From the NCBI GenBank assembly GCA_013389055.1, contig JACAEC010000124.1, forward strand, positions 1 through 46,139: DNA of 46,139 nucleotides, given 5' to 3'. The notes beneath the pieces are model-generated. The model did not search any database. It was not told the origin of the DNA and saw only the letters and a list, made by a program, of their open reading frames with translations. Position 1 is the first letter of the stretch, and every line of letters begins with the position of its first letter. This document shows, in pieces, positions 1 to 46,139 of this stretch. The stretch is from Hydrogenophilaceae bacterium (GTDB lineage Bacteria > Pseudomonadota > Gammaproteobacteria > Burkholderiales > Thiobacillaceae). A program made the translations under genes and the position numbers.

Positions 1-318
1 CACCGCGCGCAGGCTGCGGCCGATCAGGCGCTGGATCTCCTGGGTGCGGCCGCTCTGCTTGCCCCGTGCCGCCTCGCGGTCGCCCCGGGTGTGGGTGGCG
101 CGCGGCAGCATGCCGTATTCGGCGGTCAGCCAGCCGCCGCCGCTGCCCTTGACGTGGAACGGCACCTTTTCCAGCACGCTGGCGGTGCAGATGACCTTGG
201 TGTCGCCGCACTCGATCAGCACCGAACCTTCGGCATGCTTGGTGTAGCGGCGGGTGATGCGGATGTTGCGCAGGGCGTCCGGGGCGCGGCCGGAGGGACG
301 CGAAATGCTAGGGCTCAT
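1..318 (-). CDS. rph: Ribonuclease PH, N-terminal part (gene runs off the left edge)
   Basis: Reverse-strand translation [106 protein letters not shown] matches the RNase PH N-terminus. Confidence 0.93.
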
Positions 319-348
319 GGTCGGGCTCTTGCCAGGGAAAACCCGATT

Positions 349-1101
349 TTAACCCGCCACAGGCTCCGGCCCGAAACGCAGGGCCAAGACCGACAGGTTG
401 TCGCAGCGCGGACCGCCCCGGCTCTCGGCCGTATCCATCAACTGGTGGACAGCCTGGCGCAAGGGTCGGGCCTGCAGCTCGGCCAGCATCTCCCCCGGCG
501 CCAGCGCATCCCAAAAGCCGTCGCTGCACAGCAAGAGCAGATCGCCCTCGCGCAGAGGCGCCGGGTCGGAGACCTCGATATCGGGCAGCATGAAGCCGCC
601 CACCGCGTTGTAGAGCATATTGCGCTCCAGCCGCTGCTGGGCCTGGGCCTCGTCGAGCAGGCCCCGGTTCACCAGTTCCTGGACCATGGAGTGATCGCGG
701 GTGTGGCTGCGGAAACGGTCGCGCTGGAAGTGGTACAGCCGCGAATCGCCGACATGGGCCCAAACCGCCCTGCCCTGTTGCACCACGCAGGCGACGCAGG
801 TGGTGCGCGGCGGCTCCGGCAGATTGTGCTCGACGGCATAGCCATTCACCGCCTCGTGGGCGCTGTAGATGGCATCGAGCAGAAAACCCGAGGGGTCATC
901 CAAGGAGGGATGGGCCTGCGCCTTGAACCGGCGACAGACGGTGTCCACGGTCAACTGCGAGGCCACCTCGCCGTGGGCGTGGCCGCCCATGCCATCGGCC
1001 AGCACCAGGAGCAGGGTGCTGTTGCTTTGCTCGGCGGCCAGGCGGTCTTCGTTGTATGGCCGGCCGCCCTTGCGGCTGGCCTGATAGAGACTGAATTTCA
1101 T
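349..1101 (-). CDS. PP2C-family serine/threonine protein phosphatase
   Basis: MKFSLYQASRKGGRPYNEDRL...LLVLADGMGGHAHGEVAS...VGDSRLY...DHS...LLLCSDGFWD: PP2C motifs; start chosen at MKFS, overlapping the kinase stop (ATGA). Confidence 0.9.
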   Translation of the reverse strand: MKFSLYQASRKGGRPYNEDRLAAEQSNSTLLLVLADGMGGHAHGEVASQLTVDTVCRRFKAQAHPSLDDPSGFLLDAIYSAHEAVNGYAVEHNLPEPPRTTCVACVVQQGRAVWAHVGDSRLYHFQRDRFRSHTRDHSMVQELVNRGLLDEAQAQQRLERNMLYNAVGGFMLPDIEVSDPAPLREGDLLLLCSDGFWDALAPGEMLAELQARPLRQAVHQLMDTAESRGGPRCDNLSVLALRFGPEPVAG

Positions 1102-2048
1102 CGCCAGCCCATGCGGCTGCGCAGGATGGCCAGCAGGTTGGGCCTGGCCTCGGCGGCCTCGCGCGCCAGCTCGACCAGGCGCTTCTGCACGGCGAAGACG
1201 CTTTGCGGCCGCTCCATGTCGGACAGTTGCAGGCTGGCATCGATCAATTGCAACAAGCCCTCCGAATACAGCCCGGCGAAGGTCTGCGCGGCCGGGCTCA
1301 GGGTATCGCCCTGCAGCCGCTGGTCGGCCGCCGGCGGCGTCGCCTTGGCCAGACAGACGTACATGCTGGCGCCGATGGCGTAGATATCGGTCCACGGCCC
1401 CAGGCGGTCGCGCTCCTTGTACAGCTCGGGCGCGGCGAAGCCCGGCGTGTACATCGGCGCGATCGCCGCCGGCCCCTGGGCCAAGGCCTGGCGGGCCGAG
1501 CCGAAGTCGATCAGCAGCGGCGAGCCGTCGGTGCGGATGAAGATATTGGCCGGCTTGATGTCCAGATGCAGCAGCTTGCGGGCATGCACCTCGCGCAGGC
1601 CGTTGAGCAACTGGATGAAGATGGTGGTGATGAACGGCTCCAGCAAGGCCGCTTGTTCGGCGTGGATCAGCTTATGCAGGGTGTTGCCCTGCTCGTAGCG
1701 CATGGCCAGGTAGACCGTGTTGTTGGCCCGGAAGAAATTCAGCACCCGCACCACGTTGGGGTGGCTGAGGGTGGCGAGCGCCCGGCTCTCCTCGAAGAAA
1801 CAGCGCATGCCATAGCGGAATACGCCTTGGTCGGCCTCGGACAGCGGCTGCACGCTGCCGTCGGCCTGGCGCGCGACCACGCCAATCGGCAAATATTCCT
1901 TGATCGCGACCGGCCGGCCCTGGCCATCGTGCGCCAGATAGACCAAGCCGAAGCCGCCGCCGCCGATCTTGCTCTGGATGGTATAGGCGTCGAGCCGGAA
2001 ACCGGCGGGAAGCGGGTCGGTGGATTTGTCCGTCGATTGAGCGGCCAT
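1098..2048 (-). CDS. Serine/threonine protein kinase
   Basis: IGGGGFGLVYLAHD, VAIKEYLP, LLHLDIKPANIFI, LLIDFGSARQ: kinase glycine loop, HxDxKPxN and DFG motifs. Confidence 0.92.
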   Translation of the reverse strand: MAAQSTDKSTDPLPAGFRLDAYTIQSKIGGGGFGLVYLAHDGQGRPVAIKEYLPIGVVARQADGSVQPLSEADQGVFRYGMRCFFEESRALATLSHPNVVRVLNFFRANNTVYLAMRYEQGNTLHKLIHAEQAALLEPFITTIFIQLLNGLREVHARKLLHLDIKPANIFIRTDGSPLLIDFGSARQALAQGPAAIAPMYTPGFAAPELYKERDRLGPWTDIYAIGASMYVCLAKATPPAADQRLQGDTLSPAAQTFAGLYSEGLLQLIDASLQLSDMERPQSVFAVQKRLVELAREAAEARPNLLAILRSRMGWR

Positions 2049-2103
2049 GGATGCCCGAGTTAAGATGCCTGCCCTAATTAGCTTTCCAGCAAGGATAACA
2101 AAG

Positions 2104-2976
2104 GTGGCGGCATTGCACAGCATGACCGGCTACGCCCAGGCCGTGGCCGAGTTGCCGGTGGGCAACCTCTCCTTGGAATTGCGCGCCGTCAACTCGCGCT
2201 TCCTCGAACTCAATTTCCGCATGGGCGAAGAATTCCGCAGCCTGGAGCCGGTCTTGCGCGAGCGCATCGGCGACAAGGTCAAGCGCGGCAAGCTGGAATG
2301 CCGGATCAACTTCAGCGCCAACGAGAGCGCCGGCCTGCCGAGCGAACTCGACCCGGAACTGCTGGGCAAGATCGCCCGACTGGCCGAGCAGGTCAGACAA
2401 GCCCTGCCCGATGCCCGCCCCTTCGCGGTGGCCGAGGTCCTGCGCTGGCCCGGCATGCTGGGCCAGCAGCCGCTCGACCTGGAAACCTTGCAAGCCGTGC
2501 TGCTCAAGCTGCTCGACCAGGCCCTGACCGAATTCAACGCCAGCCGCAGTCGCGAAGGCGACAAGCTCAAGGCCATCCTGCTCGACCGGGTCGCCGGCAT
2601 CCGCGGCCAGGTCGCCGTCCTGCGGCCCAAGGCCCCGGCCATCGTCGCCGCCTATCGGGACAAGCTCACCCGCCGCCTGGAAGAGTTGCTGGCCAACCCG
2701 GACCCCGAGCGCATCACCCAGGAAGTCGCCCTCTACGCGCAGAAGATCGACGTCGACGAAGAGCTCGACCGGCTGGAGACCCATCTCTCCGAAGTCGAGC
2801 GCGTGCTTGCCGCCGGCGGCGCCGCCGGCAAGCGGCTCGATTTCCTGATGCAGGAACTCAACCGCGAGGCCAACACCCTGGGCTCCAAGGCCGCCTCCCA
2901 CGACCTGTCGCAGACGGCGGTGGAACTCAAGGTGCTGATCGAGCAGATGCGCGAGCAGATCCAGAATATCGAATAA
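2104..2976 (+). CDS. yicC: YicC family endoribonuclease/stress protein
   Basis: GTG start proposed; HSMTGYAQAVAELPVGNLSLELRAVNSRFLELNFRMGEEFRSLEP...; C-terminal NREANTLGSKAASHDLSQTAVELKVLIEQMREQIQNIE is typical YicC. Confidence 0.93.
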   Translation: MAALHSMTGYAQAVAELPVGNLSLELRAVNSRFLELNFRMGEEFRSLEPVLRERIGDKVKRGKLECRINFSANESAGLPSELDPELLGKIARLAEQVRQALPDARPFAVAEVLRWPGMLGQQPLDLETLQAVLLKLLDQALTEFNASRSREGDKLKAILLDRVAGIRGQVAVLRPKAPAIVAAYRDKLTRRLEELLANPDPERITQEVALYAQKIDVDEELDRLETHLSEVERVLAAGGAAGKRLDFLMQELNREANTLGSKAASHDLSQTAVELKVLIEQMREQIQNIE

Positions 2977-2993
2977 AGGCGAGTGGCGAGTAA

Positions 2994-3716
<723 letters not shown>

Positions 3717-3786
3717 ACTAACCTCGCGCCCGAGGCCGAACAAGGCTAGAATCGGCCCATTCATGATTGTTTCAAGGAGTATCGCC

Positions 3787-3993
3787 ATGGCCCGCATCAC
3801 TGTGGATGACTGCATCGACCGCATCGGCAACCGCTTCGAGATGACCCTGGCCGCCGCCCATCGCGCCCGCCAGATCTCGATCGGCGCCACGCCCAAGGTC
3901 GAGGCCAACCGCGACAAGCCGGCCGTCATCGCCCTGCGCGAGATCGCCGCAGGCCTGGTCGGCGTGGAAGTGCTGCACAAGACCGCTTCCTGA
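3787..3993 (+). CDS. rpoZ: RNA polymerase omega subunit
   Basis: [33 protein letters not shown]; between gmk and spoT as usual. Confidence 0.96.
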
Positions 3994-4024
3994 GTTGCCG
4001 GGCGGTGTCCACCGTCCGCCCCCT

Positions 4025-6148
4025 ATGCCCGCAGGTTCGATTGAAGAAGTCGCCCCCTATCTAAAGCCGGCCGACGCCGAAGCGCTGGCGCGCGCCTACG
4101 CCTTTTCCGAAAAGGCCCACGAGGGCCAGCTGCGCAAGGACGGCAAACCCTACATCACCCATCCCCTGGCCGTCAGCGAGATCCTCGCCGACTGGCACAT
4201 GGATGCCCAGACCCTGATGGCGGCCCTGCTCCACGATGTGGTGGAGGATACCGGCATCGCCCCGGAGCAGATCGCCGAACAGTTCGGCCAGGCGGTGGCC
4301 AACTTGGTCGAGGGCGTCACCAAGCTCGACAAGATCCAGTTCGAGAGCAAGGCCCACGCCCAGGCCGAGAACTTCCGCAAGATGCTGCTGGCCATGGCCC
4401 AGGATGTCCGGGTGATCCTGATCAAGCTGGCCGACCGCCTGCACAATATGCGCACGCTGGATGCCATGAAGCCGGAGCAGCGCAGTCGCATCGCCCAGGA
4501 GACGGTGGACATCTACGCCCCCATCGCCAACCGGCTGGGCCTGAACAATGTCTACCGGGAACTGGAAGACATTGCCTTCATGTACCTGCACCCCACCCGC
4601 CACCGGGTGCTGGAAAAGGCCGTGCAAGCGGCACGCGGCAACCGCGACGAGACCCTGAACAAGATCGCCCGCGGCATCGGCGACAAATTGAAAGCGGCCG
4701 GCCTTCGCGCAGAGGTCTATGGCCGAGAGAAACACCTCTACAGCATCTACCGCAAGATGCAGGAGAAGAACCTGACCTTCTCCGAGGTCTACGACATCTA
4801 CGGCTTCCGCGTCATCGTCGAACAGCCGGCGGACTGCTACCTGGCCCTGGGCGCCCTGCACAGCCTGTACAAGCCGATCCCCGGCAAGTTCAAGGACTAC
4901 ATCGCCATCCCCAAGGCGAACGGCTACCAGTCGCTGCACACCACCCTGTTCGGCCCCTTCGGCGCCCCGGTCGAGATCCAGATCCGCACCCAGGACATGC
5001 ACCGCATCGCCGAGGCCGGCGTCGCCTCGCACTGGCTGTACAAGGCCGACGACACCGCCCTGTCCGAGGTGCAAAAGCGCACCCATCAATGGCTGCAAAG
5101 CCTGCTCGACATCCAGGCCGACAGCCGTGATTCGGTGGAATTCCTCGAACACATCAAGGTCGACCTGTTCCCGGACGAGGTCTACGTGTTCACGCCCAAG
5201 GGCGACATCATGGCCATGCCGCGCGGCGCCACCGTGGTCGACTTCGCCTACAACGTGCATACCGACATCGGCAACCGCTGCATCGCCGCGCGCATCAACG
5301 GCGAATTCATGCCGCTGTCCACCCCGCTCAGAAACGGCGACCGGGTCGAGATCGTCACCTCGGAAAGCGCCCGGCCGAACCCGAGTTGGATCCACTTCGT
5401 GGTCACCGGCAAGGCCCGCGCCCATATCCGCAATGCCTTGAAGAAGACCCATCAATACGAGTCCGAGGGCCTGGGCCTGCAACTGCTCAACCAGGCCCTG
5501 CGCGGCCTGGCCGTGGAGCCGGCCGAGATCACCGAAGCCCAGTGGGAGCGCCTGATCAAGGAATCCGGCCGCAGCAAGAACGAGATCCTGGCCGAGATCG
5601 GCCTGGGCAAGATGCTCGGCGTGGTGGTGGCCCTGCAGTTGCTGGCGCGGGACACGGAAGAGGCCGCCGAACGCCGCCAGGCCGTGCCGATGCTGATCCA
5701 CGGCGCCGAGGGCGTGGCCGTGCGCCTGGGCAAATGCTGCCGGCCCATCCCCGGCGACCCGATCATCGGCCAGATCAAGAAAGATCGGGGCCTGATCATC
5801 CACACCCACGACTGCCAGCAAGTGCGCCACTACCGCGAGGACCCGGACAAATGGGTCAACGTCGAATGGGCGCCGGACATCGACAAGACCTTCGAGGTCG
5901 GCATCAAGGTCATCGTCGCCAACAAGCGCGGCGTGCTCGCCACCGTGGCGGCCACCATCGCCAGCGAAGGTTCCGACATCGACAACGTCGAGATGGGCGA
6001 GCAGGACGGCGGCGCCTACACCTCGCTGTTCTTCAACGTACAGGTGCAAAACCGCGTGCACCTGTCCCGGCTGATGCGCAGCCTGCGCGGCCTGCCCGAT
6101 GTCGTGCGCATCTACCGGATCAAGGGTCGAGAGGCCCGCACCCCCTAG
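4025..6148 (+). CDS. spoT: Bifunctional (p)ppGpp synthetase/hydrolase (RelA/SpoT family)
   Basis: HD domain (HPLAVSEILADWHMDAQTLMAALLHDVVEDT), synthetase (YSIYRKMQEKNLTFSEVYDIYGFRVIV), TGS and C-terminal ACT domains. Confidence 0.96.
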   Translation: MPAGSIEEVAPYLKPADAEALARAYAFSEKAHEGQLRKDGKPYITHPLAVSEILADWHMDAQTLMAALLHDVVEDTGIAPEQIAEQFGQAVANLVEGVTKLDKIQFESKAHAQAENFRKMLLAMAQDVRVILIKLADRLHNMRTLDAMKPEQRSRIAQETVDIYAPIANRLGLNNVYRELEDIAFMYLHPTRHRVLEKAVQAARGNRDETLNKIARGIGDKLKAAGLRAEVYGREKHLYSIYRKMQEKNLTFSEVYDIYGFRVIVEQPADCYLALGALHSLYKPIPGKFKDYIAIPKANGYQSLHTTLFGPFGAPVEIQIRTQDMHRIAEAGVASHWLYKADDTALSEVQKRTHQWLQSLLDIQADSRDSVEFLEHIKVDLFPDEVYVFTPKGDIMAMPRGATVVDFAYNVHTDIGNRCIAARINGEFMPLSTPLRNGDRVEIVTSESARPNPSWIHFVVTGKARAHIRNALKKTHQYESEGLGLQLLNQALRGLAVEPAEITEAQWERLIKESGRSKNEILAEIGLGKMLGVVVALQLLARDTEEAAERRQAVPMLIHGAEGVAVRLGKCCRPIPGDPIIGQIKKDRGLIIHTHDCQQVRHYREDPDKWVNVEWAPDIDKTFEVGIKVIVANKRGVLATVAATIASEGSDIDNVEMGEQDGGAYTSLFFNVQVQNRVHLSRLMRSLRGLPDVVRIYRIKGREARTP

Positions 6149-6190
6149 CATCCACCTCATTGATGCCTCCCGAACCGATCCGGATCGGGT

Positions 6191-8278
6191 ATGATTCGCC
6201 TTCTTTCAGTATTGAAGACCCGTTTCTCTTTAATAATAATGCCTTTCCACCTGCCGGCATTCATCAATCCCCATGCCAGCTTCCGTGCCAGACTGGTCAT
6301 CGTGGTCGGCCTGGTCTCACTGGTCACCATCCTGCTGCTGAGCTGGCTGGTCGCCACCATCGCCTCCGCCCAGGTCAAGAAGGACAAGGGCGCGCTGATG
6401 GCCGAGGTCGCCCACCAGATGATGGAGACGCTGGACCGGGGCATCTTCGAGCGCCAGCGTGAAATCACGATCATGGCCGCCATGGACGCCATCCGCGATC
6501 CCCGAGTGCCGTTGGCGCAAAAGCAGAAACAACTGGAGCAGTTGAAGGCCTCCTATCACAACTACGCCTGGATCGGCATCGCCGATGCGCAAGGCAAGAT
6601 CCTGGCCGGCACCGGCGACCTCCAGGAAGGCAAGAGCGTGGCTCGGCATGCCTGGTTCGTGAACGGCGCCAAGGGCCCCGCCGTGGGCGATGTCCACGAT
6701 GCCCTCCAGTTGGCCAAGCTGTTGCCCAAGCCTATCTATGACTACCTGCCCCTGCGCGTGCTCGACATCTCGGCACCCATCCTGGACGCGGACGGGCGCC
6801 TGCTCGGCGTCATCTGCGGCCAGCTGTCCTGGGACTGGTCGTTCCAGGTGCGCAATGAAATCCTGGATCCGCTCGGCCACGACTTCAAGGCCGACATCCT
6901 CGTGCTCAGCCAGGAAAACCGGTTGCTCATGGGTACGCCGAAACTGCATCAACTCGTACGAAACATTTCTCTGCCCAGCACCGAGGCCACCGCCTCCAGC
7001 CATCAGGGCTTTATCGTCGAAACCTGGCCTGACGGCCAGGACTACCTGACCGGCTACGCCTCCAGCCGCGGCTATGCCAATTACAAGGGGCTGGGCTGGA
7101 AGGTACTGGTCCGCCAGGAAGCGGAACAGGCCTTCGATACCGCCACCGGATTGGGCCTGGCCACCTTCTTGGTCGGTATCTTCGTCGGTGGCTTCTCCCT
7201 GCCCGTGCTCTGGATCGTGGCGGGCCACCTCACCCACCCCATGCGCAGCATCGCCGCCGTGGCCGACCGCATCCGCTCGGGCCATGAAGAAGAACACATT
7301 CCGGTCTATCCGGGTTCGGACGAGATCGCCATCCTGTCGCAGTCGCTCGCCCAACTGGTCGACAATCTGGAAGCACAAAAACATCAGCTTCTCGAAAACA
7401 ATCAGGAACTCCAGCTCGCCGCCCAGGTGTTCGCCTCCAGCACCGAGGGCATCCTGATCGCCGATGCCGATCTGCGCATCCTCTCGGTCAACAAGGCCTT
7501 CAGCACCATCACCGGCTACAGCCTCGAAGAGGTCATCGGCCAGACGCCTCGCGTCCTCGCTTCGGGCAAGCACAGCGCCGCTTTCTATCAGGCGATGTGG
7601 AATGCCATCCTCAAGACCGGACGCTGGCAGGGCGAGATCTACAACCGGCGCAGGGACGGCAGCGTCTATCCCGAGTGGCTGATCATCACCAGCGTCAAGG
7701 ATGAAGCGGGCAGGGTCAGCCATTACATCGGCATCTTCACCGATATCAGTGAGCGCAAGACCACCGAGGAGCGCATCCTCTATCTCGCCAAGCACGATGT
7801 CCTGACCAACCTGCCGAACCGGGTCTTCTTCCTCGAAGAGGTCGAGCACGCCATCGCCGAGGCCGAGGCCCGCGGCCACAAAGCGGCCGTGCTCTTCGTC
7901 GATCTCGACCGCTTCAAGAACATCAACGATTCCCTCGGCCATCACCTGGGCGACCTGCTGCTCAAGGAGGTGGCCCGGCGTTTCGATGCGGTCGTCGGCA
8001 AGGAAGGGTTTCTCGCCCGCTGGGGCGGCGACGAGTTCGTGGTGCTGGTCCGCGTCCTGGCCGATGTGGAACAAATCATGGCCTTGGGCTACCGGATCAG
8101 CCATGCCCTCGGCGAACCCTTCGACATTGCCGGCCACCACCTCAGCATCACCTCCAGCATCGGCATCGCCGTTTGCCCGGATGACGGCACCGACCTGATC
8201 ACCCTGGCCCGCAATGCCGACACTGCGATGTTCCACGCCAAGGCCCATGGCCGCGACAATATCGTGTTCTTCACCTAG
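6191..8278 (+). CDS. Membrane sensor protein with HAMP, PAS and GGDEF domains, ending at an in-frame TAG
   Basis: N-terminal TM helix and periplasmic segment, HAMP-like region, PAS (ILSVNKAFSTITGYSLEEVIGQ), ARWGGDEFVVLVR GGDEF motif; the same frame continues after the TAG into the EAL ORF. Confidence 0.88.
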   Translation: MIRLLSVLKTRFSLIIMPFHLPAFINPHASFRARLVIVVGLVSLVTILLLSWLVATIASAQVKKDKGALMAEVAHQMMETLDRGIFERQREITIMAAMDAIRDPRVPLAQKQKQLEQLKASYHNYAWIGIADAQGKILAGTGDLQEGKSVARHAWFVNGAKGPAVGDVHDALQLAKLLPKPIYDYLPLRVLDISAPILDADGRLLGVICGQLSWDWSFQVRNEILDPLGHDFKADILVLSQENRLLMGTPKLHQLVRNISLPSTEATASSHQGFIVETWPDGQDYLTGYASSRGYANYKGLGWKVLVRQEAEQAFDTATGLGLATFLVGIFVGGFSLPVLWIVAGHLTHPMRSIAAVADRIRSGHEEEHIPVYPGSDEIAILSQSLAQLVDNLEAQKHQLLENNQELQLAAQVFASSTEGILIADADLRILSVNKAFSTITGYSLEEVIGQTPRVLASGKHSAAFYQAMWNAILKTGRWQGEIYNRRRDGSVYPEWLIITSVKDEAGRVSHYIGIFTDISERKTTEERILYLAKHDVLTNLPNRVFFLEEVEHAIAEAEARGHKAAVLFVDLDRFKNINDSLGHHLGDLLLKEVARRFDAVVGKEGFLARWGGDEFVVLVRVLADVEQIMALGYRISHALGEPFDIAGHHLSITSSIGIAVCPDDGTDLITLARNADTAMFHAKAHGRDNIVFFT

Positions 8279-8281
8279 GAC

Positions 8282-9091
8282 ATGAACGAGCGTGCCAACG
8301 AGCGGCTGCGGCTGGAAAACGATCTGCGTCGCGCCCTGCCGCTGGAGCAACTGCACCTCGTCTATCAGCCCCAGGTCGAACTCGCCAGCGGGCGCATCGT
8401 CGGGGTGGAGGCGCTGATCCGCTGGCAGCACCCCGAACTCGGCCTGATCTCGCCGGTGAAGTTCATCCCGGTGGCCGAGGACACCGGGCTCGTCAGCGCC
8501 ATCGGAGAGTGGGTGCTGCACAGTGCCTGCGCCCAGCAGCGGCAATGGCAGCAGGACTACGGCATCGCCTTGCGCATGGCCGTCAACCTCTCACCCGTCC
8601 AACTCCAGCAAAACGACATCGTCTCGATGGTCAACCACATCGTGTCGGAAGTGGGCATGAACCCCGAGTACCTGGAACTGGAAATCACGGAAGGCGTCCT
8701 GATGGGCTCCGACGAACAGGTCAAGGTCGACCTCTACAAACTTAGCCTGTCGGGCATCCAGATCGCCCTCGACGACTTCGGCACCGGCTACTCGAGCCTG
8801 CGCTACATCAGCCAACTCGACATCCACAAGATCAAGATCGACCGCACCTTCATCCACGACTTGACCGAAAACAGCCAGAACGCAAGCATCGTGTCGGCGA
8901 TCGTCGCCATGGCCAAGAACCTGGGCATCACCCTCTTGGCCGAAGGCATCGAAACAAGGGAAGTCGCCGAGCTACTGGCCCGCCTGGGCTGCCAAGAAGG
9001 CCAGGGCTACCTCTACGACCGCCCCCTGAGCCCCGAGGCGATCGAGCGCCTGCTGGAGAAAGAAGCGGCTGGGCAAGCCAGCCCAACATGA
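8282..9091 (+). CDS. EAL-domain c-di-GMP phosphodiesterase module, same frame as the preceding GGDEF ORF
   Basis: MNERANERLRLENDLRRALPLEQLHLVYQPQVELASGRIVGVEALIRWQHPELG...DDFGTGYSSLRYI...LLAEGIE; starts one codon after the TAG at 8276-8278. Confidence 0.9.
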   Translation: MNERANERLRLENDLRRALPLEQLHLVYQPQVELASGRIVGVEALIRWQHPELGLISPVKFIPVAEDTGLVSAIGEWVLHSACAQQRQWQQDYGIALRMAVNLSPVQLQQNDIVSMVNHIVSEVGMNPEYLELEITEGVLMGSDEQVKVDLYKLSLSGIQIALDDFGTGYSSLRYISQLDIHKIKIDRTFIHDLTENSQNASIVSAIVAMAKNLGITLLAEGIETREVAELLARLGCQEGQGYLYDRPLSPEAIERLLEKEAAGQASPT

Positions 9092-9185
9092 GCGGCAGCC
9101 CCGCCGCCCGCACAGCCAACCGCTCGCACGGATTCCCCCCTCCCCCATTACAATACCGGGCAATCCGACCACTTGAGGAACGCCC

Positions 9186-9563
9186 GTGAGCAAGACCATC
9201 ATCATCACCGAGCACGCCCCCGCCGCCATCGGCACCTATTCCCAGGCGGTAAAAGTCGGCAACACCGTCTACCTGTCCGGCCAGATCGGCCTCGACCCGG
9301 CCACCATGCAGATGGTCGAAGGCATCGAGGCGCAAATCCACCGCGTGTTCCAGAACCTTCAGGCAGTCGCCGAGGCCGCCGGCGGCAGCCTCGCCGATGT
9401 GGTCAAGCTCAACGTCTTCCTCACCGACCTCGGCCATTTCGCCCGCGTCAACGAGATCATGGCGCAGTATTTCGCCGAGCCCTATCCGGCCCGCGCCGCC
9501 GTCGGCGTCAAGGAGTTACCGCGCGGCGCCCTGGTCGAGGCCGACGCCGTCATGGTGCTCTGA
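9186..9563 (+). CDS. ridA: RidA family (reactive intermediate/imine deaminase) protein
   Basis: [36 protein letters not shown]...[26 protein letters not shown]. Confidence 0.94.
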
Positions 9564-9572
9564 CTCCGCACG

Positions 9573-12041
9573 ATGCCGGCTAAAGTGGCCGAGGTGCACG
9601 AAAAGCTCGGCTACGCCACGGCGGCCGAGCTGATCCTGCACCTGCCGCTGCGCTACGAGGACGAAACCCGGCTCACCCCGCTGCGCGATCTGCGCCCGGG
9701 CCTGCCCGCCCTGGTCGAGGGCGAGGTCGCCCAGGCCGATGTCCAGTACCGGCCGCGCCGGCAATTGGTGGTGCAAATCGTCGAACCGCCATCTCTCCCC
9801 TCCCCCCCCGGGGGAGGGGCCGGGGGTGAGGGAAATGCGCGGCATATCCCCCTTCCGCCCGAAACAATCGAATTCGCCCGCCGACTAAGACACCAACAGA
9901 CCGATGCCGAACAACTGATCTGGCAACTGCTGCGCGACCGGCGTGTGGCCGATGCAAAATTTCAGCGGCAGAAACCTGTCGGTCCCTATTTCATCGACTT
10001 CTATTGCCACGAGCGCAAGCTGGCAATCGGGCTTGATGCAGGGCAACACGCTGACCGAGCCGATCATGATGCCAAACGTGATGCCTACCTCGAAGCGCAA
10101 GGTATTCGCACACTGCGCTTCTGGAATAGCGAGGTGTTGCAGCAAACCGAGAGCGTTCTCGAAGCCATCTGGCAGGCGCTGAATCCCTCACCCCCGGCCC
10201 CTCCCCCGGGGGGGGAGGGGAGACAATCGATATTGGCACCCACGCTGTTCTTCCGCCTGCTCCACTTCTATCCCAACCAGCAGGCGCAACTGAAGCCTGG
10301 CAACCGCATCCGCCTGTTCGGCGAGCAGCGCCAGGGCTTTCACGGTTTGGAAATGGTGCACCCGCGCTACCGGCTGGTGCGACCGGACACGCCGCTCTCC
10401 GAAACCCTGACCCCGGTCTACCCCACCGTCGCCGGCCTGTCGCAGACGGCTATTCGCAAGGCCATCGCCGCTGCCCTGCTTGATGCCGACCTTGGTGAGG
10501 CATTGCCTGCGCCCTTGTTGAAAAAACTCAAGCTGCCAGGGTTCGAGCCCTCGCTGCGCCGCCTGCACTCGCCGCCCCCGGATGCCGCGCTGGCCGCCCT
10601 GGAACTCAAGACCGACCCGGCCTGGCAACGGCTGAAGTTCGACGAATTGCTCGCCCAGCAACTCGCGCTCAAGCGCTACGCCCAGGCCCGGCACCGCCTC
10701 GCGGCCCTGCCGCTGAAGGACGAACAACACCTGATCGAGCGCTATCTCGCCGGCCTGCCGTTCGCGCCAACCGGGGCGCAACAGCGCGCAATCAAGGAGA
10801 TCCTGCGCGACCTCACCGGCCGCCACCCGATGAACCGCCTGCTGCAAGGCGATGTCGGCAGCGGCAAGACCCTGGTCGCCTGTGTCGCCTGCCTGGCCGC
10901 GGTGGGCTGTGGCCAGCAGGCGGCGGTGATGGCGCCGACCGAAATCCTGGCCGAGCAGCACTACCTCAAGTTCCGCGACTGGCTCACGCCGCTCGGGCTC
11001 AAGGTGGTCTGGCTCGCCGCCGCCCTGAAGGGCAAGACCAAGCGCGAGGCGCTGGACCGGATCGCCGATGGCAGCGCGCAGGTGGTGGTCGGCACCCACG
11101 CCCTGTTCCAGGAGGGCGTCGAGTTCCATGCCCTGGCCCTGGCTGTGGTCGACGAGCAGCACCGCTTCGGCGTCGCTCAACGACTGGCTCTGCGCCATAA
11201 GGGCAAGCACAAGGCAGCGCAGCCGCATCTCTTGATGATGTCGGCCACCCCCATCCCGCGCAGCCTGGCCATGAGCTACCTGGCCGACCTCGACGTCTCG
11301 GTGATCGACGAGCTGCCGCCCGGCCGCAGCCCAATCACCACCAAGCTCATCGGCATGAACCGGCGCGACGAGGTGGTCGAGCGCCTGCGCCACTATTGTG
11401 CCGACGGCGCCCAGGCCTATTGGGTCTGCCCCCTGGTCGAGGAATCGCAGAAGCTGGAATTGAAGGCGGCGCTGGATACCTACGAGGAGATGCAGGCGGC
11501 GCTGCCGGAGCTCAAGATCGGCCTGGTCCACGGCCGGATGAAGGCTGAGGAGAAGGCCGCGGTGATGGCCGCCTTCAAGGCCGGCGAGATCCAGCTCCTG
11601 GTCGCCACCACGGTGATCGAGGTCGGCGTCGACGTGCCCAACGCCTCGCTCATGGTGATCGACCACGCCGAGCGCATGGGCCTGGCGCAACTGCATCAAC
11701 TGCGCGGCCGGGTCGGCCGTGGCAGCCGGGAATCGACCTGCCTGCTGCTCTATGCCGATGCCCTGTCGGACCTGGCCAAGCAAAGATTGAAGATCATCCG
11801 CGACAGCCAGGACGGCTTCGCCATCGCCCGCGAGGATTTGAAGCTGCGCGGGCCGGGTGAATTTTTGGGCGCCCGCCAATCCGGCCTGCCCCTGCTGCGC
11901 TTCGCCGATCTGGAAAACGACGTCGAGCTCTTGGAAGCGGCGCGCGACGCCGCCGACGACCTGCTCAAGCGCGAGCCGGAAATCGTCCAGCGCCACCTCG
12001 CCCGCTGGCTGCCCCAGGGCGCGGCCTTCATGCTGGCATAA
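9573..12041 (+). CDS. recG: ATP-dependent DNA helicase RecG containing an in-frame DUF559-type insertion in the N-terminal OB/wedge region
   Basis: RLLQGDVGSGKTLVA, MAPTEILAEQHY, VVDEQHRFGV, MSATPIPRSLA, QLRGRVGRGSRESTCLLLY: RecG helicase motifs; about 144 extra residues at 9791-10224 read as DUF559. Confidence 0.94.
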   Translation: MPAKVAEVHEKLGYATAAELILHLPLRYEDETRLTPLRDLRPGLPALVEGEVAQADVQYRPRRQLVVQIVEPPSLPSPPGGGAGGEGNARHIPLPPETIEFARRLRHQQTDAEQLIWQLLRDRRVADAKFQRQKPVGPYFIDFYCHERKLAIGLDAGQHADRADHDAKRDAYLEAQGIRTLRFWNSEVLQQTESVLEAIWQALNPSPPAPPPGGEGRQSILAPTLFFRLLHFYPNQQAQLKPGNRIRLFGEQRQGFHGLEMVHPRYRLVRPDTPLSETLTPVYPTVAGLSQTAIRKAIAAALLDADLGEALPAPLLKKLKLPGFEPSLRRLHSPPPDAALAALELKTDPAWQRLKFDELLAQQLALKRYAQARHRLAALPLKDEQHLIERYLAGLPFAPTGAQQRAIKEILRDLTGRHPMNRLLQGDVGSGKTLVACVACLAAVGCGQQAAVMAPTEILAEQHYLKFRDWLTPLGLKVVWLAAALKGKTKREALDRIADGSAQVVVGTHALFQEGVEFHALALAVVDEQHRFGVAQRLALRHKGKHKAAQPHLLMMSATPIPRSLAMSYLADLDVSVIDELPPGRSPITTKLIGMNRRDEVVERLRHYCADGAQAYWVCPLVEESQKLELKAALDTYEEMQAALPELKIGLVHGRMKAEEKAAVMAAFKAGEIQLLVATTVIEVGVDVPNASLMVIDHAERMGLAQLHQLRGRVGRGSRESTCLLLYADALSDLAKQRLKIIRDSQDGFAIAREDLKLRGPGEFLGARQSGLPLLRFADLENDVELLEAARDAADDLLKREPEIVQRHLARWLPQGAAFMLA
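9794..10223. mobile_element. Putative insertion: DUF559 coding segment flanked by 40-bp perfect inverted repeats inside recG
   Basis: 9794-9833 TCTCCCCTCCCCCCCCGGGGGAGGGGCCGGGGGTGAGGGA is the exact reverse complement of 10184-10223; enclosed peptide FARRLRHQQTDAEQLIWQLLRDRRVADAKFQRQKPVGPYFIDFYCHERKLAIGLDAGQH...QGIRTLRFWNSEVLQQTESVLEAIWQAL reads as DUF559. Confidence 0.7.
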
Positions 12042-12074
12042 TGCGCGATAAGAACGAATAACAAGGGGAACACG

Positions 12075-12605
12075 ATGGCAAAGCCACCCCGCAATTTGCC
12101 GACCGACGCAATCAGCTCGGCCATCCTGGTCATCCGTGGCCAAAGGGTGATGCTCGACGCCGACTTGGCCCAACTCTATGGCGTGGAAACCCGTGCGCTG
12201 ATCCAGGCGGTCAAACGCAATCTTGATCGCTTTCCGCCAGACTTCATGTTTCAACTGGCAAATCAAGAGCTTGCCAACTTGAAATCACAATTTGTGATCT
12301 CAAGTTGGGGTGGCCGGCGCACCGCGCCCTATGCCTTCACCGAGCAGGGCGTGGCCATGCTCTCCTCGGTGCTGCGCAGCTCTCAAGCCATCGCCGTCAA
12401 CATCGAGATCATGCGCGCCTTCGTGCGCCTGCGGGAGTGGCTGACCACGAACAAGGAACTGGCCGCCAAGCTCGACGCACTGGAGCGCAAGCTTTCCAGC
12501 TATGACCAGGCCATCGCCGGCATCCTCAATGCCATCCGGGAACTGATGAAGCCGCCGGAAACCAAAAAGCGCCCCATCGGCTTCGTCACGCCGAAAGAGA
12601 AATAA
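12075..12605 (+). CDS. ORF6N-domain (KilA-N-like, phage-type DNA-binding) protein
   Basis: VIRGQRVMLDADLAQLYGVETRALIQAVKRNLDRFPPDFMFQLANQE...RTAPYAFTEQGVAMLSSVLRSSQAIAVNIEIMRAFVRLRE. Confidence 0.88.
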   Translation: MAKPPRNLPTDAISSAILVIRGQRVMLDADLAQLYGVETRALIQAVKRNLDRFPPDFMFQLANQELANLKSQFVISSWGGRRTAPYAFTEQGVAMLSSVLRSSQAIAVNIEIMRAFVRLREWLTTNKELAAKLDALERKLSSYDQAIAGILNAIRELMKPPETKKRPIGFVTPKEK

Positions 12606-12632
12606 GCTAGCGGTGGCATAATCGCGGCCCGT

Positions 12633-13154
12633 ATGAACCCTTGGCACTCCCCCCTCTGGCAAGCCGGGCCGCTGCGCGACTGGCTGGCCGACCACGGTTC
12701 GCTCACCCGCCGCCTGCAGGCGCGCTGCCCGGGCTTTGCCGTGCAGCGGCTGGCGCAGGGCATCGCCCGGCCGCAGGCCGACGAATGCGCCGAGCTCGGC
12801 CTCGCCCCCGGCCGGGTGGCGGTGGTGCGCGAGGTGCTCTTGCTCTGCGCGGGCAAGCCCGTGGTGTTCGCCCACAGCGCGGTCGCCCTTGAAGGCTTGC
12901 GCGGCCCCTGGGTGGGGCTGTCCAAGCTGGGCAACCAGTCCCTGGGGGCCGCCCTGTTCGCCGACCCGATGGTCGTGCGCCATCCCCTGGAATACCGGCG
13001 GCTGGATGCCCGCCACCCACTCTACCGGGCGGCCGCCGCCCACCTGACCGAGACACCACGCTTTCTGTGGGCCCGCCGCTCGCGCTTCGAGCGGGCCGGC
13101 TCGCCTATACTGGTCACCGAAGTATTTCTGCCGGAGGTGTTATGTCTGCCCTGA
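12633..13154 (+). CDS. ubiC: Chorismate pyruvate-lyase
   Basis: [24 protein letters not shown]...[21 protein letters not shown]...[14 protein letters not shown]...[25 protein letters not shown]; overlaps ubiA. Confidence 0.92.
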
Positions 13155-14020
13155 GCCTTGCCGAACGCCTGACGATCTACGAAAAGCTGATGCGCCTGGA
13201 CAAGCCCATCGGCATCCTGCTGCTCGCCTGGCCTACGCTCTGGGGCCTGTGGTTCGCCAGCGGCGGCCGGCCGAGTTTCATCATCCTTTGGGTCTTTGCC
13301 TTGGGCATCGTGCTCATGCGCAGTGCCGGTTGCGTGGTGAACGACTATGCCGACCGCGATTTCGACCGCCATGTCGCGCGCACCAAGGATCGGCCCTTGG
13401 CCGCCGGCCAACTCGGCAACAAGGAGGCCCTCGCCCTGGCGGCCGGCCTGGCCTTGGCCGCCTTTCTCCTGATCCTGCCGCTGCAAAGCTGGCTGTTGAT
13501 CAAGCTCTCTCTGGTGGCCGCCCTGCTCGCCGCGACCTACCCCTTCACCAAGCGTTTCTTCGCCATCCCCCAGGCCTATCTCGGCATCGCCTTCGGCTTC
13601 GGCATCCCCATGGCCTATGCCGCCGAACTCGACGCCGTGCCGCCGGTGGCCTGGCTGCTGCTGGCGGCCAACGTATTCTGGAGCATCGCCTACGACACCG
13701 AATACGCCATGGTCGACCGCGAGGACGACCTCAAGATCGGCATCAAGACCTCGGCCATCACCTTCGGCCGCTACGACGTGGCAGCGGTGATGGCGAGCTA
13801 CGGCGCAAGCCTGCTGCTCCTGGGCCTGGCCGGCCAGCAGCTCAATATGGGCAAGTTCTATTACCTGGGCCTCGCGGTCGCGGCGGCCATCGCCGCCTAC
13901 CACTACAGCCTGATCCGCGAGCGCGACCCGGCCAAGTGCTTCAAAGCCTTCCGGCACAACAACTGGTTCGGCACCGCGGTGTTCGCCGGCATCGTGGTCG
14001 ATTACCTGGCCAGCGCCTAA
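13142..14020 (+). CDS. ubiA: 4-hydroxybenzoate octaprenyltransferase
   Basis: [69 protein letters not shown]. Confidence 0.96.
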
Positions 14021-14568
14021 GCCGGCTTGATCGCCGACTTCGGCCGGAAGGCCTTGACCACCTCTTCCCGCGTCTCCAGATAGGGCCCGCCGATCAGGTC
14101 GACGCCATAGGGCACGGCGGCGAACACGCCGTCCAAGGTCTCCTGGATCGCCTTGGGCTGGCCCGGCAGGTTGAGGATGAGGCAGGCCCCCCGAACCACG
14201 CCGACCTGGCGCGAGAGGATGGCGGTGGGCACGTACTTGAGCGACACCGCGCGCATCTGCTCGCCGAAGCCCGGCAGCACCTTGTCGGCCACGGCCAGGG
14301 TCGCCTCGGGCGTGACGTCGCGCGGGGCCGGCCCGGTGCCGCCGGTGGTCAGCACCAGGCAACAGCCGCAGACGTCGGCCAGCTCTTTCAGGGTGTCCTC
14401 GATCACCGCCCGCTCGTCGGGGATGAGCCGCTCGACGAAGCTGAGCGGGTTGTGCAGGGCACTGCCCAGCCACTCCTTCAGGGCCGGCAGGCCCTTGTCC
14501 TCGTAGACGCCCTGGCTGGCCCGGTCGCTGATCGAGACCAGGCCGATGATTGCCTGTTCATGTATCAC
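14017..14568 (-). CDS. mog: Molybdopterin adenylyltransferase (MogA-like)
   Basis: [28 protein letters not shown]...[91 protein letters not shown]. Confidence 0.94.
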
Positions 14569-14704
14569 GGCTCAATTCCTTCCCCTGGCGGCACAGCCAC
14601 CTGCTGAATAAATAATCATTGGCAAAAGAGGCCAATATTTGTGAAGATACATTCAACTATTCAAATAATTTCCGTGCCATAACGGAAAAAAGGACTCTGG
14701 AGCA

Positions 14705-15814
14705 ATGAAGCGAGTAAAACAGAGCGACATTGTAATCGGCAAGCCGCTGCCCTTCGATTGCTACGACCAGGCCAACAAGCTGCTGCTGAAGAAGGGGCAG
14801 ATCCTCGTCAACGAGAATCAACTGGCGGTACTGATCGAGCGCGGACTATACAGCGACGGCCTGCCGAACGTCTCGGCCAAGACAGCGCTGCCCACCGACA
14901 AACCCTCCGTGTTCACCCAAATCGCACTGATCGAGATGCGGCTGGACAAGCTGTTCCAGACCGTGATCGAGAACAAGCCGGAGCCGAAATTCGCCGAGGC
15001 GATCATGCAGTTCGCCCGCGACATCCAGACCCTGTGCGCCCTCGATGCCGATGCCGCGCTGGGCGCCCTGCACCTGAACCAGAAACGCCACTACACCACG
15101 GCCCATCCCATCGACGTCGCCATCCTTGCCGAGCTGATCGGCCTGCGCAAGGCCATGCCGGAGGAACAACGCAGGTCCATGCTGGCCGCGGCGCTGACCG
15201 CCAACCTCTCCATTCTCGAACTGCAGGAGACCATGCAGCGCCAGATGTCGCCCCTGAACGAGGACCAGCGCAACGCCCTGCGCATCCATCCGGTGCTCTC
15301 GGTCGAGCGCCTGCTCGATCTCGGGGTCAAGGACGAGGCTTGGTTCGCCGCCGTGCTGCATCACCACGAAAAACAGGACGGCAGCGGCTACCCCGGCGCC
15401 AAGCGCGGCGACGACATCCCGCTCACCGCCCGCATCATCGGCCTGGCCGATACCTACAGCGCCATGGTCACCCCCCGCTGCTACCGGCCGAACCAACTGG
15501 CGAAAGATGCCCTGCGCGAGGTCTTCCTGAAACGTGGCGCCGAGATCGATGCGGAATTGGCCGGCCTGTTCATCAAGGAGATGGGCATCTATCCGCCCGG
15601 CGCCTTCGTGAAGATCGCCAACGGCGACATCGCCGTAGTCCTGAAACGCGGCCAAAACGGCACCAGCCCCCGGGTCAAGGCCGTCATCGGACCGCGCGGC
15701 ACCCCCCTGCCCTTCATGGTCGAACGCGACACCAGCCAAAGCGGCTTCGAAATTCGGGAAATGGTGGCGCGCAACATCGAACTCAAACTCGACCTGCGCC
15801 AACTCTGGTCGTAG
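14705..15814 (+). CDS. HD-GYP domain protein (probable c-di-GMP phosphodiesterase)
   Basis: HPVLSVERLLDLGVKDEAWFAAVLHHHEKQDGSGYPGAKRGDDIPLTARIIGLADTYSAMVTPRCYRP: HHE..DGSGYP and DxYxAM signatures. Confidence 0.88.
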   Translation: MKRVKQSDIVIGKPLPFDCYDQANKLLLKKGQILVNENQLAVLIERGLYSDGLPNVSAKTALPTDKPSVFTQIALIEMRLDKLFQTVIENKPEPKFAEAIMQFARDIQTLCALDADAALGALHLNQKRHYTTAHPIDVAILAELIGLRKAMPEEQRRSMLAAALTANLSILELQETMQRQMSPLNEDQRNALRIHPVLSVERLLDLGVKDEAWFAAVLHHHEKQDGSGYPGAKRGDDIPLTARIIGLADTYSAMVTPRCYRPNQLAKDALREVFLKRGAEIDAELAGLFIKEMGIYPPGAFVKIANGDIAVVLKRGQNGTSPRVKAVIGPRGTPLPFMVERDTSQSGFEIREMVARNIELKLDLRQLWS

Positions 15815-15824
15815 ACTGAACGGC

Positions 15825-16346
15825 ATGCACACGCCGCCTGCCGTCATCCGCATCTTGCTGCGCCAGCTGGCCGCCCTGATCGTCGGCCTGAGCCTCGGCT
15901 GTGCCGCCTTGGCCGATCCGCCCGAGGGCTACCCCTTCGTCGACTACGACAGCGGCCTGGCCCAAGCCAAGGCTGAGAACAAGCCGATCCTGCTCTACTT
16001 CGGCCGCTACGGCTGCGCCTGGTGCGAGCACACCAACCGCAAGACCTTCAGCGACCCCGAGATCAAGCGCATCTACAGCGAGAACTACGTGCTCGTCTAC
16101 GCCGACGCCGAAGGCAACCGCCGCCTGCGCCTGCCCAGCGGCGAGCGCATCACCGAAGGCGAGCTGGGCGCCCGCCTGGGCGCCTTCGCCACGCCGCTGT
16201 TCGTCTTCCTCACCGCGGAAGGCCGCCAGGTCGCCAAGGTCCCGGGCTTCAAGACGGTGGACGACTTCAAGGACTACGACCGCTACGTCCGCGGCCGGCA
16301 TTACGAGAGCCAGTCGCTGACGGAATTCCTCAAGTCCCGGCCGTGA
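15825..16346 (+). CDS. Exported thioredoxin-fold protein (CxxC)
   Basis: N-terminal hydrophobic segment; AKAENKPILLYFGRYGCAWCEHTNRKTFSDPEIKRIYSENYVLVYAD...ATPLFVFLTAEGRQVAKVPGF. Confidence 0.85.
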   Translation: MHTPPAVIRILLRQLAALIVGLSLGCAALADPPEGYPFVDYDSGLAQAKAENKPILLYFGRYGCAWCEHTNRKTFSDPEIKRIYSENYVLVYADAEGNRRLRLPSGERITEGELGARLGAFATPLFVFLTAEGRQVAKVPGFKTVDDFKDYDRYVRGRHYESQSLTEFLKSRP

Positions 16347-17530
16347 ACCGCCTTCTGCCTCTCTGCCTCTCGGCCTTGCTCAGCCTGCCCGTTGCGGCGC
16401 AGTGGCAGTTCGACGCCCCGATCGCCCTCGCCGCGGCCAAGGCCGGCGTCTTCCACCATCTCGACGCCTCCGGCCGCAAGGCCATCGCCGTCGCTGACGG
16501 CCGTGTCGCGATCGCCTGGGAAGACAACCGCAACGGCACCCCAACCTGCCATGTCGCGCTCAGGCCGGATTCGGCTGCCGGCTTTCGCGAGTTCAGCTTC
16601 GGCCAGGGCGAATGCTTCGAGCCGGCGCTGACCGCTCTCGATCACGGCCGCTTCGCCTTGATCTGGGAAGACGCCGCCGGCATGAATGCCGCGCTGCTGA
16701 CCGAGCGCGGCATCTCCGCCACCCTTAACCTCGCTGCCCAGGGCAGCCAGGGCACCTTGGCCTACCTGCCCGGCCGCGGCCTGTTCGCCGCCTGGTCCGG
16801 CCGCGACGGCCGCTGGCAACGCATCTATCGCGCAAGGCTGACCGTCGCCGGGCAGCCGACCTTGGCCGACGCCGCACAGCCGGCCGACCCGGCGCTACCG
16901 GCCGACGACCAGATCTACCCGGCGCTCGCCGTCGCCGGCGGCGGCATCGCCCTCGCCTGGGAAGACCGCCGGCTGGGCCACACGGTCATCTTCGGCAGCC
17001 GCAGCGACGACGGGACCGACTGGACGCCGCCCCTGCGCGTGAGCCAAAACCCGAGCGGTTCCTCCTCCGGCCTCGGTCGCGGCAGCGGCGCCATGCGGCC
17101 GGCCCTGGCCGCCTTCGGCGCGCGACTGGCCGCCGTCTGGCTGGACAAGCGCGACTTCCTCTCCGGCTATGACGTCTATGCCGCCCTGAGCGATGACGGC
17201 GGACAGCACTTCGGCCCCAACCTCAAGGTCCAGGACAGCTTCGGCGATTCCATCGCCCAGTGGCACGCGGCCGCAGCCGGCAACGACCGTGGCGATCTGG
17301 TCATCGCCTGGGACGACGAACGCGACGGCAATGCCGACATCTGGCTCAGCTGGCGCACCACCGACGGCTTTGCCGACAACCTCTCGCCGCCGCCCGCGCA
17401 CGGCCCCGGCAGTCAAAGCGATCCGGTCATCACCCTCGACGACAAGGGCACACTGCATCTGGCCTGGATCGAGCGCAATGCCGAGGGGCACAGCCGGCTG
17501 CGCTATGCACGGGGCAAACCGACCCGCTGA
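16343..17530 (+). CDS. Exported sialidase/BNR-like beta-propeller protein
   Basis: GTG start overlapping the upstream stop; signal peptide LLPLCLSALLSLPVAAQ; recurring blade motifs VAIAWEDNRNG, FALIWEDAAG, IALAWEDRRLG, LAAVWLDKRDF, LVIAWDDERDG, LHLAWIERNAEG. Confidence 0.75.
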   Translation: MNRLLPLCLSALLSLPVAAQWQFDAPIALAAAKAGVFHHLDASGRKAIAVADGRVAIAWEDNRNGTPTCHVALRPDSAAGFREFSFGQGECFEPALTALDHGRFALIWEDAAGMNAALLTERGISATLNLAAQGSQGTLAYLPGRGLFAAWSGRDGRWQRIYRARLTVAGQPTLADAAQPADPALPADDQIYPALAVAGGGIALAWEDRRLGHTVIFGSRSDDGTDWTPPLRVSQNPSGSSSGLGRGSGAMRPALAAFGARLAAVWLDKRDFLSGYDVYAALSDDGGQHFGPNLKVQDSFGDSIAQWHAAAAGNDRGDLVIAWDDERDGNADIWLSWRTTDGFADNLSPPPAHGPGSQSDPVITLDDKGTLHLAWIERNAEGHSRLRYARGKPTR

Positions 17531-17726
17531 GCAGCACAGCCCGGCGGCAACCCCGCAGCCGGGCCTAGCTCAATTCCCAATCTGAACGCGTACCCCGTCG
17601 GTAGCAGCACATCCTGATATCTCCCGCCTTGGCCGGTTCACGGCGCATTTCACAATACATTTGCCCTATTCGTCTTTCAGCCGGGAATGAAAAAACGCGA
17701 TGAGGACAGGAAGGGCAAAAGAATAA

Positions 17727-17750
17727 GCATATCGACCTGACCCGATATGC
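17727..17750. promoter_or_regulatory. Perfect 8-bp dyad upstream of the sigma-factor gene
   Basis: GCATATCG-acctgacc-CGATATGC, about 137 bp before the GTG start at 17887. Confidence 0.4.
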
Positions 17751-17886
17751 GCCCTTGCCAGACCCCGGCCTGGCAGCCCCCCACAGCCATCCAGACCAGG
17801 CAGTCTCATCGGCCTGACCGAGTGGACGCGTTGTTTCCCATTCCCAGACACATACCAAAGCAGCATTCAAAAAATGGGAGAACAAC

Positions 17887-18585
17887 GTGGATATCCATTC
17901 CATCGACGCCGCTGATTTTGGCCCGCGTAACGAATCCATCCAGTCCGGCCAAGCCCCCACTAACGACAGAGATATCCTGGAAGCACTGGCCTATGGCGAA
18001 CATAGCGGCATGCAAAGGCTGATGCTGCGCTATCAGGGATTTTTGCGGGGGCGTTGCCGAATGCTGGTGCGCGGCAATCGTGACGATGCCAATGACCTGT
18101 TCAGTCAGGTGATTTTCAAGGTCTACACCGAGCGCCCGGACCGCTTGCGCGAAATCCGCCACATTGGCGGCTGGTTGAGTCAGGTTGCCCAGAATCAGCA
18201 CATCGACTCCCAACGCGAACGGCAGGCCCAGGAGCGACGCGATGACAGCCTTTGTTATCTATACGAAACCATCGGCTACCAGGCACCCTCCCCGGAACAA
18301 GTCCTCTTGAACAGCGAGCTGGCCCAGCATATTCGGCGCGCGTTCGAATTGCTGCCAAGCCGCCTGGGCCGGGCCGCGCGAATGCGCTTCATGGATGACG
18401 CACCATACGAAGAGATCGCGGCAAAATTGAGCATCACCCAAGCCAATGCCAGAAAGCGGGTTCAAGAAGCCCGGCGGGTTCTCATCGCTCACCTGCTGAA
18501 CTACGTCGGCGAAGGCCAGGCAAGACAGCGACAGGCACACGGCTCGGGCGATCCCACCGCAGCGTCGGGCTACCGAGACAGTTAG
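17887..18585 (+). CDS. ECF-like sigma-70 family RNA polymerase sigma factor
   Basis: Region 2-like MQRLMLRYQGFLRGRCRMLVRGNRDDANDLFSQVIFKVYTERPDRLREIRHIGGWLSQVAQNQHIDSQR and region 4-like FELLPSRLGRAARMRFMDDAPYEEIAAKLSITQANARKRVQEARRVL. Confidence 0.85.
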   Translation: MDIHSIDAADFGPRNESIQSGQAPTNDRDILEALAYGEHSGMQRLMLRYQGFLRGRCRMLVRGNRDDANDLFSQVIFKVYTERPDRLREIRHIGGWLSQVAQNQHIDSQRERQAQERRDDSLCYLYETIGYQAPSPEQVLLNSELAQHIRRAFELLPSRLGRAARMRFMDDAPYEEIAAKLSITQANARKRVQEARRVLIAHLLNYVGEGQARQRQAHGSGDPTAASGYRDS

Positions 18586-18611
18586 ACAGCCTCAAGCATG
18601 GAGCAAGGGCA

Positions 18612-21600
18612 ATGAGCGAAACGATCCCGGCCTCGCTGGAAGGCAGCCAGCGGCAAGGTAGCTGTAGCCTAGGCAATCTCCGTATCTCCTGGCAGGCATG
18701 GCGATCGACCCCAGCCGGCTGGCAGGCCGAATGCCTGCTGCAGCTGGGCAATTCGATGTCGCAGATCGTCTTGAACGAGGACAACCCCAGCCAATCCTTT
18801 CAGCTCTCCGGTGATGGCGAAACCGCTTGGGGCAGCCTCGACCTGACGCCGGCCGCCAACGGCGACACCCTCCTGGGAATTACCTACCAGACCAGCGGCC
18901 TCGCCGAACAAATCGCGACGCTGCACATCTGGAACGTCTGCAGGACCTGCGACCACGTCCCCCCCATGTATGGCAACGCATTCTTGGGTAACGGCGGCTG
19001 GCTCAAGGTGGGTTGGACCATCACCGGCTCGGAAGACACCTGCCAAAAGGTCCTGCTCAACGTGGAGACTGCCGATGGCATCAAGCTAGGCCGCGACACC
19101 CTGACACCGCAACAACCCGAGTGGTACCAGGTTATCCAACAAGGCTACGGCTACGCCGAACTGCTATTGGCCGAGCGCTTCCATGTCGACGGCCGCATCA
19201 TGCTCGAAGCGACGCTACGCCACACCCAGTCACCTACCCAGCAGGTGACGTTGGCCGTCCTGCCCGGCGGCTCGCCGGTGCCAGAGCCAGAACCGGACGA
19301 CAAACCCGGCGACACCTTGGTGCTCGGCCCCCCGCGCAACTTCGCCTCGTTCACCTACCCGCGTGCCCTGCAGCCCCCCAGTGCCGGCCAGCAGGGCCGC
19401 CGCTTTTTCAGCCTGTCGAACACTGGCGCCTTTCAAACCCAATTGGCCAGCCTCAAAGCCAAACCGGATCGCGCCGGCATGGTGGCCCTGGCCCAGGGCT
19501 TCAAGAACGATCCGGCACAGTTCGTCGACCAGATCGCCAGCCTGCAAGGGGCCATGGGACGGCTGCAAGGCCCGGCAGTACAGGCCTTTCTGTCCCTCCA
19601 CCCGGAAACCTTGGCGGAGCTGAATGCCGCTTTGGAGGCCCTGCTCGGCGAGCCTGTGGCGAGCTTCCTGCAAGACCCGAATTACGAAGGCCAATGGCAC
19701 CGCCTGCAAGACAGCGTGATCGCCATCGTGGTGCTGGGCAGCCGGATCGGACGCCATGAAGCCGACTTGATCCGCGCCTTGATGGTCTGCCACGTCGCCA
19801 CCTGGCTCAATGCCCTCATCCCGATTCCGCAAGGGAACCCCTCGCCGCAGCCGACGCCGACACCCGAGCCGATGGCTGAGCCGACACCGACGCCCATACC
19901 TTTACCGATACCCCTATCGACCCCCGCGCACATGCGCGAGGTGCTGCAAGCGAATTCGCTGTTGCCGGACAATATCTTGCCGCTGCCGCAAGCGCCCGCC
20001 ACCAGCACCGTCAGCCCGCTCGGCTATGCCGACATCAAGATCATCCGGCAGCGGCTGAAGCGCTACCGCCTCGGCGAACTCGCCCATGTGGAAAACGTCA
20101 TGCGGGGCGAGACCAAGGAGGAGACCCAGCAACACAGCCGGCAGATCGAGTCTCAGCAAAACGACACGCAGCTCAGCCACGACAGCGATCAGCGCAAGCT
20201 CGATTACGACGGCCGCTCGCACCAATCCGAGGCCACGGCCAGCAGCCCGATCAACGACCTCAAACGCGAGTTCGACAGCCTGAAAAAACTATACGACAGC
20301 GATGGCCTGTCGGTGACGGTCAGCGGCGGCTGGACCGACACCCTGGATGGCCCGACAACCTTGGACGACCAGGCCACCCTCTATGCCCGCAACCTGCTCG
20401 ACCGGGCCAGCAGTCGAGTAGCTCGGCGGGTCAGCAAGCTGCGTCAGCAACGTACGCTCGAAGAGTTCAGCGAACTGCATCGTCGCCGCTTCCAGAACGA
20501 GGCCGGCACCGGCCACCTGATCGGCCTCTACCGTTGGGTCGACGAGATCCATGTCGCGCATCTCGAACAGGTCGGCAGCCGCCTCATCCTGGAATGTAAC
20601 TTGAGCAACCCCGCGGCGAATTTTCTGCAACGCAGCAATGCCCTGCACGGCATCAACCTCAGCGTCCCGGTGCCCCCGTGGGTGGCCGCCGACGGCATCG
20701 GCGCCGTCAACTCGGCCAATGACATCACCCGGGCCAATTACCTGAGCCTGGCCGGCCGCTATGGCGCCGACGTTCGGCCGCCGCCGCCGCAACAACGCAT
20801 CGTCAACGCCAACCTCGGCACCGATCCGCCGCACCCGATTGCCATGCTGCCCGTTCCGGACGGCTATCTCGCCGCCAGCGCGAACATCGCCTATGCCTGG
20901 GCTACACCACCCAGCCCAGCGGGACAGGGCAATACGCCGCCACCGACCTTTGACGTGCTGGTCGGCGATGCCGCGCAAAAGATCGACCCCGGTAGCGACC
21001 CCAATCCCGGCACCAAGACCCTCGCCGCCGTGCAGGCCACCGATGGCGCCCTGCCGGTCAGCATCGTCGCCGCTGGCCTGGCCTATGCCGTCAACGTCAG
21101 CCTGGTCTGCCAATGCCCGGACGACTCGCCCTTGTTTCGCCAATGGCAGATCGACACCTATGCCGAGATCGTGGCGGCCTATCGGCTGCGCAAAGAAGAG
21201 ACCAACCGCATCATGGGCCTACTCGCCGAAGAATTCGCCCGCCCCGGCAGCGAGGGCCGCCGCGAGACCGAACGCGAGGAACTGCGCCACGGCGCCATCC
21301 AGGCATTGATCGCGCCCTGCCTCGCGCTCGACACCGGCGTCACGCCACCACCATTGACGCCGGAGCAAGTTGAGTTCGAGTTGATCCCGTTCTTCCGTCA
21401 GGCCGTGGAATGGGCGGAGACGAGCTTCAGCTATTTCGGCCGCTATTCCGCAGGCAGCACTACAGACTGGCTGAACATGGTGCAAACGGTCGGCCAGGAC
21501 GACGGCTTCCACGAATTCCTTCAGGCCGGCTCGGCGAAACTGCTGTTGCCGGTCGGACCGGCTTACGTCTTGCCTATGCTGTTCTACTTGGCCTCCGGCG

Positions 21601-21830
21601 GCTACTTCTGGTTCGGCGAGCCCGGAATCTGCCCGGTGTTCGAGCACGACCTGTGGCTGGCCAACGAACTGAAGTCGCTGGCACGCAGGCCACCGGAGCC
21701 GATCCCCTTCAAAACTTGGGAGATCGAAGTCGCCACCTCCCTGCTGATGCTGCAACAGGACGGCACGCTGCCTAATTTAATTCCAGGGCAAAGTGATGAT
21801 GACACGGAGGCGGGCCGCCATGTTTTCTGA
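18612..21830 (+). CDS. Large (1072 aa) uncharacterised protein with a Pro-rich linker and a charged/helical mid-region
   Basis: Long ORF with consistent codon usage; linker PTPTPEPMAEPTPTPIPLPIPLSTPA; charged segment HVENVMRGETKEETQQHSRQIESQQNDTQLSHDSDQRKLDYD; GLYRWVDEIHVAHLEQVGSRLILECNLSNPAANFL; C-terminal EREELRHGAI...FFRQAVEWAETSFSYFGRYS. Confidence 0.85.
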   Translation: MSETIPASLEGSQRQGSCSLGNLRISWQAWRSTPAGWQAECLLQLGNSMSQIVLNEDNPSQSFQLSGDGETAWGSLDLTPAANGDTLLGITYQTSGLAEQIATLHIWNVCRTCDHVPPMYGNAFLGNGGWLKVGWTITGSEDTCQKVLLNVETADGIKLGRDTLTPQQPEWYQVIQQGYGYAELLLAERFHVDGRIMLEATLRHTQSPTQQVTLAVLPGGSPVPEPEPDDKPGDTLVLGPPRNFASFTYPRALQPPSAGQQGRRFFSLSNTGAFQTQLASLKAKPDRAGMVALAQGFKNDPAQFVDQIASLQGAMGRLQGPAVQAFLSLHPETLAELNAALEALLGEPVASFLQDPNYEGQWHRLQDSVIAIVVLGSRIGRHEADLIRALMVCHVATWLNALIPIPQGNPSPQPTPTPEPMAEPTPTPIPLPIPLSTPAHMREVLQANSLLPDNILPLPQAPATSTVSPLGYADIKIIRQRLKRYRLGELAHVENVMRGETKEETQQHSRQIESQQNDTQLSHDSDQRKLDYDGRSHQSEATASSPINDLKREFDSLKKLYDSDGLSVTVSGGWTDTLDGPTTLDDQATLYARNLLDRASSRVARRVSKLRQQRTLEEFSELHRRRFQNEAGTGHLIGLYRWVDEIHVAHLEQVGSRLILECNLSNPAANFLQRSNALHGINLSVPVPPWVAADGIGAVNSANDITRANYLSLAGRYGADVRPPPPQQRIVNANLGTDPPHPIAMLPVPDGYLAASANIAYAWATPPSPAGQGNTPPPTFDVLVGDAAQKIDPGSDPNPGTKTLAAVQATDGALPVSIVAAGLAYAVNVSLVCQCPDDSPLFRQWQIDTYAEIVAAYRLRKEETNRIMGLLAEEFARPGSEGRRETEREELRHGAIQALIAPCLALDTGVTPPPLTPEQVEFELIPFFRQAVEWAETSFSYFGRYSAGSTTDWLNMVQTVGQDDGFHEFLQAGSAKLLLPVGPAYVLPMLFYLASGGYFWFGEPGICPVFEHDLWLANELKSLARRPPEPIPFKTWEIEVATSLLMLQQDGTLPNLIPGQSDDDTEAGRHVF

Positions 21831-22491
21831 CGCGCTGCCCATAGGATCGATCATTCCCTACGCAGGCCCCATCAACAATCCGAACGATCCCAAGGGCGCC
21901 AGCAACTATCCGCCATACGGCTCGAAGGCCTACGACCTCTACCTGGAACAACACGGCTGGCTGGTCTGCGATGGCAGGACCGTGCTGGTAGCGAAATACC
22001 CGGAGCTGTTTCACGCCATCGGTTTCATCTACGGCCAGGCCGGGCCGGGCAAGTTCATGCTGCCCGACTATCGGGGCCGGGTCCTGCGCGGCGTCAACCT
22101 CGATGCCCAAGGACCGGACAAGCTGCCGCGCGACCCCGAGGCCAAAGACCGCACCGCATCCGGCAGCGGTGGCTGGGCCGGCAATCAGGTCGGCTCGGTG
22201 CAGGATGACGCCTTCCAGGCGCACGACCATCTCTACCAAAAAGCCGTTTCACTGAAACCCCAGGGCTACGCGGGAAGCGGCGCTTACAACAGTTACGAGA
22301 TACCCGAAACGCAAACGGATGGTGCGGTGAATCCGACCAAAAACCCGGATGCCATCAGCATCCGCCAAGCGCCAGAGACGCGGGTCAAGAACGCCTACGC
22401 CAACTTCATCATCAAGTACAGCCAGCGGCCGCAACTGTTCGGCTCCATGCTCGACACGGTGCTCGACCGTCTCACCGGCTTCGACTTTTAA
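21820..22491 (+). CDS. Phage tail collar domain protein (tail-fibre / microcystin-dependent-protein-like)
   Basis: MFSDALPIGSIIPYAG...WLVCDGRTVLVAKYPELFHAIGFIYGQAGPGKFMLPDYRGRVLRGVN: collar signature; ACGGAGG ribosome site; overlaps the upstream gene by 11 bp. Confidence 0.88.
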   Translation: MFSDALPIGSIIPYAGPINNPNDPKGASNYPPYGSKAYDLYLEQHGWLVCDGRTVLVAKYPELFHAIGFIYGQAGPGKFMLPDYRGRVLRGVNLDAQGPDKLPRDPEAKDRTASGSGGWAGNQVGSVQDDAFQAHDHLYQKAVSLKPQGYAGSGAYNSYEIPETQTDGAVNPTKNPDAISIRQAPETRVKNAYANFIIKYSQRPQLFGSMLDTVLDRLTGFDF

Positions 22492-22602
22492 AGTCCACGC
22501 CCAATCCATTTTCACGCCGCACCACCGACATCCGTCTTATCGACACAAGCAATGAGATCGACCTGCACGGTCTCGACAAAATAATTTTCGAAAGGGATGA
22601 CG

Positions 22603-23370
22603 ATGGCGATGATCTACACGCTGCATAACATCAACGTGGACGACATGGCGACCGCAGTGCTGGTGAAGAATGCGCTCGACAGCACGGCGACCAAGCCTTG
22701 CGGCACCAGCCAGCCCGAAAACACGCCCAGCGCAAAAACAAAAAAGACCACGGGCGATGCGGCAGCAGAGCCATCCGCACCTACGCCTGCCCCGCCGGCG
22801 CCGAGCTTCATCTATTGCCCCTGGCAGTTCCTCAACCCATCGCGAGGTGCCGAAGAGGGTTTTACCTACAACAACAGCCTTTCCGTCGTGATCAAAAAGT
22901 CCTCCGGGGCCGGCACGATTCAGAGCAAGCGGGTTCCCGTGCAACTAGGCAGCAGCTACATGCTGGTCATCGGGGAAAAGGATATCCAGCTACAGACCCT
23001 GCCCCAGAACGGGAAGGGCTATGTCGAGCTCGTCACCCCGACCCCATCGGTTGATCCGTTTACCGTGAACATCGAGTGGCACTTGAGTGATCTCGATCAA
23101 TCCCAAGGCCGCTGTATCGGCATTACCCAGAATATCGGCCCCGACACGAGCGCCTTCTTCCAGCCCGACAATGGCACCTTGTTGTTTTTTTCTGTCGCTG
23201 CCAACGCGGCAACGCAGACCTATGCGCCGTCCGACATCCCCAAGACGGCGACGGCCTATCAGCCGCCCAACAACGTCATTCAGGTGGGAGTAACCCTCGA
23301 AAAAGACGCGACCGGCCTACCCGCCTACACCTTCGACCGGCTCAACGCGGCAGTAGCAACACAAGACTGA
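22603..23370 (+). CDS. Uncharacterised protein, divergent member of the three-gene paralog family (start 22597 or 22603)
   Basis: IYTLHNINVDDMATAVLVKNAL...FIYCPWQFLNPSRGAEEGFTYNNSLSV resembles the N-termini of the next two ORFs. Confidence 0.72.
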   Translation: MAMIYTLHNINVDDMATAVLVKNALDSTATKPCGTSQPENTPSAKTKKTTGDAAAEPSAPTPAPPAPSFIYCPWQFLNPSRGAEEGFTYNNSLSVVIKKSSGAGTIQSKRVPVQLGSSYMLVIGEKDIQLQTLPQNGKGYVELVTPTPSVDPFTVNIEWHLSDLDQSQGRCIGITQNIGPDTSAFFQPDNGTLLFFSVAANAATQTYAPSDIPKTATAYQPPNNVIQVGVTLEKDATGLPAYTFDRLNAAVATQD

Positions 23371-23469
23371 CCGGCAATCCGTTCCAACCGGCGCCGGGAG
23401 AATCCACGGACTCGACTTCCTGCGCCGTTTTTACCAGAGCCCGAACCATACCAAACCAAGGAGTAAACA

Positions 23470-24093
23470 ATGGCTACCAAATTCAACGTCACCATGGATG
23501 TGGAGGACATGCAGGGCAAAACCGTCCTGGTCTTCCTCAAGCCGCAAAATCCCCAGCGCAACTACATGATCCATGCCTGGCAGGTGCTCACCGGCTCGGC
23601 TGGCGCCACCGAGTCCTTCCTGTACGAAGCGACCATTTCCACCGATGTGACCAGCACCGGCGTCAACAACAACACCATCGTCTCCGGCCGGCAGACGGTG
23701 CAGCCGGGCCAACTGTTGTCGGCGATCAGCCCCAACAGCCTGTCGCCCATGCTGCAACCGGCGCCGACCTCGCTGGCCCAGGCCAAGTTGACCCCGCAGC
23801 AGGCCGGCGTGATCAACCAAACCAACCCGTTCATCCAGTTCAACAGCAACTGGTACGTGAACGACAAGCCGGTGGTGACCATGCCCTATGTCGATGCCAA
23901 CATGACCGTGAGCTTCGAGTACCTGCCGAACTTCTACTTCATGGTGGCCTCGCCGCCCCTGATCGGCCAGACCTACATCGTCCAGAACTTCTCGGACATG
24001 ACCCAGTACGTGATGCCGATCACCGCCACTTCGGTCGACGTCAACCTGACCCGCAACCAGGGCCTGTGGACCTTCGACTTCGACGCAAAGTAA
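23470..24093 (+). CDS. Uncharacterised protein, paralog family member 2
   Basis: Strong RBS AAGGAG; FNVTMDVEDMQGKTVLVFLKPQNPQRNYMIHAWQVL...LTPQQAGVINQTNPF...KPVVTMPYVDANMTVSFEYLPNFYFMVASP. Confidence 0.85.
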   Translation: MATKFNVTMDVEDMQGKTVLVFLKPQNPQRNYMIHAWQVLTGSAGATESFLYEATISTDVTSTGVNNNTIVSGRQTVQPGQLLSAISPNSLSPMLQPAPTSLAQAKLTPQQAGVINQTNPFIQFNSNWYVNDKPVVTMPYVDANMTVSFEYLPNFYFMVASPPLIGQTYIVQNFSDMTQYVMPITATSVDVNLTRNQGLWTFDFDAK

Positions 24094-24165
24094 GCCGGGC
24101 ACCGGATGGCCTGGCTCGAAGACAGGCCATCCGGCCATTGCGGCAACTCAGAATAGACGAGCGCC

Positions 24166-24798
24166 ATGATCGAATGCAGGGTCCACTCCGAGGTCGACGA
24201 CATGCAGGGCAAGCGGGTGCTGGTCTTCCTCCGGCCCCAACGCCAGAGAACCAATTTTCTTGTTCATGCCTGGCAAGACCTTGAGATCTCATCCGGCGCC
24301 ACGGCCTGTTTCAATTTCGACACCCGGATCAGCGCCCGCCTGCTCACTCGGGGAAAGAGCAGCAACAATCCCACCCGGTCCGCTGAACAAACGATCAACC
24401 CCGGCCAGCTCTACCTGGCCACGCGGCGGGACGGCCTGTCACCCACGCTGGAACCGGCCACAACCGGCATGGCGCGCGAACGACTGACGCCGCAGCAAGC
24501 CGGCGTCTACAACCAGACCTACCCCTACACCAGCGTCGATTGCACCTGGCACGTCAGCGGCAGCCCGGTAGTCACCATGCCGGGGTTGGACTGGGGCATG
24601 ACCTGCAGCTTCGAATATGTGCCGACGCTCTATTTCATGATCGCCGCACCGCTCATCACCGGCGAAAACTTCACCGTGCAAGCCTTTACCGATATGACGC
24701 CATACCCCGTGATCCCAGACATCTCATCGATCGATGTCGAGATTACCCGCGAGAAGGGCCGTTGGCTGTTCAGCTTCCTGACTGACCTGGACGAGTAA
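24166..24798 (+). CDS. Uncharacterised protein, paralog family member 3
   Basis: VDDMQGKRVLVFLRPQRQRTNFLVHAWQDL...LTPQQAGVYNQTYPY...SPVVTMPGLDWGMTCSFEYVPTLYFMIAAP; clearly homologous to the preceding ORF. Confidence 0.85.
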   Translation: MIECRVHSEVDDMQGKRVLVFLRPQRQRTNFLVHAWQDLEISSGATACFNFDTRISARLLTRGKSSNNPTRSAEQTINPGQLYLATRRDGLSPTLEPATTGMARERLTPQQAGVYNQTYPYTSVDCTWHVSGSPVVTMPGLDWGMTCSFEYVPTLYFMIAAPLITGENFTVQAFTDMTPYPVIPDISSIDVEITREKGRWLFSFLTDLDE

Positions 24799-24924
24799 CG
24801 GGGCGCAACTCTAGCTCACATTGTTGCCGACATAAACGTCATACAACTGCCAGGTCACCACCTGGACACCTAAGCGATGCATCACATGGCATGCGTCATT
24901 CGACTACGACAACAGGAGAAACCC

Positions 24925-25509
24925 ATGAACAAACCATCTTGCCTGATCACCAGCCCCGCCATCCGACTGATCTCGATCAGCCGTCTCAGGCGGGCTGCGC
25001 TGGGCTCAACCATGACGACTGCCCTCGCCACACTGCTAGCAGCATTGCTGGCAACGACCGTCCATGCCCAAATCTACCGGGGAATGCGTCCGGACCCGGC
25101 CAACGCCAACCAACCCCAAGTCGCCAACACGGCGTTGGGCCTGGGCGTACGGGATGCCGATGTCGTGTTGACGCCAGCCGGCATTGCCTTGCCAAACAAC
25201 CCCGATACCGGCACGCCGCAGGGCACGTCGGTAGTCACGGCCAATCCCTGCGAGCTTCCCGCCTTTACCCGACCGGCCGGCAACAACTGGAACGGCACCG
25301 GCAATGCCAACCTGAACGTATGGGTCATGGACCAAAACAACCTGCCGGGCACGCTGCAGGTCCAAGCGGCACCTGTGGCTGGCAGCCCGAATCACGCTGT
25401 GATCAGCACCGCTGGCGTCGGCCTGACCCTGCCCAACTTCCGTGCCGCTGTCGCCAGTACGCAGGCCCAGTGGGCGATCGAGCCACCCCCTGCCAATGCC
25501 TGCCCATAA
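24925..25509 (+). CDS. Uncharacterised exported protein
   Basis: Start MNKPSCL with AGGAGA upstream; basic N-region then ALATLLAALLATTVHAQIYRG, a plausible signal peptide with cleavage after HAQ. Confidence 0.72.
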   Translation: MNKPSCLITSPAIRLISISRLRRAALGSTMTTALATLLAALLATTVHAQIYRGMRPDPANANQPQVANTALGLGVRDADVVLTPAGIALPNNPDTGTPQGTSVVTANPCELPAFTRPAGNNWNGTGNANLNVWVMDQNNLPGTLQVQAAPVAGSPNHAVISTAGVGLTLPNFRAAVASTQAQWAIEPPPANACP

Positions 25510-25578
25510 AAACATGAGGCGATCAGGAGAAGCCCCAACTTCGACTAGGCCACAAAAAACATAGTTGAAGGATGGATC

Positions 25579-25863
25579 ATGGTTTGCAAAGGGAAACTGG
25601 ACTTGGAGGCCCATTGTGCAAGCCGCTTGGCTAACGGGGTCTTCACCTTCGCCGAGCTCTTGGCCTGCATCTTGGCCAGCAATGCGGCCGGGCTCGGCAA
25701 AGGCGAGATCGTCGACATCCTCAATGGCGTGCTGCAAACCCTGGAGGCGCAGGGGCGCGAAGCCGAGTTCGAAATCGTTGCCGAACTCGTTCAACGCATC
25801 ACCGGCTTCTTTTCGCCTCATGGCGTCATTCATCTTAGGGACTTCGAACCACCAGCAGAATGA
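25579..25863 (+). CDS. Small uncharacterised protein (94 aa)
   Basis: MVCKGKLDLEAHCASRLANGVFTFAELLACILASNAAGLGKGEIVDILNGVLQTLEAQGREAEFEIVAELVQRITGFF; lies in the gap between co-oriented ORFs. Confidence 0.6.
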   Translation: MVCKGKLDLEAHCASRLANGVFTFAELLACILASNAAGLGKGEIVDILNGVLQTLEAQGREAEFEIVAELVQRITGFFSPHGVIHLRDFEPPAE

Positions 25864-25966
25864 ATGCTTCACAAGTCCTGCCGCAATCTCGTCTTGTCGT
25901 AGGCAGAGATGTCAGCCCATTTCAGCCGAGCGTGACTGAAGCCACTAACCAAAGGAGGAACACACC

Positions 25967-26824
25967 ATGGCCTTGACCGGCAAATTTACCGACATACCGA
26001 GCGGCAACCTGAATCCCACCTTGAGCGCCGGCAGGCTCAGCGCCGCCTTTGACATGAAGGCACTCTTCACGACAGACAGCGGCACCTGTGCCAAAGGCGA
26101 ATACCGGCAGCATGTCAAAGGCCAGTTCAAGGCCAACGGCACCGTCATCCAGCATAGGCTCTGCGACAGCACTTGGCTCGACGCAGGAACCTTCTACGAA
26201 GACGGCTGTGGGCCTTCAGGCACCAACCCGGGCCCTTGCACGGCCTATGGCCACCGGGACTGTCCCGATCACCCGTATGACATGTACAGCCCCGACCCCC
26301 GCAGCACAGGTTGCACATACGTCGGCTGGGACGCGCCTGGAATCACCGGCAACCCAGGTGATAAGCTGGAAGTGGATTTGAGCTTCATGGCCGAGTTGAT
26401 CAATGTCGATACCGGCGCTGTTTTGGCTTCTGCCAGCTGGACCGTGAAAGGGAGTGCCACTGTGCCGACGAAAACCTTGCGTCCTTCCACCCTGACCCAA
26501 CTCGCAGCAGCACAACGGCTCGACGCCGTCGTGGAATACCACGAGGAGAAAGGCCATTGGCAGGTCACGCTGCTGATCGCGCGACCGTCCCGGCCCCAGG
26601 CCCAGGCCCTTAGCAAGCGCACTCTCACGGTCAACCTCCTGGATTCGAAACGCCAGCCCTTGGCCCTCCTCTCCGGTCAGCAGGCTAAGTCCTATGTAGT
26701 GGGTGGCAGTAAGGGAGAGACCGAAACCATCCTCTACTTCTTCGAAGCTGGCGATCTGGCGCCATCGGCCCTCAAGGTGGAGATGGATGGCCAGTGCATC
26801 AACCTGGAACTCGAGGAAGACTAG
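25967..26824 (+). CDS. Uncharacterised cysteine-rich protein
   Basis: RBS AAAGGAGG before ATG; seven Cys including DGCGPSGTNPGPCTAYGHRDCPDHPYDMYSPDPRSTGC. Confidence 0.75.
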   Translation: MALTGKFTDIPSGNLNPTLSAGRLSAAFDMKALFTTDSGTCAKGEYRQHVKGQFKANGTVIQHRLCDSTWLDAGTFYEDGCGPSGTNPGPCTAYGHRDCPDHPYDMYSPDPRSTGCTYVGWDAPGITGNPGDKLEVDLSFMAELINVDTGAVLASASWTVKGSATVPTKTLRPSTLTQLAAAQRLDAVVEYHEEKGHWQVTLLIARPSRPQAQALSKRTLTVNLLDSKRQPLALLSGQQAKSYVVGGSKGETETILYFFEAGDLAPSALKVEMDGQCINLELEED

Positions 26825-26842
26825 GTTTAGGCAGCAAAGACG

Positions 26843-26876
26843 CGGGGCGGGCACTGGATTGGCCAGTCCTGCCCCG
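26843..26876. terminator. Compound hairpin after the Cys-rich ORF (possible transcript end; no T-tract)
   Basis: CGGGGCGGGCACTGG-ATTGG-CCAGTCCTGCCCCG. Confidence 0.35.
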
Positions 26877-27025
26877 ACACGTCAGCATTCCAGCGGCAGC
26901 CCCTTCTTAACAACGTAGCAATTAGCGCGGCGTTTGTCCGACCACCACCGGTTTCGGAGTTCCCGCGCCAAGGGTGGCCGTAATCGATCGCCCCTTGCCC
27001 CACCGATATTGAGAGGATGCTTCTC

Positions 27026-27880
27026 ATGCAGCGCCAGCATTTTTTCGCCAGGTTCATATCACTTTGCCTGCTGATCCTCGCCCCGCTTGCCCAATCAGCC
27101 GGCACGCCGGCATCCAGTGTCGGCTCCTTAAGCTGGAAGAAGACGCAGGTACAACCGACCTTGTTGTACAAGGAGGTCCACCCAGCCGCGGCCAATTACC
27201 TCGGCCTGCCCGCCACCGCGCCTGTCACGCCCGACCAAAGCGCCTTCGTGCAAATCACCGACTCCGCGCGCTATGGCGGTAATGTGGCCAAGACCGTGCT
27301 CTACGGCTGGCAACTGCATTATTCCGGCGTCACCGTCGTCAACAAGAACAGCGGCAGGTCGAGCCAGGTCAATCTCACCTTGCTGATCGACGGCAGCACC
27401 GGGCCCAATGGCCGTCCGACCAAGGCGCTGGTCGCAGCCATTACCGACATCAACCAGGCGGCCTGGCTGCCACCCGTGTTGCCCAGCCGGGACTATACCC
27501 AGGCCATGCGGGATGATGGCTGGACGGTCGACCGCCTACAGACCACGCCGCTCAACTCCAAGGTGACACAACTGCTTGCAGCCCTCTGGATGAACAACGG
27601 CATCGACCCGGCACAAGCCGGCCAGATCCTGCTGCGGCCCATGCAGGTGAGCTTGGCCCTGCCGGCAAAGCGCGCCAGCGGCGGTCGTTTGCAGCCCTTG
27701 CAGCCCACGGGCATTTATTGGATCGCGCTGGTCACCGGCACCAGAACCCATACCATCACCGGGCCCGATCCGATTTCGCCCAGCCCAGCGACCACTACCA
27801 GCGAGCGCTACATGACCGGCTTGGTCGCCCTGTTCAGCGACTTCGGCCAGCAATCGATTCGCGGCATCTATCTGCCCTGA
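27026..27880 (+). CDS. Uncharacterised exported protein
   Basis: MQRQHFFARFISLCLLILAPLAQSAGTPAS signal peptide; AGAGGA RBS 8 nt upstream of ATG 27026; no recognised domain. Confidence 0.75.
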   Translation: MQRQHFFARFISLCLLILAPLAQSAGTPASSVGSLSWKKTQVQPTLLYKEVHPAAANYLGLPATAPVTPDQSAFVQITDSARYGGNVAKTVLYGWQLHYSGVTVVNKNSGRSSQVNLTLLIDGSTGPNGRPTKALVAAITDINQAAWLPPVLPSRDYTQAMRDDGWTVDRLQTTPLNSKVTQLLAALWMNNGIDPAQAGQILLRPMQVSLALPAKRASGGRLQPLQPTGIYWIALVTGTRTHTITGPDPISPSPATTTSERYMTGLVALFSDFGQQSIRGIYLP

Positions 27881-27894
27881 ACCGCCGACATTAC

Positions 27895-27927
27895 GGGCAC
27901 ATCCCTCCCCCCGCCGTCGATGTGCCC
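27895..27927. terminator. 9-bp perfect inverted repeat at the end of the cluster
   Basis: GGGCACATC...GATGTGCCC; no T-tract. Confidence 0.3.
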
Positions 27928-28072
27928 GCGGCGCGCAATGTGCCACGCCCTGGCCGGATGGTCAGGGGGTTTTTAGCGTTCTGGCGACACAAGAGACCCG
28001 CTCGCGCCAGCCAACGCCGGCAGAGTGGGGTCTGGTATAGTTCAGCCCTCGAAGAAAAAGCCAATTCCCGCC

Positions 28073-29053
28073 ATGGAACCCACCCAGACCGCGCTCGACG
28101 TCTCCATCGTCATCCCCGTCTACAACGAATACGACAACCTGCCCGACCTGGTCGAGCAGGTGGAAAAGGCCATGGCCCCGGCCGGCGTCAAATGGGAACT
28201 GATCTGCGTCGACGACGGTTCGCGCGACGGTTCCGACCGCAAGCTGGCGGAACTGGCGGAGACCCGGCCCTGGCTGAAGCCGCTCTACCTGAACCGCAAC
28301 TACGGCCAGTCCACCGCCATGCAGGCCGGCTTCGACGCGGCCCAGGGCAATGTGCTGATCACCCTGGACGGCGACCTGCAGAACGATCCGGCCGACATCC
28401 CGCGCCTGCTCAAGGAACTCGAGGCCCATCCGGAGATCGACGTGCTCTCCGGCTGGCGCAAGGACCGGCAGGATCGCACCCTGTCGCGCAAGATTCCCTC
28501 GCGCATCGCCAATGCCCTGATCTCCAAGGTCACCGGGGTCAAGCTGCACGATTACGGCTGCTCGCTCAAGCTCTATCGGCGCGAGGCCCTGGCCAACGTG
28601 AAGATCTACGGCGAGTTGCACCGCTTCATCCCCGCCCTGGCCGCCCAGTTCGGCGCCCGGGTGATGGAGCTGCCGGTCAACCACCGCGCCCGCACCCGCG
28701 GTGTGTCCAAGTACGGCATCGACCGCACCATCCGCGTGCTGCTCGACCTCTTGTGGGTGAAGTTCCTGCTGCGTTTCCTACACCGTCCCATGCATGCCTT
28801 CGGCACGGTGGGTGCGGTGATGCTGGTGCCCGGCCTGCTGGCGCTGTCCTACCTGGTCGGGCTCAAGCTGTTCACCGGTGCCGACATCGGCCAGCGGCCG
28901 CTCTTGCTGCTGGGCGCGATGTTCACCCTGATGGGTGCGCAATTCATCGGCATGGGCCTCTTGGGCGAGATGCTCACCCGCATCTATCACGAGCCGGCCG
29001 GCCAGAAGCAGTACATCCTGCGCGACACCCCGCGCAAACACGGGGTCCGTTAA
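28073..29053 (+). CDS. Family 2 glycosyltransferase (ArnC/DPM1-like, two C-terminal TM helices)
   Basis: DVSIVIPVYNEYDNLPDLVEQVEKAM...WELICVDDGSRDGS...YLNRNYGQSTAMQAGFDAAQGNVLITLDGDLQNDPADIPRLL. Confidence 0.92.
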   Translation: MEPTQTALDVSIVIPVYNEYDNLPDLVEQVEKAMAPAGVKWELICVDDGSRDGSDRKLAELAETRPWLKPLYLNRNYGQSTAMQAGFDAAQGNVLITLDGDLQNDPADIPRLLKELEAHPEIDVLSGWRKDRQDRTLSRKIPSRIANALISKVTGVKLHDYGCSLKLYRREALANVKIYGELHRFIPALAAQFGARVMELPVNHRARTRGVSKYGIDRTIRVLLDLLWVKFLLRFLHRPMHAFGTVGAVMLVPGLLALSYLVGLKLFTGADIGQRPLLLLGAMFTLMGAQFIGMGLLGEMLTRIYHEPAGQKQYILRDTPRKHGVR

Positions 29054-29057
29054 GGCC

Positions 29058-30575
29058 GTGGATTCTCGGCTTGGCTGGGCGCTCTTGCTGGCGGCCGTCG
29101 TCAGCTTTTTTTCCGGCTTGGCCGCATCGCCCTTGTTCGACCTCGACGAGGGCGCCTTCACCGCCGCCACCCTGGAGATGTTCGAGCGCGGCGACTTCCT
29201 CGCCACCTATCTCAACGGGATTCCCCGCTACGACAAGCCGATCCTGAGCTACTGGCTGCAGGCGCTCTCGGCTTGGGCCTTCGGCTTCAACGAACTGGCC
29301 CTGCGCCTGCCTTCGGCCCTGGCCGGCCTGGTCTGGACCGCCCTGGCCTATCGCTTCGCCCGCCGGCTGTACGACCCGGAGACCGCGCTCACCGCCGCCG
29401 TGCTCACCGCCACCACCGTCGGCGTCAACTTCATCGCCCGCGCCGCCACGGCCGATGCCCTGCTCAATGCCGCACTCGCCGGCGCCTTGTTCGCCCAGTT
29501 CCTCTGGCTCAAGCAAGGCCACGCCCGCCATTTGTATTGGGCCTGGGCAGCCATGGCCCTGGGCTTCCTGACCAAGGGCCCGGTCGCCGTCGCCTTGCCC
29601 CTGCTCACCGCCCTGCTCTACTTGGTGAGCCGCGGCGAATGGCGCCGCTTTCTCGATCTGGTCGCCAACAAGCGGGCCTGGCTGATCTTCGCCGCCATCG
29701 CCCTGCCCTGGTATGTCGCCGTCACTTGGGTCAAGGGGCCGGGCTTCATCGAGGCTTTCTTCCTCAAGCACAATGTCGGCCGTTTCGCCGGCGCCATGGA
29801 AGGCCACCGCGGCAGCGTGTTCTATTACCTGCCGGTGCTGTTGCTGCTCACCCTGCCCTACACCGCCCTGTTGCTGCTGGTCGCCAGGCATTGGCGGGAG
29901 CACTGGCGCGACGACTTCGGCCGCTATGCCCTGATCCTGTTCGGCCTGGCCTTTCTGCTGATCTCCGCCGCCGCGACCAAGCTGCCGCACTACCTGCTCT
30001 ACGGCCTGTCGCCACTCCTGGTGCTGCTGGCCCTGGAACTAAAGGCGGCGCGCAGCCGCTGGTTGCTGCTGCCGGCCCTGCTCCTGTTCGTCGGCCTCTA
30101 TTTCCTGCCCGACCTGCTCGCCGCCCGGCAGGATCAGGCCAAGCCCTATTACCAATCGCTGTTGGCCGACATCGACACCCACTTCGGCCTGTATTACCGC
30201 AGCTATTTCGCGGTGGCCGCCGGCATCACCCTGCTGTTCATGGTCTGGACCCGCGCCGCCCTCGTCCTGCGATTGATGGTGGTCGGCCTGGCGGCCAGCT
30301 ACGGCCTCGCCCTGGTGCTGTTGCCGGCGGTCGGTCATCTCTTGCAGGACCCGGTCAAAGAGGCCGGCCTGCTCGCCAGCCATCTTGAGACCAACGTGGT
30401 CATGAGCGGCATCAACAACCCCAGTTTCAGCGTCTATGCCGGCCGCGTGGTCGAGCGGCGCGCGCCGCTGCCGGGCGAGGCGGTATTCACCGACACCCGC
30501 CACCTGGCCGAATTGCCGCCCTACGAGCTGATCTACATCCGCAAGGACATCGCCTTGGTGAGACTGCTCAAGTGA
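29058..30575 (+). CDS. ArnT/PMT-like (GT39-type) membrane glycosyltransferase
   Basis: GTG start; SPLFDLDEGAFTAATLEMFERGDFLATYLNGIPRYDKPILSYWLQALSAWAFGFNELALRLPSALAGL. Confidence 0.9.
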   Translation: MDSRLGWALLLAAVVSFFSGLAASPLFDLDEGAFTAATLEMFERGDFLATYLNGIPRYDKPILSYWLQALSAWAFGFNELALRLPSALAGLVWTALAYRFARRLYDPETALTAAVLTATTVGVNFIARAATADALLNAALAGALFAQFLWLKQGHARHLYWAWAAMALGFLTKGPVAVALPLLTALLYLVSRGEWRRFLDLVANKRAWLIFAAIALPWYVAVTWVKGPGFIEAFFLKHNVGRFAGAMEGHRGSVFYYLPVLLLLTLPYTALLLLVARHWREHWRDDFGRYALILFGLAFLLISAAATKLPHYLLYGLSPLLVLLALELKAARSRWLLLPALLLFVGLYFLPDLLAARQDQAKPYYQSLLADIDTHFGLYYRSYFAVAAGITLLFMVWTRAALVLRLMVVGLAASYGLALVLLPAVGHLLQDPVKEAGLLASHLETNVVMSGINNPSFSVYAGRVVERRAPLPGEAVFTDTRHLAELPPYELIYIRKDIALVRLLK

Positions 30576-31366
30576 ACCGCATGGAACTGCCGGAGCAGCC
30601 GGTCGCGACGGCCTTCACCCGCAGCCGGGTCTGGGCCCTGCCCGCGGTCGCCCTGCTGGCCATGGCGATACTGCTGCTCAACGACAGCAATCAAGCGGTC
30701 TTCCTCGCCCTCAACCATGCCGCCGCAGCCCTACCGCCGGGGCTGTGGGCCAGCCTCACCGCGGTCGGCGACACCCTGGTCGCCTTCGCCCTGCTCCTGC
30801 CCTTCGTCCGGCGACGGCCGGACCTGGCGGCCGCCATCCTGCTCGCTACGTTGTTCGCCCTGGTCTATGTCCACAGCCTGAAATACGCCCTCGACCTGCC
30901 GCGGCCGCCGGCCGTGCTCGACCCCGCCGCCTTCGATGTCATCGGCCCGGCGCACCGGGCCGGCTCGTTTCCTTCCGGCCATACCGCCACCGCCTTCGCC
31001 ATGATGGCCTTGCTCTCCGTCTATCTGCCGTCCTGGCGCCGGCTGTTGCCGCTGATCGCGCTGGCCGCCCTGGTCGGCCTCTCGCGCATCGCCGTCGGCG
31101 TGCACTGGCCACTGGACGTACTGGCCGGTGCCGCCGGCGGCTGGCTGGCCGGGCTGGCCGGCATCGTCCTGGCCCAACGCTGGCAGGCCCTGCACCACCC
31201 CTGGCTGCATGGCGCGGTGCAGGCGCTGCTGATCGCCGGCGCCGCCTGGCTGATGATCGGCCACGACAGCGGCTATCCGCAGGCACAGCGTTTCGAGCAG
31301 GCCATCGCCTTCGCCGGCCTCGCCCTGTTTTTCCGGCCAATGCCCAATGGAACGAACCATGACTGA
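30572..31366 (+). CDS. PAP2-superfamily membrane phosphatase
   Basis: KYALDLPRPPAVLDP...GSFPSGHTATAFAMMALL...GLSRIAVGVHWPLDVLAGAAGGWLAG. Confidence 0.9.
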   Translation: MNRMELPEQPVATAFTRSRVWALPAVALLAMAILLLNDSNQAVFLALNHAAAALPPGLWASLTAVGDTLVAFALLLPFVRRRPDLAAAILLATLFALVYVHSLKYALDLPRPPAVLDPAAFDVIGPAHRAGSFPSGHTATAFAMMALLSVYLPSWRRLLPLIALAALVGLSRIAVGVHWPLDVLAGAAGGWLAGLAGIVLAQRWQALHHPWLHGAVQALLIAGAAWLMIGHDSGYPQAQRFEQAIAFAGLALFFRPMPNGTNHD

Positions 31367-32831
31367 ACCCGACGTCCGTCATTACGGCCTCAGGCTGATC
31401 CTGATCCTGTTCGCCCTGACCGCCTATCGCATCGCCACGGCGCAATGGCTGCAATTGGAACTCTACGGCGACGAGGCCTATTACTTCGGCTGGGCGCAGT
31501 CGCTGGAATGGGGCTATTACTCCAAGCCGCCCATGGTCGGCTGGCTGATCTGGCTGACCACGCAGCTGTGCGGCGATGCCGAGCCCTGCGTGAGACTGGG
31601 CGCCTATCTGCTCTACCCGGCCACTGCCTTCGTCCTGTTCCTGCTCGGCAGCCGCCTGTTCGCGCCGCGCGTCGGCTTCTGGGCGGCGCTCGCCTACATC
31701 ACCCTGCCCATGGTCTCGCTCGGCGCCTGGCTCATCACCACCGATGCCGCCCTGCTCTTCTTCTGGGCGCTCGCCCTGTATTTCCTCGCCCGCGCCCTCG
31801 ACCACAACCAGTGGCACAACTGGCTGGGCCTGGCCGTGGCCCTGGGGCTGGGCGGCCTGTCGAAATACAGCATGGTCTTCTTCGGCCTCGGCGGCCTGGC
31901 TCTGTTGATCATGAATGCCGAGGCGCGCCGGCAGCTGCGCAACCCCCGGCTCTATGCCGCCATCGGCCTCGCCTTCCTGATCTTCCTGCCCAACCTGATC
32001 TGGAATGCCCAGCACCAGTTCGTCAGTGTCGAGCACACGGCGGAGATCTCCCGCCTGGGCAGGCAATGGTTCCGGCCGGAGAAGCTGGCCGAGTTCCTCG
32101 GCGGCCAGTTCATCGTCATGGGCCCGCTGCTGTTCGCCGCCTTTGCGCATCTGGCCTTGCGCCATGGTTTCAACCTGGTGACCGACCGCCGCTATCAGTT
32201 GCTGTTCGCCTTCAGCGTGCCGGCCCTGGCCGTGTTCATCGTGCTCGCCTTCCTCACCCGCGCCTTCGCCAACTGGGGCGCCATGGCCTACGTCGCCGGC
32301 GTGCTGCTGGTAACCGCCTGGTGGCTGGCCCGCAACCGGCTGCGCTGGCTGCAGGCGGCGATCGCGGTCAATGTGGTGATCATGGTCGGGCTCTACCACT
32401 ACCATGGCTTGGCCGGGCTCGCCGGCATCGAACTCACGCGCAAGACCGACCCCTATTCGCGGGTGGCCGGCTGGCGCGACCTCGGCGGCGAGGTGCAGAG
32501 GCTGCTCGCCGCCCACCCCGGCGCCCGCCTGGTCTCCGACGACCGCAAGCTGCTGGCCGAGCTGATCTACTATGTGCGGCCGCATCCCTTCGACGCCCTC
32601 GCCTACAACCCGAGCGGCATCATCGGCGACCACTATGCCCTCAAGCACGACCTCAAGCAGGCGCCGCAAGGCGAGTTCATCCTGGTCGGCGAGCATGTCG
32701 ATGGTGAGCGCCTGAGCCGGGAATTCGCCGAGGTGAAACCCTTGGGCACGATCCGCATCCCGCTCTATCGCGACTACGACCGTGAGGCTCAGGCCTGGTG
32801 GCTGCGCGACTTCAAGGGCTATGCCCGATGA
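31347..32831 (+). CDS. GT39-type membrane glycosyltransferase (second copy)
   Basis: LELYGDEAYYFGWAQSLEWGYYSKPPMVGWLIWLTTQLCGDAEPCVRLGAYLLYPATAFVLFLLGSRLF (start 31347 or 31359). Confidence 0.9.
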   Translation: MERTMTEPDVRHYGLRLILILFALTAYRIATAQWLQLELYGDEAYYFGWAQSLEWGYYSKPPMVGWLIWLTTQLCGDAEPCVRLGAYLLYPATAFVLFLLGSRLFAPRVGFWAALAYITLPMVSLGAWLITTDAALLFFWALALYFLARALDHNQWHNWLGLAVALGLGGLSKYSMVFFGLGGLALLIMNAEARRQLRNPRLYAAIGLAFLIFLPNLIWNAQHQFVSVEHTAEISRLGRQWFRPEKLAEFLGGQFIVMGPLLFAAFAHLALRHGFNLVTDRRYQLLFAFSVPALAVFIVLAFLTRAFANWGAMAYVAGVLLVTAWWLARNRLRWLQAAIAVNVVIMVGLYHYHGLAGLAGIELTRKTDPYSRVAGWRDLGGEVQRLLAAHPGARLVSDDRKLLAELIYYVRPHPFDALAYNPSGIIGDHYALKHDLKQAPQGEFILVGEHVDGERLSREFAEVKPLGTIRIPLYRDYDREAQAWWLRDFKGYAR

Positions 32832-33481
32832 AGCGGTTGCAGCACCCGCTCTACTATTCCTTCGTCGGCTTCGGTCTGCTGTTCCTGCTGGCACCGGAAC
32901 TCGACCTCTGGGCGAGCGGCCTGTTCTATCGCGCGGGTGAGGGCTTCTTCCTGTATGCGGCGCTCGACCCCTTCCATAAATCGGTGCCGCTGCTCTCCCA
33001 GACCATCGTCGGCACCTTGGTCGCCGCCCTGCTCATCGCCTCACTGGTTTCCGCATCCTGGCCGCTGCGCAAGGGGCTGATCTACCTGCTGCTGGTGGCG
33101 GCCATCGGCCCCGGCTTGCTGGTCAACACCCTGTTCAAGGACAACTGGGGCCGCGCCCGCCCGGTGCAGGTGGAAAACTTCGGCGGCGACAAGGCCTTCT
33201 CGCCGGCCTGGGTGCCGAGCGGCCAGTGCCGTTCCAACTGCGCCTTCGCCTGCGGCGATTCCTCGGTCGGCTTCTTCCTGTTGGCGCCGGCCTTCATCCT
33301 GGCCCGGCAGCGCCGTACCTGGCTGGCCGCGGGCTTCGCCGCCGGCGGCCTGCTCGGCCTGATGCGCCTGGCCCAGGGCGGCCACTTCCTGAGCGATGTG
33401 GTCTTTTCCTTCTACATCGTCTACTTCGCCGCCTGGCTGCTCCACCGTCTGATGTACGGCGACTCAAGCGCTAGGGCTTGA
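32828..33481 (+). CDS. PAP2-superfamily membrane phosphatase (second copy)
   Basis: LFKDNWGRARPVQVENFGGDKAFSPAWVPSGQCRSNCAFACGDSSVGFF...LAQGGHFLSDVVFSF. Confidence 0.87.
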   Translation: MKRLQHPLYYSFVGFGLLFLLAPELDLWASGLFYRAGEGFFLYAALDPFHKSVPLLSQTIVGTLVAALLIASLVSASWPLRKGLIYLLLVAAIGPGLLVNTLFKDNWGRARPVQVENFGGDKAFSPAWVPSGQCRSNCAFACGDSSVGFFLLAPAFILARQRRTWLAAGFAAGGLLGLMRLAQGGHFLSDVVFSFYIVYFAAWLLHRLMYGDSSARA

Positions 33482-34568
33482 GGCTGGCCTTGATCGCCGC
33501 CAAGTCGTAGCGCAAGGGCTGGGCCGGGTAAGCCCCCTGCTCGGCAATCGCGCTGCGGATGCTGGCCAGCCGTTCGTCCGAGGCCGGGTGGCTGGACAGC
33601 AATTCGATCGGGCCACCGTCCTGCTTGGCCATCTTCTCGAAGAAACTCGCCATCCCCTGGGGCGCGATGCCGGCGCGGCGGAGCGCCTGCAAGCCACCCA
33701 TGTCAGCCTCGCGTTCCATGTCGCGGCCGAATTTCAGGCTGCCCAGTTGATCGGCCATGTTCGCCCAGATGCCGCCGGCCCAATCGCCCAAGGCCAGCGA
33801 CAACAGCGCCCGCCAACCCAGGCCGTGCAGCATATTCTTCAGGCTGTGGCGCTGCTCCACGTGCTGCACCTCGTGGGCGAGCACGCCGGCGATCTCCTCG
33901 GGGGTATCGGCCTTGTCGATCAGGCCGCTGAACACCACGACATAAGCGCCGGGCATGGCGAAGGCGTTGACCTGCGCATCCTGCGCGACGAACCACTGGT
34001 AGTGGTAGCGCGAACCGGCCGTCAGCCGCGTGCCGATCTCGCTCACCATATTCAGGGCCGGGCCTTGTTCCAGCAATTTCAGTTGCGGCCGCATCTGGGC
34101 GAAGGCCATGTCGCCCAAGCGCTGCTCCTGGTTGAGACTCACCTGGTCGGCGGCCCAGCCGGCGACGCGCTCGGCATTGAGCCAAAACAGCAGGAGGACA
34201 AGGAAAGGCAAGGCCAGCACCAGCCCCGCCGCCAGCAGGGCCATGTGGAAGCGCCGCCGCTGGCCGCGCTCGCCGCGGCGGGCCGCCTGCAATTGCCCGG
34301 CCAACTGCTCGGGCGCTCCGGCCCGCAAGGCCTGGATGTCGGCCTCGCCCTGCAACAGGGCAGAACACAGCCCTTCGGCCGAGTCCCATTCCAGCAGCCA
34401 CTGGCGGCCGTCGAAGCCGGCCGCCTTGGCCCGGATCGTCGTCAACGGAATCTCCAGACTCAGCCCCTCCGCCTGCAAATGCAGCCGGCCGCCGACGAAG
34501 CGGCCCTGAACCCCCACCCCCGCCGCCGCCAGGCCCGGTGCAAACAACTGCAGATTAAACGTGGTCAT
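33471..34568 (-). CDS. M48-family metallopeptidase with N-terminal accessory domain and one TM helix
   Basis: MPGAYVVVFSGLIDKADTPEEIAGVLAHEVQHVEQRHSLKNML (HExxH as HEVQH)...ADMGGLQALRRAGI. Confidence 0.92.
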   Translation of the reverse strand: MTTFNLQLFAPGLAAAGVGVQGRFVGGRLHLQAEGLSLEIPLTTIRAKAAGFDGRQWLLEWDSAEGLCSALLQGEADIQALRAGAPEQLAGQLQAARRGERGQRRRFHMALLAAGLVLALPFLVLLLFWLNAERVAGWAADQVSLNQEQRLGDMAFAQMRPQLKLLEQGPALNMVSEIGTRLTAGSRYHYQWFVAQDAQVNAFAMPGAYVVVFSGLIDKADTPEEIAGVLAHEVQHVEQRHSLKNMLHGLGWRALLSLALGDWAGGIWANMADQLGSLKFGRDMEREADMGGLQALRRAGIAPQGMASFFEKMAKQDGGPIELLSSHPASDERLASIRSAIAEQGAYPAQPLRYDLAAIKASLKP

Positions 34569-34657
34569 CTCGCTATACCCATTTTCAGAACCCGGCCTTT
34601 ACCGGTCTCGCCCGGCTCTTGAGGTTAAAATGCGGACATTCCCATGTAGGTCCTATT

Positions 34658-35266
34658 ATGAAGCAGCAGCTTGCCGAGCTATTCCATCGCCGTTACGCCT
34701 GTCACGTGTTCGAGCCGAGCCGGACCATCGCCGCCAGCGATCTCGAATTCGTGCTCGAGGCGGGTCGCCTCTCGCCCTCTTCCTTCGGCCTGGAGCACTG
34801 GAAGTTCATGGTGGTGAAGTCGCCCGAGCTCAAGCAGGCCCTGCAGGCCGCCTGTTTCCAGCAAACCCAGGTCGGCACCGCCGATGCCGTGATCGTCATC
34901 CTGGCCAAGCTGGCCGACTTGCATCCCGATTCGCCCTATATCCAGAAGCTGTTGCAGCGGGAGTATCCGGGCGATCAGTTGGCGCAGGCACTGGCCAATT
35001 ATCGCAACTTCCACAGTGCCACCGACATCCGCGCCTGGAGCGTGAGCCAGTGCCACATCGCCGCGACCAACATGATGCTTGCCGCGACCGCGGTCGGGCT
35101 GGATTCCTGCGCAATCGGCGGCTTCCTGCCGGATCAGGTCAAGCAGGTGCTCGACATCGATCCCGCGCAATACGAGGTGGCCCTGATCCTGCCGCTGGGC
35201 TATTGCGCGGAAACCCCGCACGCGAAGCGCCGGCTGCCCTTGGCCGATCTGGTCGAATATCGCTGA
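34658..35266 (+). CDS. Nitroreductase family protein
   Basis: LFHRRYACHVFEPSRTIAASDLEFVLEAGRLSPSSFGLEHWKFMVV...NMMLAATAVGLDSCAIGGF...LILPLGYCAE. Confidence 0.93.
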   Translation: MKQQLAELFHRRYACHVFEPSRTIAASDLEFVLEAGRLSPSSFGLEHWKFMVVKSPELKQALQAACFQQTQVGTADAVIVILAKLADLHPDSPYIQKLLQREYPGDQLAQALANYRNFHSATDIRAWSVSQCHIAATNMMLAATAVGLDSCAIGGFLPDQVKQVLDIDPAQYEVALILPLGYCAETPHAKRRLPLADLVEYR

Positions 35267-35276
35267 AGATCGCCTG

Positions 35277-36086
35277 ATGGCCGCTGCCGGCAACGTTCAC
35301 GCCGCGGCGCGCGCCGTGCTGGCCGAGTGCGCGGTCGAGGCCAAGTGCCAAGGCGCCGCGCGACTCTGGGCCGATTGGTGCGCCGGCCGCCTTCAAACCG
35401 CCGATGACTCGGAACCCCTGCCGCACGATTTCGCCGGCCGGCCGGCACGGCCGCCTCTGGTGCCGCCCAAGCAACTGGCCAAGCGCACGCTGAAGGACCG
35501 CGAGGGCCATGCCGCGCTGATCCACGCCTTGGCCCATATCGAATTCAACGCGATCAACCTGGCGCTCGACGCCGTCTGCCGCTACCCCGGCCTGCCCGAT
35601 GAGTTCTATGGCGACTGGCTGCGAGTGGCGGCCGAGGAGGCCTATCACTTCGGCCTGCTGCGCGACCACTTGCGCAGCCTGGCTTACGACTACGGCGACT
35701 TCCCCGCCCACGACGGCCTGATGCAGATGGCCCGCGACACCGCGGCCGACCCGCTGGCGCGCATGGCCCTGGTGCCGCGCCTGTTGGAGGCGCGCGGGCT
35801 GGATGCCACGCCGGAGATCCAACAGAAGTTGCGCGGCTATGGCGATGCGGCGGGCGCGGCCATCCTCGACATCATCCTGCGCGACGAGGTCACCCACGTC
35901 GCCGCCGGCGATCGCTGGTTCCGCCATTTCTGCGAGCTGCGCAGCCTGGAGCCGGAGGCGACCTATCGTGAGCTGTTGGAACGCTACCGGGCGCCGAAGC
36001 CGCGCCGGCCGGTGAATACCGAGGCCCGGCTGCAGGCCGGCTTCAGCGAAGCGGAACTGGATGCCTTGTTAGGAAGGCCCTCGTAG
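35277..36086 (+). CDS. DUF455 family (ferritin-like) protein
   Basis: HALAHIEFNAINLALDAVCRYPGLPDEFYGDWLRVAAEEAYHFGLLRDHLRSLAYDYGDFPAHDGL...LEARGLDATPEI...ILRDEVTHVAAGDRWF. Confidence 0.9.
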   Translation: MAAAGNVHAAARAVLAECAVEAKCQGAARLWADWCAGRLQTADDSEPLPHDFAGRPARPPLVPPKQLAKRTLKDREGHAALIHALAHIEFNAINLALDAVCRYPGLPDEFYGDWLRVAAEEAYHFGLLRDHLRSLAYDYGDFPAHDGLMQMARDTAADPLARMALVPRLLEARGLDATPEIQQKLRGYGDAAGAAILDIILRDEVTHVAAGDRWFRHFCELRSLEPEATYRELLERYRAPKPRRPVNTEARLQAGFSEAELDALLGRPS

Positions 36087-36132
36087 GGTGCACTCCGTGC
36101 ACCATTCTATTGCTGCGTATAACGCACCCTGG
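36083..36132. repeat. REP-like intergenic element (copy A)
   Basis: GTAGGGTGC...GCACCCTGG; related to 37753-37802. Confidence 0.45.
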
Positions 36133-36146
36133 CTGAACAACGCACC

Positions 36147-36230
36147 CCTCCCCCACTCGCGGGGGAGGCAGGGAGGGGGATATCCCCACCCCTGCCCTCC
36201 CCATGAATGGGGAGGGTGAAAATTCACCCT
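36147..36230. repeat. Compound G/C-rich palindromic element between convergent genes
   Basis: CTCCCCCactcgcGGGGGAG then GCAGGGAGGGGGATATCCCCACCCCTGC then CCCTCCCCatgaatGGGGAGGG. Confidence 0.5.
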
Positions 36231-36917
<687 letters not shown>

Positions 36918-36973
36918 GGCTCCTCCTGCCCCTGAGCGGGTAAAATTACACCCTTTTCGCGACAGGGTCAGCC

Positions 36974-37750
36974 ATGACGCCGGTTTTAATCTTCGACATC
37001 GAAACCATCCCCGACATCGAGGGGCTGCGCCGCCTCTACGACGTGAGCCCGGACACCACGGACCACGACGTCGGCGAAATGGCCCTGCTGTTCCGCCGGC
37101 AGAAGACCGGCTCCGACTTCCTGCCCTTGCACCTGCATCGCGTGGTCACCATCTCCTGCGCCCTGCGCTCGAAGGACGGCTTCAAGGTGTTCTCGCTGTC
37201 CGAGCCCGAGGCTGGCGAGGCCGAGATCATCCAGCGCTTCTTCGACGGCATCGAGAAATACACCCCGCAGATCGTGTCCTGGAACGGCGGCGGCTTCGAC
37301 CTGCCGGTGCTGCACTACCGCGCCATGCGCCACAAGGTGAGCGCCCCCCGCTACTGGGACATGGGCGAGGACGACAAAGACTTCAAATGGAACAACTACA
37401 TCAGCCGCTATCACACCCGGCACCTCGACCTGATGGACCTCTTGGCCCTGTATCAGCCCCGCGCCAATGCGCCGCTGGATGACCTGGCCAAACTGTTCGG
37501 CTTTCCCGGCAAGCTGGGCATGGACGGCAGCAAGGTCTGGGACGCCTATCAGGCCGGCCAGATCGCCGCGATCCGCGACTACTGCGAGACCGACGTCGCC
37601 AACACCTATCTGGTCTATCTGCGCTTCCAGTTGCTGCGCGGGGCACTCAGTAATGAGCAATACGAGCGCGAAGTGCAACTCGTGCGCGACACCCTGACCG
37701 GCATTGGCGCCGAGCATTGGCAAGAGTTCCTGGCGGCCTGGCAGGCCTAA
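36974..37750 (+). CDS. Predicted 3'-5' exonuclease, PolB-like family
   Basis: PVLIFDIETIPDIEGLRRLYD...IVSWNGGGFDLPVLHYRAMRH...DLMDLLALYQPRANAPLDDLAKLFGFPGKLGMDGSKVWDAY...YCETDVANTYLVYLRF. Confidence 0.92.
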   Translation: MTPVLIFDIETIPDIEGLRRLYDVSPDTTDHDVGEMALLFRRQKTGSDFLPLHLHRVVTISCALRSKDGFKVFSLSEPEAGEAEIIQRFFDGIEKYTPQIVSWNGGGFDLPVLHYRAMRHKVSAPRYWDMGEDDKDFKWNNYISRYHTRHLDLMDLLALYQPRANAPLDDLAKLFGFPGKLGMDGSKVWDAYQAGQIAAIRDYCETDVANTYLVYLRFQLLRGALSNEQYEREVQLVRDTLTGIGAEHWQEFLAAWQA

Positions 37751-37752
37751 TC

Positions 37753-37802
37753 CGTAGGCTGCGTTGCACGCACCATCAACCGGTGCACAAAGTGCACCCT
37801 AC
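37753..37802. repeat. REP-like intergenic element (copy B)
   Basis: GTAGGCTGCGTTGCACGCACC...GGTGCACAAAGTGCACCCTAC. Confidence 0.45.
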
Positions 37803-37817
37803 GCAGAAAACCCGACA

Positions 37818-39131
37818 ATGAGCACTACACCCACCCCACCGCTGTACATCGAATCCCTCGACCACGAGGGCCGCGGCGTCGCCCATCTCGACGGCAAGGC
37901 CATCTTCGTCGACGGCGCCCTGCCCGGCGAGTTGGTCCGCCATTCCAGCTATCGCAAGAAACCGAACTACGAGCAGGCCCAGGCCACCGAGATCCTGAAG
38001 GCCAGCCCCAACCGGGTCGTGCCCCGTTGCCGCTGGTTCGGCATCTGCGGCGGCTGCTCGCACCAGCACCTGCACGAATCGGCCCAGGTGGCGGCCAAGC
38101 AGCGCGTGCTGGAAGACTGCTTTGCCCATATCGGCAAGGTCGAGCCCGAGACCCTGCTCTCGCCCATCCACGGCCCGGCCTGGGGCTACCGCACCCGGGC
38201 CCGGCTGTCGGTGCGCAACGTGATCAAGAAGGGCGGCGTGCTGGTCGGCTTCCACGAAAAGCGCAGCAGCTATGTCGCCGACATGACCAGTTGCGAGGTG
38301 CTGCCGCCGCATGTCTCCGCCCTGCTGCCGCTGTTCCGCGAGTTCGTCACTGAGCTCTCCATCCGCGACCGCCTGCCCCAGATCGAACTGGCCATGGGCG
38401 ATGCGGTGACGGTGCTGGTGCTGCGCATCCTGGAACCGCTGTCGGCCGAAGATGAGATCAAGGTGCGCGCCTTCGCCGATGCGCACAGCGTGCAAATCTG
38501 GCTGCAACCGAAAGGGCCGGACACCGCCTATCCCTTCCACCCCTTGGATGCGCCGGAGCTCAGCTACAGCCTGCCGGAATTCAATCTCACCATGCCCTTT
38601 CGGCCGACCGAGTTCACCCAGGTCAACCACGGCATCAACCGCATGCTGGTGCGCCGCGCCATGCGCATGCTCGCCCCGCAACCGGACGAACGCATCGCCG
38701 ATTTTTTCTGCGGCCTGGGCAACTTCACCCTGCCCATCGCCCGGCGCGGCGCGCAGGTCTTGGGCATCGAGGGCAGTGCCGGCCTGGTGCAGCGTGCCGT
38801 CGAAAACGCGACGCGCAACGGCCTGGCCGAGAAGACCGAGTTCCGTGTCGCCGACCTGTTCCAGATGACGCCCGAGGCCTATGCCGCCTTGGGCCACTTC
38901 GACAAGCTGCTGATTGACCCGCCGCGCGACGGCGCCATGGAACTGGTGAAGTCGCTGCCCGATCAGGGCGGCCCGGTGCGCATCGTCTACATCTCCTGCA
39001 ACCCCTCGACCCTGGCCCGCGACGCCGAGGTGTTGGTGCACCTGAAGGGTTTCACGCTGAAAACGGCCGGCGTCGCCAATATGTTCCCGCACACGGCGCA
39101 CGTCGAATCCATCGCGCTGTTCGAGCGGTAA
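37818..39131 (+). CDS. rlmD: 23S rRNA (uracil(1939)-C(5))-methyltransferase
   Basis: TRAM N-terminus; [34 protein letters not shown] Fe-S motif; [56 protein letters not shown]. Confidence 0.95.
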
Positions 39132-39140
39132 ATACCAACA

Positions 39141-39166
39141 AAAAAGGCGGCCGAAGCCGCCTTTTT
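39141..39166. terminator. Bidirectional intrinsic terminator between convergent rlmD and the Bax inhibitor gene
   Basis: AAAAAGGCGGC-CGAA-GCCGCCTTTTT perfect 11-bp stem with A/T flanks. Confidence 0.92.
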
Positions 39167-39180
39167 AAGGTCTTGCGCGG

Positions 39181-39876
39181 TTACTCGCGCTCGCCCATCA
39201 AAGCCATCAACAACTGCAGCAGATTGACGAACAGGTTGTAGATGTCCAGGTAGATCGCCAGCGTGGCCATGACGTAGTTGGTCTCGCCGCCGTTCACCAC
39301 CCGGCTCACGTCGTAGAGGATGAAGGCCGAGAACAACAGTACCGCCGCGGCGGACAGGGTCAGCGCCAGGGCCGGGATCTGGAAGAACAGATTGGCCAGG
39401 GAAGCCAGGATGAGCAGCACGATGCCGACCATCAGGAACTTGCCCATGAAGCTGAAATCCTTCTTGGTCACGGTGGCGATACCGGCCAGGGTGAGGAAGA
39501 TGGCGCCGGTGCCGCCCGCGGCCAGGCCGACGATCTCGCCGCCGTTCTTCAGGCTGAGCGCCACTTGCAGGACCGGGCCCAGCATCAGACCCATGAAGCC
39601 GGTCAGGGCCAGCAGCAGAACCACGCCCATGGCGCTGTTGCGGGTGGCGTTGATGGCGAAGAACAGGCCGAACATGACGGCCAGCATGATGACGGCAGAC
39701 AGGATCGGGCTGCCGGCCATGAAGCTGAAGTCCATGGTCATGCCGACCAGGGCGCCGATCACGGTCGGGATCATGGTCAGACCCAACATCATGTAGGTGT
39801 TGCGCAGGACCTTGTTGCTGGAAACGCTGAGGGTGGTCGAGGCGTTGTAGCCGGACAGGTCGTATTGCGGTTGCAT
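39181..39876 (-). CDS. Bax inhibitor-1/YccA family membrane protein
   Basis: [31 protein letters not shown]...[38 protein letters not shown]. Confidence 0.93.
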
Positions 39877-40013
39877 GCGGTTTAACTCCGTGCGGTGAGG
39901 AAACAGGACTAAGACTAGCGGCTAGCGAAGAAAGTTTCAATCTTGGGCCGCTGGTGGCACGATGGCCAGATCAGGTAGAATTGCTGTTTTTTCAAGCGCT
40001 TGTTTTCATCATC

Positions 40014-41243
40014 ATGGCATTGATTGTCCAAAAATACGGTGGCACGTCGGTCGGCTCCATCGAGCGCATCCGCAACGTGGCCGAGCGGGTCGCCAAGTTC
40101 AAGATGCTGGGACATCAGGTGGTCGTGGTGGTCTCCGCCATGTCCGGCGAAACCAACCGCCTGATCAGCCTGGCCAAGGAAATCCAGAAGGAGCCGGACC
40201 CGCGCGAGATGGATGTGCTGGTCTCCACCGGCGAGCAGGTCACCATCGCCCTCTTGGCCATGGCCCTGAAAGACCTGGGCCTCAAGGCCAAGAGCTACAC
40301 CGGCAGCCAGGTCCGCATCCTGACCGACGACGCCCACACCAAGGCCCGCATCCTCGCCATCGATGAGGAAAACATGCGGCGCGACCTGGACAGCGGCCAT
40401 GTCGTGGTGGTCGCCGGCTTCCAGGGCGTCGACGAGAAGGGCAACATCACCACCCTGGGCCGCGGCGGCTCCGATACCACCGGCGTCGCGCTCGCCGCGG
40501 CGCTCAAGGCAGACGAGTGCCAGATCTACACCGACGTCGATGGCGTCTACACCACCGACCCGCGCATCGTGCCCGAGGCCCGCAAGCTCGACACCATCAC
40601 CTTCGAGGAGATGCTGGAACTGGCCAGCCTCGGCTCCAAGGTGCTGCAGATCCGCTCGGTCGAATTCGCCGGCAAGTACAAGGTTAAACTGCGCGTGCTC
40701 TCCAGCTTCCAGGAGGATGGCGAAGGCACGCTGATCACGTTCGAGGAAGACACCATGGAACAGCCCATCATCTCCGGCATCGCCTTCAACCGCGACGAGG
40801 CCAAACTCACCATCCTGGGCGTGCCCGACAAGCCGGGCGTCGCCGGCCTGATCCTGGCCCCGATCGCCGATGCCAACATCGACGTCGACATGATCGTGCA
40901 GAACGTCGGCCACGACGGCACCACCGACTTCTCCTTCACCGTCCACCGCAACGAGTTCAAGAAAGCCATGGAAGTGCTGGGCGGCGTCAAGGGCGAGATC
41001 GGTGCCCGCGAGGTGATCGGCGACGACAAGATCGCCAAGGTCTCCATCGTCGGGGTCGGCATGCGCACCCACGCCGGCATCGCCAGCAAGATGTTCAAGG
41101 CCCTGGCCGCCGAAAACATCAACATCCAGATGATCTCCACCTCGGAAATCAAGATCTCCGTCGTGGTCGAAGACAAGTACATGGAGCTGGCCGTGCGCGC
41201 CCTGCACCAAGCCTTCGAACTAGACAAAACCCCCGCCGCTTAA
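40014..41243 (+). CDS. lysC: Aspartate kinase
   Basis: [26 protein letters not shown]...[64 protein letters not shown]-terminal ACT domains. Confidence 0.97.
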
Positions 41244-41255
41244 TTGCTTTTTAGG

Positions 41256-41285
41256 GGCCGCGCGGGTATCCTTGCGCGGCCTTTC
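41256..41285 (+). terminator. Intrinsic terminator-like hairpin after lysC
   Basis: GGCCGCGC-gggtatcctt-GCGCGGCC followed by TTT. Confidence 0.7.
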
Positions 41286-41309
41286 CTGCTCCCTTGGCAG
41301 GACGATTTA

Positions 41310-41402
41310 GGAGACGTGACCGAGAGGCCGAAGGTGCTCCCCTGCTAAGGGAGTATGCGGGCAAAACCTGCATCGTGGGTTCGAATCCCACCGTCTCCGC
41401 CA
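41310..41402 (+). tRNA. tRNA-Ser (anticodon GCU), CCA encoded
   Basis: GGAGACG...CTCCCCTGCTAAGGGAG (anticodon GCT) ... long variable arm ... GTGGGTTCGAATCCCAC CGTCTCC G CCA; acceptor arms pair. Confidence 0.96.
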
Positions 41403-41660
41403 AATAAAAAATGGACCCACCCGGGTCAATTTTTTATTTGGCATAGCCGGTGGGTAGAAAGAACCCACTGGTTCGACCACGATGCACTGCATCGTGGGAC
41501 GCCCGCAGGGCGGTCCCGTAGTGCAGCGGAGGGACGAGGGTTTGGCGGAGGCAACGCCAAACCCGAGCAATCCCACCCCCACTCGAATGGCAACAACACC
41601 GGCGGGTCCATTTTATTTGGCGAAGCCGATGGGTAAAAAGAACCCACCGGTTCGCCGAGC
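41384..41660. repeat. Degenerate tandem repeat (period about 181-185 bp) starting in the tRNA-Ser 3' end, with internal hairpins
   Basis: aatcccacc at 41384 and 41569; gggtc[a/c]attttt(t)atttggc..agccg.tgggta.aaagaacccac.ggttcg at 41423-41475 and 41604-41654. Confidence 0.6.
41402..41439 (+). terminator. Near-perfect 17-bp hairpin immediately after the tRNA CCA
   Basis: AAATAAAAAATGGACCC-accc-GGGTCAATTTTTTATTT (one mismatch), T-rich 3' arm. Confidence 0.75.
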
Positions 41661-41923
41661 GAGCACCGCTCGCGAGGGCCGTCGCGGCAAAGCCATGACG
41701 GGCCTAGCGGACCCAAGGGTCGAGGGCTGGCCGGAAAATTTGCCCCGTCCCATATCGAATCCAATTGCGCCGAAGCAACACCTGACGCATCGCATTTTGC
41801 CAATCCCATGCTCCGCTTTAGTACTTAAGTATCAAACCCCTAATATCTGTGTACCTATCCTGTTCAAATAACACCAGCTAGCGGGCGGCAGAAATCAGAC
41901 AAACGCGCGACAGACGCGAATCG

Positions 41924-43594
41924 ATGCCAACGCCTGGCTTCATACAAGGAGTGGCTGTGAGAATCGCAAGGTTCCAGAATATTTCCGATATCAGGCTGCG
42001 TACCAAGATTTTGGCCATCTTCGGCGTGTTCCTGCTGGGCATGGTGGCGATTGTGGCTGCCGCCGGCTACGCGCTGATCAACCAGTTGAGAACCATTGAA
42101 GCCTCGGTGCAAAAGGCCTCGCTGCGGGTAGCCGCCTCCACTCAATCGCAGATCGCCATCCTTGAAATGGATCGCGCCATCCAGGCGCTCATTGCCGCCG
42201 ATGATCCCCAGTTGATTCGTCAAGCGGCCATTGCCTCGATCAGAGCCGGCACGGTGGTGGATGAGAACCTGGCCAAACTACACGAATTCTTCAGCCAAAA
42301 TACCGATGTAGATCGACTGATCACGCTGATGAGCGAGATTCGCCCCAAGCAGATGCAGGTGATCGGAACCGCACGCGGCAATGACGACCCGGCAGCCTTG
42401 CAGATGGCGGAGAGCATCGCGCCGGCCTTCAACGAAATCGTCGCACAGACGAAAAAGATCGTCGAACACAGCCGGACGTCGCTGGACAATGACTTGGCGA
42501 CGGCCAAGAAGGATGCCATGCGGGTTGACCTGTTGCTGGGCGGATTCACCGTCGTGGGCCTGATCTTGGGACTACTGCTTGCCCTGGCCGCCGCGCGCAT
42601 GCTCAGCGCCCCACTGAACAACATCATGCAGGTCATGGGCGCCCTCGCGCAGGGTGACCTGACTCGGCAGGTGGATGTCGCACGCGCGGGCCGGGATGAG
42701 ATCGGGCAGACCCTGAAGGCCATACACGAAACCGTACTACGCCTGCGCGAGTTGATGCGCCGTGTAAGCCATTCCGCCGAGCACGTTGCCAAAGGATCGG
42801 GTGCCGTAAGCCAGACCGCAGTCGAGGTGGATGTAGTGGTGGAAAAACTCAATCACAGCATTCAGCATATCCAGCAGCAGACCGAGACCCTGAAACACTA
42901 TTCCGACCAGGTTACCCAGCATCTTTCCGAGGCCAACAATCTGGCTGGCACCGCTACCGAAACGGCGGTCGCTTCCACCGGGCAGATCCTGAACACGGTG
43001 CAGAATTTCGAGCGCTTCCAATCCGAGATGGAAGCCACCTCCGGCAAGAGCAGGCAATTGGCCGAGATTGCAGAGCGCATCACCTCGATTACCCAGACCA
43101 TCAGCGGCATTGCCGAGATGACCAATCTGCTGGCGCTTAACGCGGCCATAGAAGCGGCGAGGGCCGGAGAGCACGGCCGGGGATTCGCCGTGGTCGCCGA
43201 CGAGGTGCGCAAACTGGCGGGTCAGACCAGTTCCGCCGTGGACGAGATCTCGACCCTGGTATCGGACATCCGGTCCAAGGTGAACGATACGGTAGCGTCG
43301 ATGGAGCGTGTCGCCGACAGCGCCAGCCAGAATATCGGGGAACTGCGCGAGGCCGCAAACCATACCAAGAACAGCAGCGAGCGGATGCAGTCCACCAATC
43401 AGGCCATGCGGCAGATCGTGGACCTGGTCGCCGCCCAGGATGGGGCCACCGCCAATATCGCCCTCGCCGCGGACCAATTGGTCGACATTTCAAAGCACAA
43501 CCGTACCCAATCTGAAGAGTTGCGCAACCGCTCCACCAATCTGGGGGGAGCCGCGGAAGAACTTACTAGCGTGGTGGGAGAGTTCTCGGTTTGA
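41924..43594 (+). CDS. Methyl-accepting chemotaxis protein
   Basis: N-terminal TM, periplasmic helical region, second TM, HAMP, then [57 protein letters not shown] hairpin signature. Confidence 0.93.
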
Positions 43595-43651
43595 GACCGA
43601 ACTCACCACATAGTTTGCAACCCTGATAGTCCATTCTTAGGAGGTAACACC

Positions 43652-43975
43652 ATGAAACGCACCGTGATTTCCCTGCTTTCCCTGGTCCTGGCGGGCTTTG
43701 CCGCCCAAGCACTCGCTGCCGAGCACGAGGTCGGCCAGAGGAACAAGCAGTTCACCGTCAAGGATCTGAAGATCAAGGTTGGGGATGTGGTCAGCTTCCC
43801 CAACTACGATCCCTTCTTCCATAACGTGTTCAGCCTGTCCCCGACCAAGACGTTCGACCTGGGCTCGTACCCGAAGGGCGAGACCAAGAAGGTGACCTTC
43901 GACAAGGCTGGCAAGGTGGATGTCGAGTGCGCCATTCACCCGAACATGCAGATGACCATCCTGGTAGAGCCGTAA
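43652..43975 (+). CDS. Exported plastocyanin-like cupredoxin
   Basis: Signal peptide VISLLSLVLAGFAAQALAAEH; KIKVGDVVSFPNYDPFFHNVFSLS...GKVDVECAIHPNMQMTILVEP: type-1 copper ligands H...C..H..M. Confidence 0.88.
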   Translation: MKRTVISLLSLVLAGFAAQALAAEHEVGQRNKQFTVKDLKIKVGDVVSFPNYDPFFHNVFSLSPTKTFDLGSYPKGETKKVTFDKAGKVDVECAIHPNMQMTILVEP

Positions 43976-44676
43976 TGGTCCCCCGCCTCTTGACAGCGTT
44001 GGCCCTGTCCACCCTTGCGTTCAGCGCATCGGCCAACTCGGAGCAATTGTGCGGCAAGGAAGCCCAGCCCTGCGTCAAGTACGGTGCCGCCGTTTTCCAG
44101 GAACGCTGCACGCTCTGTCATGGCACGGATGGCCTGGGCGAGGGGATTCTCTCCCTGTCGATCCCCGGCTATCCCAATACCAACCTGGCCGAAGTCCGGC
44201 ACGCCAAGGACATCAAAAGTATCCGCGAGGTGATCATCAAGGGTGCAGGCACGAAGACCATCGAAAAGGATATGCCGCCTTTCGGTGACGAACTGACCCT
44301 GACCCAGATCGATTCGGTGACCGAATTCGTCGTCTTGCTACGCGCGGACCTGGATGGCGCCCTCAAGCTTTCGCGCGAGGCGTCATCCAAGGCCCAGCCC
44401 GGCTTGCGGGTCGGCCGCGCCGTCTACCACGGCCGCTGTGCGCCCTGTCATGGCAATGAGGGCATGGGTGACGGCAAGCTCTCCCGCATCATCAAGACGC
44501 CTCCGCCTTTCAACCTGACCCGCAGCCGCGTGGGCGACAGCTATCTGCGCGGCATCATCACCAAGGGCGGCGAAGCGATGGGGCGCTCCGCCAAGATGCC
44601 TCCCTGGGGTGGCGATCTCACGCCCTCCGAAATCGAGTCGGTGATGATGTACATCAAGACGCTGCGTACCGAATGA
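43975..44676 (+). CDS. Exported diheme c-type cytochrome
   Basis: Start ATG shares its A with the upstream TAA; signal peptide; CTLCHG and CAPCHG heme motifs. Confidence 0.9.
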   Translation: MVPRLLTALALSTLAFSASANSEQLCGKEAQPCVKYGAAVFQERCTLCHGTDGLGEGILSLSIPGYPNTNLAEVRHAKDIKSIREVIIKGAGTKTIEKDMPPFGDELTLTQIDSVTEFVVLLRADLDGALKLSREASSKAQPGLRVGRAVYHGRCAPCHGNEGMGDGKLSRIIKTPPPFNLTRSRVGDSYLRGIITKGGEAMGRSAKMPPWGGDLTPSEIESVMMYIKTLRTE

Positions 44677-44687
44677 GGAGAGGCCGA

Positions 44688-45041
44688 ATGTCCACTAAAT
44701 CCATTCCCATCCTGCTTGTCGGATGCGCGTGTCTCGCCCTGCCGGCCCTGGCCGACGACAAGCCGAGCCTTGATGAGGGCAAGAAGCTCTACCGCGTGTA
44801 TTGCGCCTCCTGTCACGGGAAAGCCGGCAAAGGCGACGGCCCGGGTGCGGGAGCCCTCAAGACCCCACCCTACAACCTGACCTGGAGTTCGGCCAAGGAC
44901 GACTACCTACGCCAGATCATCGCCAAAGGCGGCGCAGCAATGGAGCGCTCTCCCGAAATGCCCCCTTGGGCCGGGGCGATCACGCCGGCCCAGATCGATT
45001 CGGTAATCATCTACATCAAGACTCTACGGGCTGCTCAGTAA
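44688..45041 (+). CDS. Exported monoheme c-type cytochrome
   Basis: Signal peptide; CASCHGKAGKGDGPGAGALKTPPYNLT; similar to the second half of the preceding ORF. Confidence 0.9.
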   Translation: MSTKSIPILLVGCACLALPALADDKPSLDEGKKLYRVYCASCHGKAGKGDGPGAGALKTPPYNLTWSSAKDDYLRQIIAKGGAAMERSPEMPPWAGAITPAQIDSVIIYIKTLRAAQ

Positions 45042-45075
45042 GCACTCGATATCCGTTCGAAGTAAGGAGATTTAA

Positions 45076-46113
45076 ATGAAGAAGAGCATATTGTTCACCA
45101 CCCTGCTGATCTCGGCGGGAATTGCAATTGCCGATACGGATGGCAGCAACCTTGTCTACAAGGCCGGACATCCCAGCCTCAAGCAATGGCTGCTGCCGAG
45201 CAAGGTCCCCCATCCGGCCGAGAACAAGCCCACGAAAGCACGCGTGGCACTGGGCAAGATGCTGTTCTTCGATCCTCGGCTCTCCGGCGACGGCAACATG
45301 TCCTGCGCCACCTGCCACAACCCCTCTCTGGGTTGGTCGGATGGCCTGCCGACGGCGAAGGGGGTCAAGAGCATGGTGCTCGACCGCGCCTCGCCCACCC
45401 TCGTCAATACCGCCTACAACAGTGTCCAGATGTGGGACGGCCGCAAGTCCAGCCTGGAAGACCAGGCCATGGGCCCCATGGAGGCGACCGTGGAGATGAA
45501 CATGAACACCGCCAGGCTGTTCCAGTGGCTGAACGGCAATGCCGAATACCGGGCGCTGTTCGCCAAGGCCTATCCGGGCGAGGCCATCGACGAGAAGACC
45601 CTGTCCAAGGCGATTGCCACCTACGAGCGCGTCATTGTGTCCAGGAATTCGCCCTTTGACCGTTGGGTGAAGGGCGATGCCAAGGCGATGACGGCCCAGC
45701 AGGTGAATGGCTTCAAGCTCTTTACCGGCAAGGCCAGGTGTTCCGTCTGCCACTCCGCGCCCAATTTCACCGACAACGGCTTCCACAACCTGGGACTCCC
45801 GTCCTACGGCAAGCCCGAGCCGGACATGGGCCGCTTCGCGCAGAAGCCGATCAAGCGCATGCGCGGTGCCTTCAAGACACCCACGGTGCGCGAGGCCGCA
45901 CGGACAGCGCCGTATTTCCATGACGGCTCCGCGGCAACGCTGATGGACGTGGTGGAGCATTACAACAAGGGCGGTGTGGTCAAGACCGATCTGTCGCCGG
46001 ACATCCAGCCGCTCAACCTCACCCAGCAGGAGAAAGAGGACCTGGTCGCCTTCATGCAGACGCTGAACTCGCCCTTCCTGAGGGTTTCGCTGCCGGAACT
46101 GCCTAAGGACTGA
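45076..46113 (+). CDS. Diheme cytochrome c peroxidase / MauG family protein
   Basis: CATCHNPSLGWSDGLPTAKG, CSVCHSAPNFTDNGFHNLG, TPTVREAARTAPYFHDGSAATLMDVVEHYNKGG. Confidence 0.92.
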   Translation: MKKSILFTTLLISAGIAIADTDGSNLVYKAGHPSLKQWLLPSKVPHPAENKPTKARVALGKMLFFDPRLSGDGNMSCATCHNPSLGWSDGLPTAKGVKSMVLDRASPTLVNTAYNSVQMWDGRKSSLEDQAMGPMEATVEMNMNTARLFQWLNGNAEYRALFAKAYPGEAIDEKTLSKAIATYERVIVSRNSPFDRWVKGDAKAMTAQQVNGFKLFTGKARCSVCHSAPNFTDNGFHNLGLPSYGKPEPDMGRFAQKPIKRMRGAFKTPTVREAARTAPYFHDGSAATLMDVVEHYNKGGVVKTDLSPDIQPLNLTQQEKEDLVAFMQTLNSPFLRVSLPELPKD

Positions 46114-46139
46114 CCTTCGATCGGGCCGGCCTGCCGGCC

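What the first reader, a model, noticed from the sequence alone, without database searches (positions are those of the whole stretch)
17727..27927. Candidate undescribed system: orphan sigma factor + 1072-aa scaffold-like protein + tail-collar protein + tandem paralogs + secreted unknowns
Nine co-oriented ORFs over about 10 kb sit between ordinary genes (a beta-propeller protein and a glycosyltransferase operon). Only the first (ECF-like sigma) and third (tail collar) are recognisable. No integrase, terminase, capsid, sheath, baseplate ATPase or lysis gene is visible, so it is neither an ordinary prophage nor a full contractile injection system. A self-regulated locus making an envelope-associated or secreted fibre-like assembly is a reasonable inference.
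Basis: partly seen in the sequence, partly recalled or inferred. Interest (0 to 1): 0.85.

Follow-up and report, generated by a model that had tools for sequence, protein, structure and literature searches.

The report
Sigma-switched toxin island, undescribed carrier proteins
A mobile block of ten bacterial genes, switched on by its own dedicated sigma factor, appears to make secreted toxins and their antidotes together with a huge, widespread but never-described protein family that travels with toxin genes in bacteria and archaea, so it may be a new way for microbes to deploy toxins.

Summary
In detail: ten co-oriented genes (17,887-27,880), of which only the ECF sigma factor and the tail-collar protein match Pfam. 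They sit in a 12.2-kb block absent from two same-genus genomes. The same cluster occurs in at least four other genera or families, down to 34% identity of the big protein, so it is a real unit. It is not a prophage or contractile system: the big protein has no match in 50,697 phages. Three findings change the reading. (1) The sigma factor has its own promoter, TCACA-N15/16-CGTC: 17 intergenic sites in six clusters, about 0.6 expected, none at other spacings; 3 of the genome's 4 sites (stricter form) are in this cluster. (2) The 'secreted unknowns' occupy a toxin-immunity slot: relatives have a secreted EndoU RNase plus a small cytosolic partner; the window has S210 plus a 94-aa protein, segregating as pairs in 7 of 7 genomes. 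(3) The 1072-aa protein's C-terminal ~580 aa is an unnamed family (at least 463 loci, many phyla, archaea included) lying beside patatins, polymorphic toxins and SUKH immunity genes. Best reading: a sigma-switched toxin-immunity island with an undescribed carrier. That the carrier delivers toxin is inferred, not shown.

The parts
15827..28054 (.). 12.2-kb block absent from two same-genus genomes (empty site between an HD-GYP-like gene and a glycosyltransferase gene)
   Evidence: G004 and G001 are collinear with the window up to about 15,826 and resume at about 28,055 (L191, L192); junctions shown
17650..17674 (+). ECF-type promoter TCACA-N16-CGTC upstream of the sigma gene
   Evidence: conserved upstream of the ECF in six clusters; sequence
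17887..18585 (+). ECF-like sigma factor, 232 aa; no anti-sigma gene recognised beside it
   Evidence: PF08281 E 1.6e-6, TIGR02937 E 6e-20; orthologs in the clusters of other genera/families at 50-63%
18612..21830 (+). BIG, 1072 aa: beta-rich N-terminus (14-217), helical 258-402, Pro/Thr-rich linker, then the widespread C-terminal domain (about 463-1046)
   Evidence: no convincing Pfam, PDB sequence or PDB fold match
21820..22491 (+). COLLAR: tail-collar-domain protein whose start overlaps the BIG stop by 11 nt (translational coupling likely)
   Evidence: PF07484 E 6.6e-15; T4 gp12 short tail fibre, residues 52-146, E 1.4e-4
22597..23370 (+). P257: third, diverged DDM paralog with a Pro/Thr-rich N-terminal linker
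   Evidence: DDM profile hit E 3e-51 over residues 62-254
23470..24093 (+). DDM1: all-beta protein, DDMQGK family, no signal peptide
   Evidence: pLDDT 86.6; no PDB fold match at E<=0.001
24166..24798 (+). DDM2: paralog of DDM1 (47%)
24816..24840 (+). second ECF-type promoter TCACA-N16-CGTC, upstream of S210
24877..25509 (+). S210: secreted protein (hydrophobic core about residues 49-59), candidate toxin
   Evidence: 63% homolog followed by the same partner in G192; same slot as secreted EndoU in relatives
25579..25863 (+). s94: small acidic protein, candidate immunity protein to S210
   Evidence: 76% homolog directly after the S210 homolog in G192; not found where EndoU fills the slot
25869..25893 (+). 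third ECF-type promoter, upstream of P285
25967..26824 (+). P285: Cys-rich protein of unknown function, no signal peptide
   Evidence: ortholog with its own promoter in G002 (L008 15189-16040)
27017..27880 (+). S287: secreted protein of unknown function
   Evidence: orthologs in G002, G005, G192 (77%), and about 30% in G823/G857

Best explanation
A horizontally moving toxin-immunity island run by one dedicated ECF sigma factor. When the sigma factor is active (signal unknown, no anti-sigma recognised) it fires from TCACA-N15/16-CGTC promoters in front of itself, of the toxin gene and of other cluster genes. This co-produces (a) a cytosol-made structural set: the 1072-aa BIG protein, the collar protein and three all-beta DDM paralogs; and (b) Sec-exported small toxins (S210 here, an EndoU RNase in relatives) with a cytosolic immunity protein (s94 here, a UPF0231-like protein in relatives). 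BIG belongs to a very widespread unnamed family that in other lineages is the gene neighbour of polymorphic toxins, patatin-like phospholipases and immunity genes. I infer that BIG is a carrier or translocator for toxic cargo, with collar and DDM as receptor-binding or adhesive parts. Shown: conserved gene set, shared promoter, swapping pairs, family-wide toxin linkage, mobility as a unit. Inferred: toxicity of S210, immunity role of s94, and any delivery role of BIG, collar and DDM.
For: Conserved unit: full cluster in G192 (other family, different flanks; BIG 68%, DDM1 91%), in G823/G857 (BIG 34%), most of it in Duganella, part in G832. Regulation: 17 intergenic promoter sites in six clusters (13 with spacing 16, against 0.6 simulated, maximum 3), none on the other strand, none at spacings 10-14 or 17-25; TCACAN{16,17}CGTCWT occurs 4 times in 2.28 Mb, 3 of them here. 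Toxin slot: secreted EndoU (PF14436, E about 1e-14) plus UPF0231-like partner in G002, G005 and Duganella, and their homologs in G823 and G857; S210 plus s94 in the window and G192. Family: BIG domain in at least 463 loci; 91 neighbours include patatin 12, SUKH families 5/5/4, Tox-MPTase4 4, WHH, ADP-ribosyltransferase, colicin DNase, CdiA tRNase, pre-toxin; 91 far-flank controls list ordinary families. L078 and L086: a protein downstream of BIG is 98% identical over residues 1-550 and then unrelated. Collar directly follows BIG in Duganella, Cyanobacteria, Comamonadaceae, Photobacterium and Chitinophaga.
Against: S210 has no recognisable toxin fold (Tse2 comparison negative). The structural proteins lack signal peptides while the toxins have them, so how the two meet is unexplained. 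In the collar-bearing subgroup most linked genes are not recognised toxins. No experimental data. BIG and DDM models match no known fold, so the carrier role rests on gene linkage only.
Confidence: 0.6

Rival explanations
1. BIG and its cargo are an accessory or cargo module that relies on a contractile injection system (eCIS or similar) encoded elsewhere in the genome; the collar protein would be a tip or tail-fibre-like part.
For: In Flavobacteriaceae, 8 of 11 BIG-bearing genomes hold a contractile sheath gene against 14 of 99 in a family sample (Fisher p 9e-5; p 0.004 against genomes of at least 3.3 Mb). BIG and its Flavobacteriia toxins lack evident signal peptides. Five of seven genomes with the window's cluster have a sheath gene.
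Against: The window's own genome (94.9% complete), Duganella, Legionella, Nitrosomonas, Neobacillus and others have BIG but no sheath hit. No sheath or baseplate gene was seen beside BIG in the loci read, Photobacterium included. The sheath model also hits prophages. The window's toxins carry signal peptides, which contractile-system cargo normally lacks.
Confidence: 0.17
2. A domesticated phage-tail fragment (fibre or tailocin remnant) used as a surface adhesin, with unrelated secreted proteins carried along.
For: Collar domain resembling T4 gp12; Pro/Thr-rich linkers.
Against: BIG has no tblastn match in 50,697 phage records and only 3 loci in IMG/VR; DDM has none there. No tail gene other than the collar. 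A dedicated ECF regulon and swapping toxin pairs are not explained.
Confidence: 0.08
3. An ECF-controlled cell-surface or extracellular-matrix locus (adhesion, biofilm) in which EndoU and S210 are secreted scavenging or defence enzymes rather than weapons.
For: S287, S238 and other secreted unknowns travel with the cluster; secreted RNases can be nutritional; all-beta DDM proteins could be lectins or adhesins.
Against: A small cytosolic partner swaps together with each secreted enzyme, as expected for immunity; BIG relatives lie beside polymorphic toxins with SUKH immunity genes.
Confidence: 0.15

Closest known systems
Polymorphic toxin-immunity systems (PMC3482391), in particular Neisseria MafB/MafI with an EndoU toxin and a signal peptide (PMC4287609)
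   Same: Sec signal peptide, EndoU domain (in relatives), small cytosolic partner gene immediately downstream, swapping cassettes, genomic-island setting
   Different: Here EndoU and S210 are small stand-alone secreted proteins without the DUF1020 trafficking domain, and they come with BIG, collar, three DDM proteins and a dedicated ECF sigma factor
ECF41 sigma factors (PMC3426412)
   Same: Very similar promoter: published TGTCACA-n16-CGTC; here TCACA-N15/16-CGTC, upstream of the sigma gene and its neighbours
   Different: No TG before TCACA in nearly all sites; 232-aa protein with no recognised fused C-terminal regulatory domain; apparent targets are a toxin island rather than a COE gene
Phage tail-collar / short tail fibre (T4 gp12)
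   Same: Collar domain; residues 52-146 match gp12
   Different: Stand-alone 223-aa protein, coupled to BIG, with no other tail gene
Extracellular contractile injection systems (eCIS)
   Same: Overlapping taxonomic spread; enriched sheath genes in BIG-bearing Flavobacteriaceae
   Different: No sheath, tube, baseplate or ATPase in the cluster; many BIG genomes have no sheath

Membership tests
Polymorphic toxin-immunity system | recognisable toxin domain | tested here: inconclusive
   EndoU above cut-off in the relatives' slot; S210 itself matches nothing
Polymorphic toxin-immunity system | partner (immunity) gene directly downstream, co-segregating with the toxin | tested here: met
   S210-s94 in the window and G192; EndoU-UPF0231-like in G002, G005, Duganella, G823, G857 (in Duganella another small gene lies between); function untested
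Polymorphic toxin-immunity system | conserved trafficking domain with swapped C-terminal toxin | tested here: not met
   not in the window cluster (toxins are stand-alone); met next to BIG in Flavobacteriia (L078/L086)
Polymorphic toxin-immunity system | toxicity and its neutralisation | not testable with these tools
   needs expression experiments
Contractile injection system / tailocin | sheath, tube, baseplate and ATPase genes | tested here: not met
   none among the cluster proteins by Pfam and PHROGs; no sheath in G000
Prophage | integrase, terminase, capsid; related phages | tested here: not met
   no such family among the ten cluster proteins; BIG has no match in 50,697 phages
ECF41 sigma group | TGTCACA-n16-CGTC promoter | tested here: inconclusive
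   TCACA-N15/16-CGTC found; TG rarely precedes it
ECF41 sigma group | fused C-terminal regulatory domain | tested here: not met
   232 aa with no domain beyond sigma regions above cut-off
Known anti-phage defence system | match to a PADLOC model | tested here: not met
   no hits for nine cluster proteins

The most novel reading that the evidence does not exclude
The BIG family is the core of a previously undescribed toxin-delivery or toxin-carrier platform shared by bacteria and archaea: a roughly 970-aa protein with very long beta-strands and a possible membrane-inserting hairpin that moves variable toxins into target cells, here fitted with a collar-type tip and DDM proteins and placed under a private sigma factor.
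Probability: 0.3. Interest if true: 0.93.

Novelty: new variant of a known kind. Interest (0 to 1): 0.75.

Why it matters
At least 463 loci across bacterial phyla and archaea encode the BIG domain, and in many of them it sits beside toxin, phospholipase and immunity genes, yet none of the curated libraries searched here names it. If it is a carrier or translocator, many polymorphic toxins with no known export route would gain one. The window's cluster is a compact test case: one sigma factor, three promoters, one toxin-immunity slot and a fixed structural set, all of which can be rebuilt and tested in a laboratory strain.

Tried and rejected
S210 as a Tse2-type ADP-ribosyltransferase: the mature part starts IYRGM and has a GTS motif, but profile comparison was negative, so it is left as a candidate toxin of unknown fold. 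BIG as a beta-pore-former: long strands (466-496, 636-665) flank a segment whose family average alternates, but per-sequence alternation did not beat shuffles (2.52 against 2.44), the collar subgroup shows it weakly, and no fold match exists; kept only in the novel case. BIG N-terminal beta domain as a DDM domain: profile comparison negative, although in one cyanobacterium a DDM domain is fused to BIG. DDM by PDB sequence and by fold: nothing. Photobacterium collar-BIG pair as part of an eCIS: no sheath or baseplate gene recognised in the 27 kb read (by eye). Single DDM-like proteins in G775 and G515 have no BIG within about 10 kb, so the wider DDM family is not always BIG-linked. The fourth genomic promoter match lies at a gap-pgk junction and is probably chance. 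Literature searches for a collar, sigma factor and polymorphic toxin combination found no paper.
Full report
1. The observation. Ten co-oriented genes run from 17,887 to 27,880. Pfam at its cut-offs names only the ECF sigma factor and the collar domain; NCBIfam and PHROGs add only generic sigma and tail-fibre matches and PADLOC nothing. I call the 1072-aa protein BIG, the collar protein COLLAR, and the DDMQGK proteins DDM1 and DDM2. The 257-aa protein before them (P257) is a third DDM paralog (profile E 3e-51). The rest are S210 and S287 (hydrophobic N-terminal segments like signal peptides), s94 (small, acidic) and P285.

2. It is a unit and it moves. Three same-genus genomes carry the syntenic cluster, the third only in part on a short contig. 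Two others lack it: they run from window position about 15,826 straight to about 28,055. G192, from another family of the class, carries ECF, BIG, COLLAR, P257, DDM1, DDM2, S210, s94 and S287 homologs in the same order, plus a secreted protein S238 that the window lacks, between an RND-efflux region and a LysR gene. Identities are BIG 68%, COLLAR 76%, DDM1 91%, S210 63%, s94 76%. G823 and G857 keep ECF-BIG-COLLAR-P257-DDM1-DDM2 although BIG is only 34% identical, and G832 keeps BIG-COLLAR-P257-DDM1. Duganella sp. 1224 has the cluster too, including an ECF (58%).

3. Regulation. The DNA upstream of the ECF is conserved in a block resembling TTTCACA-N15/16-CGTC. Searching six clusters with TCACA-N-CGTC gave 17 sites: 6 upstream of the ECF, from which the motif was derived, and 11 others. 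By coordinates all 17 lie in gaps directly upstream of a cluster gene (the ECF, P257, S210, P285, S238 or a further secreted protein). Thirteen have spacing 16, four have 15, none any other spacing from 10 to 25, and none is on the other strand; simulation for spacings 16-17 gives 0.6 (maximum 3) against 13 observed. In the whole 2.28-Mb genome TCACAN{16,17}CGTCWT occurs four times, three of them in this cluster at 17,650, 24,816 and 25,869. The published ECF41 signature is TGTCACA-n16-CGTC (PMC3426412), so the sites resemble ECF41 promoters, but this sigma factor shows no fused ECF41 regulatory domain. That this sigma factor reads these sites is inferred from sequence.

4. The toxin slot. After DDM2 the window has S210 and then s94. 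In G002, G005 and Duganella the same slot holds a protein with a signal peptide and a bacterial EndoU domain (PF14436, E about 1e-14, above cut-off), followed by a cytosolic protein of about 110 aa with sub-threshold similarity to UPF0231 (in Duganella a short S287-like ORF lies between). G823 and G857 have homologs of the EndoU and UPF0231-like proteins further along. S210 goes with s94 (window, G192) and EndoU with the UPF0231-like protein: seven of seven genomes. Among characterised toxins the nearest parallel is Neisseria MafB, a Sec-secreted EndoU RNase whose immunity gene lies immediately downstream (PMC4287609). S210 itself matches no family, so its toxicity is inferred from slot, signal peptide and partner.

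5. The BIG family. BIG's C-terminal part (about 463-1046) finds relatives on plasmids of Natronorubrum (an archaeon), Chryseobacterium, Tsukamurella, Streptomyces, Sinorhizobium and Photobacterium, with none in phages. Forty-seven members have no shared or convincing Pfam match. The AlphaFold model (mean pLDDT 76.9) has unusually long strands at 466-496 and 636-665 and no PDB or viral fold match at E<=0.001.

6. What BIG sits beside. Among 91 operon neighbours Pfam finds patatin (12), SUKH-type immunity families (5, 5 and 4 members, overlapping), collar (5), Tox-MPTase4 (4), and single or double hits to WHH nuclease, ADP-ribosyltransferase, colicin DNase, CdiA tRNase, pre-toxin, muramidase and amidase. 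Ninety-one proteins from the far ends of the same loci list housekeeping families instead (the first 25 of 144 families are shown). In two Bizionia loci the protein two genes after BIG is 98% identical over residues 1-550 and unrelated afterwards, the hallmark of a polymorphic toxin. COLLAR follows BIG directly in Duganella, two Cyanobacteria, a Comamonadaceae MAG, Photobacterium and Chitinophaga, and DDM-family genes lie beside BIG in several of these, once fused to it.

7. Mechanism. The best-supported reading is a sigma-switched toxin-immunity island in which BIG, COLLAR and DDM form a carrier, surface or delivery set. The promoter pattern, the swapping pairs and the family-wide toxin linkage are shown by sequence; delivery is inferred. 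The main rival is that BIG modules depend on a contractile injection system encoded elsewhere: sheath genes are present in 8 of 11 BIG-bearing Flavobacteriaceae against 14 of 99 in a family sample (p 9e-5; p 0.004 when limited to genomes of at least 3.3 Mb), but absent from the window's genome and from many other BIG carriers.

8. Limits. Novelty is judged against the libraries and the open-access papers available here, not against all literature.

Noticed in passing
L054, L083, L087, L100, L102, L078/L086 (Bacteroidota): An unnamed constant region of about 550 aa downstream of BIG carries swapped C-terminal toxins and SUKH-type immunity genes: apparently a Bacteroidota polymorphic-toxin family with no Pfam trafficking domain.
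   Followed up: partly
G1059-G1076 (BIG-bearing Flavobacteriaceae): Contractile sheath genes are enriched in BIG-bearing Flavobacteriaceae (8 of 11 against 14 of 99).
   Followed up: partly
L025 15729-16343: A further secreted protein whose mature part contains IYRGI, with its own ECF-type promoter, in G005 between the EndoU pair and S238; a possible second toxin.
   Followed up: no
L052, L053, L056, L060, L066, L079, L093, L101: BIG is split into two adjacent genes, an N-terminal protein of about 350-413 aa and the C-terminal domain, showing two separable parts.
   Followed up: no
L178 9466-10125, L179 10099-10752: Stand-alone DDM-family proteins of the 'NxSNDxNN..IVIFQKN' type without BIG nearby.
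   Followed up: no
window 15825-17530: A thioredoxin-like gene and a beta-propeller gene are part of the 12-kb block missing from G001/G004, but are not beside the cluster in G192.
   Followed up: partly
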